Positions 1 through 64,000 of a stretch of 64,000 nt of DNA are shown piece by piece. How positions within the stretch are numbered: position 1 is the first letter of the stretch; each line of letters opens with the position of its first letter. Source of the stretch: Euzebya pacifica (GTDB lineage Bacteria > Actinomycetota > Nitriliruptoria > Euzebyales > Euzebyaceae); assembly GCF_003344865.1 (NCBI RefSeq), contig NZ_CP031165.1, positions 2,051,910 through 2,115,909 of the forward strand, given 5' to 3'. Position numbers and translations under genes: made by a program. A model generated the notes under the pieces. That model saw only the letters and a list, made by a program, of their open reading frames with translations. It ran no database searches and was not told the origin of the DNA.

Positions 1-492
1 CACGATGTGGACCTGACCGCCTTTGTGGGTGGGTCGCCGTTCGAGTCGATCTCGGCCCGGACCGCCCACAAGACGGGTCGGCCGCACGAGGACCTGGTGG
101 CGGCGACGGGCATGCTCGTGGACGGCACGGTGACCAACCACATGGTCAACTGGTTGTCGCCGTACAAGGAACGGCGCACGGTGGTGCTGGGGGAGAAGGG
201 CGCCTTCGTGGCCGACACCCTGACCGCGGACCTGACGTTTCATGCCAACGGCACCCAGGCCACCCAGTGGGACGCCATCGGGGCGTTCCGCGGTGTGGTG
301 GAGGGTGACGTGACCCGCTACGCCATCGCCAAGCCCGAACCGCTGCGCACCGAGCTCGAGGCGTTCCGTGACGCCGTCCTCGGCGAAGCGTCGGGTGTGG
401 TGACCATGGCCGAGGGCCTGGAGGCCGTCCGGGTTGCCGAGGCCGTCCTGGCGGCGGCCGCCAGCAAGCAGACCATCACCATCGAGAGGTAG
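1..492 (+). CDS. Gfo/Idh/MocA-family oxidoreductase, C-terminal part (5' end outside the window)
   Basis: The reading frame is open from the first base, so about 163 C-terminal residues are present and the NAD(P)-binding Rossmann half is missing. The remaining part looks like the C-terminal alpha/beta domain of Gfo/Idh/MocA sugar dehydrogenases: a beta-sheet domain with segments such as FVGGSPFESI and GEKGAFVADTL, followed by a terminal helix with LEAFRDAVLG and MAEGLEAVRVAEAV, typical of this family's last helices. These enzymes oxidise or reduce nucleotide sugars or inositols. Its stop lies 7 bp before a nucleotide-sugar dehydrogenase, so it probably belongs to the same surface-polysaccharide precursor operon. 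The substrate cannot be told from this fragment. Confidence 0.75.
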   Translation, partial: HDVDLTAFVGGSPFESISARTAHKTGRPHEDLVAATGMLVDGTVTNHMVNWLSPYKERRTVVLGEKGAFVADTLTADLTFHANGTQATQWDAIGAFRGVVEGDVTRYAIAKPEPLRTELEAFRDAVLGEASGVVTMAEGLEAVRVAEAVLAAAASKQTITIER

Positions 493-499
493 CGAAGTC

Positions 500-1801
500 G
501 TGGACGTCACCGTAGTCGGGCTGGGAAAGATCGGCCTTCCGCTGGCCGTGCAGATCGCCGGCAAGGGCCATCGTGTGCACGGGGCCGACATCAGCCAGGC
601 GGTGGTGGACCTGGTCAACGCCGGCCGCGAGCCGTTCCCGGGCGAGACCGACCTGGACGTGCGGCTCAAGCAGGTCGTGGCCGACGGATCACTGACCGCG
701 TCCACCGACACCATCGACTGCGTGTCGCGCAGCGAGGCGGTGATCGTGGTGGTGCCGCTGGTGGTCGATGCCGACATGGTCCCCGACTTCGCCGCCATGG
801 ACGCCGCCACCGCAGCCGTGGCCGCCGGGCTGCAGCCGGGCACGCTGGTGTGTTACGAGACGACCATCCCGCTGCACACCACCCGCCAGCGGCTGGTCCC
901 GGCGCTGGCGTCGGGCAGCGGCCTGACGCCGGGGGAGGACCTGTTCGTCTGCCACAGCCCCGAGCGGGTCTACTCGGGCCGGATCTTCGCGGACCTGGCC
1001 CGCTACCCCAAGCTGGTCGGCGGCATCGACGAGGCCTCCACCCAGCGGGCGGTGGCGTTCTACGAGTCGATCCTGGACTTCGACGAGCGGCCCGAGCTGC
1101 CCCAGCCCAACGGGGTGTGGGACCTCGGCTCGGCCGAGGCCGCGGAGATGGCCAAGCTGGCGGAGACCACCTACCGCGACGTCAACATCGCCCTGGCCAA
1201 CACCTTCGCGATCCAGGCCGACCGGATGGGCGTGGACGTCCACAAGGTCATCGCCGCCGCCAACAGCCAGCCCTACAGCCACATCCACACTCCCGGTGTG
1301 GCCGTCGGCGGGCACTGCATCCCCGTCTATCCGCGTCTGTACCTGGCCGGCCACCGCGACGCCGACCTGGTCACCACGGCACGGACCGCCAACGAGGCCA
1401 TGCCCGCCCACACCGTCGGGCTGCTCAAGGAGGCGCTGGGTGACCTGCTCGGTCGTCGCATCGTGGTGCTCGGCGCCGCCTTCCGTGGCGGGGTGAAGGA
1501 GATCGCCTTCTCCGGTGTCTTCCCCGTCGTGGAGGAGCTCCGCAACCGCGGTGCCGTCCCCGTCGTGCACGACCCGCTGTACACCGACGACGAGCTCGCC
1601 GCGATGGGCTTCGACGCCTACCACCTGGGCGAACCCGCCGACGGCGCCCTGCTGCAAGCCGACCACCCCGAGTACCGCGACCTGACCCCCACCGACATCC
1701 CCGGCATCAAGGCCCTCGCCGACGGCCGCAACATCACCGACCCCACCCGCTGGACCGGCGTCGCCCGCGTCGTCGTCGGCGGCGGACGCGTCCAGCGCTG
1801 A
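500..1801 (+). CDS. Nucleotide-sugar dehydrogenase (UDP-ManNAc/UDP-glucose dehydrogenase family)
   Basis: A 433-residue NAD-dependent enzyme that would oxidise a UDP-hexose twice to a UDP-uronic acid in the cytoplasm. The N-terminus has a dinucleotide-binding motif VVGLGKIGLPLA directly after the start. The central domain carries AEMAKLAETTYRDVNIA, the conserved lysine/asparagine helix. GGHCIPVYP holds the catalytic cysteine. I chose the GTG at 500 because the fold begins there; the in-frame upstream extension (from 434) overlaps the previous gene and is arginine/proline-rich shadow sequence. The closest groups are WecC/WbpA-like UDP-N-acetyl-mannosaminuronate dehydrogenases, but substrate assignment is inference. 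A paralogue lies at 3502-4788 on the other side of the ABC exporter. Confidence 0.9.
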   Translation: MDVTVVGLGKIGLPLAVQIAGKGHRVHGADISQAVVDLVNAGREPFPGETDLDVRLKQVVADGSLTASTDTIDCVSRSEAVIVVVPLVVDADMVPDFAAMDAATAAVAAGLQPGTLVCYETTIPLHTTRQRLVPALASGSGLTPGEDLFVCHSPERVYSGRIFADLARYPKLVGGIDEASTQRAVAFYESILDFDERPELPQPNGVWDLGSAEAAEMAKLAETTYRDVNIALANTFAIQADRMGVDVHKVIAAANSQPYSHIHTPGVAVGGHCIPVYPRLYLAGHRDADLVTTARTANEAMPAHTVGLLKEALGDLLGRRIVVLGAAFRGGVKEIAFSGVFPVVEELRNRGAVPVVHDPLYTDDELAAMGFDAYHLGEPADGALLQADHPEYRDLTPTDIPGIKALADGRNITDPTRWTGVARVVVGGGRVQR

Positions 1802-1807
1802 CCGCCC

Positions 1808-1839
1808 GGCCGCCCCACGACAGGTGATCAGGGGCGGCC
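1808..1839. terminator. Bidirectional terminator-like hairpin between convergent genes
   Basis: A perfect 9-bp inverted repeat, GGCCGCCCC (1808-1816) and GGGGCGGCC (1831-1839), has a 14-nt loop. It sits between the stop of the nucleotide-sugar dehydrogenase and the stop of the convergent ABC ATPase. There is no strong U-tract, as is common in high-GC actinobacteria. Confidence 0.5.
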
Positions 1840-2565
1840 GTCGCCTGCCTCGTAGGCGGCGGTGACCTCGTCGACGGGACCGTCCATGACCACCCGTCCG
1901 TCGTCGAGCCACACGACCCGGTCGCAGTTGTCGCGGACGTCACGCATCGTGTGGCTGACCAGCACCACCGCGCCCGCACGGTCGGCGATGGACTTCACCC
2001 GCTCGCGCCCCCGCCGGCGGAACTCGGCATCGCCCGTCGCCAGGGCCTCGTCGACCAGCAGGATCTCCGGCTCGACCACGGTGGCGATGGCGAACCCCAA
2101 CCGCGCACGCATGCCGGAGGAGTAGGTGCGCATCGGTCGCCCAGCGGAGGCCGACACGCCCGCGTAGCCGAGGATCTCCGGTGCACGCCGCCGTGCCTCC
2201 TCGCGACGCATCCCCAGCGCCGTGCACCCCAGCAGCACGTTCTGGTAGCCGCTCAGGTCGCGGTTGAGGACGGCGCTGACCCCGAGCATGACGGGGTAGT
2301 CCGAGACCAGCACCCGCCCGCTCGTCGGCTGGCGGAGGCCGGCGATGATCGACATCAACGTCGACTTGCCGCTGCCGTTGCGGCCCACGATGCCCAGCCG
2401 CTGGCCCCGCGGGACCTCCAGCGACACACCCCGCAGCGCATCGATCCGTGACACCGGCCGTCCCCCCGGCAGCAGGCCGCCCAGCCGACGACCGGCGGTT
2501 CGGTCCTCGCGGACGCGGTACTGCATCACGATGTCCTCGACAACGACGGCCGGTGCCTCAGCCAT
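1828..2565 (-). CDS. Polysaccharide/teichoic-acid-type ABC exporter, ATP-binding subunit
   Basis: A 245-residue ATPase of the Wzt/TagH/RfbE type, which powers export of lipid-linked polysaccharide across the membrane together with the permease encoded just upstream. Visible motifs are Walker A GRNGSGKST, the signature YSSGMRARLGFA (this SSGM form is typical of polysaccharide exporters), Walker B EILLVDEAL, and the switch histidine in VLVSHTMRD. It has no C-terminal carbohydrate-recognition extension such as the longer Wzt proteins carry, so substrate recognition probably does not use a Wzt-type cap. Its ATG overlaps the permease stop by 8 bp, so the pair is translationally coupled. Confidence 0.92.
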   Translation of the reverse strand: MAEAPAVVVEDIVMQYRVREDRTAGRRLGGLLPGGRPVSRIDALRGVSLEVPRGQRLGIVGRNGSGKSTLMSIIAGLRQPTSGRVLVSDYPVMLGVSAVLNRDLSGYQNVLLGCTALGMRREEARRRAPEILGYAGVSASAGRPMRTYSSGMRARLGFAIATVVEPEILLVDEALATGDAEFRRRGRERVKSIADRAGAVVLVSHTMRDVRDNCDRVVWLDDGRVVMDGPVDEVTAAYEAGDGRP

Positions 2566-3448
2566 CGGTGTAGCTCCGCTCGCGCCGACGGAACCAGACG
2601 AACCCCACGCCCAGGGTCAGGACCGCCCACCCGATCGCCCACAGCCAGGCAGCGCCGTCGATTGGGTCGCCGAGCAAGGGCTGGCGGTACAGCTGGAGCA
2701 ACAGCCACACCGGGTTGGTCTCGAAGACCGCCATCGCCGTGGTCCCGGCCCGGCGAGCAACCAGCTCGGCCGGGTACAGCACCCCCGAGACGTACAGCAG
2801 CACGCGCAGCACGTGCGGTGCGACCTGCTGGAGGTCCCGCACCTGGAACGTCGCCCGCGACAGCAGCAGCGCGAGCCCCAGGTTGAAGGCCGTCTGCACG
2901 ATCGTCGCCGGGACGATCAGCAGCCAGGCCGGGCTCGGCCCGACTCGCGTGACCGTCGCGATCAGGGCCATGACCAGCAGACCCGGCACATGGACCAGCA
3001 GCTCGCCGAGCACCGCCGCGATGGGCAGGGCCGCCCGGGGAAAGCTGACGGTCTGCATCAGGTCGCGGTTGCGGTGAACTGTTTGCAGCGACGCCATGAC
3101 CGACCGCTGGGTGAACCGGTAGGCGAAGACCCCGACGACGAGGAACACCGGGAAGTTGTCCACGCCCCGCCGGGTGTCGAACAACACGCCGAACACCACG
3201 TAGTAGACGAGGGAGTACAGCAGCGGGTTGAGGAGCAGCCACAACCGACCCAGCCGGTGTGCGTCCAGCTGCCCACGCAACGACGCACCCGGAAGGGTCG
3301 TCACGAAGTCCCGCATCGCCCAGAGCCTCCTGACATAGGCCACGAGCGGCTCCGGGGCGTTGAGGTCGATCAGCCCCTGCCTCGCCGCGGCCTTCGTGTC
3401 GGTCACCCCGGCAGGGGGCACCGGAACGGGGCGGGCGGGCGTCGACAT
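2558..3448 (-). CDS. Polysaccharide ABC exporter, ABC-2-type permease
   Basis: A 296-residue integral membrane protein of the Wzm/TagG family. Several hydrophobic segments can be read, for example LLLNPLLYSLVYYVVFGVLF, LLVHVPGLLVMALIATV and a C-terminal AWLWAIGWAVLTLGVGFVWF followed by a basic tail. The soluble N-terminus with LVAYVRRLWAMRDF is the usual amphipathic interface helix. I chose the ATG at 3448; a longer frame to 3634 would add an Arg-rich stretch overlapping the divergent dehydrogenase and is not credible. It is the first gene of a two-gene exporter operon transcribed divergently from the dehydrogenase at 3502. Confidence 0.88.
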   Translation of the reverse strand: MSTPARPVPVPPAGVTDTKAAARQGLIDLNAPEPLVAYVRRLWAMRDFVTTLPGASLRGQLDAHRLGRLWLLLNPLLYSLVYYVVFGVLFDTRRGVDNFPVFLVVGVFAYRFTQRSVMASLQTVHRNRDLMQTVSFPRAALPIAAVLGELLVHVPGLLVMALIATVTRVGPSPAWLLIVPATIVQTAFNLGLALLLSRATFQVRDLQQVAPHVLRVLLYVSGVLYPAELVARRAGTTAMAVFETNPVWLLLQLYRQPLLGDPIDGAAWLWAIGWAVLTLGVGFVWFRRRERSYTDG

Positions 3449-3488
3449 CGTCGACCAGCGTACGGGCGGGCAGCGGTCGGTTCGCCGG

Positions 3489-3494
3489 TAGCCT
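3489..3494 (+). promoter_or_regulatory. Putative -10 box of a leaderless promoter
   Basis: TAGCCT ends 7 nt before the ATG at 3502, so transcription would start at or next to the start codon. No ribosome-binding site precedes the gene. The same arrangement recurs at several other genes in the window. Confidence 0.45.
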
Positions 3495-3501
3495 TGCCGG
3501 A

Positions 3502-4788
3502 ATGGCAGCGCAGCAGCACACCCCCAGGCCCCGGCGGGTCGCCGTCTTCGGACAGGGCTACGTTGGGCTGTCGGTTGCCTGCGCCGCCGCCACGGCCGGC
3601 TACGACGTCGTCGGCATCGACACCGACGACGCACGGATCGCGAGCCTTGCCGAAGGTGACCTCGCCGTGCCCGGCGTCCGCGCCGACGAGTTCGACAGCG
3701 CCGTCGCCACCCGCAAGCTGTCCTTCACCACTGACGGCGCGCGCTGCAACGACGCCGACATCGTCCTGATCTGCGTGCCGACGCCGATCCTCGAACGCCT
3801 GCCCGACCTGTCCATGGTGGCCGCCGCCGGGCGGACCGTCGCCGAACACATGAAGCCGGGCGCGCTGGTGGTGCTGGAGTCGACCACCTACGCCGGCACC
3901 ACCGAGGACCTGCTCGGCCCCATCCTCGAGGCCGGCCACCGACGGGCCGGCACCGACTTCCTCCTCGCCTTCGCCCCCGAACGCATCGACCCCGGCAACA
4001 CCACCTTCGCGTTCCACCAGATCCCGCGTGTTGTCGGCGGCATCGACCAGGCGTCGACCGATGCCGCCGTGGCCTTCTACGCCGACCTCGTCGACCGGGT
4101 GCACCCCGTTTCCTCCACGAAGGCCGCCGAGCAGGCCAAGCTGCTGGAGAACACCTTCCGCATGGTCAACATCGCGATGGTCAACGAGTTCGCGATGCTC
4201 TGCGCCGACCAGGGCATCAACCCGTGGGAGGTCATCGAGGCGGCCGACACCAAGCCGTTCGGCTTCATGCCCTTCTATCCCGGTCCCGGCGTGGGCGGGC
4301 ACTGCATCCCCATCGACCCGATCTACCTGACGTGGCAGTCACGCCGCGACGCCGGACGCCCCATTCGCCTGGTCGAGCTCGCCCAGGACATCAACGCCGA
4401 GATGCCCGGCTGGGTCATCGACCGCATCGCCGAGGCGCTCAACGACCAGGCCAAGGCCGTCCGTGGCTCGACCGTCCTCACCATCGGCGTCACCTACAAG
4501 CCCGACGTGGGCGACCTGCGCGAGTCCGCTGCCCTGCAGGTCCTCCACGGGCTGGCCCGCCGAGGTGCCGACATCAGCTATCACGATCCACACGTACCGA
4601 CCCTCACCGTCGGCGACCACGAGCTGGAGTCCGTCGAGCTGACCGACGAGGCCATCGCCGCCGTCGACCTCGTGGCCGTCCTCACCCCGCACCGTGCCGT
4701 CGACCTCGACCGCGTCGTGGCCAACGCCGGGCTGGTCTTCGACGCCCGCAACGCCACGGGCGGCGGCCCCAACGTCGTGGTGCTGTAG
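3502..4788 (+). CDS. Nucleotide-sugar dehydrogenase (UDP-glucose/GDP-mannose dehydrogenase family), second paralogue
   Basis: A 428-residue enzyme of the same family as the gene at 500-1801. It has the N-terminal NAD-binding motif VFGQGYVGLSVA, the central helix AEQAKLLENTFRMVNIAMVN, the catalytic cysteine in GVGGHCIPIDP, and a C-terminal UDP-binding domain with GVTYKPDVGDLRES. The GVTYKPDVGDLRES and GGHCIPIDP forms resemble UDP-N-acetyl-glucosamine/mannosamine 6-dehydrogenases (WbpA/WecC) more than UgdH, but the substrate is not proven. It lies 3 bp upstream of a sugar epimerase, which suggests one operon that makes uronic-acid precursors for the polysaccharide exported by the adjacent ABC system. 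Confidence 0.92.
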   Translation: MAAQQHTPRPRRVAVFGQGYVGLSVACAAATAGYDVVGIDTDDARIASLAEGDLAVPGVRADEFDSAVATRKLSFTTDGARCNDADIVLICVPTPILERLPDLSMVAAAGRTVAEHMKPGALVVLESTTYAGTTEDLLGPILEAGHRRAGTDFLLAFAPERIDPGNTTFAFHQIPRVVGGIDQASTDAAVAFYADLVDRVHPVSSTKAAEQAKLLENTFRMVNIAMVNEFAMLCADQGINPWEVIEAADTKPFGFMPFYPGPGVGGHCIPIDPIYLTWQSRRDAGRPIRLVELAQDINAEMPGWVIDRIAEALNDQAKAVRGSTVLTIGVTYKPDVGDLRESAALQVLHGLARRGADISYHDPHVPTLTVGDHELESVELTDEAIAAVDLVAVLTPHRAVDLDRVVANAGLVFDARNATGGGPNVVVL

Positions 4789-4791
4789 CCC

Positions 4792-5721
4792 GTGCGTGTA
4801 CTGGTCACGGGGGGCGCTGGCTTCATCGGCGCGAACCTCGTCCGCACCCTGCTGGGCCGCGGCCACGAGTGCGCGGTCCTCGACAGCTTCGCCACTGGCA
4901 ACCCCACATGGCTGGTGGACCTGTCCGTCGCGGTGCACGAGGGCGACGTCAGGCAGGCCGAGCTGGTGGACCGGTTGGCTGCCGGTGCCGACGCGATCGT
5001 GCACCTCGGGGCGGTCACCGGCGTGCCGCCCTCGCTGCGCGACCCCCTCACCGCGCACCAGGTCAACGTCGGCGGCACCGTCAACGTGCTGCAGGCAGCT
5101 CGTGCCCACGGCGGCCACGTCCTGCTGGCCGGGTCGGCTGCTGTCTACGGTCCGACCCCACCGCTGCCCACGAGCGAGGACTGCCCGCCCAATCCGATCA
5201 GCCCGTACGCCGCCACCAAGCTGGCCGCCGAGCAGTACGCCCTCGCCTGGTCGGCCTCCTACGGCATCGACGTGCTGCCGCTGCGGTTCTTCAACGTCTA
5301 CGGGCCCCTCCAGACCTCCACACAGGCCTACGCCGCCGTCGTTCCGGCGTTCGTCGAGGCGGCGCTCGACGGCAGGCCGCTGCCCATCCACGGCGACGGG
5401 GGTCAGACCCGTGACTTCGTCCACGTGGACACCGTCACCGACGTCCTCGCCACGGCTGTCGAGGGCCGGCTCGTCAGCCGGGTCCCCGTCAACCTCGCCC
5501 TCGGCGAGAGCCATTCGCTGCTGGACGTCGCCGACACGCTCGCCGACGTCCTCGGCCGGCCGCTGGAACGAACGCACCTGCCGCCGCGGGAGGGTGACGT
5601 CCGGCACTCACGAGCCGATCAGACCCGCCTCCGCGCACTCGTCCAGGAGGTCCGGCCCGTCGGCCTGCGCGACGGGCTGGCCTCGACGGTGGAGTGGGCC
5701 AGCACCCGGCGACGGCGCTGA
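4792..5721 (+). CDS. NAD-dependent epimerase/dehydratase (UDP-sugar 4-epimerase-like)
   Basis: A 309-residue extended short-chain dehydrogenase with a GTG start 3 bp after the preceding gene. The N-terminal VLVTGGAGFIGANL is the glycine-rich NAD loop. The catalytic triad region is visible as LLAGSAAVYGPT (Ser/Thr side) and YAATKLAAEQYA (the YxxxK pair). LRFFNVYGP and QTRDFVHVDT are typical of GalE/WbpP-like UDP-hexose epimerases. Pairing with a UDP-HexNAc dehydrogenase fits C4 epimerisation of a nucleotide sugar or uronate. The exact substrate is unknown. Confidence 0.9.
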   Translation: MRVLVTGGAGFIGANLVRTLLGRGHECAVLDSFATGNPTWLVDLSVAVHEGDVRQAELVDRLAAGADAIVHLGAVTGVPPSLRDPLTAHQVNVGGTVNVLQAARAHGGHVLLAGSAAVYGPTPPLPTSEDCPPNPISPYAATKLAAEQYALAWSASYGIDVLPLRFFNVYGPLQTSTQAYAAVVPAFVEAALDGRPLPIHGDGGQTRDFVHVDTVTDVLATAVEGRLVSRVPVNLALGESHSLLDVADTLADVLGRPLERTHLPPREGDVRHSRADQTRLRALVQEVRPVGLRDGLASTVEWASTRRRR

Positions 5722-5739
5722 CCCCCACGATCGGCGGCG

Positions 5740-6771
5740 TCAGTCCTCGGAGGCGTAGCGCGGCATATGGAAGTCGCTGACCCGGTCGAGCTCGGCCAGG
5801 TCGTCGGCGGGCAGGCCCTTGTCGAGGCCGGTCAGCGTGCCCTTCAGCTGTGACGGACGGTTCGCGCCGACGATGGGGGCGGTCACGAACGACTTGGACT
5901 GCTGCCACGCGATCGCCGCGGTCGCCGGGGAGATGTCGTTGCGTTCGGCGACCTCGACCAGCGTCTCGATGATGTCCCAGGTGCCGTCGGTGACCTTCTG
6001 CTCGGCGTTCTCCTCGGCACGGACGCTGTCGGGCAGATCCTCGCCACGGCGGTACTTGCCGGTCAGCAGCCCACCGGCCAGCGGGCTGTAGGGCACCACC
6101 CCGATGCCGTAGCGCTCGCACATAGGCGCCAGCTCGCGCTCGACGTCACCACGGTTGGGCGACAGCAGGTTGTACTCGGGCTGCAGGCTGACGTACCGCT
6201 CCAGTCCGTGGCGATCCGCGGCCCAGAGCGCCTCCACGATCCGCCAGGCCGAATGGTTGGAGCAGCCGATGTAGCGCACCTTGCCCTGGCGCACCAGGTC
6301 GGTGAACGCCCCCAGGGTCTCCTCGATCGGGACCAGCGGGTCGATCCAGTGGGCCTGGTACAGGTCGATGTGGTCGACCTGCAGGCGACGCAGGCTGTCC
6401 TCGCACGCCTGCTGGATCCACTGGCGCGACAGCCCCTCGCGCTGGTGCACCGTCGAACGGCCCTCGGAGAAGTTGACGCCCATCGCCCCGCGGACCTTCG
6501 TGGCGACGACGATCCGGTCGCGGTTGCCCCGGGCCTTCATCCACCGGCCGATGATCTCCTCCGACACCCCACCGGGCTGCTCGGGGCCACCCATCCGGCC
6601 GGCCCAGGCGCTGTAGATGTCAGCGGTGTCGACGAACGTGCCGCCCATCTCGACGAAGGTGTCCATCACCTCGACCGATCCGGCCTCGTCGACCGACCAG
6701 CCGAACTGCATCGTCCCCAGTCCGACCGACGACACGAACAGGCCCGACCGACCCAGCTGCACTTGCTCCAT
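5740..6771 (-). CDS. Aldo/keto reductase
   Basis: A 343-residue cytosolic NADPH-dependent oxidoreductase with a TIM-barrel fold. The catalytic tetrad is readable: Asp and Tyr in [10 protein letters not shown], Lys in VVATKVRG, His in LYQAHWIDP. The cofactor-binding C-terminus has the ITAAPIVG-type segment seen here as [17 protein letters not shown]. It belongs to the YajO/Tas-like potassium-channel-beta subgroup, whose substrates are usually unknown carbonyls. It is monocistronic, convergent with the epimerase (18-bp gap) and divergent from the cell-wall protein downstream. Confidence 0.9.
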
Positions 6772-6955
6772 GGTTGCCTCCCTGACGCGGACCGTCCGTC
6801 GGGTCCGACCTCGCCGTTGACGCTACCCCGCACCATCGGCCGGCCAACCCACGTCCAAGGACCACACGTCCCGGGTGGGACTGCGAGGACAGGCGGCGTT
6901 GACCTCCTCGTCAACTAGCATTCGCACCCGAGTCCCGCCTTCCTGGAGGAATCCT

Positions 6956-9547
6956 GTGCGTCGCGTTCCCGTAGTCCTGGTCCTGGCCCTGCTGGCCACG
7001 TTGGCCGCCGTGCCCCCTGCCAGCGCAGTTGGTGACGTGTCGGACACCCTCAACATCCAGCTGCCTGCCGGTGCCAACGATGCGGCCCGGCTGGCGCTGC
7101 GGCTGTCCCGCGCGACCTTCCCCGACGACGGCGCCGACCGGGTGCTGATCGCCACCGACGCCCAGTTCGCCGACGCGTTGACCTCCGGCACCCTGCAGGG
7201 CGACGACACCCCGCTGCTGCTGACCCCCGCCGACGACGTCCGCGCCGACGTGGTCACCGAGATCAACCGTCTCGGCGCGACCGAGGTCGTCCTGCTGGGT
7301 GGCGTCAACGCCCTCGACGAGACCGTGGAGGACGAGCTGTCCGACGCCGGCCTCGACGTCGAACGGGTCGCCGGCCCCACCCGCATCGAGACCGCGATCG
7401 AGGTCGCCAAGCTGGCACCCGAGTCGAGCACCGCCATCGTCTCCCGTGCGTTCCCCAGCGGCGAGGACGCCTCCCAGGCCTTCGCCGACTCCCTCGCGGC
7501 CGGTGCGTGGGCCGCCGCCACCGGCTGGCCGTCGCTGCTGACCAGCACCGACGTGCTGCCCGAGACGATCCGTCAGGCCCTCGCCGACTCCGACATCGAG
7601 CGGGTCATGCTGCTCGGCGGTACCGCGGCGGTCAGCCCGGCCGTGGAGGAGGAGCTGGAGTCCCTCGGCGTCGACGTCGTCCGTGTCGCCGGGGCCACCC
7701 GGTTCGACACCGCCGTCGAGGTCGCCGAGCAGCGCGGGTTCGACAGCGCGGCCGACGCCGAACGCATCATCCTCGTCGAGGGCCAGGCCCCCGACGCCTG
7801 GGCTGCAGGCTTCGCCGCCGCCGCCCACAGCGCCGCGTTCGACGCGCCGGTCCTGCTGGCCAACGGCCCCACCCTGCCGCCGGCCACCGAAGCCTTCCTG
7901 CGGGCCAACGCCAGCGCCGACGGCTTCGCCGTCGACGTCGAGGAGATCACCGAGCCGGTGCTGGTCTGCGCCGCCGCCCCGGCTGCCTGCGACCTCGCCC
8001 GCGAGGCCCTGGGGCTGCCCACCGAGGCCACCCTCGAGCTGGACGAACCCGAGGACGGCGTGCCCTCCCGCAGCACCCTCACCGGGTTCCTCGAGCTGTT
8101 CGGCGCCGACGCCGACGTCGTCGTGTTCGGCCCCTGCGTCACCGACGGCCTCGTGATCGTCGGCGACGACGGCACCTTCGGCCTGGACGTGCAGGCCAGC
8201 GAGGGCGTCTGCCCGCTGGAGTTCGAGATCCGCTTCGGCAACGGCACCCTCCAGAGGGTCAGCCGCACGATCCTCGTCGGCCCCGCCGAGCCGCTGACCG
8301 GCCCGGTCGTGGACACCGAGACCGGTGGCGACGCCTACACCATCGTCCCGGCCGACGCCGACGCGCCCGTCGTCGTGCGCTACTCGGCCGCCGATGACTT
8401 CGTCGTCGACGGCGAACCCGCCACCATCGGCGCGTTCGAGGCGTCCGTCACCGTCGCCGACATGGCGACGTTCCGGGCCGACAACGCCACCGGCACCGTG
8501 CAGGAGCTGGTCAACGTCGACCCGGGCAGCATCACCGAGGGCATCGTCGGCAACATCGACCAGTCCGCCGACACCATGGCGATCGTAGAGCCGGTCACCG
8601 GTGTGGCCCTGCGTCCCGACATCGTCCTGCCGGCGGAGGCCGCCCTGGTCGTCGACGGTGACGAGGTCGACCAGGAGGCCTTCGACGCCAACATCAACGA
8701 AGGCGACCAGATCGTCCTGACCGCCACCGGGGCGACCCTCACCAACCGAACCGTCATCGGTACCGTCAGCCAGCTGGACCTCGACGCGGTGTCGGGCATC
8801 ATCCGCCTCGCCATCGGTGGACTGGGCGATGACCACGCCAACGCCGAGGACGACCTGTACCGGCTGCTGGAGAGCGACGAGCAGGCTCGGTACACCGTCG
8901 ACGGCTCCACCGCGGACTTCGACACCGCCGTCGCGGCCCTGTCGCTCGGTGACACGGCCAGCTACCGACGGGCCGACGGGATCGTCCGCCTGACCGTGGC
9001 CAACCGTGCGGTCGCCCCCGTCGAGGGACTGGTCACCGAGACCTACGACCCCGACGGGTCGCCCGTGGCCCCCGAACCCAGCGACGGTGGCGAGCTGACC
9101 GTCCTGACCGACCTCGGTCGGGTCGCCCTGTCCTACTCTGCCGACGCGGTGTTCCGCCTCGACGGCGCCATCGCCACCGAAGCGGAGTTCGAGGCGGCCC
9201 GCACCCCCGGCGACGCCATCGTCTACCAGGCGCCCGACGCTGCGACGGAGACCCCCGAGTCGTTGTCGCTGGAGACCGGTGACCTGATCGGCGACCTCGC
9301 CGACATCACCGAGGGCGACAACACCTTCGACGTGGTGACCCTCGCCGGCGTCGTCTACGACGACCTCGACTACACCGCCGCGATCTTCGGCGGCGAGTCG
9401 ACCTTCGAGGCCGACGGGACCGACATCACCCTGCGGGAGTTCGAGGACCTGCTCGGCCTGATCGACGACGGTGAGGAGCAGGCGACGGTCATCGTCCGCC
9501 CGTTCGGCGCCAACACGCTGCACCGCCTGACCTTCATCGACGGCTAA
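6956..9547 (+). CDS. Large secreted cell-wall-binding protein (cell wall binding repeat 2) with repetitive C-terminus
   Basis: An 863-residue exported protein starting at GTG 6956, preceded by GGAGG at 6944-6949. Residues 1-23 form a signal peptide (VRRVPVVLVLALLATLAAV, then PASA). Residues of about 60-350 contain two to three cell-wall-binding-repeat-2 units, shown by VLIATDAQFADALTSG, VVLLGGVNALDE, ADSLAAGAWAA, VMLLGGTAAVS and DAWAAGFAAAAHSA. These units are known to anchor clostridial S-layer proteins to anionic wall polymers. After a disulfide-capable domain (residues about 375-445), residues 450-863 hold about four divergent units built on a GxVxxID ... VDGxxA ... FDxxxxxGD pattern that I do not recognise. 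It is strongly acidic. It may be an S-layer or adhesive surface protein. Confidence 0.85.
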   Translation: MRRVPVVLVLALLATLAAVPPASAVGDVSDTLNIQLPAGANDAARLALRLSRATFPDDGADRVLIATDAQFADALTSGTLQGDDTPLLLTPADDVRADVVTEINRLGATEVVLLGGVNALDETVEDELSDAGLDVERVAGPTRIETAIEVAKLAPESSTAIVSRAFPSGEDASQAFADSLAAGAWAAATGWPSLLTSTDVLPETIRQALADSDIERVMLLGGTAAVSPAVEEELESLGVDVVRVAGATRFDTAVEVAEQRGFDSAADAERIILVEGQAPDAWAAGFAAAAHSAAFDAPVLLANGPTLPPATEAFLRANASADGFAVDVEEITEPVLVCAAAPAACDLAREALGLPTEATLELDEPEDGVPSRSTLTGFLELFGADADVVVFGPCVTDGLVIVGDDGTFGLDVQASEGVCPLEFEIRFGNGTLQRVSRTILVGPAEPLTGPVVDTETGGDAYTIVPADADAPVVVRYSAADDFVVDGEPATIGAFEASVTVADMATFRADNATGTVQELVNVDPGSITEGIVGNIDQSADTMAIVEPVTGVALRPDIVLPAEAALVVDGDEVDQEAFDANINEGDQIVLTATGATLTNRTVIGTVSQLDLDAVSGIIRLAIGGLGDDHANAEDDLYRLLESDEQARYTVDGSTADFDTAVAALSLGDTASYRRADGIVRLTVANRAVAPVEGLVTETYDPDGSPVAPEPSDGGELTVLTDLGRVALSYSADAVFRLDGAIATEAEFEAARTPGDAIVYQAPDAATETPESLSLETGDLIGDLADITEGDNTFDVVTLAGVVYDDLDYTAAIFGGESTFEADGTDITLREFEDLLGLIDDGEEQATVIVRPFGANTLHRLTFIDG

Positions 9548-9559
9548 CCCCGGCCACCC

Positions 9560-9659
9560 GTCGGGGCTGGCCGTCGGGGCTGGCCTTCGTCGGAGCTGGC
9601 CGTCGGGACTGGCCGGGCCGTCGTCGCGCCGTCCAGCCCGTCGTCGCGCCGACCAGCCC
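9560..9659. repeat. Short GC-rich tandem repeats downstream of the cell-wall protein
   Basis: Three to four copies of a 13-bp unit (GTCGGGGCTGGCC and variants) lie at 9560-9572, 9573-9585, 9589-9601 and 9602-9614. Two copies of a 20-bp unit beginning GTCGTCGCGCC follow at 9620-9639 and 9640-9659. They fill the non-coding gap before the palindromic repeat doublet. No gene is visible between 9548 and 9840. Confidence 0.75.
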
Positions 9660-9681
9660 TCGCCCGGACCGGCCAACCCCC

Positions 9682-9730
9682 GCAGGTGTGTCGTCGAAAC
9701 GGCCACCCACCGTGGTTCGCCGACACACGT
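9682..9730. repeat. Palindromic intergenic repeat, copy A1
   Basis: The 8-bp arms GTGTGTCG (9686-9693) and CGACACAC (9721-9728) enclose a 27-nt spacer containing CGGCCACCC and CGTGGTTCG. The layout and interior match the four copies near 49.7 and 50.8 kb, which have arms TGTCGG/CCGACA and an interior CGGCCGCCCGTCGTGATTG. The second copy (A2) begins exactly 73 bp downstream. Confidence 0.8.
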
Positions 9731-9755
9731 GACGGCCCGGCCGGCCAACCCCGGG

Positions 9756-9780
9756 CAGGTGTGTCGTCGAAACGGCCACC
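9756..9780. repeat. Palindromic intergenic repeat, copy A2, left half, split by the IS30 element
   Basis: The left arm GTGTGTCG (9759-9766) and the first 14 spacer bases are identical to copy A1, then similarity stops. The missing right arm, GGGGTTGGG followed by CGACACAC, reappears at 11029-11044 beyond the transposase gene. The copy has therefore been interrupted by the insertion sequence. Confidence 0.7.
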
Positions 9781-9798
9781 AGTCGGGGCAGCCTCAAG

Positions 9799-11027
9799 AC
9801 TTCGTTGCAACACGACACTTCGAGGTGGAGGCGGTAGGTCATGGTGATGTCGAGGGCCAAGGGTGAGAAGCGGTGGCTGCGGTTGCCTGATGAGGTGCGG
9901 GCGGAGGTGATCCGTCGGGCACGAGCCGGTCAGGGCCGCCGGCAGATCCTTGAGGAGGTCGACATCTCCGTTGGCAGCTTCCTCAACGTGCTCAAGCCGT
10001 TCGGTGGGGTGTTGCGGGCAGAGCTTGCGACTGATCCCTCACCGCACCGGTTGTCGCTTGATGATCGGGTGGAGATCCGGTTGGGGATCGGTCGGGGCGA
10101 GACCTATCAGGCCATCGCCGATCGGGTCGGCCGGCACAAGTCCTCGGTGTGGCGCGAGGTGGACCGCAACGGTGGCCGTGAGGCCTACCGGCCGATGCTT
10201 GCCCACAAGCGTGCCCACGAGCAGGCACGGCGGGCCAAGCCGACCAAGCTCGCCAGCTGCGCGGAGCTGGCCGGCCTCGTCGAGCACGGCCTGCGCAGAC
10301 TGTGGTCGCCCCAGCAGATCGCTGCAGATCTCAAGGAGCGGTTCGGCGACGATGAGTCGATGACGGTGTCACACGAGACGATCTACAAGTCGTTGTACGT
10401 CCAGGGGCGGGGCGAGCTGCGACGCGAGCTGACGTCGTGCCTGCGGACCGGTCGGGCCAAGCGGGTCCCCTCCGGTCGATCTCCCCGGCCACGCATGCAC
10501 GACATGGTGATGATCAGCGAGCGGCCCGCGGAGGTGGAGGACCGTGCCGTTCCCGGTCACTGGGAGGGCGACCTGATCATCGGCAAGGACGGCAAGTCCG
10601 CGGTGGGCACCCTGGTGGAGCGCTCCACCCGCTACGTGATGCTGATGCACCTCGATGGCGACCGGACCGCCGCGACGGTGCGCGAGGCCATGACCACCGC
10701 GATCACCGGGCTGCCCGAGCACCTGCGGCGGTCAATCACCTGGGACCAGGGCATCGAGATGGCCGAGCACGTCCAGTTCACCATCGACACCGACGTGCCC
10801 GTCTACTTCTGCGACCCCCACTCGCCCTGGCAACGCGGTTCCAACGAGAACACCAACGGGTTGCTGCGCCAGTACATGCCCAAGGGCACCGACCTGTCAG
10901 TCCACACCCCAGCGGACCTCAACGACTTCGCCGAGAGCCTCAACACCCGCCCCCGACAAACCCTCGGCTGGAAGACCCCAGCCGCCCAACTCGCCCAACT
11001 TGTTGCACCCACCGGTTGACAACAAGC
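9799..11027 (+). mobile_element. IS30-family insertion sequence (ends approximate)
   Basis: About 1.2 kb, the usual size for the family, with one intact transposase gene. Imperfect terminal inverted repeats are suggested by TTCGTTGCAAC (9801-9811) on the left and GGTTGACAACAAG (11014-11026) on the right, whose complement reads CTTGTTGTCAACC. The exact ends and any target duplication cannot be fixed by eye. The element lies between the two halves of palindromic repeat A2. Confidence 0.7.
9841..11019 (+). CDS. IS30-family transposase, apparently intact
   Basis: A 392-residue DDE transposase. The N-terminal half has a helix-turn-helix, IRLGIGRGETYQAIADRVG followed by RHKSSVWREVDRNGG, which is the IS30 signature region. 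The catalytic residues are visible: first Asp in GHWEGDLIIGKDG, second Asp in ITWDQGIEMA, and Glu in PWQRGSNENTNGLLRQY. The length and complete triad suggest an active enzyme. It reads away from the cell-wall protein. The stop lies inside or next to the right terminal repeat. Confidence 0.95.
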   Translation: MVMSRAKGEKRWLRLPDEVRAEVIRRARAGQGRRQILEEVDISVGSFLNVLKPFGGVLRAELATDPSPHRLSLDDRVEIRLGIGRGETYQAIADRVGRHKSSVWREVDRNGGREAYRPMLAHKRAHEQARRAKPTKLASCAELAGLVEHGLRRLWSPQQIAADLKERFGDDESMTVSHETIYKSLYVQGRGELRRELTSCLRTGRAKRVPSGRSPRPRMHDMVMISERPAEVEDRAVPGHWEGDLIIGKDGKSAVGTLVERSTRYVMLMHLDGDRTAATVREAMTTAITGLPEHLRRSITWDQGIEMAEHVQFTIDTDVPVYFCDPHSPWQRGSNENTNGLLRQYMPKGTDLSVHTPADLNDFAESLNTRPRQTLGWKTPAAQLAQLVAPTG

Positions 11028-11121
11028 GGGGTTGGGCGACACACCCGGGGTCGGCCTCCCGCCACGAGGCTGACGGGGGTACTCAGCTGGAGGGATCTCC
11101 GGCCGATCGGGAACCTGCGAC

Positions 11122-11952
11122 ATGCGAAGCGACCTCGGCCTGCACACGATCGGTCAGCGCCTTGCCGGCCTGGCCGACGTCGGCGTGTCCCCACGCACAC
11201 GGGCCGCGCAGACCGCACCCACCGCCACCGCGTTCGCCGACGCCCTCCAGGCCGAGCTCGACGCCGTGGCACCGGGCCGGGTCGGGACCACGACCGCCGG
11301 GACGGGGTTCGACCAGCTCGGGGCCGCACTGCCCGCCACTGCAGCGCCGTCGTGGCTGGACACCGCAGGGCAACGACCGGTGGCGCTGGGCCAGGGAGCC
11401 CGGCTGACCGGGACCGACTCGGTGATCGTGCCGAGCGCCGGTGCCACGAGCGTCGAGGAGCTCCTCGGACTGGGCACCTCGGGAACGCAGGCCACCGACC
11501 ACAGGGCCCACGCCGACCACGTCGACCACGTCCACGAACCCGTCCAGCTGGACCGCAGCGGACCACCCGCCGAGCTGCAGGCCTACGGCAACGGCAGGAT
11601 CCCCGCCGACGCCCTCGCCCCCGTCGGGGTGGGCGATCACCGCCTGTGGGCGCCAGCCGCCCATGGCTTCCAGGACCTCGTCGCCGCCGCCGAGGCCGAG
11701 GGCATCACCATCGGCGTCAACTCCAGCTACCGCTCCTACGAGGGCCAGGTGGACATGGTCGAACGCTACGGCCTGTACAGCCAAGGCGGACGCGCCGCCC
11801 AGCCGGGCACGTCCAACCACGGCTGGGGCGTCGCGATCGACCTGCAGCTCGACGACCGCGCCCAGGCCTGGATGCGCGACAACGCCGAACGGTACGGGTT
11901 CGTCGAGGACGTCCCCCGCGAACCGTGGCACTGGACCTACTACGGGTCCTGA
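11122..11952 (+). CDS. M15B-family peptidase (VanY-type D,D-carboxypeptidase)
   Basis: A 276-residue protein whose C-terminal half (residues about 150-276) is a VanY-like zinc D-alanyl-D-alanine carboxypeptidase. It has SSYRSYEGQ, the zinc-binding SNHGWGVAID (His233 and Asp240) and PWHWTYYG (His270). Such enzymes trim the terminal D-Ala of peptidoglycan stem peptides. The N-terminal half is low-complexity (Ala/Thr/Gly-rich with an HADHVDHVHE stretch), and no clear signal peptide follows the ATG at 11122. The true N-terminus may have been changed by the nearby IS30 insertion, or the protein may use another export route. Confidence 0.8.
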   Translation: MRSDLGLHTIGQRLAGLADVGVSPRTRAAQTAPTATAFADALQAELDAVAPGRVGTTTAGTGFDQLGAALPATAAPSWLDTAGQRPVALGQGARLTGTDSVIVPSAGATSVEELLGLGTSGTQATDHRAHADHVDHVHEPVQLDRSGPPAELQAYGNGRIPADALAPVGVGDHRLWAPAAHGFQDLVAAAEAEGITIGVNSSYRSYEGQVDMVERYGLYSQGGRAAQPGTSNHGWGVAIDLQLDDRAQAWMRDNAERYGFVEDVPREPWHWTYYGS

Positions 11953-11989
11953 CCGCCCACAGGTCGCCGTGGGGTCAGGAGTCCTGACC
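11950..11989. terminator. Convergent terminator region with inverted repeats
   Basis: TGACCGCCCAC (11950-11960) can pair with GTGGGGTCA (11969-11977). A second near-perfect palindrome, GGTCAGGA-G-TCCTGACC, covers 11973-11989. The segment lies between the VanY gene and the convergent receiver gene and could terminate both. Confidence 0.45.
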
Positions 11990-12376
11990 GCCCACGATCG
12001 CTGACCACCTGTCGAGGAGCGGCTGCAGGTCCAGCTTGTCCACGATCCCGGCACCGATGGCCTCCGCCTCGGCAGTGACCGAGTCGTCGACGTGGGCGGT
12101 CATCAGGAACAGCGACGGGGCCCGGTCGGCAGCGGCGGCCCGTCGCAGCAAGTCCACCCCCGAGGTCCCGGCGTCCAGTCGTCGGTCGGCAACGACCATC
12201 GCCAGCGACGCTCCGCCCTCCAGCATCTGCAGGGCCTCCGCGAACGTGCCTGCCTGCTCGACGGCGCCGCCCAGGTCACTCAGCTGGAGCACCGCCAGCA
12301 TGCGCATGGCGTCGTCGTCGTCGACGACCAGGCACACCGGGTCTTCGACGACCGCACGAGCAGGGGAGATCTCCAC
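11975..12376 (-). CDS. Stand-alone response-regulator receiver protein
   Basis: A 133-residue single CheY-like receiver domain without an output domain. The acidic pocket is in VVDDDDAM (residues 18-22), the phospho-acceptor is Asp64 in VVADRRLD, and the conserved Thr/Lys positions are Thr93 in LMTAH and Lys114 in IVDKLD. It would act by protein-protein contact after phosphorylation by an unlinked kinase. No kinase is adjacent. It is convergent with the VanY gene and divergent from the O-antigen-ligase-like gene. Confidence 0.85.
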   Translation of the reverse strand: MEISPARAVVEDPVCLVVDDDDAMRMLAVLQLSDLGGAVEQAGTFAEALQMLEGGASLAMVVADRRLDAGTSGVDLLRRAAAADRAPSLFLMTAHVDDSVTAEAEAIGAGIVDKLDLQPLLDRWSAIVGGQDS

Positions 12377-12421
12377 GGGGCCCTTCCACAGGGGTCCAAC
12401 GGTCTGGCGACCGGAACTCTA

Positions 12422-12427
12422 TAGGGT
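12422..12427 (+). promoter_or_regulatory. Putative -10 box of a leaderless promoter
   Basis: TAGGGT (within TATAGGGT) ends 8 nt before the ATG at 12436, and no ribosome-binding site is visible. This is consistent with a leaderless transcript. Confidence 0.4.
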
Positions 12428-12435
12428 GGTCGCCG

Positions 12436-14229
12436 ATGGGTGGCCAGTGGTCGACGCAGCTGCGGCGGGCGGCACCGGCGCTGCCGGTCGCCGTCGCCGT
12501 CCTGGTGTTCTGGCGGGCCTCCATCGACGTGTTCAACACCACCAAGGCCACCGCGGTCGTCGTCGGCGTCCTCCTGCTGCTGATCGGCGGATGCCTCGGT
12601 GCGGTCGCCACCGGCCGCACGACGATGCCGACCGGCCGCTGGGTCGCAGCCGGTGCGGGGTTCGTGGCGGCGTTGTCCCTGGCCGTGGTGACCGGGGCGG
12701 ACGTCACAAGACAGCTGGTCGGCGCTCCCGGTCGGCACGGTGGCTGGGTGCTGTACGTCGCCTGTGTGATCCTCGCGGTCATCGCCGGACGGCCTGACCG
12801 CGACACCCGCCGGGGGATCGTGCTGGTGCTGGTCGCCACGGCAGTGCCGGTCGCCACGTACGCGCTGCTGCAGTCCGTCGATGCCGACCCGTTGCCGTGG
12901 ACGACCGTCGAGGGCGGCGCACCGGTGTTCTCCACCTTCGGCAACGTCGACTTCGCGTCGGCATGGCTCGGGATCGTCGGGGTCCTCGCGGCCGGCATGG
13001 CCCTGTCGTCCTCGCGGTCCGCTGGCCTGCGACGCCTGGGGGCGGCTGCTGTCGTGCTGTGCGTCGTCGGGGCGTTCGCGACGGGAAGCCTGCAGGGACC
13101 GGTTGTGCTGCTGCTGGGCGCCAGCGTGCTGGGCCTGCGGACGTGGCACCCCGATCGGCGCACCGGCATCCTCGCGATTGGCCTGGCCACCGTCGTCGGC
13201 GTGGGCCTGCTGGCCGGCCCTGCCTCGGCGGTGCTGGACGGGGCGATGCGCAGCGTGGAGACCCGGGTGCCCAAGTGGCAGGCAGCGCTGGACATCGCCG
13301 CGGATGCACCCATCACCGGACGTGGGCTGGACACCTACGGGGACTGGTTCTTCGCCGCGAGGGCGCCGGAAGTGGCCGAGGAGGAGGGGCTGCGTCGCAG
13401 CGTCGACAACGCCCACAACCTGCCCCTGCACCTGCTGACCGGCGGCGGTGTGGTGCTGGTGGTGGCGTGGCTGGCCTTCGTCGTGGTGCTGCCCGCGACC
13501 GGGGTGGCCCGGCGACGGACCGACGTGTGGGCCGACCCCGAGGACCTGGCCGTCGTGCTGGCCTGGGGCGGCTACCTGGTGCAGGCGATGGTGTCGATCG
13601 ACGTGCCGCCACTCGCAGCCACCGGGTTCCTGCTGACCGGGCTGGTCGCCGGCATCGGTGGGCTGGTGGGGGAGCGGGAGGTCACCGTCGCGGGGCCCCG
13701 CCCGGTCGGCGCGGTCGGCGTGGCCGCCGTGCTGCTGGTGGTGGCGGTGGTGCCGGCCCTGCGGCCGTGGCGGGCCGACCTGGTCGGCTGGGACGCCGCT
13801 GTCGCCCGTGCCGCCGTCGAGATCCCCCTGGCCGAGGCAGCGGTCGCCCGCGCATCGACCATCGCCCCGTGGGACGACCGCCCGCACGCTGCACAGGGTG
13901 GCTGGCTGACCGGCCTGGGGTTGCTGGAGGAGGCGCTCGACCACCAGCAGGAGGCGCTGGCGCGCGCACCCCGAGACCTGGGACACGCGCTCAACGTCGC
14001 CCGTCTGCTCGAGGCCCTCGACCGGCGCGACGAGGCAGCCGAGGCCTACGCGCTGGTGCTCGAGATCGACCCGCACACCCCGGCCGTCCGCGACGAGGTC
14101 GCCGACTTCCGGGCCGAGCGTCCTTCCTCCGGCGGCGCGTCGGCCCCCGGGGTGTCCGCGCCGTCACGGCCCGAAGGTGCCGGCGCCACCACCGGTGGTA
14201 CCAGCATCGGCCCGCCGCCCGACCGCTGA
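12436..14229 (+). CDS. O-antigen ligase/polymerase-like membrane protein with C-terminal TPR
   Basis: A 597-residue polytopic membrane protein. About ten hydrophobic segments are readable, among them PVAVAVLVFWRASIDVF, VVVGVLLLLIGGCLGAV and VGVAAVLLVVAVVPAL. The periplasmic-loop signature of the WaaL/Wzy family is present as FSTFGNVDFASAWLGI and NAHNLPLHLLTGGG. The last 120 residues after the final membrane span form two tetratricopeptide-like helical pairs (LEEALDHQQEALARAP, DEAAEAYALVLEIDP), and the C-terminus is disordered. These proteins transfer or polymerise lipid-linked glycans, or attach glycans to proteins such as pilins. The substrate is unknown; nearby precursor and export genes make a surface glycan likely. 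Confidence 0.85.
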   Translation: MGGQWSTQLRRAAPALPVAVAVLVFWRASIDVFNTTKATAVVVGVLLLLIGGCLGAVATGRTTMPTGRWVAAGAGFVAALSLAVVTGADVTRQLVGAPGRHGGWVLYVACVILAVIAGRPDRDTRRGIVLVLVATAVPVATYALLQSVDADPLPWTTVEGGAPVFSTFGNVDFASAWLGIVGVLAAGMALSSSRSAGLRRLGAAAVVLCVVGAFATGSLQGPVVLLLGASVLGLRTWHPDRRTGILAIGLATVVGVGLLAGPASAVLDGAMRSVETRVPKWQAALDIAADAPITGRGLDTYGDWFFAARAPEVAEEEGLRRSVDNAHNLPLHLLTGGGVVLVVAWLAFVVVLPATGVARRRTDVWADPEDLAVVLAWGGYLVQAMVSIDVPPLAATGFLLTGLVAGIGGLVGEREVTVAGPRPVGAVGVAAVLLVVAVVPALRPWRADLVGWDAAVARAAVEIPLAEAAVARASTIAPWDDRPHAAQGGWLTGLGLLEEALDHQQEALARAPRDLGHALNVARLLEALDRRDEAAEAYALVLEIDPHTPAVRDEVADFRAERPSSGGASAPGVSAPSRPEGAGATTGGTSIGPPPDR

Positions 14230-14242
14230 CCGGGGCCTGGGA

Positions 14243-15931
14243 TCAACGTTCCCGCGAACCGGACGGTGCGTCGGTGTCGTGATGGTCCAGCGGGGTCGAT
14301 CCGTCGTGGGCGTGCAGCTGCTCGTGCACGGTGATCAGCTGGTCGGCGATCGGCGGGGCGTGGCTGGCCAGGATGTCGAGGCCGGCCAGGTGACGGGTCA
14401 CCGGCCCGTCGGCGCGGTCGAACGCACGTGATCGGCGGATGACCTCGGCGGCCTCGGTGTCGATGCGGGCGTGCTGGGCCAGGTGTTCGTCCCAGTCGGC
14501 GACCACCATGAACTCGGTGATGCGGTAGGGCCGGTCGGCGTCCCGGTACAGCGACCAACGATGGGCGCCGGTTCGCAGACGGGTGCGTCGCAGCTCGCGC
14601 ATGTGGTCCATGAACGTCTCGACGTCGTCGGGGTCGACCTCCCAGGTCGTGGCCACCAACACGGGGGTGCCGGCCACCTGCGTGGCATGCCGGGGCATCT
14701 GCCAGTTGTCGGCGATGACCGGCTCGTCGATCTCGCCCAGCACGGGCAGCTCCAGTCGCGACGCGAACAGCCCCAGCGCGACCGTTCCGACCGACAGGAT
14801 GGCGACGGCCATTCCGGCGCCCGTCACCTCGGCGATCGCACCCGACAGCACCGCCCCGAAGGGCTGCAGGCCGATGGCGAGCAGGTACAGGCTGACGACA
14901 CGTCCGCGGACCCACCGGGGGGCGAGGGTCTGGATCGACGCGTTGAGCGTGATCAGCGTCCACACCCACATCACACCGCTGACGGCCATGGCCAACCCGG
15001 CGATCCACGGGCCCGGCGCCAGGCCGAAGGCGATACCGCCCAGCCCGAACGCCGCGATGGCACCCGGCAGCATGTGACGGCCCAGCCGGACCCGTGCCGC
15101 CTCGCGTCCGGCGACCCCGGCCAACGCACCCAGCCCGAGCGCGCCGTACAGCAGCCCGAAGCCGGTCGCCCCGACCGCCAGGTCATCGGACGCAACGACG
15201 GGCAGCAGGGTCTGCACGCTGCTGGCGGTCAGCATGAACACGCCGGCGATGACGATCAGTCGGCGGATCGGCCGGGTGAACCGCACGTAGCGCATGCCGA
15301 GCGCCGCCGAGCGGAACAAGTGTCGTTGTGCGTCCTCGGCAGGCTGGCGCGGGAAGCTCAGCAGCACGCCGACGACCAGCACGAACGTGGCGGCGTTGAT
15401 CCCGAACGACGCGGCGGTCAGGCCGGCGCTGACCAGCAGGCCACCGATTGACGGGCCGACGGCGCGGGCCACGTTGAACGCCGCGGAGTTCAGGGTGATC
15501 GCCTGCGCCCGCATGTTGGCCGGCACCAGGTCGGGCACCAGCGTCTGCTGGGCCGGCAGGGTGATCGCCGAGCCGACCCCCAGGAGGAACGTCCAGGCCA
15601 GCAACCACTCGGCCGTGATCGTGCCCGACGTCACCATGATCGCCATGGCGCCCGTCGAGACGGCACCCACCAGGTTGCCGGTGATCATCAGGTTGCGACG
15701 GTCCAGCGCGTCGGCCAGCGCCCCCGCCGGGATCGTCAGCAGCAGGCGGGGCAACGACAGCGCCGCGGTGACCAGGCTGACCATCAGCGGTGACCCGGTC
15801 AGCTCGTTCATCAACCACGGGCCCGCGGTCAGCTGCAGGAACGTCCCGACGTTGCTGACCACGGCGGCACCCCACACCTTCCGGTAGCCGGAAACGGCCA
15901 GCGGCGCGTAGGTGCCCACGGGTTCACTCAC
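14243..15931 (-). CDS. MFS transporter fused to a C-terminal antibiotic-biosynthesis-monooxygenase-like domain
   Basis: A 562-residue protein of the MFS_3/EntS type. Residues 1-410 carry about twelve membrane segments and the loop motif GALADALDRRNLM between helices 2 and 3. After a short linker, residues about 430-540 form a soluble ferredoxin-like domain (VLVATTWEVDPDDVETFMDHM, RITEFMVVADWDEHLAQHARI) like the ABM/quinol-monooxygenase fold. This two-part layout is known in the family. The transporter probably exports small molecules, with unknown substrate. The gene is monocistronic and convergent with the O-antigen-ligase-like gene. Confidence 0.88.
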   Translation of the reverse strand: MSEPVGTYAPLAVSGYRKVWGAAVVSNVGTFLQLTAGPWLMNELTGSPLMVSLVTAALSLPRLLLTIPAGALADALDRRNLMITGNLVGAVSTGAMAIMVTSGTITAEWLLAWTFLLGVGSAITLPAQQTLVPDLVPANMRAQAITLNSAAFNVARAVGPSIGGLLVSAGLTAASFGINAATFVLVVGVLLSFPRQPAEDAQRHLFRSAALGMRYVRFTRPIRRLIVIAGVFMLTASSVQTLLPVVASDDLAVGATGFGLLYGALGLGALAGVAGREAARVRLGRHMLPGAIAAFGLGGIAFGLAPGPWIAGLAMAVSGVMWVWTLITLNASIQTLAPRWVRGRVVSLYLLAIGLQPFGAVLSGAIAEVTGAGMAVAILSVGTVALGLFASRLELPVLGEIDEPVIADNWQMPRHATQVAGTPVLVATTWEVDPDDVETFMDHMRELRRTRLRTGAHRWSLYRDADRPYRITEFMVVADWDEHLAQHARIDTEAAEVIRRSRAFDRADGPVTRHLAGLDILASHAPPIADQLITVHEQLHAHDGSTPLDHHDTDAPSGSRER

Positions 15932-16034
15932 CCGGCGGACACTACCCGTCGCGCGGTCCCCTACACCCGCTGTGGTGTCCCGTGTCGGGGGCGGCGGACG
16001 GGGGTGGTACCGCAGCGATTCGGGTTCGGCGATC

Positions 16035-16040
16035 TAGACT
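16035..16040 (+). promoter_or_regulatory. Putative -10 box close to the start codon
   Basis: TAGACT ends 11 nt before the ATG at 16052, giving a leader of only a few bases. Confidence 0.35.
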
Positions 16041-16051
16041 CCCCTCTGGTC

Positions 16052-16480
16052 ATGTCCACCCGTTTCCTCCTCGCCCTGTCCGCAGTCGCCCTGCTCCTCG
16101 TCGTCCTCGCCGTCCCGGCGTTCGCGCAGGAGATCACGGTGACCGCCGATGGTGTGTCCCCGGACCCGCTGACCATCGAGGTCGGCGACACGGTTGCGTT
16201 CACCAACACCTCCGAGGAGGAGGTCCGGTTCTTCGACGACGGGGAACGGTGGGACTCCGGTCCGCTGGCCCCCGGCGACGTGTTCTCCATCACGTTCCTC
16301 GAAGCCGGTCGGATCACCTACACCACCGACGACGGCAGCCGTTCCGGCGTGATCATCGTCGGCGAGACGGCGCCGGCCGACGTGCCGCTGGCGGACACCG
16401 GTGCACCCGTCGGTGTGCTGCTGTCCGGTGCGCTGGGTGCGTTCGCCGCGGGTGCGGTCCTCCTGCGCCGCACGGCGTAG
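16052..16480 (+). CDS. Small secreted cupredoxin-like protein with an LAXTG-type wall-sorting signal
   Basis: A 142-residue exported protein. Residues 1-24 form a signal peptide (RFLLALSAVALLLVVLAVPA, then FAQ). The middle is an all-beta domain with the plastocyanin-like pattern PLTIEVGDTVAFTNTSEEE and GDVFSITFLEAGRITY, but the usual copper His/Cys ligands are not evident, so copper binding is doubtful. The C-terminus is LADTG, a hydrophobic segment (VGVLLSGALGAFAAGAVLL) and an RRTA tail, the architecture of a sortase substrate. LAXTG is the motif known for class E sortases of actinobacteria. I chose the ATG at 16052 because the signal peptide starts there. Confidence 0.8.
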   Translation: MSTRFLLALSAVALLLVVLAVPAFAQEITVTADGVSPDPLTIEVGDTVAFTNTSEEEVRFFDDGERWDSGPLAPGDVFSITFLEAGRITYTTDDGSRSGVIIVGETAPADVPLADTGAPVGVLLSGALGAFAAGAVLLRRTA

Positions 16481-16561
16481 TCACCCCCTCGACCTGACGG
16501 ATCGTCCGACGGGGTCCGCCGATCCGGGCGATCGACGGCGCAGGGCTTAAGCTGCCGCGTC

Positions 16562-17461
16562 ATGGTTTCCGAGATCTTCGACGCAGCAGCCTGGACACCG
16601 GTGAAGGGGTTCGACTTCACCGACATCACCTATCACCGGGCCAACGACGTCGGGGCGGTGCGGATCGCCTTCGACCGGCCGGAAGTACGCAACGCCTTCC
16701 GGCCCAACACCGTCGACGAGCTGTACCGGGCGCTGGACCACGCCCGCATGTCCTCCGACGTCGGCTGTGTCCTGCTGACCGGCAACGGGCCCTCGGAGAA
16801 GGACGGCGGCTGGGCGTTCTGCTCCGGCGGTGACCAGCGGATCCGGGGACGGGACGGCTACCGCTACGCCGAGGGCGACACCTCCGACACCATCGACCCC
16901 GCCCGCGCCGGCCGGCTGCACATCCTCGAGGTCCAGCGGCTGATCCGGACCATGCCGAAGGTCGTCATCTGCGTCGTCAACGGCTGGGCAGCCGGCGGCG
17001 GCCACTCGCTGCACGTCGTCTGCGACCTGACCATCGCCAGCCGGGAGCACGGCAAGTTCAAGCAGACCGACGCCGACGTGGCCAGCTTCGACGCCGGCTA
17101 CGGCTCGGCGTACCTCGCCAAGATGGTCGGCCAGAAGTTCGCCCGGGAGATCTTCCACCTGGGGCGCACCTACTCCGCAGAGGACATGCATCGCATGGGT
17201 GCGGTCAACGAGGTCGTCGACCACGCCGACCTCGAGGCCACGGCGCTGGACTGGGCACGCACCATCACCGCCAAGTCGCCGACCGCCCAGCGGATGCTGA
17301 AGTTCGCGTTCAACCTGACCGACGACGGCCTCATGGGCCAGCAGGTCTTTGCCGGCGAGACGACCCGGCTGGCCTACGGCACCGACGAGGGCGCGGAGGG
17401 CCGTGACGCGTTCCTGGAGAAGCGTGACCCCGACTGGTCGGCCTACCCCTACTACTACTGA
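16562..17461 (+). CDS. menB: 1,4-dihydroxy-2-naphthoyl-CoA synthase
   Basis: A 299-residue crotonase-family enzyme that closes the second ring of menaquinone by cyclising o-succinylbenzoyl-CoA. MenB-specific features are readable: the N-terminal FTDITYHR, the FDRPEVRNAFRPNTV substrate loop, the oxyanion-hole segments WAFCSGGDQRIRGRDGY and GWAAGGGHSLHVVCDLTIAS, the catalytic acidic residue in QTDADVASFDAGYGSAYLAK, and the C-terminal EKRDPDWSAYPYYY tail that crosses to the neighbouring subunit. A TAAGCT box ends 8 nt before the ATG. No other men genes are in the window. Confidence 0.96.
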   Translation: MVSEIFDAAAWTPVKGFDFTDITYHRANDVGAVRIAFDRPEVRNAFRPNTVDELYRALDHARMSSDVGCVLLTGNGPSEKDGGWAFCSGGDQRIRGRDGYRYAEGDTSDTIDPARAGRLHILEVQRLIRTMPKVVICVVNGWAAGGGHSLHVVCDLTIASREHGKFKQTDADVASFDAGYGSAYLAKMVGQKFAREIFHLGRTYSAEDMHRMGAVNEVVDHADLEATALDWARTITAKSPTAQRMLKFAFNLTDDGLMGQQVFAGETTRLAYGTDEGAEGRDAFLEKRDPDWSAYPYYY

Positions 17462-17471
17462 TCCGATCGCG

Positions 17472-18152
17472 TTGACACACCGTTCCTTCACCCGGCTGGC
17501 CGCCGCTGGCCTGCTTGCCGCGGCGCTGACCGCTTGCTCCTCGCCAGCCGACCGCGCGCTGGCCCCGGCCACCACCGATGGCTACGACACCGACCCGACC
17601 GGGTTCATCGCCGCGGTCGAGACCTCGCCGACCATCGAGTCGTCCTGCGGTGCGGACGTGGATTGGGATGATCCGCCCGTCATCGACCAGGTGGTCGCCG
17701 TGGGCTACGTGCAGACGGTCTGGATGGTCGGGGAACGAGGCGGCAACGAGCTGGTCTGGGTCTGTGACTACCTGCCGGAGGAGGAGGCGCCGGTGACCGC
17801 CGAGCCGATGGCCAACACCGGCACCGACCAGCCCGTCGGCAACGACTACGTCCAGCGGGTCGGCAACGTCCTGGGCCGGGCCGACATCGGTGTTCCTGAC
17901 GGTGCGGTGACCGCCGAGTACGCCGTCGGCGACTACGTCGTGACCTATCCGCTGGACGACGATGTTCGGTTCCTTCGCCTTCACGCCGCGGAGGACAGCA
18001 CCACGGAGGACCAGCCGTTCGTCATGGGAACCGTGACCTTCCTCGACGCCGATGGCACCGACGTGACGCCCGAGTCGCCGGAGATCCCCGACATCATCCA
18101 CGGCGTCCCGCGCGACCGCGACAACGGGGCAGAGGTCCAGGCCGAGGACTGA
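17472..18152 (+). CDS. Putative lipoprotein of unknown function
   Basis: A 226-residue protein probably starting at TTG 17472, 10 bp after the menB stop. Residues 1-25 form a lipoprotein signal peptide, FTRLAAAGLLAAALTAC, with lipobox LTAC and the lipidated cysteine followed by SSP. The mature part is acidic, with single cysteines in ESSCGADVDWDD and LVWVCDYLPEE that might pair, and no domain I recognise. The in-frame upstream extension (from 17349) overlaps menB and is rejected. It is probably co-transcribed with menB but has no clear link to menaquinone. Confidence 0.75.
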   Translation: MTHRSFTRLAAAGLLAAALTACSSPADRALAPATTDGYDTDPTGFIAAVETSPTIESSCGADVDWDDPPVIDQVVAVGYVQTVWMVGERGGNELVWVCDYLPEEEAPVTAEPMANTGTDQPVGNDYVQRVGNVLGRADIGVPDGAVTAEYAVGDYVVTYPLDDDVRFLRLHAAEDSTTEDQPFVMGTVTFLDADGTDVTPESPEIPDIIHGVPRDRDNGAEVQAED

Positions 18153-18184
18153 ACACCCACCTGTGGTCGTTTTGAACGTTTGGC

Positions 18185-18190
18185 TACACT
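18185..18190 (+). promoter_or_regulatory. Putative -10 box of a leaderless promoter for the HTH-PIN pair
   Basis: TACACT ends 6 nt before the ATG at 18197. The overlapping palindromic segment TTTTGAACGTTT (18169-18180) could be an autoregulatory operator; that is inference. Confidence 0.45.
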
Positions 18191-18196
18191 TGGGGC

Positions 18197-18595
18197 ATGA
18201 CCCTGCTGGAGACCCGACTTGCAGACTTCCTCGAAGCTGCGACTGGCGCCGTCCGAAGCGGGCTGACGCTCCGGATATCGGTGGGGGACCAGGAGTTCGT
18301 CGTCGAGGGCGAGGATGCCGAGACTGCGCTCGAACGCCTCGGAACGGGTGCGCCGACCCCGGCGGACACGCCGTCCACGCTGACGACGGGACAGGCGGCG
18401 GACCTCCTCGGGGTGTCGCGCGCCACGGTGGTCCGTCTGGTCGATGCGGGAGAAATCCCTGCAACCCGGGTCGGCACCCATCGGCGTCTGGCTCTCGAGG
18501 ACGTGGTCGCATACCAGGACCGTGCGCGGACGAACACCGCAGACGCGCTCGACGACGTGACTCGCCTCTCGGACAGCCTCGGCCACTACTCGTGA
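18197..18595 (+). CDS. Excisionase-family HTH protein, probable antitoxin
   Basis: A 132-residue protein. The N-terminal 60 residues form a small alpha/beta region (LRISVGDQEFVVEG). The middle carries a MerR/Xis-type winged helix-turn-helix: LTTGQAADLLGVSRATVVRL, then IPATRVGTHRRLALEDVVAY (residues about 67-112). It is followed 11 bp later by a PIN-domain gene, the usual arrangement of a type II toxin-antitoxin system with the DNA-binding antitoxin first. It would bind its own promoter and neutralise the PIN protein; both roles are inferred from family and context. Confidence 0.8.
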   Translation: MTLLETRLADFLEAATGAVRSGLTLRISVGDQEFVVEGEDAETALERLGTGAPTPADTPSTLTTGQAADLLGVSRATVVRLVDAGEIPATRVGTHRRLALEDVVAYQDRARTNTADALDDVTRLSDSLGHYS

Positions 18596-18606
18596 GCTGA
18601 ACCGTC

Positions 18607-19242
18607 GTGCGACGACTGCGTCTGCTGCTGGACGCCAACGTCTTGGTGGACGCGCAGGTCCGGGATCTGTTCTGCCGGATGTGCGAGCAAGGCCTGGTGG
18701 ATCTCCGGTGGAGCGATGAGATCCTGCAGGAGACTCGCCGGGCGCTCGTCGACCGGATGGGCGTGCGCCAGGAGTCCGCCGACCGGTTGTTGGGTGCATT
18801 GCAGACTGCCTTCCCGGGAGCGTCGGTAGCGGGCCACGGGTCGCGGAGCGACGCGCTGGAACTTCCGGATCCGGATGATCGTCACGTCCTCGGAGCGGCT
18901 CTGCACGACGAGTGCGATCTGTTGGTCACGAACAACACCAAGGACTTCCCACTCGCGTCCCTTCCCGCTGACGCCGACCTACTCGTGCTCGACGCCGATG
19001 AGGCGATCGTGTACTTGAGCACCCTGTTCGGGCCCTATATGCGGGTGGTGGTCGAGCGGCAGATCCAGCCGCTCCGCAACCCACCCATGACCATCGATCG
19101 ATACCTCGTGAGGCTCTCTGAGAGAGCACCGCTCGGGTCTGTCGTCCTCGGAGCGGCCATGGGCATAGAGGAATACGAGTCCCTTTTGCACATGGTGGAA
19201 CTCGACCGCCTGCGGTTCGACCCACGCGAGGACGAGGGCTAG
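18607..19242 (+). CDS. PIN-domain protein, probable ribonuclease toxin
   Basis: A 211-residue protein with a GTG start. The N-terminal 140 residues are a PIN fold: the first acidic residue is Asp9 in LLLDANVLVD, the central acidic group is in ELPDPDDRHVLGAA, and the last is in LVTNNTKDFP. These metal-binding acids are the hallmark of VapC-like RNases. The C-terminal 70 residues (LSTLFGPYMRVVVERQIQ, ERAPLGSVVLGAAMG) are longer than in minimal VapC proteins. They match the larger PIN proteins paired with HTH antitoxins. The 3' end overlaps the convergent NUDIX gene by 4 bp. Confidence 0.82.
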   Translation: MRRLRLLLDANVLVDAQVRDLFCRMCEQGLVDLRWSDEILQETRRALVDRMGVRQESADRLLGALQTAFPGASVAGHGSRSDALELPDPDDRHVLGAALHDECDLLVTNNTKDFPLASLPADADLLVLDADEAIVYLSTLFGPYMRVVVERQIQPLRNPPMTIDRYLVRLSERAPLGSVVLGAAMGIEEYESLLHMVELDRLRFDPREDEG

Positions 19243-19799
19243 TCCAGTCCCGTCACCGAGAAGAAGTGGGTCAGGATCCGGTGGGTGAGGCCCCAGATCA
19301 TGTAGTCGCCCACCGTGATCGACCGGAACGGGACGATTCCGCCGTAGCGGTGCCACGTCCGCGACGTGGGGTCGGCCAGGTCGGCCACCGGCAACCACAC
19401 GGCCTCGGCGACCTCGCCCGGTTCGGGGGTCAGCCGCGGGGTGCCGTCGACGGTGAACACGGCGGTGGCGATCCGGCTGGTGAACCGGTTGGACTCCAGG
19501 TCGTCCAGCCGATTCAACGGGGTACCGACGTGCACTCCGACTTCTTCGGCGGTCTCCCGGGCGGCGGCGGCCTCCACAGAGCTGTCGGTTTGGTCGACCT
19601 TTCCGCCGGGCAGCGCCATGTCACCCGACCACGGGTCGCCGTCACGGGACAGGCGACGGATCATCAGCACCGACGGGCCCACCGGCCCCTCGCCCAGCAC
19701 CAGCGCGGTCGCGGCCCAGGCCTGGGTTGCGGCCTTCGGCTGGTGCAACAGGATGCGTTCGGACAGGGTTGCGACGTCGGGCACCGGCGGCCGGGTCAC
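19239..19799 (-). CDS. NUDIX hydrolase, probable CoA pyrophosphatase (NudL-like)
   Basis: A 186-residue cytosolic hydrolase. The NUDIX helix is visible as PGGKVDQTDSSVEAAAARET followed by AEEVGV (residues 64-89), with the GGKxDxxD...RETAEEVG form typical of CoA diphosphatases. The N-terminal VLMIRRLSRDGDPWSGDMAL matches the same subgroup. It would cleave CoA or oxidised CoA to phosphopantetheine and 3',5'-ADP. The GTG start overlaps the stop of the upstream PucR-type regulator by 3 bp, so the two are coupled. Confidence 0.87.
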   Translation of the reverse strand: MTRPPVPDVATLSERILLHQPKAATQAWAATALVLGEGPVGPSVLMIRRLSRDGDPWSGDMALPGGKVDQTDSSVEAAAARETAEEVGVHVGTPLNRLDDLESNRFTSRIATAVFTVDGTPRLTPEPGEVAEAVWLPVADLADPTSRTWHRYGGIVPFRSITVGDYMIWGLTHRILTHFFSVTGLD

Positions 19800-20977
19800 G
19801 GGGCCAGCCGCCGAGCCAGCAGCGCCGCACCGAGCAGCTGCATCCCGAAGGCCGACGCGACGTCGTGGCCGAGCAGCTCGGAGATCCTCCGCAGCCGGTA
19901 GTCCACGGTGTTGGGATGCACCGACAGGTCACGTGCGGTCATCCGCCGGTCGAAGTCAGCATCGAACCAGGCCTCGAGGGTGTCGATCAGGTCGTCGCGT
20001 TCGGCGATCGGCGCCAGCAGGCGGTTCAGCCGGGCCATCGCCGCCGGGTCGCTCGTGATCGTGAACTCGAGGATGACGTCGTCGATGGTGTAGGTGCCCG
20101 GCAGGCGACCGAGCATCGTGATCAGGCGACGAACCTCACGGGCCTCGTCCCACGCGGCCGGCAATGCGGGCAACCGCACGAGGTCGGAGTGGGCGATCCA
20201 CACCTCGGCTCGGGCAGCACCCTCCACCACGTCCCGCAGGTCAGCGACGTCGGCGACGGGTAGCGCGGCGGCACCACCGTTGGCGTCCAGCAGCGTCAGC
20301 ACAGGACCGCCGACGAGGTCCTCGAGGGCCTGGACGACCCGCCGGACCTTGCGACGGCCGGCCACGGTCGCCGACACGCCCATGTCGCGTTCGTCGGCGG
20401 ACAGGTCGAACCGGAACGCCACGGCGCGATACCGGTCGGCGGGCCGGACCCCTGCCCGTTCCACCAGCCCGGAGGAGGGCTCATCACCGGTCAGCAGCGC
20501 CTCGGTGAGGGCACGTCGGGCGTCGCGTTCCTCCCCGACGATGGCCTGCTGCTCCTCCACCCAAGCCGATGTGACCGCCGCCGTGACGGCACGCAGGTAG
20601 TCCAGCACCGTCCCGACGTGGCCGGTCAGCTCGTCGGTCTCCTCGGGTCGCGCCTCGTCGCGGAGGGCGCCCCAGCCGATCCTCGCCCCCGTCATGTAGG
20701 CGTCCAGCACCGCCTCCAGCGGCACCCGTTCCTCGGCCCGCCGGGCGGCGCTGGCGCGGATGGCCGACAGCTCGTCCTCCGCGGGTGGTCGACCTTCGCG
20801 CAGGCAGGTGAACAACGACCGCAGGTTGGTGACGCAGATGCCGTGTATCTCGCCCTGCAGCTGCTCGGGCGGCAGCGTGCGATAGACGGCGATGCTGGAC
20901 ACGAACTCCGCGACCATGGCGCGGGCTAGTCCGTCCACTCGCCGCTCGACTCGGTCGGGAAGGGACAGCTGCGGCAC
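19796..20977 (-). CDS. PucR/CdaR-family transcriptional regulator
   Basis: A 393-residue protein from GTG 20977. The last 70 residues are the PucR C-terminal helix-turn-helix: LIDTLEAWFDADFDRRMTA, then LSVHPNTVDYRLRRISELLG. The N-terminal half is a helical RsbRD-like sensor region (SIAVYRTLPPEQLQGEIHG, AVLDAYMTGARIGWGALRDE), and a GGDEF-like remnant domain of the CdaR type lies between. The longer open frame (to 21157) overlaps the GH3 lipoprotein gene and is Ala/Pro-rich; I reject it. The effector and targets are unknown; self-regulation with the NUDIX gene is plausible. Confidence 0.85.
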   Translation of the reverse strand: MPQLSLPDRVERRVDGLARAMVAEFVSSIAVYRTLPPEQLQGEIHGICVTNLRSLFTCLREGRPPAEDELSAIRASAARRAEERVPLEAVLDAYMTGARIGWGALRDEARPEETDELTGHVGTVLDYLRAVTAAVTSAWVEEQQAIVGEERDARRALTEALLTGDEPSSGLVERAGVRPADRYRAVAFRFDLSADERDMGVSATVAGRRKVRRVVQALEDLVGGPVLTLLDANGGAAALPVADVADLRDVVEGAARAEVWIAHSDLVRLPALPAAWDEAREVRRLITMLGRLPGTYTIDDVILEFTITSDPAAMARLNRLLAPIAERDDLIDTLEAWFDADFDRRMTARDLSVHPNTVDYRLRRISELLGHDVASAFGMQLLGAALLARRLAP

Positions 20978-21053
20978 TGGCCGGCAGCCTACTCCTCCGA
21001 CCGGACGGTGACGGTCGGGTAGCGCAGCGGCGACGGCCCGCCCGGCACGGACC

Positions 21054-22589
21054 TCAGCAGCTGCAGGCGGCGCGGACGCGGTCGCGGACGTCCTGGTGGG
21101 CAGCGCTGCCGACGACGTCGATCGACGGCGTGGCGATGGTGCTGGCGTCGAGCACACCGAGCACCTGCTTGGCCTCCAGGACCCGGCGGACCGACACGTC
21201 CAGCCGGCCCTCGGGGATGGTCCCGTCGGCGACCGCCGCCAGCACGGCTCGCTGGGCAGCCGGCAGGTCGGTCGGCATCAGCACCACGTCGATGCCGGCG
21301 GCGATGGCCTGCACCGCAAGGCTGCCCGCGTCGCCGAACCCGCTGAGCGCGCCCATGTTCATCGCATCGGTGACGACCAGCCCGTCGAAGCCCACGTCGC
21401 CGCGCAGCAGGTTCATCACCGCCGAGGAGATCGTGGCCGGCAGCCCCTCGGCGTCGACGGCCGGTACCGCCAGGTGGCCGACCATCACCGAGGTACGGGT
21501 CGGGTCCTGGGCCGCCAGCTGGAACGGGGGCAGGTCGACGGCGCGGAGGGTCTCGATGTCGTGGTCGATGGTGGGCAGGGAGGAGTGGCTGTCCACGGCC
21601 GTGTCGCCGTGGCCGGGGAAGTGCTTGAGGGTCGGCAGCACCCCTGCCTCTGCCAGCCCCTCCGCGGTCGCGGCGACGAACTGGCTGGTCCGCGACGTCT
21701 CGACCGCGAACGCCCGGTCGCCGATGACGGGGTTGTCGGGGTTGACGTTGACGTCCGCGACGGGGGCGTAGACCCAGTTGACGCCCAGCGCCCGCGCCTC
21801 GGTGCCGGTGACCATGCCGACCTGCCGGGCCAGCTCCAGGTCGCCGGTGTTGCCGATCGCCCTGGCGGACGGGAAGACCGTCGCCGGTGCCCGCAGCCGG
21901 ACGACGTTGCCGCCCTCCTGGTCCGCGCCGATCAGCAGGCCGATGCCGGTGTCGTCGGCGGCGGCCTGCTGCAACCCGGCGGAGAACGCGGCGACCTGCA
22001 GGACGTCGTCGACGTTGGAGGTTCCCTCACCCAGGTCGTGGTCGAAGTAGGCGACGCCACCCAGGTGGTAGGCGGCGACGACCTCCGCGGGCGTCGCCAC
22101 GCCGAACAGCTGGCTGTTGGCGGTCCGGGCGGCCGGCGACGGATCGGTGGCGTCGTTGCCGATGACGGTCACGGTGAACAGCTGGCCGACCTTCTGCTCC
22201 ACCGTCATGGCGGCCACGATCGCGTCGATGCCGGCACGGGGGTCCAGCGGCGCGCTGCTGTCGCCCGACGCGGGCGCCGTGCTGCCGGGGGTGCCGGCGG
22301 CGCCCGGGTCGACGGCACCCGCGCCGGTGGGGTCCTGCGTGGCACCGGTGGTGGGTGTGCCGGCGGCGTCGGGGGCGACGATGTCATCGGCCGGGTCGCC
22401 GGTTGTCGGCGCCTCGGAATCCCACGCCTCGGTGCCGACGGCCACCAGTTCGTCGTCCGCCCCGTCGGCGGATCCGTCGACCAGGGAGTCCGACCCGGGG
22501 GAGGAGCAGGCGGCCAGGACCATGGCCAGCAGCAGCCCTGCGGCGAGGGCGACGAACGGACGCGGGCGGTGACGCGGGAGCATCGGCAT
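21054..22589 (-). CDS. Glycoside hydrolase family 3 lipoprotein, beta-N-acetylhexosaminidase-like (NagZ-type)
   Basis: A 511-residue protein from ATG 22589 (an alternative ATG is at 22583). Residues 1-28 are a lipoprotein signal (RPFVALAAGLLLAMVLAAC, lipobox LAAC). A 90-residue Pro/Thr/Gly-rich linker follows, then a GH3 catalytic barrel. Key sites are QEGGNVVRL, the NagZ loop KHFPGHGDTAVDSHSSLP (His and Asp of the acid/base pair), and the nucleophile Asp in LVVTDAMNMGAL. It would remove GlcNAc from peptidoglycan fragments outside the cell, anchored to the membrane. The upstream extension to 23240 is antisense to alaS and is rejected. Confidence 0.9.
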   Translation of the reverse strand: MPMLPRHRPRPFVALAAGLLLAMVLAACSSPGSDSLVDGSADGADDELVAVGTEAWDSEAPTTGDPADDIVAPDAAGTPTTGATQDPTGAGAVDPGAAGTPGSTAPASGDSSAPLDPRAGIDAIVAAMTVEQKVGQLFTVTVIGNDATDPSPAARTANSQLFGVATPAEVVAAYHLGGVAYFDHDLGEGTSNVDDVLQVAAFSAGLQQAAADDTGIGLLIGADQEGGNVVRLRAPATVFPSARAIGNTGDLELARQVGMVTGTEARALGVNWVYAPVADVNVNPDNPVIGDRAFAVETSRTSQFVAATAEGLAEAGVLPTLKHFPGHGDTAVDSHSSLPTIDHDIETLRAVDLPPFQLAAQDPTRTSVMVGHLAVPAVDAEGLPATISSAVMNLLRGDVGFDGLVVTDAMNMGALSGFGDAGSLAVQAIAAGIDVVLMPTDLPAAQRAVLAAVADGTIPEGRLDVSVRRVLEAKQVLGVLDASTIATPSIDVVGSAAHQDVRDRVRAACSC

Positions 22590-22694
22590 GCGGGCCAGTA
22601 TCGTGGGCCGCCGCGCCGGACGCCGGAGGCGACATCTCCTCGGAATGGGTGTCCGGGCGCTGCACGTCCCAACCGACCCCGTCAGGTTCCCCCG
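22590..22694. other. Divergent promoter region between the GH3 lipoprotein gene and alaS
   Basis: This 105-bp spacer must hold both promoters. I see no confident -35/-10 pair, T-box element or strong ribosome-binding site before the alaS ATG. Confidence 0.4.
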
Positions 22695-25379
22695 ATGCGT
22701 TCCCAACAGATCCGCACCAACTTCCTCGAGTTCTTCAAGGCGCGTGACCACCGCGTCCGGCCCAGCGCGTCGCTGATCCCGCAGGACCCGACGCTGCTGC
22801 TGACGGTCGCCGGGATGGTGCCGTTCAAGCCCTACTTCCTGGGCGAGGCGACGCCGGAGCACAAGCGGGTCACGTCGGTGCAGAAGGTCGCGCGGACCAA
22901 CGACATCGAGAACGTCGGACGCACGACCCGTCACCTCACCTTCTTCGAGATGCTGGGCAACTTCAGCTTCGGCGACTACTTCAAGCGCGAGGCGATCGCC
23001 TGGGCGTGGGAGCTGTCGACGACGCCGGCGGACAAGGGCGGCCTCGGCTTCGACCCCGAGCGCATCTGGGCCACCGTCTACGAAGACGACGACGAGGCCT
23101 TCGGCTTCTGGCGCGACGAGACGGGCATTCCCGAACAGCGCATCCAGCGGCGTGACGCCAAGGACAACTTCTGGTCCACCGGCGGCTCCGGCCCGTGCGG
23201 TCCGTGCACCGAGATCTTCTACGACCGCGGGCCCGAGCACGGCGCCGAGGGCGGCCCGATCGTCGACGAGTCACGGTTCCTGGAGTTCTGGAACCTGGTG
23301 CTCATGCAGTTCGAGACCGACGGCACCGGCAACCCCGAGATGAAGGGATCCGACGCCATCGTCGGCCCGCTTCCCGCGCCCTCGATCGACACGGGCTCTG
23401 GCCTCGAGCGTGTCGCGATGCTGCTGCAGGACGTCCCGACGGTCTTCGACACCGACGAGTTCAAGCCCATGGTCGACCTGGCCGTGGACCTGACCGGCGT
23501 CGGCTACACCGGCCGGTTCGGCGAGGGCTCCCCGGAGTCCGACACGTGGATCCGCGTCATCGCCGAGCACGCCCGCGCCACGGCCTTCCTCATCTCCGAC
23601 GGGGTCCTGCCCTCCAACGAGGGCCGCGGCTACGTGCTGCGCCGACTGGTGCGCCGGGCGGTCAACTCCGCCCGCAAGCTCGGCACCGACGCCTCGATCA
23701 TGACGCCGATGATGGAGCAGGTCATCGACACCATGTCCCCGGCCTGGCCGGACCTGAAGACCCAGGCGCAGCTGATCACCAAGATCGCCCAGGCCGAGGA
23801 GGACACGTTCAGCAAGACGCTGAGCACCGGCCTCGTGAAGCTGGGCGACGCGATGGACGCCACCAAGGAACGCGGCGACACCACGCTGGACGCCGAGACC
23901 GCCTTCACGCTGCACGACACCTATGGCTTCCCGGTCGACCTGACCATCGAGATCGCCGAGGAGCAGGGGCTGACCCTCGACCGCGACGCCTTCGCCGAGC
24001 ACATGGAGGCCCAGCGCCACCGCGCCCGCGCCGCCACCAAGTCCGGACGCGACGCCGCCGCCACCGACGTGTACAAGCGTGCCGCCGGTGCCGTGGAGGG
24101 CGTGGACTTCACCGGCTACGACCACTTCGAGGGTGACTCGTGGATCGCGGCCCTCATCGCCGACGGTGACCTGGTCCAGCGGGCCGAGGAGGGCGAGGAG
24201 GTCGAGGTCGTCCTCAAGCGCACCCCCTTCTACGCCGAGGGCGGCGGGCAGCTGGGCGACCACGGCCTGATCACCTCCGACCTCGGCCGCATCGAGGTGC
24301 TCGACACCGTCTCGCCCACCGAGGGCTTGATCGTCCACCGTGGGCGGGTCGTGGCCGGCGAGGTCGGCGTCGACAACGACGTGCACGCCACGATCGACCG
24401 CGCCCGTCGCGCCTCCATCGCCCGTGGTCACACCGCCACCCACATCCTCCACGCCACCATCAAGGAGATGGTCGGCGACCACGCCGCGCAGGCCGGGTCG
24501 GCCATCGACCAGGGCCACTTCCGCTTCGACTTCCCCCACTTCGAGGCCATCACCCGTGGGCAGCTGACCGAGCTGGAGGAGCTGGTCAACCTGCGGATCG
24601 CCGCCGACCCGACCGTCATGGTCCGGGAGATGAGCCAGGAGGAGGCACGCAAGCGTGGTGCCACCGCCCTGTTCGGCGAGAAGTACGGCGACAGCGTGCG
24701 CGTGGTCACCATCGACGACTACTCCATGGAGCTGTGCGGCGGCACCCACGTCGGCCACACCTCCGAGGTCGGGCTGTTCACCGTCATCAACGAGGGGTCG
24801 ATCGCCAACAACGTGCGGCGCATCGAGGCGCTGACCGGGCCGGACGCGTTCACCCACCTGTCCAAGGAACGGCTGATCGCCGACCAGGTCGCCCGCATGC
24901 TGAAGGTGCCCTCCGCCGAGGTGCCCGGACGCGTCGAGGACCTGCTCGGCCGGGTCCGCGATGCCGAGAAGGCGCTGGCCAAGGCTCGTGCCGACGCGGT
25001 GCTCGGCCAGGCCGACGCGCTGCTGGAGCGGGCCGAGGTCATCGGTGACCACCGCATCGTCACCGGCGTGGTGCAGGGGGCCGACCACGACGCCCTGCGT
25101 CAGCTGGCCCTCGATCTCCGCAACCGGATCCGCCACGGCGTGGTGATCCTCGGGACGGCCAAGGAGGACGGCAAGGCCCAGATGCTGGCCGCGGTGTCAT
25201 CCGACCTGGTCGAGGCCGGCCACAACGCCGCCGACATCCTGCGGCCCGGCGCAAAGGTCGTCGGCGGCGGTGCGGGCGGCAAGGGTGACGTCGCCCAGGC
25301 CGGCGGCAAGGACGGCACCAAGATCGTTGCGGCCGTCACCACGTCCGCCGACGAGGCGCGGGACCGACTGCGGGACTGA
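22695..25379 (+). CDS. alaS: Alanine--tRNA ligase
   Basis: An 894-residue class II aminoacyl-tRNA synthetase that charges tRNA-Ala. The start at ATG 22695 matches the family N-terminus (MRSQQIRTNFLEFFKARDH). The catalytic core has GRTTRHLTFFEMLGNFSFGD and the tRNA-recognition region with LRRLVRRAVNSARKLG. The editing domain carries the zinc site HTATHILHA and CGGTH. The C-terminal DHHA1-type domain ends in GGGAGGKGDVAQAGGKDGT. The length is normal. Its 3' end overlaps the convergent hypothetical gene by 44 bp. It begins the common actinobacterial order alaS-ruvX-mltG-aroE. Confidence 0.98.
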   Translation: MRSQQIRTNFLEFFKARDHRVRPSASLIPQDPTLLLTVAGMVPFKPYFLGEATPEHKRVTSVQKVARTNDIENVGRTTRHLTFFEMLGNFSFGDYFKREAIAWAWELSTTPADKGGLGFDPERIWATVYEDDDEAFGFWRDETGIPEQRIQRRDAKDNFWSTGGSGPCGPCTEIFYDRGPEHGAEGGPIVDESRFLEFWNLVLMQFETDGTGNPEMKGSDAIVGPLPAPSIDTGSGLERVAMLLQDVPTVFDTDEFKPMVDLAVDLTGVGYTGRFGEGSPESDTWIRVIAEHARATAFLISDGVLPSNEGRGYVLRRLVRRAVNSARKLGTDASIMTPMMEQVIDTMSPAWPDLKTQAQLITKIAQAEEDTFSKTLSTGLVKLGDAMDATKERGDTTLDAETAFTLHDTYGFPVDLTIEIAEEQGLTLDRDAFAEHMEAQRHRARAATKSGRDAAATDVYKRAAGAVEGVDFTGYDHFEGDSWIAALIADGDLVQRAEEGEEVEVVLKRTPFYAEGGGQLGDHGLITSDLGRIEVLDTVSPTEGLIVHRGRVVAGEVGVDNDVHATIDRARRASIARGHTATHILHATIKEMVGDHAAQAGSAIDQGHFRFDFPHFEAITRGQLTELEELVNLRIAADPTVMVREMSQEEARKRGATALFGEKYGDSVRVVTIDDYSMELCGGTHVGHTSEVGLFTVINEGSIANNVRRIEALTGPDAFTHLSKERLIADQVARMLKVPSAEVPGRVEDLLGRVRDAEKALAKARADAVLGQADALLERAEVIGDHRIVTGVVQGADHDALRQLALDLRNRIRHGVVILGTAKEDGKAQMLAAVSSDLVEAGHNAADILRPGAKVVGGGAGGKGDVAQAGGKDGTKIVAAVTTSADEARDRLRD

Positions 25380-26274
25380 CCGGGGCGGGGGTCGGCGCGG
25401 TCCGGCGGACGGCGTTGGCGCCCAGCCCGGTGAGGTCGCGTTCGAGCTCGGCCAGGTCGATCGTCGCGGGAACGGCCACCACGAGGGTGGTCATCTCGTG
25501 GCGCTGCTCGGACCGGACACCGCGGTAGGACGCCCGGATGGTCCGGCCGGTCGTTGAGGCGGACTGCACCTCGGCCATGGTGTCGAGGTGCCGGACGACC
25601 TCGTCGCGCAGCTGCGCCCGGACCTCCACCTGCACCATGACCGGCGGACCTGCTGGCCTGTTGTCCCGTACCGGTGGGGGCGGCCGGCGGACCGTGGCGG
25701 CGTCGGCCACCTCGGGTTCCCAGTGGGCGAGGGCGCCGAGGAGCTCGACCTCCAGGCGGGCCGACACCTGCACGAGGAAGGTGTGGACCGCCTTCTCGGC
25801 GGCGGCGACCTGTCCCCGGTAGGACGCCTGGCGTGGTGACCGGTGCGCCCACTCGTCCAGGATCGTGCAGTGGGCGGCGACGATCGGCCGTGCCAACGCC
25901 GCGACCGGGGCGGTCACGGTGATCCCGAGGCGTCGACGGCCACCGGCGCCTGGCCCGACGAGGTCGTCGATCGTCGCCTGGGCCCGGCGGATCGCCAGCG
26001 CGCGTTGGGCATCGGTGCCCTCGAAGGTCCCCTGGGTGCGGACGGGGTAGGGCCGGATGGCGTAGCCGGAGCGCTGGGAGGGGTCTGGCCGGGACCAGTC
26101 GATGGCCGCGGCCGGCGGGGCGAGGTGGCGCAGGGGCAGCCACCCCTGCCGGCGGAGCGCCTCGAGCAGCTCGTACGGGGGAGCGGCCCCGTCGTAGTCG
26201 ACCAGGACCCGGGCGGCCACACCGTCGGCGATCCTGGCGGACACCGTCTGGTGGCGGGAGGTGTCGGTAACCAT
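25336..26274 (-). CDS. Conserved-looking hypothetical protein
   Basis: A 312-residue soluble protein with no signal peptide or membrane segment and no domain I recognise. It has an N-terminal region RVLVDYDGAAPPYELLEALR, a central basic part, a helical segment ASYRGQVAAAEKAVHTFLVQ, a Pro/Arg linker (TVRRPPPPVRDNRP), and a C-terminal alpha/beta region RHEMTTLVVAVPATIDLAEL. Codon use is like its neighbours, supporting coding. It is inserted convergently between alaS and ruvX, overlapping the alaS 3' end by 44 bp, so it interrupts the usual alaS-ruvX order. Confidence 0.65.
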   Translation of the reverse strand: MVTDTSRHQTVSARIADGVAARVLVDYDGAAPPYELLEALRRQGWLPLRHLAPPAAAIDWSRPDPSQRSGYAIRPYPVRTQGTFEGTDAQRALAIRRAQATIDDLVGPGAGGRRRLGITVTAPVAALARPIVAAHCTILDEWAHRSPRQASYRGQVAAAEKAVHTFLVQVSARLEVELLGALAHWEPEVADAATVRRPPPPVRDNRPAGPPVMVQVEVRAQLRDEVVRHLDTMAEVQSASTTGRTIRASYRGVRSEQRHEMTTLVVAVPATIDLAELERDLTGLGANAVRRTAPTPAPVSPAVGPAPRRRTW

Positions 26275-26456
26275 GCCCGCCCCCTCGACCGGTCCAAGCC
26301 ACGGGTTGACGGTGTTGTCGTGTCCCCCGCGTTACGTCCTCGTGTCGCCGCCCCGACCACGACCGTCGTGCACCGCGTCGGACGTCGCTTACGATCGGCG
26401 ACCGATGCCACCCACCACCACGCACCGCGACGCCCCCGTTCGAGGGGACGGCTGAG
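26275..26456. other. Divergent intergenic region upstream of ruvX, with a possible leaderless mini-ORF
   Basis: The segment separates the hypothetical gene from ruvX. TACGAT near 26390 could be a -10 box. An ATG at 26405 opens a 16-codon frame (MPPTTTHRDAPVRGDG) whose TGA at 26453-26455 is one base before the ruvX ATG. GAGGGG (26442-26447) is the likely ribosome-binding site for ruvX. Whether the mini-ORF is translated is unknown. Confidence 0.35.
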
Positions 26457-26873
26457 ATGTCGGCCCGTCCAGGACGGGTGCTCGGGGTCGACCCCGGCAC
26501 CAAGCGGGTGGGGTTGGCCGTGTCGGACCCCGACCGGTTGCTCGCCACTCCCCACGACACCGTCGCCGGCGGCAAGGGGGCTGCGAGGCGGGTGAAGGAC
26601 GCCCACGAGACACTCGGCTGCGTGGCGGTGGTCGTGGGTTTGCCACGATCGCTGGCCGGACGTGACACTGACTCCACGCGGATGGCCCGGGCCCTGGCCG
26701 ACGAGCTGACAGCCCTCGGGCTGGAGGTCCACCTGCACGATGAACGGCTGACCAGCGTGCAGGCCGACCGGGCTCTGCGATCCTCCGGTCGGAACGCCCG
26801 CAGCGGGAAGGCCGTGAAGGACCAGGTAGCCGCAAGTCTCCTCCTGCAGGCCTGGCTCGACGCCACCCGCTGA
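26457..26873 (+). CDS. ruvX: YqgF/RuvX-family putative pre-16S rRNA nuclease
   Basis: A 138-residue RNase H-like protein. The fold begins with RVLGVDPGTKRVGLAVSDPD (first catalytic Asp), continues with VAVVVGLPRSLAGRDTDST, and has the conserved HLHDERLTSVQADRAL with Glu. The C-terminal VKDQVAASLLLQAWLD is also typical. Members process the 5' end of 16S rRNA or act in DNA metabolism. It lies between alaS and mltG as in many actinobacteria. Confidence 0.95.
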   Translation: MSARPGRVLGVDPGTKRVGLAVSDPDRLLATPHDTVAGGKGAARRVKDAHETLGCVAVVVGLPRSLAGRDTDSTRMARALADELTALGLEVHLHDERLTSVQADRALRSSGRNARSGKAVKDQVAASLLLQAWLDATR

Positions 26874-26927
26874 GCGGGTGGATGCCCTGGACAAGCAGCC
26901 CACGACCTCACGAGACGCCCACACCTC

Positions 26928-27968
26928 ATGACGACCTCCTCCAAGATCTTCCTCGTCTTCCTGCTCCTCCTCGTCGGGGCCGGCTACTACCTGTTCAACG
27001 AGTGGAACAGCGGCGGCGCCTCCGACGCCGTGCTCGCCGAGGGGCCGGTCACCGTCACCGTCGAGGAGGGCAGCGGAGCGCGTGACGTCGCTGCCCTGCT
27101 GGAGGAGAACGGCATCATCCGGTCCTCCAGCGCCTTCACGGCCGCCGCGACGCTGGACGGCCGCGCCGGGCAGATCAAGCCCGGGACCTACGAGCTGGAC
27201 CCGTCGCTGTCCACCGAGCAGATCCTCGACATCCTCGTCGCCGGGCCGCCCGGACCCGACACCTTCCGCGTGACCATCCCCGAGGGGCTGACGGTCGACC
27301 AGACGCTGGAGACGATCGCCTCGGCGGAGGGCAGCCCCCACACCGTCGAGACGCTCCGCGAGGCGATGACCCTCGTCGCGCTTCCCGCCTGGGTGCCGCA
27401 GCGGGACCTCCCGGAAGGGGCCGAGGCGTTCGAGGGCCTGCTGTTCCCCGAGACCTACGAGTTCACCGTCGACACGACCCCGGCGGACCTCCTCACCCGC
27501 CTCGTCCAGCAGACCGACTCGGTGATGAGCGAGGTCGGGTTCGCCGAGCGCAACTCCCTGTCGACCTACGACACCCTGGTCCTCGGCTCGCTCGTCGAAC
27601 GCGAAGCCCGGTTGGAGGAGGAACGGCCGATCATCTCCTCCGTCATCCACAACCGGCTGGAGCGGCCGATGCTGCTGCAGATCGACGCCACCGTCGTCTA
27701 CGGCATCGAGGTGGCCACCGGTGAACGGCCCGACCGGCTGCTGACCGCCGACTACCAGTTCGACACCCCTTGGTCGACCTACCTGCACGAGGGCCTGCCG
27801 CCGACCCCGATCTCCGGCGTGGGCCGCTCGTCGCTGGAGGCCGCCGCGAACCCCGCTGACACCGGCTTCTTCTTCTACGTCGTGGAGGACCCGGCGACCG
27901 GTGCCCACCGCTTCACCGAGACCGCGGCCCAGCACGAGCAGGCCATCGCGGAGATCCGTGGCGGCTGA
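26928..27968 (+). CDS. mltG: Endolytic murein transglycosylase
   Basis: A 346-residue membrane-anchored enzyme that cuts nascent glycan strands and sets their length. Residues 5-22 (IFLVFLLLLVGAGYYLF) are an uncleaved N-terminal anchor. A LysM-like segment follows (ARDVAALLEENGIIRSSSAF). The YceG catalytic domain carries LGSLVEREARLEEERPIISS with the catalytic Glu, then VIHNRLERPMLLQIDATVVY and PPTPISGVGRSSLEAAANPA. It overlaps aroE by 11 bp. Confidence 0.96.
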   Translation: MTTSSKIFLVFLLLLVGAGYYLFNEWNSGGASDAVLAEGPVTVTVEEGSGARDVAALLEENGIIRSSSAFTAAATLDGRAGQIKPGTYELDPSLSTEQILDILVAGPPGPDTFRVTIPEGLTVDQTLETIASAEGSPHTVETLREAMTLVALPAWVPQRDLPEGAEAFEGLLFPETYEFTVDTTPADLLTRLVQQTDSVMSEVGFAERNSLSTYDTLVLGSLVEREARLEEERPIISSVIHNRLERPMLLQIDATVVYGIEVATGERPDRLLTADYQFDTPWSTYLHEGLPPTPISGVGRSSLEAAANPADTGFFFYVVEDPATGAHRFTETAAQHEQAIAEIRGG

Positions 27969-28785
27969 CCCGGCCGGTAGCAACCCGCCCGCGACGACGG
28001 CCGCCACCCGGCTGCTGGTCGTCCTGGGGCACCCCGTCGGCCACTCGTTGTCGCCGGCCCTGCACTCCGCGGCGATCGCGGCAGCCGGCCACGACGCGGT
28101 CTACCTCGCCGTCGACGTGCCCCCCGAGGACATCGACGCCGCCATCACCGGCCTGCGCACCCTCGGGTTCCTGGGTGCCAACGTCACCATCCCCCACAAG
28201 CACGCCGCGCTGCAGGCCGCCGACGACGCCACGGAGGAGGCCCGCTTCATCGGGGCGGCCAACACGTTGTTCTGGGAGGGGGAGCGGTTGGTGGCCGACA
28301 ACACCGACGCGGCAGGCCTGCGGGGAGTCCTCGCCGACGACTGTGGGCTGCAGCCCGGCGACCCCGTGACCATCGTCGGCTCCGGCGGGGCCGCGCGTGC
28401 CGCCGCCGTCGCCTGTGGACGGCTCGGCGCGGCCACCACCGTGCATGCCCGCCGTCCCCAGGCCGGTCGCGCGATCGCCGACCTGGCGCTGCAGGCAGGC
28501 GGTGCCGACCCGTCAGACGCCGACGCCCGGGTCGTCATCAACGCCACACCACTGGGGCGCCACGGCGAGGCCTTGCCCGACCCGTTCATGGGCCTCGGTC
28601 CGGGGCGTGTGGCGCTGGACCTCAACTACGGCACCCTCTCGCCCTTCCTCACCTCCGCGGTCGAGGCCGGCGGACGCGCCGTGGACGGGGTCGGCATGCT
28701 CGTCGGCCAGGCCGAGGCGGCGTTCGCCCGCTGGTTCGGGACCCCGCCGCCCGCCGGCGCGATGGCTGCTGCGCTGCCTCGCTGA
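27958..28785 (+). CDS. aroE: Shikimate dehydrogenase
   Basis: A 275-residue enzyme (GTG start at 27958, inside the mltG 3' end) that reduces 3-dehydroshikimate with NADPH. The substrate site is visible as GHPVGHSLSPALHSAAIAA and GANVTIPHKHAAL (catalytic Lys), and TDAAGLRGVL carries the conserved Asp. The nucleotide-binding loop is VGSGGAARAAAVA. GVGMLVGQAEAAFARWFG closes the C-terminus. The other shikimate genes of the window (aroC, aroK, aroB) lie 16 kb downstream, with the pilus locus in between. Confidence 0.96.
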   Translation: MAADPAGSNPPATTAATRLLVVLGHPVGHSLSPALHSAAIAAAGHDAVYLAVDVPPEDIDAAITGLRTLGFLGANVTIPHKHAALQAADDATEEARFIGAANTLFWEGERLVADNTDAAGLRGVLADDCGLQPGDPVTIVGSGGAARAAAVACGRLGAATTVHARRPQAGRAIADLALQAGGADPSDADARVVINATPLGRHGEALPDPFMGLGPGRVALDLNYGTLSPFLTSAVEAGGRAVDGVGMLVGQAEAAFARWFGTPPPAGAMAAALPR

Positions 28786-28861
28786 GGGTCACCCTCGGAC
28801 CCTCGACGAGGCGGATCCAGCAACGTCGGTGGCCGGCTCCGGCCTGCGGTCGTACCCGTCC

Positions 28862-28890
28862 CTCAAGTACCGGGCAGGTGCTGCCGATGC
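28862..28890 (+). promoter_or_regulatory. Sigma28/WhiG-like promoter, copy 1 (DUF4388-GTPase genes)
   Basis: CTCAAGT (28862-28868), 14 nt, GCCGATGC (28883-28890). The same heptamer, spacing and CCGAT box recur upstream of pilT (32759) and of the major-pilin riboswitch (39548). The -10-side box GCCGAT matches the known FliA/WhiG consensus GCCGATAA. The start codon lies 95 bp downstream. Confidence 0.65.
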
Positions 28891-28984
28891 AAGACGACAC
28901 AGGCCTCGCGCCGGCCGTTCCGGCCCTGGCCGTGACCGATCGACCCGGGATTTTCACCATGACCGACCGCCGAAGGGGGACCAC

Positions 28985-30214
28985 GTGCTCGCAGGCTCGC
29001 TGAACGAGTTCGGCCTCGCCGACGTCTTCACCCTCCTGTCCACCACCCGCAAGACCGGTGTGCTCAACCTCGAGACCGCCGCGGTCAAGGGGCGGGTCTG
29101 GATCGCGCAGGGCGGGTTGTGCAACGCCGTCGCCGATGTGACCCGCTCGCCGCTCGCGGCCCGGTTGCTCCACGGTGGGGAGGCCTCCGAGGCGCAGGCC
29201 CGCGAGATCGTCGCCGCCCAGGCCGATGGCGACTCCCAGCGACTGCAGGACGCCCTGGACGTGCTGGGCCTGGGGTCCGACCGGGTCCGCAGCATCCTCG
29301 TCGACCAGATCACCGACGCCGTCTTCGACCTCAGCCGCTGGTCCGACGGCACGTTCGCCTTCGACAACCAGGCCGTGGGCGATGTCATCGCCGTCACCTC
29401 CGCCGCCGACGTCCTCGGTACCGTCCAGCAGCGCCTGTCGGAGTGGGAGGGCTTCGCCGCCAACGTCCCCGCCGACGATGCGGTGCTCGACGTGGTCAGC
29501 CGGCCCTCCGGTGGGGCCGAGGGCATCTCCGTCCAGGCCTCCCACTGGGAGGTCCTGACCCTCGTCGACGGGTTGCGGCCCGTCGCGGAGGTCATCGAGC
29601 TGACCGGCCAGGGCACCTTCACCGTGTCGCGCATGATCTCGGAGCTGATCGGCGTCGGGCTCGTCAGGGTCCTGGACGATCCGACCGGCGAAACCGCCTC
29701 CCAGCACCGCCGTCGGATCCTCGTCACCGCCGAGGAGCAGCTGCTCGGGGCGACGCCTCGTTCCCTGTCCAGCCGTCCCGTCCCACCGACGCCACCCCCG
29801 GGTGCCCCGGCTGCAAGCGATGCGGCGTCGGCCGACGCCGAGGACGTCGATCCCGCCGAGAGGGCGCAGGACGATCGTCCGAGCCCCGCAGACCTGCTCG
29901 ACGTTGCGCCGCCGGGTGCCGTCGAGGTGGCGTTCGACGTCGAACCCGACGAAGCCGAGCACACCGCGCACAACGGCGTCGACGTCGACGACCTGCTCGG
30001 CGAGCCGCCCGAGGAGCCCAAGTCCCCTGCGCCTGCCCCTTCCTCCTCCGCATCGGCAGCCGAGGACCGGCGTGCCCGTGAGCTTGCGGCGCTCGGCATC
30101 GGGCCTGCCCCCTCCGCGGAGGAGCCGACCGACGAACCGCGTCCGCTGGCCCGTGACAACAACGTCAACGCCGATCTGCTTGCCCGGCTGATCGACGGGG
30201 TCAAGGGTGCCTGA
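28985..30214 (+). CDS. DUF4388 (PatA N-terminal-like) domain protein at the head of the pilus locus
   Basis: A 409-residue cytosolic protein from GTG 28985 (AGGGGGA upstream). Residues 1-105 are a DUF4388/PatA-N-like domain: GSLNEFGLADVFTLLSTTRK, TGVLNLETAAVKGRVWIAQG, AVADVTRS. A second helical part with QITDAVFDLSRWSDGTFAF follows, then a winged-helix-like region (LTLVDGLRPVAEVIELTGQG) up to about residue 245. The last 160 residues are disordered, Pro/Ala/Asp/Glu-rich, ending in a short helix NVNADLLARLIDGVKG that could be a docking peptide. It overlaps the GTPase gene by 8 bp, so the two probably act together. The role in pilus control is inferred from position. Confidence 0.82.
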   Translation: MLAGSLNEFGLADVFTLLSTTRKTGVLNLETAAVKGRVWIAQGGLCNAVADVTRSPLAARLLHGGEASEAQAREIVAAQADGDSQRLQDALDVLGLGSDRVRSILVDQITDAVFDLSRWSDGTFAFDNQAVGDVIAVTSAADVLGTVQQRLSEWEGFAANVPADDAVLDVVSRPSGGAEGISVQASHWEVLTLVDGLRPVAEVIELTGQGTFTVSRMISELIGVGLVRVLDDPTGETASQHRRRILVTAEEQLLGATPRSLSSRPVPPTPPPGAPAASDAASADAEDVDPAERAQDDRPSPADLLDVAPPGAVEVAFDVEPDEAEHTAHNGVDVDDLLGEPPEEPKSPAPAPSSSASAAEDRRARELAALGIGPAPSAEEPTDEPRPLARDNNVNADLLARLIDGVKGA

Positions 30215-30797
30215 CAGCGCTGACGAAGTGACAGCGACCAGCTCCGTCAAGGTCGTTGTGACCGGTGCCTACGGCGCCGGGAAGACCACCCTCGTCCGCA
30301 GTCTGTCGGAGATCAACGTCCTGACCCAGGAACGCTCGGTCACCGGCAGCGGCGACGCCCCCGACACCATCGCCATGGACTTCGGTCGGCTGACGGTCGG
30401 TGACGGGTTGTCGCTGCACCTGTTCGGCACACCGACGCGTGACCGATTCGACTTCATGTGGGATGTCGTCAAGGACGGCATGGTCGGCTTCATCGTGCTG
30501 GTCGACGATTCGCGGGCCGATTCGTTGCCCGAAGCGGTCGGGGTCCTCAACTGGTTTCGCGAACGCGCCAACGTGCCCTACGTCGTGGCCGTCAACAAGG
30601 TCGCGCCGGCCAACGCCGAACGGTCGATTCGTCGTGCCCGCCACGTCCTGCGCATCCCCGACCACGTGCGGGTCTGCGCCGTCGACGTCCGGCAGCGGGC
30701 CTCCTCCAAGCAGCTTCTCCTCCAGCTCCTTCACGCCGCGACCGAAGATGCCGATGGAGTCCATGACGAGGACGTCGAACAGGCTCACGCTGGGTAG
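30207..30797 (+). CDS. Small Ras/MglA-like GTPase (COG2229 / conservon CvnD-type)
   Basis: A 196-residue GTP-binding protein with a GTG start inside the preceding gene. P-loop GAYGAGKTTL starts at residue 20, the switch/G3 region is SLHLFGTPTRDRFDFMW, and the base-recognition motif reads VAVNKVAPAN, so the Asp of NKxD is replaced by Ala. Relatives include the CvnD proteins of Streptomyces conservons, and the Ras-like fold recalls MglA, which sets pilus polarity in Myxococcus. Coupling to a DUF4388 gene and position directly before pilB suggest it regulates pilus assembly or localisation. The altered G4 motif may lower guanine specificity. Confidence 0.82.
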   Translation: MPDSADEVTATSSVKVVVTGAYGAGKTTLVRSLSEINVLTQERSVTGSGDAPDTIAMDFGRLTVGDGLSLHLFGTPTRDRFDFMWDVVKDGMVGFIVLVDDSRADSLPEAVGVLNWFRERANVPYVVAVNKVAPANAERSIRRARHVLRIPDHVRVCAVDVRQRASSKQLLLQLLHAATEDADGVHDEDVEQAHAG

Positions 30798-30856
30798 GGT
30801 GGGCTGCCCCGTCGCCGAGCCCCACGACCGCGGGACATCCCGCAAGAAAGACGCCG

Positions 30857-32545
30857 TTGCACGCCACACGTCAGCTCTCGGATGTGCTCTTGGAGGAGGG
30901 CTTGATCTCCTCGGAGGACCTGACTCGCGCACGCGAGGAGCAGGAACGGTCCGGCCGATCCCTCGGCCGAGTGCTGATCGAGATGGGCCTGTTCACCGAG
31001 GCCGGGCTGGTCGCGGCGCTGGCCAAGCACCTGGGCCTGGAGTTCGTCGAGCTCGCTGATCAGGACGTCGACCACGTGGCGGCCACGATGCTGCCCGACC
31101 ACATGGCGCGGCGGTACTGCGTCTTCCCGTTCGGGTTCGACGAGCAGGGCAAGCTCAAGGTCGCCATGAGCGACCCGTCCAACGTGATCGCCCTGGACGA
31201 CATCCGGACGGTCTGCGACAAGGACGTGCAGCCGGTCGTCGCCACCCGCGGCGACATCATGGCGGCGCTGGACAAGTACGGGTCGCTGGGCGGCGACTCC
31301 GTCGACGACCTCGCCGGCGAGATGATGCTGAGCGACGAGGACGACCTCGACGGCGTCGAGGCGGCCGACGCCATCGACGACGCGCCGATCGTCAAGTTCG
31401 TCAACGCGCTGATCAGCCAGGCGGTGGGGGACCGGGCGTCGGACATCCACATCGAGCCGCAGGAGACCGAGGTCCGCGTGCGCTACCGCATCGACGGTGT
31501 GCTGCACGAGATCACGACGCAGTCCAAGCGGATCCACGCCGGGGTGGTGTCGCGGCTGAAAATCATGGCCGACCTCGACATCGCCGAGCGTCGCATCCCC
31601 CAGGACGGCCGCATCTCGGTGAAGGCCGCCGGCAAGAAGATCGACCTGCGTGTCTCGACCCTTCCCACGGTCTACGGGGAGAAGGTCGTGATGCGCATCC
31701 TGGACAAGTCCTCGATCCTGCTGGACCTCTCCGACCTGGGCTTCACCGAGCACAACTACAAGATCTACTCGGAGTCCTTCACCAAGCCGTACGGGCTGAT
31801 CCTCGTGACGGGCCCGACGGGTTCCGGCAAGTCGACATCGCTGTACGCCACGCTGAACAAGATCTCCAAGCCGGAGATCAACATCGTGACCGTCGAGGAC
31901 CCGGTGGAGTACCGGCTGCCGGGCATCAGCCAGGTGCAGACCAACAAGAAGGCCGGGCTGACGTTCGGCGCGGCGCTCCGGTCGATCCTTCGCCAGGACC
32001 CCGACGTCGTGCTGGTCGGTGAGATGCGTGACCAGGAGACCGCACAGATCGGCCTCGAGGCCGCGCTGACCGGTCACCTCGTGCTGTCGACCCTGCACAC
32101 CAACGACGCTCCGTCGGCCGTCACGCGGCTGACCGAGATGGGCGTCGACCCGTTCATCGTCGCGTCGGCGGCGGACTGCGTGCTGGCCCAGCGCCTGGCC
32201 CGGCGGCTGTGCGGCAAGTGCAAGGAGGAGTACCGGCCGACCGTCGAGGAGCTCCACACCGCCGGCCTGCCCGTCACCGAGGACGACCTCGATCGGTTCC
32301 CCCCGCTGCACCGCGCCGTCGGCTGCACCCACTGCGGCGGCACCGGCTACCGCGGTCGCCTGGCCGTCCACGAGATCATGCGCATCAACGAGGACATCGA
32401 GCGGCTGATCGTCACCAAGGCCTCGACCGACGAGATCGCCGAGGCCGCCCGCGCCAACGGCATGCGCACCCTCCGCGAGGACGGCCTCTCCAAGGTCCTC
32501 AAGGGCCACACGACGCTCGAGGAAATCGGCCGCGTCATCGTCTGA
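30857..32545 (+). CDS. pilB: Type IV pilus extension ATPase (PilB/GspE family)
   Basis: A 562-residue hexameric ATPase that powers pilin polymerisation at the cytoplasmic face. The best start is TTG 30857. The N-terminal 150 residues are a GspE-N/MshEN domain (LSDVLLEEGLISSEDL, LGRVLIEMGLFTEAGLVAAL). The core has Walker A GPTGSGKST (residues 319-327), the Asp box IVTVEDPVEYRL, Walker B DPDVVLVGEMRD, and the His box TLHTNDAPSAVTRL. The tetracysteine zinc motif characteristic of PilB/GspE is present (CGKCKEEY ... CTHCGGTGYRGR). No prominent ribosome-binding site precedes the TTG. Confidence 0.95.
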   Translation: MHATRQLSDVLLEEGLISSEDLTRAREEQERSGRSLGRVLIEMGLFTEAGLVAALAKHLGLEFVELADQDVDHVAATMLPDHMARRYCVFPFGFDEQGKLKVAMSDPSNVIALDDIRTVCDKDVQPVVATRGDIMAALDKYGSLGGDSVDDLAGEMMLSDEDDLDGVEAADAIDDAPIVKFVNALISQAVGDRASDIHIEPQETEVRVRYRIDGVLHEITTQSKRIHAGVVSRLKIMADLDIAERRIPQDGRISVKAAGKKIDLRVSTLPTVYGEKVVMRILDKSSILLDLSDLGFTEHNYKIYSESFTKPYGLILVTGPTGSGKSTSLYATLNKISKPEINIVTVEDPVEYRLPGISQVQTNKKAGLTFGAALRSILRQDPDVVLVGEMRDQETAQIGLEAALTGHLVLSTLHTNDAPSAVTRLTEMGVDPFIVASAADCVLAQRLARRLCGKCKEEYRPTVEELHTAGLPVTEDDLDRFPPLHRAVGCTHCGGTGYRGRLAVHEIMRINEDIERLIVTKASTDEIAEAARANGMRTLREDGLSKVLKGHTTLEEIGRVIV

Positions 32546-32567
32546 CCGGCGTTCTGCCCGACCGGAT

Positions 32568-32702
32568 GGAATCGACTCCGCGGCCGGATGGAATCGCCTC
32601 CGGCTGTCGCGTACGCACGGTGATAGGCGCAGGTCAGCGCCCTCCGTGCTGACGGAATCGCCTCCAGTTCACAGCCGAGGCGTCCTTGATGGAGTCGAAT
32701 CC
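32568..32702. repeat. Four copies of a palindromic operator-like 12-mer
   Basis: Copies are GGAATCGACTCC (32568-32579), GGAATCGCCTCC (32590-32601), GGAATCGCCTCC (32654-32665) and GGAGTCGAATCC (32691-32702). They fit the palindrome GGARTCGAYTCC with at most one change. The first two are 22 bp apart (two helical turns). All lie upstream of the predicted pilT promoter, so they look like binding sites for a dimeric regulator. Confidence 0.6.
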
Positions 32703-32742
32703 GTCCGCGGGGCCGGCGGGGCGGGCCCGAGACGCCGCGGAC
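32703..32742. terminator. Inverted repeat downstream of pilB
   Basis: GTCCGCGG (32703-32710) pairs with CCGCGGAC (32735-32742) around a GC-rich 24-nt loop. It could end the pilB transcript. There is no U-tract. Confidence 0.35.
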
Positions 32743-32758
32743 CCGGTGGTCCAGATTG

Positions 32759-32787
32759 TTCAAGTCGGGTGCCTGGCGGGCCGATGA
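32759..32787 (+). promoter_or_regulatory. Sigma28/WhiG-like promoter, copy 2 (pilT operon)
   Basis: TTCAAGT (32759-32765), 14 nt, GCCGATGA (32780-32787). Architecture is identical to the copies at 28862 and 39548. It lies 73 bp upstream of the pilT ATG. Confidence 0.65.
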
Positions 32788-32859
32788 GGAGGGGAGAGGA
32801 CCGGGAGCAACTGCCGGTCCGTGAACCACGGGGGCGGACACCCGCCCAGGGGAGCAACC

Positions 32860-34668
32860 ATGAGTCAAGGTCTCGGACAGGTACTGGTGCAGCAGGGTTT
32901 GCTGACACCTGAGTCCCTCGCGACCGCCGAACGGGCGCAGGTCGAGCACGGCATGTCGCTCGGCAAGGCCCTCGTCCAGATGCAGATGGTCTCGGAGTCC
33001 CAGATCGTCGAGGCCGTCGCGACGACGATCGGCATGCCCTTCGTCGACGCGAGCCCCGGCTTCGTCGACCCGATGGCCGCCGGCCTGATGCCGCGCGACA
33101 TCGCGCGGGAGATGCTGGCCCTGCCCGTCCAGTTCGGGGAGGGCAACTCCGTCCTCGTCGCGCTGGCCGACCCCGCCAACACCGCCGCCCTCGCCCGCGT
33201 GACCGCCATCACCGGCCTGGAGGCTCACGCCGCCCTGGCCGTGCGCGACACGCTGCTCGGCGCGATCGAACACCTGGCCGACGCCTCCGATGCGGCGGTG
33301 GGAGCGGCCGCAGCGCCGGTCTCCTCACCCGGCGGTCTGTTCCGTGAGGGACCCGCCAACGGGGCGCCGGCAACCCCCGGTCCGGCCAACGGTCGCCACG
33401 CCACCGGACAGGCGCCCGCGGTCGAGGCTCCAAACGGCCACGGCGACTTCAACGGTGGCGGACCGATCGGTGGCAGCACCAACGGGCACGCCAACGGCAA
33501 CGGCAGCGCCGACGGCACCTACGCCGGGCTGAGCCCCGCTGACCTGCTGGACGCAAGCGCCCCCGCTGAAGAGGGCCCCCGCCTGGCGTACGAGGAGGAG
33601 CTGGTCCTCGACCTCGACGCCGCGCTGACGGAGCTGATCTCCCGCGGCGGCTCCGACCTTCACCTGACCGCCGGCATCCCACCGGCCGTCCGCGTGCACG
33701 GCGAGCTCGAGCACCTTGCCGGCTATCCCGTGTGTGAGCCGGACATGCTGCGCAACGCCCTGTACTCGATCATGACGCAGAAGCAGCGCGAGGCGTTCGA
33801 GAACGAGCTCGAGCTGGACATGTCCTACACCCTCCCCGGGCAGGGCCGGTTCCGCGTCAACGTCTTCCAGCAGCGCGAGTCCATCGGCTCGGTCATGCGA
33901 ATGATCCCGTTCGAGATCAAGCCGCTGGAGGACCTCGGTGTCCCCGCGCAGGTCTCCAACTTCGCGTTCATGCCGCGTGGCCTGGTGCTGGTCACCGGGC
34001 CGACCGGCTCGGGCAAGTCCACGACGCTCGCAAGCATCATCGACATCATCAACCGCGAGCGAGCGTCGCACATCATGACCGTGGAGGACCCGATCGAGTT
34101 CCTCCACAGCCACAAGAAGTCGGTGGTGAACCAGCGCGAGCTGGGGACCGACACGCACAGCTTCGCCCAGGCGCTGAAGCATGTGCTGCGCCAGGACCCC
34201 GACGTCATCCTCGTCGGTGAGATGCGTGACCTGGAGACCATCCAGCTCGCCATCACCGCAGCGGAGACCGGCCACCTCGTGTTCGGCACGCTGCACACCC
34301 AGGACGCGCCGCAGACCGTCGACCGTGTGATCGACGTGTTCCCACCGCACCAGCAGGAGCAGGTCCGCGTGATGCTGGCCACCGCGCTGAACGGCGTGGT
34401 CACCCAGCAGCTGCTGAAGCGCTCCGACGGGCAGGGACGTGCGGTGGCCGTGGAGATCATGGTCGCCACTTCCGCCATCCGGAACCTGATCCGCGAGGGC
34501 AAGACCCACCAGATGTACTCCTCGATCCAGGCCGGCAAGCAGCACGGCATGGTCGCCATGGACCAGTCGCTCGCTGACCTGGTCAACAAGGGGATCATCA
34601 CCTACAACCACGCGCTCGAGCGCTGCGCGAGCGTGCCGGACTTCAACCGCCTCTGCGGGAGGGCCTAG
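32860..34668 (+). CDS. pilT: Type IV pilus retraction-type ATPase (PilT family) with N-terminal MshEN-like domain
   Basis: A 602-residue protein starting at ATG 32860 (GGGGAG upstream). Residues 1-150 are a GspE-N/MshEN-like domain (LGQVLVQQGLLTPESLATAE, LGKALVQMQMVSESQIVEAV) of the kind that binds c-di-GMP in MshE. Residues about 160-240 are a Gly/Asn/Ala-rich linker. The rest is a PilT core: ELISRGGSDLHLTAGIPPAV, Walker A GPTGSGKST (residues 380-388), Asp box TVEDPIEFLH, Walker B DPDVILVGEMRDLETI, His box GTLHTQDAPQTVDRVID, and the C-terminal helix with LLKRSDGQGRAVAVEIM. Classical PilT is about 350 residues and lacks the first domain. The lack of a tetracysteine motif supports PilT rather than PilB. 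Confidence 0.9.
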   Translation: MSQGLGQVLVQQGLLTPESLATAERAQVEHGMSLGKALVQMQMVSESQIVEAVATTIGMPFVDASPGFVDPMAAGLMPRDIAREMLALPVQFGEGNSVLVALADPANTAALARVTAITGLEAHAALAVRDTLLGAIEHLADASDAAVGAAAAPVSSPGGLFREGPANGAPATPGPANGRHATGQAPAVEAPNGHGDFNGGGPIGGSTNGHANGNGSADGTYAGLSPADLLDASAPAEEGPRLAYEEELVLDLDAALTELISRGGSDLHLTAGIPPAVRVHGELEHLAGYPVCEPDMLRNALYSIMTQKQREAFENELELDMSYTLPGQGRFRVNVFQQRESIGSVMRMIPFEIKPLEDLGVPAQVSNFAFMPRGLVLVTGPTGSGKSTTLASIIDIINRERASHIMTVEDPIEFLHSHKKSVVNQRELGTDTHSFAQALKHVLRQDPDVILVGEMRDLETIQLAITAAETGHLVFGTLHTQDAPQTVDRVIDVFPPHQQEQVRVMLATALNGVVTQQLLKRSDGQGRAVAVEIMVATSAIRNLIREGKTHQMYSSIQAGKQHGMVAMDQSLADLVNKGIITYNHALERCASVPDFNRLCGRA

Positions 34669-34671
34669 ACG

Positions 34672-35895
34672 ATGGCTGACACGCTGACGTTCGACTACAC
34701 CGTTCGCGACAAGAACGGGAAGACCAAGACGGGGCAGATGACCGCCCCGACGCAGAAGGCGGTCTCGGACAAGCTTCGTGAGCTCGGGTACGCCCCGGTC
34801 TCCGTCAGCGAGCACAAGGAATCGCTGGGCAAGAAGGAGATCAAGATCCCCGGATTGGGGGAAAAGGTCGGCCTTGCCGACCTGTCGATCTTCGCGCGGC
34901 AGTTCGCCACGATGATCAACTCTGGCCTGTCGCTGATCCGGGCCCTCAACATCCTGGCCGCGCAGACGGAGAACGCAAAGCTCGCGGAGATCATCGGCAA
35001 GATCCGTTCCGATGTCGAGCAGGGCCGACCTTTGTCGGCGGCGATGGCCGAGCACGACGTGTTCCCCAAGCTGTTCATCGCCATGGTCCGCGCGGGCGAG
35101 ACCGCAGGTCTGCTCGATTCGGTCCTCCTACGTGTCGCGGACACCCTTGAATCCGACCTGGCGCTGCGCCGCAAGATCAAGTCCGCGATGACCTACCCGG
35201 TCGTCGTGCTGATCATGGCCTTCTTCCTCACGGCGGCCATGCTGATCTTCATCGTGCCGACGTTCGCCGGCATGTTCGAGCAGCTCGGTGGCGAGCTGCC
35301 GTTGCCGACTCAGGTCCTGATGCTCGGCTCCCAGATCCTCACGAAGTTCTGGTACGTCGTGGCCTTCGTGCCGTTCCTGAGCTGGCAGGGTTTCAAGAAA
35401 GCACGCAAGGTACCGAAGGTCCGGTTCGCGCTCGACAAGTTCAAGCTGAAGGCTCCCGTATTCGGTCCGCTGTTCCACAAGGTCGCGCTAAGCCGCTTCA
35501 CCCGGAACCTGGGCTCGTTGCTCAAGGCCGGTGTGCCGATCCTCCAGGCGCTGGAGATCTCCTCCGACACCGTCGACAACGGCGTGATGGCCAACGCCAT
35601 CCACGACGTGGTCAACGCGGTGAAGGAGGGCGAGTCGATGCACACGCCGTTGTCCAGCCACGAGATCTTCCCACCCATGACGGTCCAGATGATCGCCGTC
35701 GGCGAGGAGACCGGTGCCATCGACGAGATGCTGGAGAAGATCAGCGAGTTCTACGACCAAGAGGTCGAGGCGACCACCGAGAGCCTGACGGCCCTGCTCG
35801 AGCCGCTGATGATCGCCGTGCTCGGTGCCGTGGTCGGTGGCATGGTCATCGCGCTGTACATGCCGATGTTCGAGATCTTCAACTTGATCGCGTAG
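34672..35895 (+). CDS. pilC: Type IV pilus inner-membrane platform protein
   Basis: A 407-residue GspF/PilC protein, 3 bp after pilT. A short N-terminal domain (FDYTVRDKNGKTKTGQM) precedes two T2SSF helical bundles: LADLSIFARQFATMINSGLS ... and VALSRFTRNLGSLLKAGVPI .... Membrane spans are seen at YPVVVLIMAFFLTAAMLIFI, WYVVAFVPFLSW and near the C-terminus LEPLMIAVLGAVVGGMVIAL. It couples the cytoplasmic ATPases to pilin insertion and extraction. Confidence 0.95.
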   Translation: MADTLTFDYTVRDKNGKTKTGQMTAPTQKAVSDKLRELGYAPVSVSEHKESLGKKEIKIPGLGEKVGLADLSIFARQFATMINSGLSLIRALNILAAQTENAKLAEIIGKIRSDVEQGRPLSAAMAEHDVFPKLFIAMVRAGETAGLLDSVLLRVADTLESDLALRRKIKSAMTYPVVVLIMAFFLTAAMLIFIVPTFAGMFEQLGGELPLPTQVLMLGSQILTKFWYVVAFVPFLSWQGFKKARKVPKVRFALDKFKLKAPVFGPLFHKVALSRFTRNLGSLLKAGVPILQALEISSDTVDNGVMANAIHDVVNAVKEGESMHTPLSSHEIFPPMTVQMIAVGEETGAIDEMLEKISEFYDQEVEATTESLTALLEPLMIAVLGAVVGGMVIALYMPMFEIFNLIA

Positions 35896-35904
35896 GTCGT
35901 CACC

Positions 35905-37176
35905 ATGCTGTTTCATCCTCTCCTGTCGCGCCTTCGAGAACGCAGTCACAATCAGCACAACGACGATGGTGTGTCCCTCGTCGAGGTGATCGTCGCGGTC
36001 TCGGTTCTTGCCATCGTCTTGACTGGAACCGCCAGCGCGCTTATCTCTTCCTCGGCTGCGACGCGCGACAGTCGTGACCGCAGCGTCGGGACAAACATCG
36101 CCGTCGAACAGCTCAGCGCCCTGCAGTCCTTGCCGTTCACCAGCCTGGTGATCGGACGGACGACGGACGCGGTGGTCGTCGACGGGGTCACCTACGACGT
36201 CACCATCGACCTGGACTACGTGGATGTGGAGAACGGTGGCGGCACCTCCTGCAACGCCTCCAGCACTCCGGGATCCGATCTCGACTACGTCGTCGCCGAC
36301 ATCGCCGTCACCTGGCCGCGTGCCGCTGGCGGCCCTGCGAGGACCTCCTCCATCATCACCCCCAACGTGGGCGACCTCGACCCCGACAAGGGACAGATCG
36401 CTGTGACCGTCCTCGACCGTGACGCGGTCGGTGCCCCCTTCCGTACGGTGCGGCATGACGCCCAGTCACCCGCATCTGGCTTCGGGTCGCAGCGCACCAC
36501 GTCGCAGGGATGTGCGTACTTCGTCAACGTCGCCCCCGGTCAGTACGACGTGTCGCTGGACGACAGCGGCTACGTGGACCTGGAGGGCAACCAGCTGTCG
36601 GAGCAGACCACGACCGTGACCGCATCGACGACGTCACCCCTGGAGTTCGTCTACGACGAGGCCGCCTCCATCGACGTGACCCCGGTGCCGGCGGTCAGCA
36701 GTCCCGCCGCCCCACTCGTTGCAGCGGATCAGGGCTACACCGTGACCAACACCTACCTCGGCACCGATCAGCGCAAGGAGTTCCCCGGCACCGGACACCC
36801 GCGCGAGATCGAGGGGCTGTTCCCCTTCGACGCCGGGTACGGCCTGTATGCAGGGCTGTGCCCCGCAGCCGCGCCAGTGGCCAACGGCGCCCCCAACGCG
36901 CCTGTTGTTGCCGTCGACCCCGGGGACCGGTCCGACACGGACCTCGCGATGCACGTCGTCCGAGTGCTTGGCAGTCCGGGCAGCCCGGTCACCGCCTTCA
37001 TGGACGACGCCGCCGCCTCCTGCACAGAAACCCTCGACTTCGGGACGATGCCCGGCAACGGCCAGCTCATCGTCCTGATGCCCTACGGCACCTGGCGCAT
37101 GACCGTGGGCTCGGAGAGCGAACAGACAACCTTCGTGCACAGTCTGATCGGCGCAGTGACGGATGTGGCGCCATGA
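35905..37176 (+). CDS. Large minor pilin (PilV-like) with a beta-sandwich domain
   Basis: A 423-residue prepilin-like protein. The class III signal is DDG/VSLVEVIVAVSVLAIVL with glycine at -1 and Glu at +5, and the hydrophobic helix continues to about residue 52. After a PilV-like domain (YDVTIDLDYVDVENGGGT) comes a segment resembling a carboxypeptidase-regulatory/SpaA-type fold: GQIAVTVLDRDAVGAPFRTV ... GCAYFVNVAPGQYDVSLDDSG. A Cys-containing tail follows (CPAAAPVANGAP, CTETLDFGTMP). Minor pilins of this size often sit at the tip and can act as adhesins. It overlaps the next gene by 4 bp (ATGA). Confidence 0.85.
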   Translation: MLFHPLLSRLRERSHNQHNDDGVSLVEVIVAVSVLAIVLTGTASALISSSAATRDSRDRSVGTNIAVEQLSALQSLPFTSLVIGRTTDAVVVDGVTYDVTIDLDYVDVENGGGTSCNASSTPGSDLDYVVADIAVTWPRAAGGPARTSSIITPNVGDLDPDKGQIAVTVLDRDAVGAPFRTVRHDAQSPASGFGSQRTTSQGCAYFVNVAPGQYDVSLDDSGYVDLEGNQLSEQTTTVTASTTSPLEFVYDEAASIDVTPVPAVSSPAAPLVAADQGYTVTNTYLGTDQRKEFPGTGHPREIEGLFPFDAGYGLYAGLCPAAAPVANGAPNAPVVAVDPGDRSDTDLAMHVVRVLGSPGSPVTAFMDDAAASCTETLDFGTMPGNGQLIVLMPYGTWRMTVGSESEQTTFVHSLIGAVTDVAP

Positions 37177-37832
37177 GCGTGCTCCGTTCCCTCCTCAGCC
37201 GCCAGCGCGACGAGGACGGCTTCAGCCTCATCGAGCTGCTCGTCGGCATCAGCATCCTGGCGATCGTCGGCACTGTTGTGACGTCCACGATGATCGTGAC
37301 CCTTCGCACCACCGAGTCGGTGGAGAACACCGCCGCATCCAGCGCCGCAGTGAGGACTGCCGAGAGTCGGGTGCTCAGCCTGTTGCGGTCGGCGGTCCAT
37401 CCGTCCTCCTCCGCGGTGAACCAGCCGCCCGCCATCTACGCCGGCACGGACTGGGGGTTGGGCTTCTACTCCCAGCACGGACTCAACCCTCGCAACCCCC
37501 CGAACGAGGTCGTGCTGTTCGTCAACAACCAGAACGAACTCATCGAGCGCGTCACGACCCCGAGCGGAAGCGGTCCGGACTGGACCTACTCCACCGCCAA
37601 CCGCACGGAGCGAGTCATCGCTCGTGGGCTGACCAGCCGGAGCATCTTCACCTACTACGACCGAAACGATCCGGGCGCGTCCTCGATGACGATCTCGGGC
37701 GGCTGGCTGAACAGCGCGCAGCTGGACTCCGTGGAGTCGATGCGAGTCGAGATGTCGCTGGATGCGGACGACAATCCCCGGACCACCCCAGTCACCATCA
37801 GCAGCCGTATCGAGCTGCGCAACCTCACATGA
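37173..37832 (+). CDS. Minor pilin (PilW-like)
   Basis: A 219-residue prepilin-like protein translationally coupled to the preceding gene. The leader SRQRDEDG is followed by FSLIELLVGISILAIVGTVV, a canonical type IV pilin signal with Gly -1 and Glu +5. The body is PilW-like (TAESRVLSLLRSAVHP, GTDWGLGFYSQHG, MRVEMSLDADDNPRTTPVTI). It probably forms part of the initiation complex with its neighbours. Confidence 0.87.
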   Translation: MSVLRSLLSRQRDEDGFSLIELLVGISILAIVGTVVTSTMIVTLRTTESVENTAASSAAVRTAESRVLSLLRSAVHPSSSAVNQPPAIYAGTDWGLGFYSQHGLNPRNPPNEVVLFVNNQNELIERVTTPSGSGPDWTYSTANRTERVIARGLTSRSIFTYYDRNDPGASSMTISGGWLNSAQLDSVESMRVEMSLDADDNPRTTPVTISSRIELRNLT

Positions 37833-37842
37833 GGAGCCGTTG

Positions 37843-39429
37843 ATGCGAACGTTGCTCAAGGCCCTGTGGCCATCTCGTCTGCATGATGAGGAGGGCTACG
37901 CGCTGGTGCTCACCATCGGCATGGCGTCAATCCTCGCGATCCTCGTCAGCACCGTCACGGCGGTCACGATCCGCGAGACCCGCCAGTCATCCGACGACCG
38001 GAACCGACAGGCCGCGTTGGCCGCGGCGGACGCCGGGATCGACGACTACCTGTACCGCCTCAACCGCAACCAGGACTACTGGCAGTGGCCGGACGCCGGT
38101 ACCCCACCGGACGGCAACCTCGCGTTCTCCCAGTTCGTGGACGTGCCAGGCACGAGCGAAGCCCAGTTCACCTACAACGTCGACGCAACGTCCCTGCCGA
38201 CCACCGGGAACATCTACTTGACCAGCACGGGTCAAGTAAGGGGCGAGACCCGAACGGTCCTGACACAGCTGCGTCGGCAGAACTTCCTCAACTACCTCTA
38301 CTTCACCGAGTACGAGACGCTCAGCCCGCTGGTGTATCCCTACAACGGGCTCACCCAAGCACAGGCTGAGGTCGTCTGCCGACGTCACGTCTACGACAGC
38401 CCTGCACGCGATTCGCGATGCATCCAGATCAACTGGGCAACCGGTGACGTCGTGAACGGCCCGTTCCACACCAACGACCGGTTCGTGGTCTACGGCCGCC
38501 CCGAGTTCCGCGGCCCCGCCACCGGGTCTTCTCCCGGGAACCTGTACAGCGTCAACAGCTACGACGGTGCCGTCTTCCAACCGGGGTACCCGCGGCGAGC
38601 TGACCGCCTGACGATGCCGCCCAGCAACCAGTCGATCCGTCGCGAGGCCGACCACACGATCGGCGGTGAGGGTTGCCTGTACACCGGTCCGACCGAAATC
38701 GAGTTTGTCGGCACGCAGATGTGGGTCACGAGTCCGCAGACGCAGAGCTCCGGTAGCGGTTGTGGGTCGTGGCCCGGCGGCCGCCAGCGGGTGAACCTGC
38801 CCACCAACGGTGTCGTCTACGTCCAGAACGTGCCGGCGTCCCAGTCGGTGTCCGGCTGTGGTGGCGGCAATGGGTTGGGGTACCCCTACGACAACGCACG
38901 GCAGGACCACATCACCTATGACTGCCGCGCTGGCGACGCATTCGTCGAAGGCACGGTGAATGGCCGCGTGACGGTCGCATCGGAGAACAACCTCGCGATC
39001 ATCTGGCACATCACGAGGGCCGACCGGTCTGCCAACTCCGACGACATCATCGGCCTCGTCGCCCAGAACCTGGTGCAGATCTACCACCCGGTCTCCAGTG
39101 GCGGCAGCCAGCGCCGTGCTGGCCCCAACCACCCGTCGCAGTACTTCTACAACCCCCAGATCGACGCAGCCATCCTGAGCGTCACGGGATCCTTCCTGGT
39201 CCCGAACTGGAACCAGGGCATCCCGCTCGGCGACATCAGCGTCAACGGTGCGATCGCCCAGGTGTTCCGTGGACCGGTGGGCCTGGTGAACGGGAGCACC
39301 GGCTACTTCAAGGACTACGTGTACGACCAGCGTTTCCTCTATCAGTCGCCCCCCCACTTCATCGACCCTGTGGAGGGCCAGTGGGAGGTCGCGGTGTACA
39401 GCGAGTGCCCGAGTGGAACGTGTACCTGA
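37843..39429 (+). CDS. Large minor pilin / PilX-like protein
   Basis: A 528-residue protein from ATG 37843, with GAGGAG (37831-37836) as ribosome-binding site. The N-terminus DEEG/YALVLTIGMASILAIL is a prepilin signal without the Glu at +5, as in PilX/GspK proteins. The body is long, Tyr/Asn/Pro-rich and contains several cysteines (CRRHVYDSPARDSRC, SSGSGCGSWPGG, SVSGCGGGN, CPSGTCT at the very end). The C-terminal Cys pair could close a loop. Its size suggests a surface-exposed tip subunit. A strong terminator follows. Confidence 0.8.
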   Translation: MRTLLKALWPSRLHDEEGYALVLTIGMASILAILVSTVTAVTIRETRQSSDDRNRQAALAAADAGIDDYLYRLNRNQDYWQWPDAGTPPDGNLAFSQFVDVPGTSEAQFTYNVDATSLPTTGNIYLTSTGQVRGETRTVLTQLRRQNFLNYLYFTEYETLSPLVYPYNGLTQAQAEVVCRRHVYDSPARDSRCIQINWATGDVVNGPFHTNDRFVVYGRPEFRGPATGSSPGNLYSVNSYDGAVFQPGYPRRADRLTMPPSNQSIRREADHTIGGEGCLYTGPTEIEFVGTQMWVTSPQTQSSGSGCGSWPGGRQRVNLPTNGVVYVQNVPASQSVSGCGGGNGLGYPYDNARQDHITYDCRAGDAFVEGTVNGRVTVASENNLAIIWHITRADRSANSDDIIGLVAQNLVQIYHPVSSGGSQRRAGPNHPSQYFYNPQIDAAILSVTGSFLVPNWNQGIPLGDISVNGAIAQVFRGPVGLVNGSTGYFKDYVYDQRFLYQSPPHFIDPVEGQWEVAVYSECPSGTCT

Positions 39430-39448
39430 CAACAGGCATTTCCTGGCC

Positions 39449-39495
39449 AACACACCCGCGACCGCCCGTCCTCGACGGGCGGTCGCGGGTGTGTT
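39449..39495 (+). terminator. Very strong intrinsic-terminator hairpin, 22-bp perfect stem
   Basis: Bases 39449-39470 are perfectly complementary to 39474-39495 around a 3-nt loop (CTC). Key part: GCGACCGCCCGTC-CTC-GACGGGCGGTCGC. It separates the minor-pilin operon from the riboswitch-controlled major pilin, so pilA has its own transcription unit. Confidence 0.85.
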
Positions 39496-39547
39496 CGGGG
39501 TGTCCCAACAGTTGTTGCGGAGACCGGACGAAATTCTCGCCATTCGG

Positions 39548-39576
39548 CTCAAGTGGTCAACAGCCCTGACCGATAC
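39548..39576 (+). promoter_or_regulatory. Sigma28/WhiG-like promoter, copy 3 (riboswitch and major pilin)
   Basis: CTCAAGT (39548-39554), 14 nt, ACCGATAC (39569-39576). The predicted transcription start (about 39583) falls just before the riboswitch aptamer, which supports the call. Confidence 0.68.
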
Positions 39577-39599
39577 AGAAGTTGCAAGCGCAAACCGCG

Positions 39600-39697
39600 G
39601 GTACGAGAAAAGGCAAACCGGCCGCGAGGCCGGGACGCAAAGCCACGGATCCCACCCACATCATCGCAATCACGTACGGGACCGCCGGGCTGCCTCG
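39600..39697 (+). promoter_or_regulatory. Cyclic di-GMP-I (GEMM) riboswitch aptamer
   Basis: The conserved core is readable: GGCAAACC (39612-39619), a hairpin GGCC-GCGA-GGCC with GNRA tetraloop (39620-39631), GGGACGCAAAGCCACGG (39632-39648), a variable hairpin region, and the 3' element ACCGCCGGGCTGCC (39681-39694). These are the hallmarks of the class I c-di-GMP riboswitch. It controls the major pilin, a gene class known to be governed by this riboswitch in other bacteria (for example Geobacter). Confidence 0.93.
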
Positions 39698-39780
39698 TGA
39701 CCAGGACACCTGGGCACAAGGGACCGAGAGTGAAATGTGCCCGTGGGAGCATCCCCCACGAAACCAAAGGAAACGCACCA
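39698..39780 (+). promoter_or_regulatory. Riboswitch expression platform and pilA ribosome-binding site
   Basis: CCAGG-ACA-CCTGG (39701-39713), GGGCACA/TGTGCCC (39712-39718/39736-39742) and GTGGG/CCCAC (39743-39747/39755-39759) form competing or consecutive hairpins. The ribosome-binding site is AAAGGA (39766-39771). No U-tract terminator is visible, so control of translation or RNA stability is more likely than attenuation. ON or OFF behaviour cannot be read by eye. Confidence 0.5.
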
Positions 39781-40227
39781 ATGTTCGACCGCCTCCGCAA
39801 GGACGAAGAGGGCTTCACGCTCATCGAGCTGCTCGTCGTCGTCATCATCATCGGCATCCTGGCCGCGATTGCCATCCCGACCTTCCTCAACCAGCGCGAG
39901 GGCGCCTGGCGCTCGACCGTTGAGTCCGACATGCGCAACCTGGCCACCAACCTCGAGACCTACTACAGCCAGTACGACGAGTACGGCACGGTGTCTGCGG
40001 GCGGTGCTGTCACCGACACTACTGTCGCCATCACCGGCGCTACGGCGGCCGCTGAGACCTACACCAAGTCCGATGGCACAGCCCTTGTGGTCGTTACGCC
40101 GTCCACCACTGCTGCTGCTGGCGCTGGAGCGACCTTCTGCGTCGTCGGGACCCACGAGAACCTCGCCGGCGAGACCTTCTACTACGACTCCAACGGCGGC
40201 GGCCTGACCACGACCGCCTGCAACTAG
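39781..40227 (+). CDS. pilA: Major type IV pilin
   Basis: A 148-residue prepilin. The leader MFDRLRKDEEG is followed by FTLIELLVVVIIIGILAAIA, a textbook N-terminal helix with Gly -1 and Glu +5. The globular part is small and Thr/Ala-rich, with TFCVVGTHENLAGETFYYDS and a C-terminal Cys (TTACN) that can pair with the Cys in TFCV to form the D-loop. The gene stands alone between a riboswitch and a strong terminator, as expected for a highly expressed subunit. I start at ATG 39781; the upstream open frame is the riboswitch leader. Confidence 0.95.
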   Translation: MFDRLRKDEEGFTLIELLVVVIIIGILAAIAIPTFLNQREGAWRSTVESDMRNLATNLETYYSQYDEYGTVSAGGAVTDTTVAITGATAAAETYTKSDGTALVVVTPSTTAAAGAGATFCVVGTHENLAGETFYYDSNGGGLTTTACN

Positions 40228-40236
40228 TCCACAGTC

Positions 40237-40280
40237 GACCGCGGCCCCTTCCGTGTGGAAGGGGCCGCGGTCCCGGTTTT
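40237..40280 (+). terminator. Strong intrinsic terminator after the major pilin
   Basis: A 16-bp perfect stem GACCGCGGCCCCTTCC / GGAAGGGGCCGCGGTC (40237-40252/40257-40272) with a GTGT loop, followed by CCCGG and TTTT (40277-40280). Confidence 0.9.
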
Positions 40281-40381
40281 GGCGGGGCGTCTGTCGCCCA
40301 CGGCGACGTGCCAGCGCGCCCTGCTGATCGGAACGCGCCGCCCCTGACCGCCCCGGTTCGATCCAATGAGGCCAGAGCACT

Positions 40382-40768
40382 ATGTCATCCGATCATTCCA
40401 CCGCCGACGATGCATACACACTGATCGAGTTGCTCGTCGTCGTCGTCATCATGGGCGTTCTCGTTGCGATCGCGGTCCCGATCTTTCTCGGCCAGCGCCG
40501 AGGTGCCTTCGAAGCTCAAGCCCAAGCTGACCTACGCACTGCGGCCAACCAGATGGAGCTGAGCTACAGGGAGCACGGGGCCTATCCCACTGCAGCTGAC
40601 ATTGTCTTCATAACGTCTCCAGACGTCGTCCTGACGATCGTGGAGCCTGGAGCTGCGGGGAGCCAAGTTTTCTGTATGACTGCCGTCCACAACCGGATTG
40701 ACGGTGGCATCGTGGTGTTCAGCTGGGACTCTGACGGGGGCGGACAGGCGGATGGTGATGTCTGCTGA
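40382..40768 (+). CDS. Second type IV pilin-like protein with an unusual leader
   Basis: A 128-residue prepilin-like protein. The N-terminal helix YTLIELLVVVVIMGVLVAIA is clear and has Glu +5, but the residue before it is Ala (STADDA/YTLIE) instead of the near-invariant Gly, and the leader is acidic rather than basic. The body resembles small pseudopilins (AQADLRTAANQMELSYREHG, FITSPDVVLTIVEPG) with a Cys pair (VFCMTAVHN ... DGDVC). It is separated from pilA by a terminator and has its own terminator. It may be a minor pilin or a specialised second subunit. Confidence 0.82.
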   Translation: MSSDHSTADDAYTLIELLVVVVIMGVLVAIAVPIFLGQRRGAFEAQAQADLRTAANQMELSYREHGAYPTAADIVFITSPDVVLTIVEPGAAGSQVFCMTAVHNRIDGGIVVFSWDSDGGGQADGDVC

Positions 40769-40794
40769 CGCCGAGTTGCGCCAAACCTTCCACG

Positions 40795-40823
40795 CCCGTC
40801 TGGAGCTTCTCCGGACGGGTGTT
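40795..40823 (+). terminator. Intrinsic terminator after the second pilin
   Basis: CCCGTCTGGAG (40795-40805) pairs with CTCCGGACGGG (40809-40819) across a CTT loop with one G-U pair, followed by TGTTT. Confidence 0.75.
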
Positions 40824-41135
40824 TCGCTTGTCGAAAGGCAAGTCCGCAAGTGCACACGGTCCGTCATCGAATCGGGCCGGCCGACGGGCGTCCCGTGTGA
40901 CGGGCCTGGAGCTTGTGGCTTGGCGACGTTACTGGTGTTGCTCATGTTGCTGGTGTTAACTGGAGTTGCTCTTGACGAGCACTGTGGATGCTGTGCACCA
41001 TGGGTGCTCGTGTCAACGGCTTGGCAGAGCTGAGACACGGGCCACACGGCAGGCGAACGGACGGCAGATCCCGAAGCCCGCCGACAACTGAACAAAGGAA
41101 GGGGAGGTCCCAGCGGGACCTCGGAGGAGTACCCC
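40824..41135. other. Intergenic region before the pilM operon, with a hairpin beside the ribosome-binding site
   Basis: 312 bp, less GC-rich than its surroundings. A GTTGCT-rich stretch lies at about 40930-40980. A perfect 8-bp hairpin GAGGTCCC-AGC-GGGACCTC (41104-41122) directly precedes the ribosome-binding site GGAGGA (41123-41128) of the HTH gene. An open frame across it (to 41033) runs through the terminator and is not convincing. Confidence 0.55.
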
Positions 41136-41357
41136 ATGGCACCGATTGACAAGGACCGTCTCTGGACGGTCGCTGAGGTAGCTGACCACATGCGCGTGAG
41201 CAACATGACCGTCTACCGGCTGATCAAGGCCGGAGACCTACCGGCGATCCGCGTCGGCAAGAACTACCGCATCCGCGGGCGCGAGCTCTCGGACTACATC
41301 GACGCATCGTTCGAGGCGGTGGCGCGCGAGGCGCGCACCGCGGACGAAACCAAGTAG
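41136..41357 (+). CDS. Small excisionase/MerR-type HTH DNA-binding protein
   Basis: A 73-residue single-domain protein, almost entirely a winged helix-turn-helix: LWTVAEVADHMRVSNMTVYR, then LPAIRVGKNYRIRGRELSDY. Proteins of this type are DNA-binding regulators or architectural factors (BldC is a distant relative in Streptomyces). It is the first gene of the pilM-N-O-P unit (21 bp before pilM), so it may control pilus genes. It could bind the palindromic sites near pilT, but this is only a suggestion. A hairpin sits just 5' of its ribosome-binding site. Confidence 0.8.
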   Translation: MAPIDKDRLWTVAEVADHMRVSNMTVYRLIKAGDLPAIRVGKNYRIRGRELSDYIDASFEAVAREARTADETK

Positions 41358-41378
41358 CGGACGAGGCCGAACTTCCCC

Positions 41379-42434
41379 ATGGCTTCCGCAATCGGACTCG
41401 ACATCGGCTCCAGCGCCGTTCGCGCTGTGCAGCTGACTGGCGGCAAGGGTGGACATACCCTCGACCGCCTCGGGCAGGTCATGCTGCCCCCAGGCGCGGT
41501 GCGCGACGGTGAGATCGTCGACCCCGACGCCGTCGTCGAGGCGCTCCAGATCCTGATGAGTCGCTACAAGTTCAAGGGCAAGAAGGTGGCCCTGGGCGTG
41601 GCGAACCAGCAGGTCGTCGTCCGGCAAGTCGACCTTCCGTCCCTCCCCGAGGCGCAGCTGCGCGAATCGCTGCCCTTCCAGGTGCAGGACTACATTCCGA
41701 TCCCCGTCGACCAGGCGCTGCTGGACTTCGAGATCCTCGAGGAGTACGCCAACCCCGACGGAACCGCGATGTCCCGCCTCCTGCTCGTGGCTGCGGCTCG
41801 CGAGATGGTCGACGAGCTACTGGCGGTCATGAAGAAGGCCAAGCTCGAACCGGTCCTCCTTGACCTCGACGCCTTCGCGCTGCTGCGAGCCCTCGCCGAC
41901 GAGCCGGCTCCCGTCGAGGAGGGCCAGCCACGCACCGTCACGACCGGTGAGCTGATCGTCAACGTTGGGTCAACTGTCACCAACATCGTGGTGCACTCCG
42001 GCGGCATCCCACGCTTCGTCCGCATCCTGCTCATGGGGGGCAACTCGGTCACCGAGTCCCTCCAGAACTCCTTCGGTGTGTCCTGGGAACAAGCAGAGGC
42101 CATGAAGTCCGCCGGCCACGCCCCCGGGTCGCCCGAGGGCTCGATGATCTCCGAGCGTGCGCAGCGGTTCATCGACGAGGTTCGCGGCTCGTTGGACTAC
42201 TACCGTGCCCAGGGTGACTCCGTGCAGGTCGAGCGCGTGATCCTCAGCGGCGGCGGCGCCGAGCTGCCCAACCTCGCCGAGCGCCTCGCTGAGGCCGTTC
42301 GGCTCCCTGTCGACCGCGGACACCCCATGCAGAGCCTGCAGATCGGCAAGGTCGACCTCGAGCCCGCACAGCTGGCCGAGGCCGAACCCTTCCTCGCCGT
42401 CGCCGTCGGCCTGGCGATGGGAGCGCTCGAATGA
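41379..42434 (+). CDS. pilM: Type IV pilus assembly actin-like ATPase
   Basis: A 351-residue FtsA/actin-fold cytoplasmic protein. Phosphate 1 is ASAIGLDIGSSAVRAVQL, the central domain has VDLPSLPEAQLRESLPFQVQ, phosphate 2 is ELIVNVGSTVTNIVV, and the adenosine motif is RVILSGGGAELPNLAERLAE. It binds the cytoplasmic N-terminus of PilN (the VNLLPREFEE segment in the next gene) to form the alignment subcomplex. It overlaps pilN by 4 bp. Confidence 0.95.
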   Translation: MASAIGLDIGSSAVRAVQLTGGKGGHTLDRLGQVMLPPGAVRDGEIVDPDAVVEALQILMSRYKFKGKKVALGVANQQVVVRQVDLPSLPEAQLRESLPFQVQDYIPIPVDQALLDFEILEEYANPDGTAMSRLLLVAAAREMVDELLAVMKKAKLEPVLLDLDAFALLRALADEPAPVEEGQPRTVTTGELIVNVGSTVTNIVVHSGGIPRFVRILLMGGNSVTESLQNSFGVSWEQAEAMKSAGHAPGSPEGSMISERAQRFIDEVRGSLDYYRAQGDSVQVERVILSGGGAELPNLAERLAEAVRLPVDRGHPMQSLQIGKVDLEPAQLAEAEPFLAVAVGLAMGALE

Positions 42435-43081
42435 GTGTTCGTGTCAACCTCCTCCCACGGGAGTTCGAGGAACGGAGCCGCCAGCGCCGCATGGTCGGTG
42501 TCGGCGTGCTGGTCGTCGCCGCATGGGCCGCGTTGCTCGCATTCGTGCTGCTCGGACAGCTCGGTGCGGTCAACGACGCCAAGGACGAGCGCGACACGGC
42601 ACAGGCCGAGGTCAACCGCCTCCAGGCCGAGGTGCAGTCACTCGCGGCGTTCCAGGATCTCGCGGACCGCCTCAACGCCACCAACGCCATCCTCACCACT
42701 GCGATGGATGAGGAGGTGTCGTGGGCCCAGATCCTCAACAACCTTGCGCTCTCGGTGCCGACAACAGCGTCGTTGACGACGTTCGACGGTGCACTCAACG
42801 AGGGGGCGCCCGCGGCGAACGAGGTCTTCACAGAGAACGACGCTGCGGACGTCGGGTTCCTCAACGTCAGCGGCTACTCCACCGAACGCTTCGCGCCGGG
42901 TGTCGAGTCAGTCCTGCTGCGCTTCGGGCAGGTCGACTCGTTCTTCCAGCAGTACCTGTCCAACGCCGCCCAAGCGGAGATCGGTGACGTCGGCGTGACC
43001 AACTTCGACGCCGAGGTTCGGCTCGACGAGGACAACCGGACCGGTCGCTACGCGGATGGTCTTCCGGAGGTCACCCGATGA
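42431..43081 (+). CDS. pilN: Type IV pilus alignment protein PilN
   Basis: A 216-residue bitopic membrane protein. The N-terminal VRVNLLPREFEERSRQRR is the PilM-binding peptide. Residues about 22-45 (VGVGVLVVAAWAALLAFVLL) form the membrane helix. A coiled coil follows (DAKDERDTAQAEVNRLQAEV), then a ferredoxin-like C-terminal domain (NVSGYSTERFAPGVESVLLR). It is coupled by ATGA overlaps to pilM and pilO. Confidence 0.93.
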   Translation: MSVRVNLLPREFEERSRQRRMVGVGVLVVAAWAALLAFVLLGQLGAVNDAKDERDTAQAEVNRLQAEVQSLAAFQDLADRLNATNAILTTAMDEEVSWAQILNNLALSVPTTASLTTFDGALNEGAPAANEVFTENDAADVGFLNVSGYSTERFAPGVESVLLRFGQVDSFFQQYLSNAAQAEIGDVGVTNFDAEVRLDEDNRTGRYADGLPEVTR

Positions 43082-43797
43082 CCCGCGTCTGGCTTTCCGT
43101 ACTCGCCGCCGTCGTCGTGCTGACGGTTGCGTGGTGGTTCCTGTTCTACGGTCCCGCCCGCACCCAGCAGCAGGCCCTGCAAGCGGAGACGGCCACGCTC
43201 GTCACCCAGCAAGGCCAGCTGCGGACCCAGATCGCCCAGCTCCGCGACATCCGCGAGCAGGAGGTGCAGATCCAGGCGGATCTTGCTCGTCTGGAGCAGT
43301 ACATCCCGGTCAACCCGTCACAAGCCTCGTTGGTGCGCCAGATCCAGCTGGCTGCGGATGCCTCCGGACTGACGGTTGAGTCCTTGACCTTCTCGGATCC
43401 GGCAGTCATCGAAGGCGCTCCGCCCCCCGCGCAACCGGGCCTGGTGCTCGGTCGCATCGACGCGGAGATCCAGCTCGAGGGAGGCTACTTCCAAGCGGCG
43501 GACTTCCTGCGGCGCATCGAGGTGGAGGTCGCTCGAGCGATGCTCGTCCGACAGATCACCCTCGAAGAAGGAGAGGGCGGCTTCCCCCGCCTGTCCTCCA
43601 GCATCCGTGGATCGATCTTCGCGCTGATCGTCCCGCCTGCGGACCCCAACGCACCCGTGATCGATCCCGACGCTCCTGTCGAGGGCGCAACCGAAACCCC
43701 GGAGGGTGACGAGGGCGCCCCCGACGCCGAGGACGATGAGATCAGCATGACCGCAGGTGGCGATGAGGTCGCCATGGCCGCAGGAGGGACGCGATGA
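43078..43797 (+). CDS. pilO: Type IV pilus alignment protein PilO
   Basis: A 239-residue bitopic protein. The membrane helix is WLSVLAAVVVLTVAWWFLFY. A long coiled coil follows (QQQALQAETATLVTQQGQLR ... ARLEQYIPVNPSQASLVRQI). The ferredoxin-like PilO domain has GRIDAEIQLEGGYFQAADFL. The last 40 residues are an acidic disordered tail not usual for PilO. It pairs with PilN to form the periplasmic-side clamp around the platform. Confidence 0.92.
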   Translation: MTRVWLSVLAAVVVLTVAWWFLFYGPARTQQQALQAETATLVTQQGQLRTQIAQLRDIREQEVQIQADLARLEQYIPVNPSQASLVRQIQLAADASGLTVESLTFSDPAVIEGAPPPAQPGLVLGRIDAEIQLEGGYFQAADFLRRIEVEVARAMLVRQITLEEGEGGFPRLSSSIRGSIFALIVPPADPNAPVIDPDAPVEGATETPEGDEGAPDAEDDEISMTAGGDEVAMAAGGTR

Positions 43798-44588
43798 GCA
43801 CGGCCGACGGCCAGCAGCAGGTCAGCAAGCCGCTGCAGATCATCCTCGGCGTCGTCGTGGGCCTCGCTGCCCTCTACGCCCTGTGGACCTTCGTCCTCGC
43901 GCCGCTGCTCGGCGGTGACGACGAGGTCGGCTCCGTCGACCCGGCCGACCCGCCGGTCGTCGTGCCCGAGGACGGCACTTCCGTGCCCGGCACGGAGAAC
44001 CCGGACGATCCGACCCTCAGCGACGACGAGATCGAGACCCTCTTCGGCGAACCGGTCCCCGAGACGTTCGGCATCTTCACCGCCCGCGATCCCTTCCAGC
44101 AGCTGGTCGTGGAGGTCGAGAGCGGTGAAGCGAACGTCCAACCCGCTGATGACCCCGACGTCATCGTGGACGTCGATGTGGACGCGGGTGATGACACCGA
44201 GGTGACCGTCGGCACGACCGGAAGCACGATTTCCGGCACGACCAGCGGCTCGTCGTCCTCCGACGACAGCAGCGACGCGCCCACCACTCCGCCTGTGGAC
44301 AACGACGAGGCCCCAGCCGACGGCACCGCCCCCCAGGGCGACGTCGGTGAGGAGATCTACGAGCCCGTCGGCCCCGCCGCCGGCAGCACCGAGATCACCC
44401 TCGACGCCGTCTCCCTCACCGGCGACAGCCTCGACGTCACCATCGACGAGACCCTCCACGAGGGCATCGCCGAAGGACAGGTCTTCGCCGAACGCTTCCA
44501 GCTGCTCGACATAGACGGACAGTGCGCGATCATGCTGTTCGGCGACTCCCGCTTCACGCTCTGCGCCGGCGAAACCATCGTCAAGTAG
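43794..44588 (+). CDS. PilP/GspC-like membrane-anchored pilus assembly protein
   Basis: A 264-residue protein with one N-terminal membrane segment (IILGVVVGLAALYALWTFVL). The marker FTARDPFQQL resembles the RDPF box of PilP/GspC. A long acidic Ser/Asp/Thr/Pro-rich linker (about residues 100-190) leads to a small C-terminal beta domain (ITLDAVSLTGDSLDVTIDET ... FQLLDIDGQCAIMLFGDSRF) with a possible disulfide (QCAIM ... TLCAG). In Gram-negative systems PilP links the alignment complex to the secretin. No secretin exists here, so it may contact the wall. It is the last gene of the coupled pilM-N-O unit. Confidence 0.72.
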   Translation: MSTADGQQQVSKPLQIILGVVVGLAALYALWTFVLAPLLGGDDEVGSVDPADPPVVVPEDGTSVPGTENPDDPTLSDDEIETLFGEPVPETFGIFTARDPFQQLVVEVESGEANVQPADDPDVIVDVDVDAGDDTEVTVGTTGSTISGTTSGSSSSDDSSDAPTTPPVDNDEAPADGTAPQGDVGEEIYEPVGPAAGSTEITLDAVSLTGDSLDVTIDETLHEGIAEGQVFAERFQLLDIDGQCAIMLFGDSRFTLCAGETIVK

Positions 44589-44607
44589 GCCGGGCCCACC
44601 ACCCGGC

Positions 44608-44613
44608 TAGGAT
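44608..44613 (+). promoter_or_regulatory. Putative -10 box upstream of aroC
   Basis: TAGGAT ends 9 nt before the GTG of aroC, and no ribosome-binding site is visible. Consistent with a (near-)leaderless aro transcript starting here. Confidence 0.4.
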
Positions 44614-44622
44614 GCTCGCACT

Positions 44623-45912
44623 GTGACCCTGCGCTACCTGACCGCAGGGGAGTCCCACGGACCCGCCCTCGTCGGCATCCTTGACGGCCTCCCCGCCGGA
44701 GTACCAACCGACCTCGACGGCATCCGCCACGAGCTCGCCCGCCGCCGCCTCGGCTACGGGCGCTCGCCACGGATGAACTTCGAGCTCGACCGCATCGAGA
44801 TCCTCGGCGGCGTCCGCCATGGCCTGACCCTCGGGTCGCCCGTGGCGCTCGTCATCCACAACACCGAGTGGGAGAAGTGGACCGAGGCCATGGGCATCGA
44901 GGCGCCCGAGGACCCCGACGCCCTCCAGGCAACCGGCCGCGGTGCTGCGCTCACCCGCCCACGCCCCGGCCACGCCGACCTCGTGGGCATGCAGAAGTAC
45001 GACTTCGACGACGCCCGCAACGTCCTCGAACGCGCCAGCGCACGCGAGACCGCCACCCGCGTCGGCCTCGGCTGGTTCGCCAAACGCCTCCTCCGCCACG
45101 TCGGGGTCGAAGTCCTCTCCCACGTCACCCGTATCGCCGAGGTCGCCGTCGGCGAGGAACACCCCCTCCCCGGCCCGAACGACCTCGACCGCATCGACGA
45201 GGACCCGATGCGCTGCCTCGACCCCGACGTCAGCCAGTCCATGCAGGACCGCGTCGACCGGGCCAAGTCCGAACGCGACACCCTCGGCGGTGTCGTCGAG
45301 GTCGTCGTGCACGGCCTCCCGCCGGGCCTCGGTTCCCACGTCCACTGGGACCGCAAGCTCGACACCCGCCTGGCCGCCGCGCTGATGAGCATCCAGGCGT
45401 TCAAGGGCGTCGGCGTTGGCGACGGGTTCGGCTCGGCAGCCGTCCCCGGCTCGGTCGCCCACGACGAGATCCTTCCCGGCGAGGACGGCCGCTTCGTCCG
45501 CAAGACCCACCGGGCCGGCGGGCTCGAGGGCGGCATGACCACCGGCGAGGTCCTCCGCGTCACCGCCGCGATGAAGCCCCTCTCCTCCCTCATGCGTCCC
45601 CTCTCCACCGTCGACACCGCCACTCGCGGTCCGGCCGAGGCCATCACCCAACGCTCCGACGTCTGCGCCGTTCCCCGCGCCGGCGTGGTCGCCGAGGCGG
45701 TCGTGGCCATGGAGCTCGCATCGGCGCTGCTGGAGAAGACCGGCGGCGACTCCCTGGGCGAGGTCACCCGCAACCTGCAGGGCTACCTCGCCGGCGTCGA
45801 CCGCCCCCGCGGCCCCGTCGCCGAGGGCTACCAGGGCGACCCCGTCGACGAACGCGGCTACCGCACCCCGGAGGGCACCGACGCCGGAACGCTGCGGGAC
45901 GACACCCCGTGA
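44623..45912 (+). CDS. aroC: Chorismate synthase
   Basis: A 429-residue FMN-dependent enzyme that makes chorismate from EPSP. Signatures: LTAGESHGPALVGILDGLPA, RHELARRRLGYGRSPRM, RPRPGHADLVGMQKYDF, ARNVLERASARETATRVGLG, and RKTHRAGGLEGGMTTGEVLR (the FMN-site motif). It starts at GTG 44623 and overlaps aroK by 4 bp. It is followed by aroK and aroB, while aroE lies on the other side of the pilus locus. Confidence 0.97.
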   Translation: MTLRYLTAGESHGPALVGILDGLPAGVPTDLDGIRHELARRRLGYGRSPRMNFELDRIEILGGVRHGLTLGSPVALVIHNTEWEKWTEAMGIEAPEDPDALQATGRGAALTRPRPGHADLVGMQKYDFDDARNVLERASARETATRVGLGWFAKRLLRHVGVEVLSHVTRIAEVAVGEEHPLPGPNDLDRIDEDPMRCLDPDVSQSMQDRVDRAKSERDTLGGVVEVVVHGLPPGLGSHVHWDRKLDTRLAAALMSIQAFKGVGVGDGFGSAAVPGSVAHDEILPGEDGRFVRKTHRAGGLEGGMTTGEVLRVTAAMKPLSSLMRPLSTVDTATRGPAEAITQRSDVCAVPRAGVVAEAVVAMELASALLEKTGGDSLGEVTRNLQGYLAGVDRPRGPVAEGYQGDPVDERGYRTPEGTDAGTLRDDTP

Positions 45913-46496
45913 CCGCCGACACCCCTAACCAGCAGGGCCGCAACATCGTCCTGTCCGGGATGATGGGGTCCGGCAAGTCCACCATCGGCCGGATCGTCGC
46001 CGAGCTGCTCAACCGGCCCTTCGTCGACACCGACAAGCAGGTCGAGGAAACCGCCGGCCGCAGCGTCGCAACGATCTTCGCCGACCAGGGCGAGGCCGTC
46101 TTCCGCCTGATGGAGCGCGACGCCGTCCGCCACGTCGCCGCACTGCGGGGCCAAGTCGTGTCCCTCGGCGGCGGCGTCGTCATGGACCCCGACAACGTCA
46201 CCCACCTGCGCGAGACCGGCGACATCGTCTGGATCGACGTCCCCATCGACGTGCTGGTCGGCCGGCTCGCCTCGTCGGCCAAACCCAACAAACGACCCCT
46301 GCTGGAGGGGGACCGGGACCCGGCCGTCCTGCACAGCCGCCTCAGCGCCCTGCGTGCCGAGCGGTACGACGCCTACGCCACCAGCGCGGTCTACGTGCTG
46401 GACACGCTGGGACGATCCTCCGAGGTCGTGGCCCAGGAAGTGCTGGCGTGGGCGATGCAGCAACCCGGCGTGCTCAGCCCCGAGGAACGACCCTGA
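45909..46496 (+). CDS. aroK: Shikimate kinase
   Basis: A 195-residue P-loop kinase (GTG start within the aroC stop). Walker A is GMMGSGKSTIGR. The shikimate-binding Asp and Arg are in FVDTDKQVEETAGRSVATIF and FRLMERDAVRHV, with the glycine-rich loop VVSLGGGVVMDPDN. The lid is in KRPLLEGDRDP. It is co-transcribed with aroC and aroB. Confidence 0.96.
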   Translation: MTADTPNQQGRNIVLSGMMGSGKSTIGRIVAELLNRPFVDTDKQVEETAGRSVATIFADQGEAVFRLMERDAVRHVAALRGQVVSLGGGVVMDPDNVTHLRETGDIVWIDVPIDVLVGRLASSAKPNKRPLLEGDRDPAVLHSRLSALRAERYDAYATSAVYVLDTLGRSSEVVAQEVLAWAMQQPGVLSPEERP

Positions 46497-46498
46497 CC

Positions 46499-47584
46499 AT
46501 GACCCACGACACCATCCACGTCGCGCTCGGCGCCCGTAGCTATGACATCCACGTCGGTGCCGGGCTGATCGCCGACCTCCACGACCTCGTCCCGTGGCCC
46601 GCCCATGCGCGCAACGCCGTCGTGGTCACCAACGGGGTCGTCTGGGAGCACTACGGCGAGGCCGTGTCCACCGCGGTCGAGGCCGCCGGCCTGGCGCTGG
46701 CGGTCATCCGTGTCCCCGACGGCGAGCAGGCCAAGTCCACCGACACCCTGGCCGCGCTCTGGTCGCGCTTCGCCGGCATCCCGCTGCTGCGCGACGACGT
46801 CGTGATCGCCCTCGGTGGGGGAGTGGTGGGCGACCTCGCCGGCTTCGCGGCCGCCACCTGGAACCGTGGCGTGGCGCTGGTGCAGGTCCCCACGACGCTG
46901 CTCGCCCAGGTCGACTCCGCCATCGGCGGCAAGACCGGCATCAACCTCGCACAGGGCAAGAACCTCGTCGGCTCCTTCCACCAGCCGCTCGCCGTCATCA
47001 GCGACGTCGCGACGCTGGCGACCCTGCCCGACCGCGAACGTCGGGCAGGCCTGGGCGAGGTCGCCAAGTACGGGTTCATCGCCGACCCGGTGGTGCTGGA
47101 GCTGCTGGAGGAACGGCCGGGTTCGGCCACCGCCGGCGAGCCCGACGTACTGCGCGAGATCGTCCGCCGCGGGTCGACGGTCAAGGCCGAGATCGTCTCC
47201 GACGACGAGCGCGAGTCCGGACGACGGGCGCTTCTCAACTACGGCCACACCGTCGGCCACGCCATCGAGGCGCTGACCGGCTACGGGACCTACCGCCACG
47301 GCGAGGCCGTCGGCCTCGGCATGGTCTTCGCCGCCCGCCTGGGGGAGCGGCTGGACATCGCGGAGAAGGGGCTGGCCGACCGCACCGTCGCCGTGCTGGA
47401 CGGCCTCGGTCTGCCCACACGCGGCCTCCGGCTGGACCCCGGCGCCGTCTGGGACGTCATGGCCCGCGACAAGAAGGCCCGCGACGGCGTGCGGTTCATC
47501 ATCAGCCGGCGGCCCGGTCAGGCCGAGGTCATCGACGAACCCCGTCGCGGCATCGTCGACGACGTCCTGCGTTCCATGGCATGA
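46499..47584 (+). CDS. aroB: 3-dehydroquinate synthase
   Basis: A 361-residue NAD- and metal-dependent enzyme. Signatures: VVIALGGGVVGDLAGFAAAT (NAD loop), PTTLLAQVDSAIGGKTGINL (substrate and NAD contacts), RRAGLGEVAKYGFIADP, and the metal-binding His in NYGHTVGHAIEALTGYG and RHGEAVGLGM. I chose ATG 46499, 2 bp after aroK; the longer frame overlaps aroK. Its stop overlaps the pepP start (ATGA). Confidence 0.96.
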   Translation: MTHDTIHVALGARSYDIHVGAGLIADLHDLVPWPAHARNAVVVTNGVVWEHYGEAVSTAVEAAGLALAVIRVPDGEQAKSTDTLAALWSRFAGIPLLRDDVVIALGGGVVGDLAGFAAATWNRGVALVQVPTTLLAQVDSAIGGKTGINLAQGKNLVGSFHQPLAVISDVATLATLPDRERRAGLGEVAKYGFIADPVVLELLEERPGSATAGEPDVLREIVRRGSTVKAEIVSDDERESGRRALLNYGHTVGHAIEALTGYGTYRHGEAVGLGMVFAARLGERLDIAEKGLADRTVAVLDGLGLPTRGLRLDPGAVWDVMARDKKARDGVRFIISRRPGQAEVIDEPRRGIVDDVLRSMA

Positions 47585-48660
47585 CCATCGTCCCCGTTGA
47601 ACTCCTGGGGCGACGTGTGGCCCGGCTGCAGGAGGCGATGGCGCAGGCCGGCATCGAGACCCTGCTCGTCACCGAGCTGCCGAGCGTCCGCTGGTTGACC
47701 GGCTTCAGCGGCTCCGCCGGCCGTGCGCTGGTCCGATCCACCGGCCCCGCCGTGCTGGTCACCGACGACCGCTACACCCTCCGGGCCAAGGCGGAGGCGC
47801 CGGCCGCGGAGCTCGTCATCGACCGTACCTGGGGATGGCTGGGTGACATCCGCGTCGAGGGGTCGTTGGCCGTCCAGGCCGACGTGCTGCCGTGGGCCGT
47901 CGTGCGCGAGCTGACCGACCTGCTGGAGGACGTCGAGCTGGTGCCCACGTCGGGGTTGCTGGCGGAGGTGCGGGCCGTCAAGGACGACCACGAGATCGCC
48001 GCGTTGCGTCGGGCCTGCACGATCACCGTCGAGGCGTTCGAGGCGGCGCTCGGCTGGATCGCCCCCGGGCTGACCGAACGCGAGATCGCGCGACGGCTGC
48101 TGGACGACATGACCGTCCGAGGTGCCGAGGCCTCGGCGTTCGCCCCCATCGTCGCTGCCGGACCCAACGGTGCGGTGCCCCACCACTCACCCTCCGATCG
48201 TCCCGTCGGCCGCGGCGAGCTCCTCACCATGGACTTCGGTGCCCGCGTCGACGGCTATCACGCCGACATGACCCGGACCGTCGCGGTGGGCGCGGTCGGT
48301 TCCGACCTGACCGACCTGTACGACCTGGTCCGTCGTGCCCAGCAGGCGGGAGTGGAGGCGGTGCGCGACGGCATCGAGGCGAAAGCGTTGGATGCGGTCT
48401 GCCGCGGGGTCATCGCCGAGGCGGGGCACGGCGCGGACTTCCGGCACGGCACCGGCCACGGGGTTGGCCTGATGATCCACGAGGAGCCGTTCCTGGGGAT
48501 TCAGTCAACCGGTACACTGCGCGATCGGATGGCCATCACGGTCGAGCCGGGCGTCTACGTCCCGGGGCTCGGCGGGGTCCGCATCGAAGACGTCGTGCTG
48601 GTAGGGCACACCGACGGCGAGCGCTTGACCACGGCCTCCCACGACCTCATCGTCCTCTAA
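47581..48660 (+). CDS. Xaa-Pro aminopeptidase / M24 peptidase
   Basis: A 359-residue M24-family metallopeptidase that releases N-terminal residues before proline. The N-terminal creatinase-like domain has ETLLVTELPSVRWLTGFSGS. The C-terminal pita-bread domain carries the five metal ligands: LTMDFGARVDGYHADMTRTV (two Asp), HGTGHGVGLMIHEEP (His, and Glu nearby) and ITVEPGVYVPGLGGVRIED (Glu). The position between aroB and efp is conserved in actinobacteria. Confidence 0.94.
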   Translation: MTIVPVELLGRRVARLQEAMAQAGIETLLVTELPSVRWLTGFSGSAGRALVRSTGPAVLVTDDRYTLRAKAEAPAAELVIDRTWGWLGDIRVEGSLAVQADVLPWAVVRELTDLLEDVELVPTSGLLAEVRAVKDDHEIAALRRACTITVEAFEAALGWIAPGLTEREIARRLLDDMTVRGAEASAFAPIVAAGPNGAVPHHSPSDRPVGRGELLTMDFGARVDGYHADMTRTVAVGAVGSDLTDLYDLVRRAQQAGVEAVRDGIEAKALDAVCRGVIAEAGHGADFRHGTGHGVGLMIHEEPFLGIQSTGTLRDRMAITVEPGVYVPGLGGVRIEDVVLVGHTDGERLTTASHDLIVL

Positions 48661-48680
48661 CACGTCTTCAGGAGACCACC

Positions 48681-49238
48681 ATGGTTTCGACCAACAGCCT
48701 CAAGAACGGCATGACCGTCAAGATCGACGACAAGCTGTGGAAGATCGACTACTTCCAGCACGTCAAGCCCGGCAAGGGCCCGGCGTTCGTCCGCACCAAG
48801 CTCAAGAGCGTCCCCGAGGGCAAGATCGTGGACCGCACGTTCCGCGCCGGTGAGGACCTCGAGCAGGCCATCGTCACCCGGACCGAGCTGCAGTACCTGT
48901 ACCAGGACGGCGAGCAGTACGTGTTCATGGACACCGACACCTACGAGCAGACCTTCGTGCCGCAGGAGGTCGTCGTCGACGCGATGAAGTGGACCAAGGA
49001 GTCCGACGTCATCGAGCTGACGTTCTACGAAGGCGAGGTCATCGACTTCTCCCTGCCCGCGAACGTGGAGCTGGAGATCACCGAGACCGAGCCCGGCGTC
49101 GCCGGCAACACCGTCAGCGGCGCGAGCAAGCCGGCCACCCTCGAGACCGGTGCCGAGGTGCAGGTTCCCCTGTTCGTCAACATCGGCGAGAAGATCAAGG
49201 TCGACACCCGCTCCGGCGACTACATCTCCCGCGCATGA
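48681..49238 (+). CDS. efp: Elongation factor P
   Basis: A 185-residue three-domain factor that rescues ribosomes stalled at polyproline. The domain I loop has HVKPGKGPAFVRTKLK with the tip lysine that is modified in some bacteria. Domains II and III are DTDTYEQTFVPQEVV and the typical C-terminus IKVDTRSGDYISRA. The ribosome-binding site is AGGAGA at 48670-48675. It overlaps nusB by 4 bp. Confidence 0.98.
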   Translation: MVSTNSLKNGMTVKIDDKLWKIDYFQHVKPGKGPAFVRTKLKSVPEGKIVDRTFRAGEDLEQAIVTRTELQYLYQDGEQYVFMDTDTYEQTFVPQEVVVDAMKWTKESDVIELTFYEGEVIDFSLPANVELEITETEPGVAGNTVSGASKPATLETGAEVQVPLFVNIGEKIKVDTRSGDYISRA

Positions 49239-49669
49239 CCGCCGCCGAGGACTCCGTACCGGGGTCCGGGCGGTCGATGTCGCGTACCGAGGCCCGGACG
49301 AAGGCGCTCGAGGTCCTGTTCGCTGCTGACCTGCGTGGCGTGCCGGCGGGGACGCTGCTGGACGACCCGGAGGGCGGCTGGGTCGACGAGTTCACCCGCA
49401 CGCTGGTCACGACCGTGGCCGACAACCGGTACGACATCGACCAGCTGATCGGCGAGCGAGCCGAGGGCTGGACGCTGGACCGCATGCCCGGCGTGGACCG
49501 CAACGTCCTGCGCCTGGGCCTGGCCGAGCTGCTCTACATCGACGAGGTCCCGCCCGCCGTGGCGATCGACGAGGCGGTGGAGCTGGCCAAGTCCCTGTCC
49601 ACCGACTCCTCCCCCCGCTTCGTCAACGGCATCCTCGCCGCCGTCGCCCGCGACCGCGACCTCCTCTAA
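49235..49669 (+). CDS. nusB: Transcription antitermination protein NusB
   Basis: A 144-residue all-helical protein. The N-terminal Arg-rich helix (SRTEARTKALEVLFAADLRG) binds BoxA RNA. The C-terminal half has DRNVLRLGLAELLYIDEVPP and AIDEAVELAKSLSTDSSPRF followed by VNGILAAVAR. With NusE it supports rRNA antitermination. In related genomes pyrR normally follows; here 1.5 kb of repeats and an extra gene intervene. Confidence 0.97.
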   Translation: MTAAEDSVPGSGRSMSRTEARTKALEVLFAADLRGVPAGTLLDDPEGGWVDEFTRTLVTTVADNRYDIDQLIGERAEGWTLDRMPGVDRNVLRLGLAELLYIDEVPPAVAIDEAVELAKSLSTDSSPRFVNGILAAVARDRDLL

Positions 49670-49671
49670 GG

Positions 49672-49714
49672 CTTGTCGGGTTTTCGGCCGCCCGTCGTGA
49701 TTGCCCGACACGCG
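49672..49714. repeat. Palindromic intergenic repeat, copy B1
   Basis: TGTCGGG (49674-49680) and CCCGACA (49704-49710) flank an interior containing CGGCCGCCCGTCGTGATTG. Copy B2 starts exactly 73 bp later in the same orientation. It begins 2 bp after the nusB stop. Confidence 0.85.
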
Positions 49715-49744
49715 GAGGGCTTGGCCGGCCCACCACCCCGTTCG

Positions 49745-49787
49745 CTTGTCGGGTTTACGGCCGCCCGTCGTGATTGCCCGACACGCG
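49745..49787. repeat. Palindromic intergenic repeat, copy B2
   Basis: Arms TGTCGGG (49747-49753) and CCCGACA (49777-49783) with an interior nearly identical to B1. It ends just before the stop codon of the minus-strand gene at 49794. Confidence 0.85.
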
Positions 49788-49793
49788 TCGGGG

Positions 49794-50714
49794 TCAGGCG
49801 GCCCGGCGGATGACGGTTCGGACGTGGGCCTGGATCCGTTCCGGCCGCTCCATGACGTCCGCCCACGTGAACCGCAGCAGCGTGTAGCTGCCCAGCACCG
49901 CCGCGTTGCCCTTCACGTTGTCCCGTTGTCGTGCCCGCCCGTCGGCGTGGAAACGCAGGCCGTCCAGCTCGACGATGACCCGGAAGCGTTCCGACACGGC
50001 GTCCATCTCGCCTGCACCGGGTGCGTGGCGGGGCACGACGTTGGTCTGCAGGTCGTCGAGGCCAGCAGCCCGGAGGAGGGGGAACGCCACCCGCTCGAGG
50101 TCGGACCGGAAGCGTTGCTGCCCCCTCGAGGAGGCCACCCGGAGGATCGTCCGCACGCCGGGCCGTCCTCGCTGCAGGGCATCGCTCCGCAGGACGAGAG
50201 TGTCGCGGTCGGCCGCCCCGGTGAAGAGGACCTGGTCGACGAGGCGCAGCCGTTGAACCGTCGACAACCCGCTGGCGACGTCGATGACCGCGCGTTCCAC
50301 GGTGGTCGAGGGAATCCCCGCGACCGCGGTCAGGTCGATGTCCTCGAGTTGTACCGTGCGATGGACGACGACACCCTCCCCGAGATCTGGCCGACACGTG
50401 CCGCGGACCACCACCTCGGGCCGAGAGGCGGCATGGCTGGGCAAGCGGATGCCGTGGAGAGCGAGCGCGCTGAACCGCGCGGCGTATGCCGGCGTGGTCG
50501 CCACGCGGACGGCCACGGCCACCCGTTGCGCCATCGACAGCGACGCCGAGGGCACGACGTAGAGGCCCTGGCGACTTCGGCGCAGCTCGCCTCGCTCGGC
50601 CAACCGCCGCAGCTGGCCGGGTCGTAGTCCAACGGCCAGCGCCTCGTCCTTGGTGATGGCTTGGTCGTTGCGGCGAAGGAACCGGGTCAGCGTGTCGCGT
50701 TCTCCAGGCGTCAT
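49794..50714 (-). CDS. AbiEi-like / DUF559 (Vsr-fold) protein
   Basis: About 306 residues from ATG 50714 (in-frame starts at 50732 and 50762 are alternatives). The N-terminal part resembles AbiEi-type antitoxin winged helices: ITKDEALAVGLRPGQLRRLA followed by RRSRQGLYVVP. The middle has ALALHGIRLP and GIPSTTVERAVIDVASG, common in these proteins. The C-terminus is a DUF559/Vsr-like nuclease fold with RFRVIVELDGLRFHADGRAR, then RQRDNVKGNAAVLGSYTLLRF, keeping the E-x-D and a basic pair. Such genes are frequent in actinobacteria and often strain-variable; their function is unknown. It sits alone between nusB and pyrR, flanked on both sides by doublets of the same palindromic repeat. Confidence 0.75.
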   Translation of the reverse strand: MTPGERDTLTRFLRRNDQAITKDEALAVGLRPGQLRRLAERGELRRSRQGLYVVPSASLSMAQRVAVAVRVATTPAYAARFSALALHGIRLPSHAASRPEVVVRGTCRPDLGEGVVVHRTVQLEDIDLTAVAGIPSTTVERAVIDVASGLSTVQRLRLVDQVLFTGAADRDTLVLRSDALQRGRPGVRTILRVASSRGQQRFRSDLERVAFPLLRAAGLDDLQTNVVPRHAPGAGEMDAVSERFRVIVELDGLRFHADGRARQRDNVKGNAAVLGSYTLLRFTWADVMERPERIQAHVRTVIRRAA

Positions 50715-50778
50715 GGACGAAGCGTGGTCCATCCCTCCCGCCCGCCGAGCAGAACATGCCACCGGCTGTGGACAACGT

Positions 50779-50823
50779 TGCGTGTCGGAAAATGGGCCGC
50801 CCGTCGTGATTGCCCGACACGCG
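50779..50823. repeat. Palindromic intergenic repeat, copy B3
   Basis: Arms CGTGTCGG (50781-50788) and CCGACACG (50814-50821); the interior GGCCGCCCGTCGTGATTG is identical to B1 and B2. Same orientation as B1 and B2. Confidence 0.85.
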
Positions 50824-50851
50824 TCGGGGTTGGAGGGACCACCGCCCCGGC

Positions 50852-50896
50852 CGCGTGTCGGATATCGGGCCGCCCGTCGTGATTACCCGACACGCG
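50852..50896. repeat. Palindromic intergenic repeat, copy B4
   Basis: Arms CGTGTCGG (50854-50861) and CCGACACG (50887-50894), 73 bp after B3. The interior differs by single bases (GATATC instead of GAAAAT; ATTACC for ATTGCC). Confidence 0.85.
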
Positions 50897-50916
50897 TGGG
50901 GTGGGCCGCCCCGCCG

Positions 50917-51003
50917 ACCGGCCGCCCACCCGACGACCGGCTGCCCACCCGACGACCGGCTGCCCACCCGACGACCGGCCGCTCACCCGACGACCGGCCG
51001 ACC
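50917..51003. repeat. 19-bp tandem repeat, about 4.5 copies
   Basis: The unit ACCGGCYGCCCACCCGACG is repeated at 50917-50935, 50936-50954, 50955-50973 and 50974-50992, with a partial fifth copy. Copies differ at one or two positions. It lies between the B3/B4 doublet and the pyrR leader and has no coding potential of its own. Confidence 0.85.
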
Positions 51004-51154
51004 GCGCCAGGCCGACCGACCCGACGGCCGACCAACCCACCACCACACCCCGTCCCCAACGGCACCCGGGGTTTTGTTGTGTGCCTGTCCATATGGCGGC
51101 CCTCGAGTCGGGGAACGAGGGGGGTGGCTGCTAGTCTCCACCGAACGCCACTCG

Positions 51155-52688
<1,534 letters not shown>

Positions 52689-52692
<4 letters not shown>

Positions 52693-54011
52693 CCAGCAAG
52701 CGCACCTACACGTTCGCGAACTGCCAGATCGTCGACCCCGTCAACGCCAGCACCATGACGGGCAACGTCGTGGTCGAGGGCGAGGTCATCCGTTCGGTCG
52801 GTGAGGAGTCCGCCGGCCTGCGCATCGAGTGCGAGGGGCTGATCTGCACCTCCGGCCTGGTCGACCTGTCCTCCCACCTGCGCCAGCCGGGGCGCGAGGA
52901 CTCCGAGATCATCGCCACCGGCACCGCCGCCGCCGCGGCCGGGGGCTACACCGCTGTCAGCGCCATGCCGACCACCGAACCGGCGATGGATCACGCCGGC
53001 ATCGTCGAGCAGGTCCTGCGCCTGGCCCGGGAGACCGGCCGCTGCGACGTCTTCCCCGTCGGCGCCATCACCAAGGGGCGGGCCGGCCACGAGCTGGCCG
53101 AGATGGGCGCCATGCACGAGGCCGGCGTGCGGACGTTCTCCGACGCCCATCACGCCGTCGTGTCCAGCCAGGTCATGCGCCGTGCGCTGCTCTACGCCCG
53201 CACGTGGGACGCGATCATCGCCAACCACCCCGAGGACACCTCCCTGACGGAGGGCGCGCAGATGCACGAGGGGGCGATGTCCTCGCGGCTGGGGCTGAAG
53301 GGCAGCCCGCGGGAGGCCGAGGAGATCATCGTCGCCCGTGACCTGATCCTCGCCGAGCGGGCCGGTGCCCGTCTGCACGTCCCGCACCTGTCGACCCGCC
53401 GGGCCGTCGAGCTGGTCCGCGACGCCAAGGCCCGGGGCGTGCGCGTGACCTGCGACGTCACCCCGCACCACCTGGTCCTCGACGACTCCAACCTCGTCGA
53501 CTACGACACCCGGTTCAAGGTCATCCCGCCGCTGCGTACCCCCGACGACATCGCCGCCCTCCGCGAGGGCCTGCAGGACGGCACGATCGACGCGATCACG
53601 TCCGACCACGCCCCCCACCCGCCGGACGACAAGGACCACGAGTGGTCCTACGCGCCGGCCGGCACCGTGGGCCTGGAGACCACCCTCTCGGTCATCCTCG
53701 CCGAGCTCGTCGACCCCGACGCCTGCCCCGACAAGCGCGGCAACGGCACGCTGAGCATGGCCGAGGCGCTCGCGCTGCTGTCCTCCGGCCCCGCCAAGGC
53801 AAGGGACATCGAGGGGCACGGCCGGCCGATCACCGCCGGCGAACCCGCCAACCTGCTGCTGTTCGACCCCGGCGTCATCTGGTCGGTCGTCGGCGACGAG
53901 CTGCGCACCCGCAGCCGCAACACCGCCTTCGAGGGGCACGAGGTCCGCGGCCGCGCGGTCCACACCGTCCTCCGAGGCAAGTTCACGCTCAATGATGGAA
54001 AGGTCGTCTGA
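52689..54011 (+). CDS. pyrC: Dihydroorotase-like protein, first metal-binding His missing
   Basis: A 440-residue class I dihydroorotase homologue (GTG start overlapping pyrB). Retained motifs are ANHPEDTS (His), [14 protein letters not shown] (His), and TSDHAPHPP (catalytic Asp). The HxH metal motif that normally reads D-x-H-x-H-x-R is altered to [11 protein letters not shown]: Ser61 replaces the first His, while His63 and Arg65 remain. The FSDDG motif is also changed to FSDAHH. It may be active with one metal, or be a structural pseudo-dihydroorotase that supports PyrB, as the PyrC' protein of Pseudomonas does. The gene position and complete frame argue against a decaying pseudogene. Confidence 0.88.
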
Positions 54012-54111
54012 TGGCTTCCGCGACGAACGGCACCGCCCCCGCGGGGGTTCGAAAGGGGGCGGCAGCCCCCTTGGGCGAACACAGCACGCTGAATGATGGA
54101 AAGGTCGTCTG

Positions 54112-54116
<5 letters not shown>
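53984..54116. repeat. 32-bp direct repeat bracketing a 101-bp insertion at the pyrC-carA junction
   Basis: Bases 53984-54015 and 54085-54116 are identical except one position. Each contains the pyrC stop/ATG overlap (GGTCGTCTGATGGC). Between them are 69 bp of GC-rich sequence. The insertion keeps both ends in the same arrangement. Confidence 0.85.
54011..54112 (+). other. Possible 33-codon mini-ORF created between pyrC and carA
   Basis: The ATG at 54011 (overlapping the pyrC TGA) opens a frame that ends with TLNDGKVV and a TGA overlapping the carA ATG. This copies the last eight residues of PyrC. It may only serve to keep translational coupling from pyrC to carA. Expression as a peptide is unproven. 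Confidence 0.4.
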
Positions 54117-58592
<4,476 letters not shown>

Positions 58593-59586
58593 CCCAGCGG
58601 CCGGTCGGAGACTGTGTTCTCTCGAAGTCGCCGGCCTCGGCGATTGCTGCCTAGGTGGCAAACGGGCCCCTCACGACTGAGCGTGGAGACAAGGTCGGGG
58701 ACGCCTGGGTTGTGAAGCCCTGAGGGTGGTGGCCGCCGCGCACGACCGGCGGACCGTGCAGGTCCGGGATCTGGCGATCGGTGGCAGGCCGTGCCGGCTG
58801 GTGTGGTCCAAGCGGATCTGGCGCTGCCGCGAGCCGTTGTGCCCCACCGCCACGTGGACCGAGCGGCGCGACGACGTCGCCCGACCCCGGCATGGGTCGG
58901 CGATGCACGAGGTGACCGATGACGGGCTGCCGCTGGTCGATGATCCGGCCCGCACCGCCGGCGTGTCGTCGTTGGGGGTGGACGAGAGGTCGTTCCTGAA
59001 GGCGTCCTACCTGCGCAAGCGACGAACGACGTTCGTGACCGGCTTGGTCGACCTGAACCGGTCCAGGCTGCTGGACATCGTCCCGGGCAGGGCCGGATCG
59101 GCGGTCACCGACTGGCTCGAGGGCCGGGACGATCCGTGGCTGTCGGCGGTGGAGAAGGTCGCCCTGGACCCGCATCGCGGCTACTTCAATGCCCTGGTTG
59201 GTGGTCTGGACGCCCCCACCGTCGTCGTCGACGCATTCCATGTGGTGAAGCTGGCCAACACCGTGGTGGACGAGGTCCGCAGGCGGGTCCAGCAGGAACA
59301 GACGGGCCACCGAGGGTTCAAGGGCGACCCGCTGTACGGGATCCGCAGGATTCTGCTGACCGGTGCCGAACGGCTCAATGACAAGTGGACATCCCCGAGA
59401 TCCGCAGGCTCGGCAAGACGATCCGGCGGTGGCGGACCGAGGTGTTGGCCTACTTCACCACCGACGGGCTCAGCAACGGAAGGACCGAGGCGATCAACGG
59501 TCTGGTGAAACGGATCAAGCGAAACGGGCATGGCTTTCGCAACTTGATCGCGTAGGGCCATGAATCGTCCGTGACACTGGCAAACA
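58593..59586 (+). mobile_element. ISL3-family insertion-sequence remnant
   Basis: The region downstream of carB holds a degraded transposase gene. A possible left end GACTGTGTTCT is at 58610-58620; a partly complementary right end may lie near 59575-59589. The N-terminal coding part is missing and the middle is deleted, so the element is inactive. The exact boundaries are unclear. Confidence 0.65.
58726..59555 (+). pseudogene. ISL3-family transposase pseudogene
   Basis: One frame (58726 to about 59385) encodes a typical ISL3 middle: CREPLCPTATWTERR (zinc-finger end), LGVDERSFLKASYLRKRR and ALDPHRGYFNALVGG, then VVVDAFHVVKLANTVVDEVR with catalytic Asp positions. At about 59385 the sequence shifts to another frame that encodes the conserved C-terminus EIRRLGKTIRRWRTEVLAYF, then NGRTEAINGLVKRIKRNGHG and FRNLIA, stopping at 59555. 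The usual N-terminus and a large piece before the C-terminus are absent. The protein is therefore broken. Confidence 0.85.
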
Positions 59587-59609
59587 GCCACTGCGCGACT
59601 CGCAGTGGC
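59587..59609 (-). terminator. Terminator-like hairpin downstream of the minus-strand pair
   Basis: GCCACTGCG (59587-59595) pairs with CGCAGTGGC (59601-59609) around CGACT. On the minus strand it follows the stop at 59628 and is followed by TGTTTG, so it probably ends the two-gene unit 60945-59628. Confidence 0.6.
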
Positions 59610-59627
59610 CGTCCTTTGACGCGGATA

Positions 59628-60145
59628 TCAGCACTTCCGCATGTCATTGACGGGGTGGACGGTATCACTGAAGCGAATAACCCCGTCCCCGCTGTTCCAG
59701 TACTCCAAGAAGTAGGGGGCCAACCCTGTGCCCTCCTTGCTCAATACTGGGGTGATGGTGTCACCGCGATAGTCTATTTGAGTTGAATCGACCCGGAGAA
59801 GGTTGTTGTCGGCAGCGTTCCACGTGTTTCCCCCGACAATGCCGTCCTGCGAGAGGCCGTAGAGGGCTTGATACGTCTTGGTGGCGTTTCGCGTCGAGCT
59901 CCCCCAGAACCCGTCGATATTGCCGCAAGCCGCAGTAAATGCGTAGTCCGCTCGCAAGAACAGTTGCCACATAGCGACGTAGTTTCCAGTCGACACCGAA
60001 CAGCCGTTGCATAGCGTGTGTTCATCGGACTGAAAGTCGTCGGTCACGGTGGTGCCTACCCATCCAGTGGTGAGGCTATCGCGGTTCCGATCATGCCGAC
60101 CATCAAGAGCGTGGAGATAGCAATGGACATGAATGTTCGCCGCAT
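59628..60145 (-). pseudogene. Secreted peptidoglycan-binding-domain protein, frameshifted
   Basis: The natural start is the ATG at 60145. It overlaps the upstream stop (TGATG), has GAGGAGG (60159-60165) upstream, and encodes a signal peptide (MRRTFMSIAISTLLMVGMIG, then TAIAS). That frame stops after 29 codons (TAG at 60056-60058). The adjacent frame continues at about the same point with GTTVTDDFQSDEHTLCNGC and a PG_binding_1-like domain: MWQLFLRADYAFTA ... IDGFWGSSTRNATKTYQALY followed by GLSQDGIVGGNTWNAA. A one-base indel thus separates signal peptide and domain, unless it is a sequencing error or programmed frameshift. It is less GC-rich than the core genes. Confidence 0.75.
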
Positions 60146-60945
60146 CAAGAAGTTGCCTCCTCAACCAGTGCCTCAGTGAAGGAAACGATGCCCTCGGGGG
60201 GAATCGGGCCCTTGACGTAGACGTTGACGATCGAGCCGTCCGCCTGTGCGAAGAACAGGTCTTCGAAACCATTGTTGCGGATTACACGAACTCCGGGAAG
60301 CCCGCGGACCTCGACCTCTTCGAGGATGTCGCCCGCCAGCTCGGCTGCCGTGATGTCCAGGGCCTTGTCGCCATGACCCTCGTCCCCGGCGCCCTCCTCA
60401 GCCGCCCCGGCAGTGGCGCTGGCGTTCCATGAGACGAATTCACCCAACGTGGGCCCGTTGCCGTTGGTTGGGGAAACAATGGTGATGATTACCCGGGTGG
60501 TGGACGGGTCGCCCAGCGGCCCATTGGTGAGCCGTCGAACCGGCTGTGCGCTCAGGTCGGACGCAAGCGTTTCGGTTGCAGCGACGCCCTCGCCCATGGG
60601 CGGGGCGAATTCGGGCAGCTCCACAGAAATCAGGTCGTCGGGCAGCATGGTGACGCGGTCAGAGGTCTTGAAGGGGGCCTCATTGGCAGGAGGGGGGGCC
60701 TCCTGATTGTCAGCTCGGCCATCGCCATCCTCTGTGGGCTGTTGTTGGGCCGTGGCGGGCGGCGTTTCGCCGGCCAACCCGACAATGAGCCAGCAGAGAG
60801 TTCCAGCGAGAACCACCCCCAAGACCAGCCAACGCGAACCTAAGATGCGAGTCAATGCAGCTCCTCCCCGTGACGAAAATATGTTCGATCGCCGTCCCAG
60901 CCGATCGTTGTAGCTGTTCGCCACTCGATATCGATCCAGTGCCAT
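60145..60945 (-). CDS. Membrane-anchored hypothetical protein
   Basis: A 266-residue protein with one membrane segment near residues 37-58 (SRWLVLGVVLAGTLCWLIVG) after a basic cytoplasmic N-terminus, then a Pro/Glu/Asp-rich linker and an extracellular domain (TTRVIITIVSPTNGNGPTLG ... VRVIRNNGFEDLFFAQADGS ... VNVYVKGPIPPEGIVSFTEA) that I do not recognise. TACCAT (60952-60957, minus strand) ends 6 nt before the ATG, suggesting a leaderless transcript. It is translationally coupled to the peptidoglycan-binding gene, so the pair probably acts at the wall. Confidence 0.7.
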   Translation of the reverse strand: MALDRYRVANSYNDRLGRRSNIFSSRGGAALTRILGSRWLVLGVVLAGTLCWLIVGLAGETPPATAQQQPTEDGDGRADNQEAPPPANEAPFKTSDRVTMLPDDLISVELPEFAPPMGEGVAATETLASDLSAQPVRRLTNGPLGDPSTTRVIITIVSPTNGNGPTLGEFVSWNASATAGAAEEGAGDEGHGDKALDITAAELAGDILEEVEVRGLPGVRVIRNNGFEDLFFAQADGSIVNVYVKGPIPPEGIVSFTEALVEEATS

Positions 60946-61515
60946 TGAGTAATGGTACTCGGGTTATCGTATTCCGCCCAAGGTTGTTCGCCCCTGGCCA
61001 TTCGACCGGTAGGAATGGCTTGCGCGGCGCGAGACACCGCGATGCTGCATCGTGATGTGCGCGGTGTCCCAGCGTGTGACTTCATCGCCTCCTACACGGT
61101 CCGTGCCCCTCACCGGGTCTACGACGACTTTGCGTTCGCAGGCCCCCAGTCGCTTATGTCGATGATTACCAAACGATGTTCTACAGAGGATCCCTAGGGG
61201 CACACATTACTACTGCGGCGGACGTGGAGGTTTCCGCACTCGAATTTCGAAGGTAGCGTTTGCGAGAATGGTCGTAGAGCAGATGGGTGGGAAGGTGCCG
61301 GCCAGAGCAGTGAAAGACGTTCAAGAGATTGCCAAATTCATACGCGACAGCTAGTTCGCAGGGTTTCGTACGAGTGCCCATCGGTGGCCCTTCTGTCCAC
61401 AGTGGTGGTCGACGGCGCCTCGAGTCCTGACGGACGGCGGACGGCGGACGGCGGACGGCGGACGGCGGACCGAGTATGAGTCCCTGACTCCGCAGGTACC
61501 ATCACCAGCCAACCG
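60946..61515. other. 570-bp intergenic region upstream of pyrK
   Basis: No credible gene; short open frames on both strands lack start context and family features. It holds a hairpin GACACCGC/GCGGTGTC (61033-61040/61061-61068), an AT-richer stretch around 61150-61350, a 7-bp tandem repeat (61434-61468), and TACCAT (61497-61502), a possible -10 box 13 nt before the pyrK ATG. Confidence 0.55.
61434..61468. repeat. 7-bp tandem repeat (ACGGCGG x5) upstream of pyrK
   Basis: Five perfect copies of ACGGCGG are followed by a partial one. It lies about 30 bp upstream of a possible -10 box for pyrK. Heptanucleotide runs are prone to slippage, and a change of 7 bp would alter promoter phasing. Confidence 0.9.
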
Positions 61516-62421
61516 ATGAGCACTTTCGTATCCAGCAAGGGCAACGGCCCGCCGTTCCAGGGCAGGGCCACCGGTCCGCTGCGCGCACGCTGCGAGGTCC
61601 TGCAGTACCGCAAGATCGGCAAGTACCACTCGATCACGTTCGTCTCCCCCGAGATGGCCGACCGCGCCGAACCCGGCATGTTCGTCACCATCGGGGTGGA
61701 GGGGCACTCCACGGTGCTCCGCCGACCGTTCGCGATCTACCAGGTCAGCCGTCACGGCCCCTGGGCCGGCACCGTCGAGATCGTCTTCGACGTCGTCGGC
61801 GAGGGCACCCGCTGGTTGGCCTCCCGGGTCAAGCACGACACCGTCGACCTCGTCGGGCCGCTCGGTACCCCGTTCCCGCTGCCCAAGCAGAACGTCGGCT
61901 GCCTGCTCGTCGGTCAGGGGTACGGCGCCGCACCGCTGCTGTACCTCGCCGGTGTCCTGCAGCAACGCGGCTTCCGCGCCGACATGATCATCGGGGCCAA
62001 GGACGCCGACGGCATCTTCAACGCCATCGAGGCCAAGCGCCTGTCCGCCACCACCATCCTCGTCACCGAGGACGGGTCGCTGGGGGAGGAGGGCAACATC
62101 CTCGACGTGATGGACCGCCACCTCGACCTCGGTCGCACCGGCCTGATCTACGCCTCCGGGCCGATGCCGCTGCTGCGTGACGTGTCCGGGCTGGCCGCCA
62201 GCCGTGGCGTCCCCATCCGTGTCGCCGTCGAGGAGGCCATGGCCTGCGGCACCGGGGTGTGCTGGACCTGCGTCATGCCGGTCGAGCGCAAGGGGGCGGT
62301 CTACAACCTGCGGTCCTGCATCGAGGGTCCGGTCTTCAACGGCGCCAAGGTCCAGTGGGACGCCATCGGCGCCCTGCCCGTCCACGACATCCCCGAACCG
62401 CTGCCCGAGGACGACGCGTGA
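61516..62421 (+). CDS. pyrK: Dihydroorotate dehydrogenase electron-transfer subunit
   Basis: A 301-residue FAD/2Fe-2S protein that passes electrons from class 1B PyrD to NAD. The FAD domain has FVTIGVEGHSTVLRRPFAIY, and the nucleotide domain has CLLVGQGYGAAPLLYLA. The iron-sulfur ligands are Cys244, Cys249, Cys252 (MACGTGVCWTCVMP) and Cys268 (LRSCIEGPVF). It overlaps pyrD by 4 bp. In many genomes it follows carB directly; here an island separates them. Confidence 0.95.
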   Translation: MSTFVSSKGNGPPFQGRATGPLRARCEVLQYRKIGKYHSITFVSPEMADRAEPGMFVTIGVEGHSTVLRRPFAIYQVSRHGPWAGTVEIVFDVVGEGTRWLASRVKHDTVDLVGPLGTPFPLPKQNVGCLLVGQGYGAAPLLYLAGVLQQRGFRADMIIGAKDADGIFNAIEAKRLSATTILVTEDGSLGEEGNILDVMDRHLDLGRTGLIYASGPMPLLRDVSGLAASRGVPIRVAVEEAMACGTGVCWTCVMPVERKGAVYNLRSCIEGPVFNGAKVQWDAIGALPVHDIPEPLPEDDA

Positions 62422-63386
62422 GCACCGTGCCGTCCTCCCGCAAGGCCCGCTCGGCTCCCGTCACCCCCGCCGAGGTGGACCTCCGCGTCCAGCTCGACGA
62501 CATGATCCTGCGCAACCCGATCCTTGCGGCCAGCGGCACGTTCGCGTCCGGGCAGGAGATCAACCGGTTCTTCGACGTGAACCGCCTGGGCGCCGTGGTC
62601 ATCAAGTCCATCACCATGGAACCGCGGCCCGGCCTGCCGACCCCCCGCATGGCCGAGACTGCCAGCGGCATGCTCAACGCCATCGGCCTGCAGAACGCCG
62701 GGGTGGAGCGGTGGCTGTCGCTGGACTACCCGTGGCTGGTCCACCACGGCGTGCCGATCATCGCCTCCATCGCCGGCCGCACCGTCCACGAGTACCGCCA
62801 GGTCGCCGAGAAGCTGCGTGGCCTCGAGGGGATCGTGGCCATCGAGGCCAACATCTCCTCCCCGAACGCCGACGCGGGCGGAGGCCTCTTCGCCGCCCAC
62901 CCCGCCACCGCCGCCGAGGTTGTCTCGACCATCATGCGGGTGGCCACCGTGCCGGTGTTCGCCAAGCTGACGCCCGACGTGACCGACATCGTCCCGATCG
63001 CCCACGCGGCAGCCGAAGCGGGCGCATCCGGGGTCTCGCTGATCAACACCGTGCTCGGCATGGCGATCGACGTGGAGACCCGCCAGCCCAAGCTCGCGGC
63101 GGGCATGGGTGGGCTGTCGGGCCCCGCGATCAAGCCGATCGCCATCCGTGCGGTCCACCAGATCCACTCCGTCATGCCGGACCTGCCGATCATCGGCATG
63201 GGCGGTGCGGCCACCGTCGAGGACGTCGTGGAGTTCATGCTTGCCGGCGCCAGCGCTGTCGCCATCGGCACGGCCACGTTCGCCAACCCCATGGCGTCGA
63301 TGGAGATCGTGGAGGGGCTGCCGAACTGGCTGGCCGAACGCGGCATCCGTCACGCCCGGTCGCTCATCGGTGGCGTGCGCATCTGA
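62418..63386 (+). CDS. pyrD: Dihydroorotate dehydrogenase, class 1B-like with Ser in the catalytic position
   Basis: A 322-residue FMN barrel enzyme (GTG start inside the pyrK stop). Family features are NPILAASGTFASGQEINRFF, VVIKSITMEPRPGLPTPRMA, and the FMN phosphate site GMGGAATVEDVVEFMLAGAS. The active-site loop reads IEANISSPNADAGGG: Ser148 stands where class 1 enzymes have Cys (SCPN), a feature of the membrane-bound class 2 enzymes. Adjacency to pyrK and the overall sequence place it in class 1B. Activity is likely, but with an altered catalytic base. Confidence 0.93.
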   Translation: MSTVPSSRKARSAPVTPAEVDLRVQLDDMILRNPILAASGTFASGQEINRFFDVNRLGAVVIKSITMEPRPGLPTPRMAETASGMLNAIGLQNAGVERWLSLDYPWLVHHGVPIIASIAGRTVHEYRQVAEKLRGLEGIVAIEANISSPNADAGGGLFAAHPATAAEVVSTIMRVATVPVFAKLTPDVTDIVPIAHAAAEAGASGVSLINTVLGMAIDVETRQPKLAAGMGGLSGPAIKPIAIRAVHQIHSVMPDLPIIGMGGAATVEDVVEFMLAGASAVAIGTATFANPMASMEIVEGLPNWLAERGIRHARSLIGGVRI

Positions 63387-63446
63387 CCGCCGGGCGGGCG
63401 AGACCGGGGCGTAAGGACCAACCGGTATCACCCGTATCCTCCGGCG

Positions 63447-64000
63447 ATGCCCTCCTCACTGCGCTCCGTCCTGCCACCCGTACGCTCCGTGTCCTGGCGG
63501 CTGTTCGCCCCGGTGGTGCTGCTCCTCGCAGCGCTGCTGGCCGTGCAGCCCCCGACCCACGCCCAGACCGAGGGCCCGACGACGGAGTTCGAGGACAACG
63601 GCGCGTCGGACTGGACGTCGCTGGAGGGTGAGCAGGCGTTCCTCGCCGCCGTCGCCGAGGGCAGCGACCGGGTGGCGATCACCGAGATCGGCCGTTCGCT
63701 CGAGGACCGCCCGATCCAGCTGGTGGTGCTCGGCGAACCCGCGCCGCCGAGCGTCGAGGAGGCGCTGACCCGCCCGACGATGTACTTCACGTGCTCGGTC
63801 CACGGTAACGAACCCGCCGGCCGTGAGGCCTGCCTGATCGAGCTGCGCGACCTGGCCTTCAGCGACGACCCGGCGATCGTGGAGCTGCTGACGACGGCGA
63901 CCGTGCTGTTCACGCCGACGGTCAACCCCGACGGCCGCAACGCCAACGCCCGCGGCAACTCCACCGGGGCCGACATCAACCGCGACCACCTCAACCTGCG
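63447..64000 (+). CDS. Secreted M14-family zinc carboxypeptidase, N-terminal part (3' end outside the window)
   Basis: The frame starts at ATG 63447 and runs off the window end, giving 184 residues. Residues 1-40 are a signal peptide with basic start and hydrophobic core (WRLFAPVVLLLAALLAV, then THAQ). The M14 fold begins with ITEIGRSLEDRPIQLVVLGE. The first zinc ligands His and Glu are in SVHGNEPAGREA, and a substrate-binding segment VNPDGRNANARGN and INRDHLNL follows. The third zinc His and the catalytic Glu would lie beyond the window. It occupies the place where pyrF might be expected. Confidence 0.88.
   Translation, partial: MPSSLRSVLPPVRSVSWRLFAPVVLLLAALLAVQPPTHAQTEGPTTEFEDNGASDWTSLEGEQAFLAAVAEGSDRVAITEIGRSLEDRPIQLVVLGEPAPPSVEEALTRPTMYFTCSVHGNEPAGREACLIELRDLAFSDDPAIVELLTTATVLFTPTVNPDGRNANARGNSTGADINRDHLNL

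Follow-up and report, generated by a model that had tools for sequence, protein, structure and literature searches.

The major pilin gene of a type IV pilus locus in Euzebya pacifica is preceded by a convincing, complete c-di-GMP-I (GEMM-I) aptamer with ligand-contact bases of the c-di-GMP type, which lies behind a promoter element of the sigma-28 class. As read from the sequence, this promoter element recurs ahead of such aptamers across the Actinomycetota, and the genome encodes both WhiG and RsiG, an anti-sigma factor armed by c-di-GMP. One messenger may act twice on pilA, through RsiG-WhiG when transcription is initiated and again through the riboswitch on the mRNA. The joint reading of riboswitch, sigma-28 promoter and RsiG-WhiG control, whatever its sign, is one that we favour with moderate confidence.

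The window, i.e. the whole stretch of 64,000 nucleotides that was analysed, was searched against Rfam with cmscan at gathering thresholds. Coordinates of the leader, the promoters, pilA and the flanking repeats refer to its forward strand. The search gave a single match, to RF03167 (c-di-GMP-I-GGC) at 39603-39698, with a score of 63.9 bits (cut-off 59), an E value of 8.9e-13 and model positions 1-80 all aligned. The same segment scored 57.3 bits against RF01051 (c-di-GMP-I; cut-off 35), and the covariance-model search that the sequence-only reading had proposed was thus positive above cut-off. No second RF01051 copy was found elsewhere in the 6.37-Mb genome by covariance-model search, and matches to this model in 14 control genomes numbered 0. 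The motifs on which the claim of a complete aptamer core had been based were all observed, namely GGCAAACC (39612-39619), the GCGA loop of the GNRA type (39624-39627), GGGACGCAAAGCC and CCGGGCTGCC. P1 is formed by 39603-39607 and 39694-39698, the P2 hairpin with its GCGA loop spans 39618-39633, and the P2 and P3 helices carry the conserved GCAAA / ACGCAAAGC core and the tetraloop by which GEMM-I membership is recognised. Among 17 pilin-linked relatives, five pairs of P2 and P3 have changed on both sides in a compensatory way, and few pairs are broken.

As had been proposed earlier, the aptamer lies between a promoter (39548-39574) and pilA, whose ATG at 39781 is 83 nt from it. pilA (39781-40227) encodes a major type IV pilin of 148 aa (GFTLIELLVVVIIIGILAAIAIPTF) with the N-terminal pilin methylation motif (N_methyl, E 3e-9), and a Shine-Dalgarno-like AAAGGA is located at 39766-39771 by sequence and folding. 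Since a 16-bp hairpin read from the sequence at 40237-40272 (arms 40237-40252/40257-40272), a likely transcript end, stands directly 3' of pilA, its transcript looks monocistronic. On the other side, a perfect 22-bp inverted repeat at 39449-39495 (39449-39470/39474-39495, 3-nt loop) follows the last gene of the minor-pilin operon and sets the aptamer apart from it, in agreement with the sequence-only reading, though no U-tract comes after the repeat.

That reading had termed the pilus "Gram-positive-type", which does not hold. The locus contains T2SSE ATPases (PilB and a PilT-like protein), a T2SSF protein (PilC), PilM and N_methyl pilins, and this gene content is that of a type IV pilus and excludes one of the sortase type. 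The assembly operon begins with a DUF4388 gene and a small GTPase-like gene, followed by pilB, the pilT-like gene, pilC and minor pilins. We also noted MshEN domains, of the c-di-GMP type, in PilB (30857-32545) and the PilT-like ATPase (32821-34668), with degenerate key motif residues (in PilB, R9->Q, G11->S, R38->S and Q61->H); since these residues are lost, a third c-di-GMP layer acting through MshEN is unlikely.

The sigma-28-class promoter and its recurrence

The promoter at 39548-39574 consists of a -35 CTCAAG, a 15-nt spacer and a -10 ACCGAT(A). The flagellar/WhiG consensus has been given as -35 TAAA and -10 GCCGATAA (PMC8325347), and the element ahead of pilA has the corresponding TAAA-like -35, GCCGAT-like -10 and spacing of about 15 nt. 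A second promoter of this type, CTCAAG-N15-GCCGAT, precedes the type IV pilus assembly operon at 28862-28888. By chance the exact form should occur 0.12 times per window; it was seen twice, at pilA and at the assembly operon (28862). In the genome as a whole the pattern matched 15 times, against 2 for the reversed pattern, and among the matches upstream of genes are those at the pilus operon, at pilA and flhA, and at two genes coinciding with GGDEF matches. No sigma-70 promoter was found on the sense strand. The pilA promoter is most probably of the sigma-28 class, which would place the transcript start at about 39580-39584.

GEMM-I was present in 36 of the 66 genomes of the host class. Seventeen of the 48 matches read in this class, including those of all four own-genus genomes searched, directly precede a GFTLIELLVV pilin gene. 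These pilin-linked copies have a CUCG end of P1, where the other copies of the class mostly have CGAA. About 49-70 nt upstream of the aptamer, their leaders carry a hexamer resembling CTCAAG or CTAAAG and, after a spacer of 14-15 nt, GCCGAT or a near match to it. All 16 scorable pilin-linked leaders scored above threshold for the element, and in the seventeenth (L014) TCAAG-N15-GACGAC could be recognised by eye. Taking all scorable aptamers together, the element was found ahead of 36 of 45 in the host class and 22 of 29 in the rest of the phylum, i.e. 58 of 74 in a sample spanning about a dozen families in all, as compared with 1-2 of 74 in the reversed, reverse-complemented and far-upstream controls. 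The weights were set after viewing the pilin-linked set, and the other sets serve as the independent test. The median distance from promoter to aptamer was 57 nt and the spacer was mostly 15; bases outside the score were conserved too, with C before TCAAG in 47/59 and A after GCCGAT in 41/59. A DNA-pattern search of genome contigs returned five loci, four from Egibacter/Egibacteraceae/Nitriliruptorales and one from an Actinomycetota MAG.

The promoter element thus extends beyond pilin genes, and outside them it stands mostly before genes for CAP-domain secreted proteins. Among the Actinomycetota loci read, these were the commonest GEMM-I targets with a sigma-28 promoter (L006, L008, L009, L016, L021, L092, L096, L100 and others), and camelysin/TasA-like targets of GEMM-I were without the element. 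On one contig (L039), two GEMM-I copies (48-122 and 2581-2655) about 2.5 kb apart each precede a putative secreted-protein gene. At L003, L004, L012, L015, L018, L031 and L034 only about 4-21 nt separate the aptamer from the likely start codon, and most of these leaders lack the sigma-28 element; in them P1 may by itself cover the ribosome site, as another type of platform.

WhiG, RsiG and the sigma factor at pilA

WhiG is encoded in the genome (NF004935, 369 bits against an equivalog cut-off of 343), in the neighbourhood of an M23 peptidase gene, tsf and an amino-acid-kinase (pyrH-like) gene. RsiG is encoded as well (PF22802, 70.6 bits; motif EARLSYARRLLHGQLD), the Pfam model having been located using a short RsiG consensus. 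Of its two c-di-GMP motifs, the first is complete and the second has M for Q. When the RsiG motif was used as a DNA pattern, matches were obtained only at chance level. At one locus (L116, genome C1:5446500-5455500), rsiG has two GGDEF-domain matches within a few kb. RsiG was detected in 144 of 155 genomes with GEMM-I and in 104 of 241 without it (Fisher p 3e-26, a value that ignores kinship among genomes).

In Rubrobacter, RsiG-c-di-GMP-WhiG has been linked to the type IV pilus and to the promoters of DGC/PDE genes (PMC8325347), and the affinity of RsiG-WhiG for c-di-GMP is 0.4-1.7 µM, about 1 µM. The genome of E. pacifica encodes further FliA-family sigma factors, one of them beside flagellins, and a promoter of similar form, CTCAAC-N14-GCCGAT, belongs to one flagellin gene; WhiG is therefore not the sole candidate for reading the pilA promoter. 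It is conceivable, albeit rather unlikely, that a flagellar FliA-type sigma factor, or several redundant ones, reads it, with RsiG uninvolved and c-di-GMP acting through the riboswitch only. The pili of Actinoplanes, which use WhiG-like sigma factors without RsiG (PMC8325347), would fit such an arrangement. The co-occurrence of RsiG with GEMM-I in 144/155 genomes speaks against it, as does the target set of pili and GGDEF genes, which resembles the RsiG-WhiG set of Rubrobacter. On balance we consider it fairly probable that RsiG-WhiG controls pilA, with WhiG as the sigma factor that would read the promoter and RsiG as its presumed regulator.

This bears on the proposal of the sequence-only reading that c-di-GMP would tune the main structural subunit only. 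The riboswitch does sit on the pilA transcript alone, but the word "only" is doubtful since the same promoter element heads the assembly operon, and RsiG, if it holds WhiG, would bring c-di-GMP to initiation at that operon too.

Expression platform and sign of the output

The sequence-only reading described the expression platform as lacking a U-tract, and we concur: no intrinsic-terminator-like site was found on the sense strand of the linker, and a terminator-type platform on that strand was rejected. Folding instead predicts an anti-P1 helix between 39595-39604 (CCGCGGGUAC), which overlaps the first P1 bases, and 39737-39746 (GUGCCCGUGG). The complementarity of leader and 5' P1 strand to the linker exceeded that of shuffled linkers (z -3.7 for the window leader, mean -1.6, n=17), which is consistent with an anti-P1 state; when linkers were swapped, the test was weak for the window leader (rank p 0.13). 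In the predicted anti-P1 state, GAGCAU (39747-39752) pairs with AUGUUC at the start codon (39781-39786). When P1 is closed, linker hairpin 1 (GGGCACA/UGUGCCC, 39712-39742) is predicted to form and linker hairpin 2 (GUGGG/CCCAC, 39743-39759) to capture GAGCAU, so that the start codon opens. Over 20 settings and two temperatures, opening of the ribosome site was computed to be 1.3-2 kcal/mol cheaper in the bound form for a pair of nearly identical leaders of the kind seen in the window. In predicted folding, the bound form is 2.4-3.2 kcal/mol less stable than the unbound one, a difference that the ligand could make up on binding. On these two near-identical leaders we tentatively propose a weak translational ON switch at pilA.

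The same riboswitch and promoter could also work with the opposite sign, ligand binding turning pilA OFF by sequestration of the Shine-Dalgarno, termination at the linker hairpins or mRNA decay, and both layers repressing at high c-di-GMP as a coherent double lock. The Shine-Dalgarno is predicted to be less accessible upon binding in L029, L032, L041 and L046, g24 leaders have GACGCUCC/GGAGCGUC around it, and the functional class I switches of C. difficile are all OFF (PMC6366702). In other genera, Shine-Dalgarno-sequestering hairpins suggest OFF or no change, and these predictions disagree with that for the window leader. Nevertheless, class I switches elsewhere go either way (PMC6366702), the U-tract is absent, and in the window leader the Shine-Dalgarno is open in both predicted states while the start codon is predicted to open on binding. 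A Shine-Dalgarno-sequestering switch conserved across all species received no support, as in most leaders the accessibility of this site hardly differs between the states. We judge OFF control of pilA to be rather unlikely.

With the ON switch as the preferred sign, the mechanism would run as follows. RNA polymerase with a sigma factor of the sigma-28 family, most likely WhiG, would begin transcribing pilA at about 39580, giving a short transcript whose 5' leader is the putative riboswitch. Without ligand, the leader and 5' P1 strand (39595-39604) would pair with the linker (39737-39746); binding of c-di-GMP would close P1 (39603-39607/39694-39698), and the bound form would free the pilA start codon. 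High c-di-GMP, by way of RsiG holding WhiG, would at the same time lower initiation at pilA and at the assembly operon, given that the promoter belongs to the WhiG class and that the genome has RsiG. Two layers on pilA would amount to dual control by one messenger, possibly with a peak at intermediate c-di-GMP.

The affinity of c-di-GMP-I riboswitches is expected to be nanomolar. If the switch is ON, the layers oppose each other, and the riboswitch would already be filled at nanomolar c-di-GMP when RsiG lowers initiation at micromolar concentrations, so that PilA would peak at intermediate levels; if it is OFF, the two layers reinforce each other. Both the ON sign and the intermediate peak are what we infer from the predicted folds and these affinities. 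Extended to the phylum, the proposal would be that c-di-GMP-I riboswitches of Actinomycetota mostly sit on WhiG-class promoters, gating the same transcript twice, and that pilin and CAP-domain surface proteins peak at intermediate c-di-GMP, a generalisation we hold to be doubtful.

Ligand specificity and comparison with known systems

Three ligand contacts, which we take to be G20, A47 and C92 in the Vc2 numbering, correspond to positions 39612, 39639 and 39693, where the window has G, A and C, the bases of the c-di-GMP type. These contacts are kept in the pilin-linked relatives, in 16 of 17 by script and with A47 of L029 recognised by eye. The genome has 63 GGDEF-domain matches, and c-di-GMP is therefore very probably made by the host; despite these 63 matches it has one GEMM-I copy. 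In all likelihood, the element is a c-di-GMP-binding riboswitch acting on pilA.

It is very improbable that the ligand is another cyclic dinucleotide (3',3'-cGAMP) or that the specificity of the aptamer has otherwise changed. The higher score of RF03167, the "GGC" variant, relative to RF01051 would point that way. On our reading of the family name, the variant is distinguished by G replacing A47, as in the model consensus, and the query has A where that consensus has G; assignment to c-di-GMP-I-GGC was rejected. The 3',3'-cGAMP riboswitch is the G20A variant, i.e. it has A at position 20, and this assignment was rejected as well, 39612 being G. The 63 GGDEF matches also argue against a change of ligand. 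In another genome of the host class, a GEMM-I with G20->A (L012, 1501-1584) precedes a camelysin/TasA-like gene and is a candidate for changed, cGAMP-type specificity. That the aptamer of the window is a decayed or chance hairpin, aptamer-like but functionless, is extremely improbable: a terminator-type platform is absent, but the E value is 9e-13, the position is the same in 4/4 own-genus genomes searched, and the aptamer is kept, with covariation, in other families of the host class.

The aptamer shares with the GEMM-I family (RF01051/RF03167) its whole architecture, including P2/P3, the GNRA loop, contacts of the G20/A47/C92 type and a place in the 5' leader of a motility or surface gene. 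It differs from typical members in the CUCG end of P1, the terminator-free linker and the sigma-28-class promoter of the pilin-linked copies. In Clostridioides difficile, the leader of pilA1 is already known to hold a c-di-GMP riboswitch that controls a major type IV pilin; that riboswitch, Cdi-2-4, belongs to class II and acts by transcription termination as an ON switch (PMC6366702), whereas here the aptamer is of class I, without a terminator-like site and behind a sigma-28-type promoter. The Cd1 riboswitch of the same organism, upstream of the flgB operon that includes sigD, also ties GEMM-I to a sigma-28-family regulon, but it controls the sigma gene (PMC6366702), while at pilA the riboswitch is preceded by the sigma-28-type promoter.

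Promoters of the WhiG class have likewise been described at the pili of Rubrobacter. With RsiG-(c-di-GMP)2-WhiG of Rubrobacter and Streptomyces (PMC8325347), E. pacifica has in common the promoters of this class before type IV pilus and GGDEF genes and the presence of RsiG, here with two motifs, the second of which is degenerate. In contrast to that system, in the account of which (PMC8325347) the word riboswitch is absent, an RNA sensor of the same messenger is found here on the transcript. No report of a sigma-28-class promoter and a c-di-GMP riboswitch on one transcript, phylum-wide, was found in the open-licence PubMed Central literature. The riboswitch family itself is known, as is such a gene context in other phyla; what is new is that a c-di-GMP riboswitch repeatedly follows, at a near-fixed distance, promoters of the class belonging to a sigma factor whose control by c-di-GMP is known in related bacteria. 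The pairing makes it testable why one second messenger is read twice per mRNA, and whether the outcome is a threshold, a peak response or a double lock; the sequence rule of a sigma-28-class promoter followed by GEMM-I could serve to find c-di-GMP-controlled surface genes in poorly studied actinobacteria.
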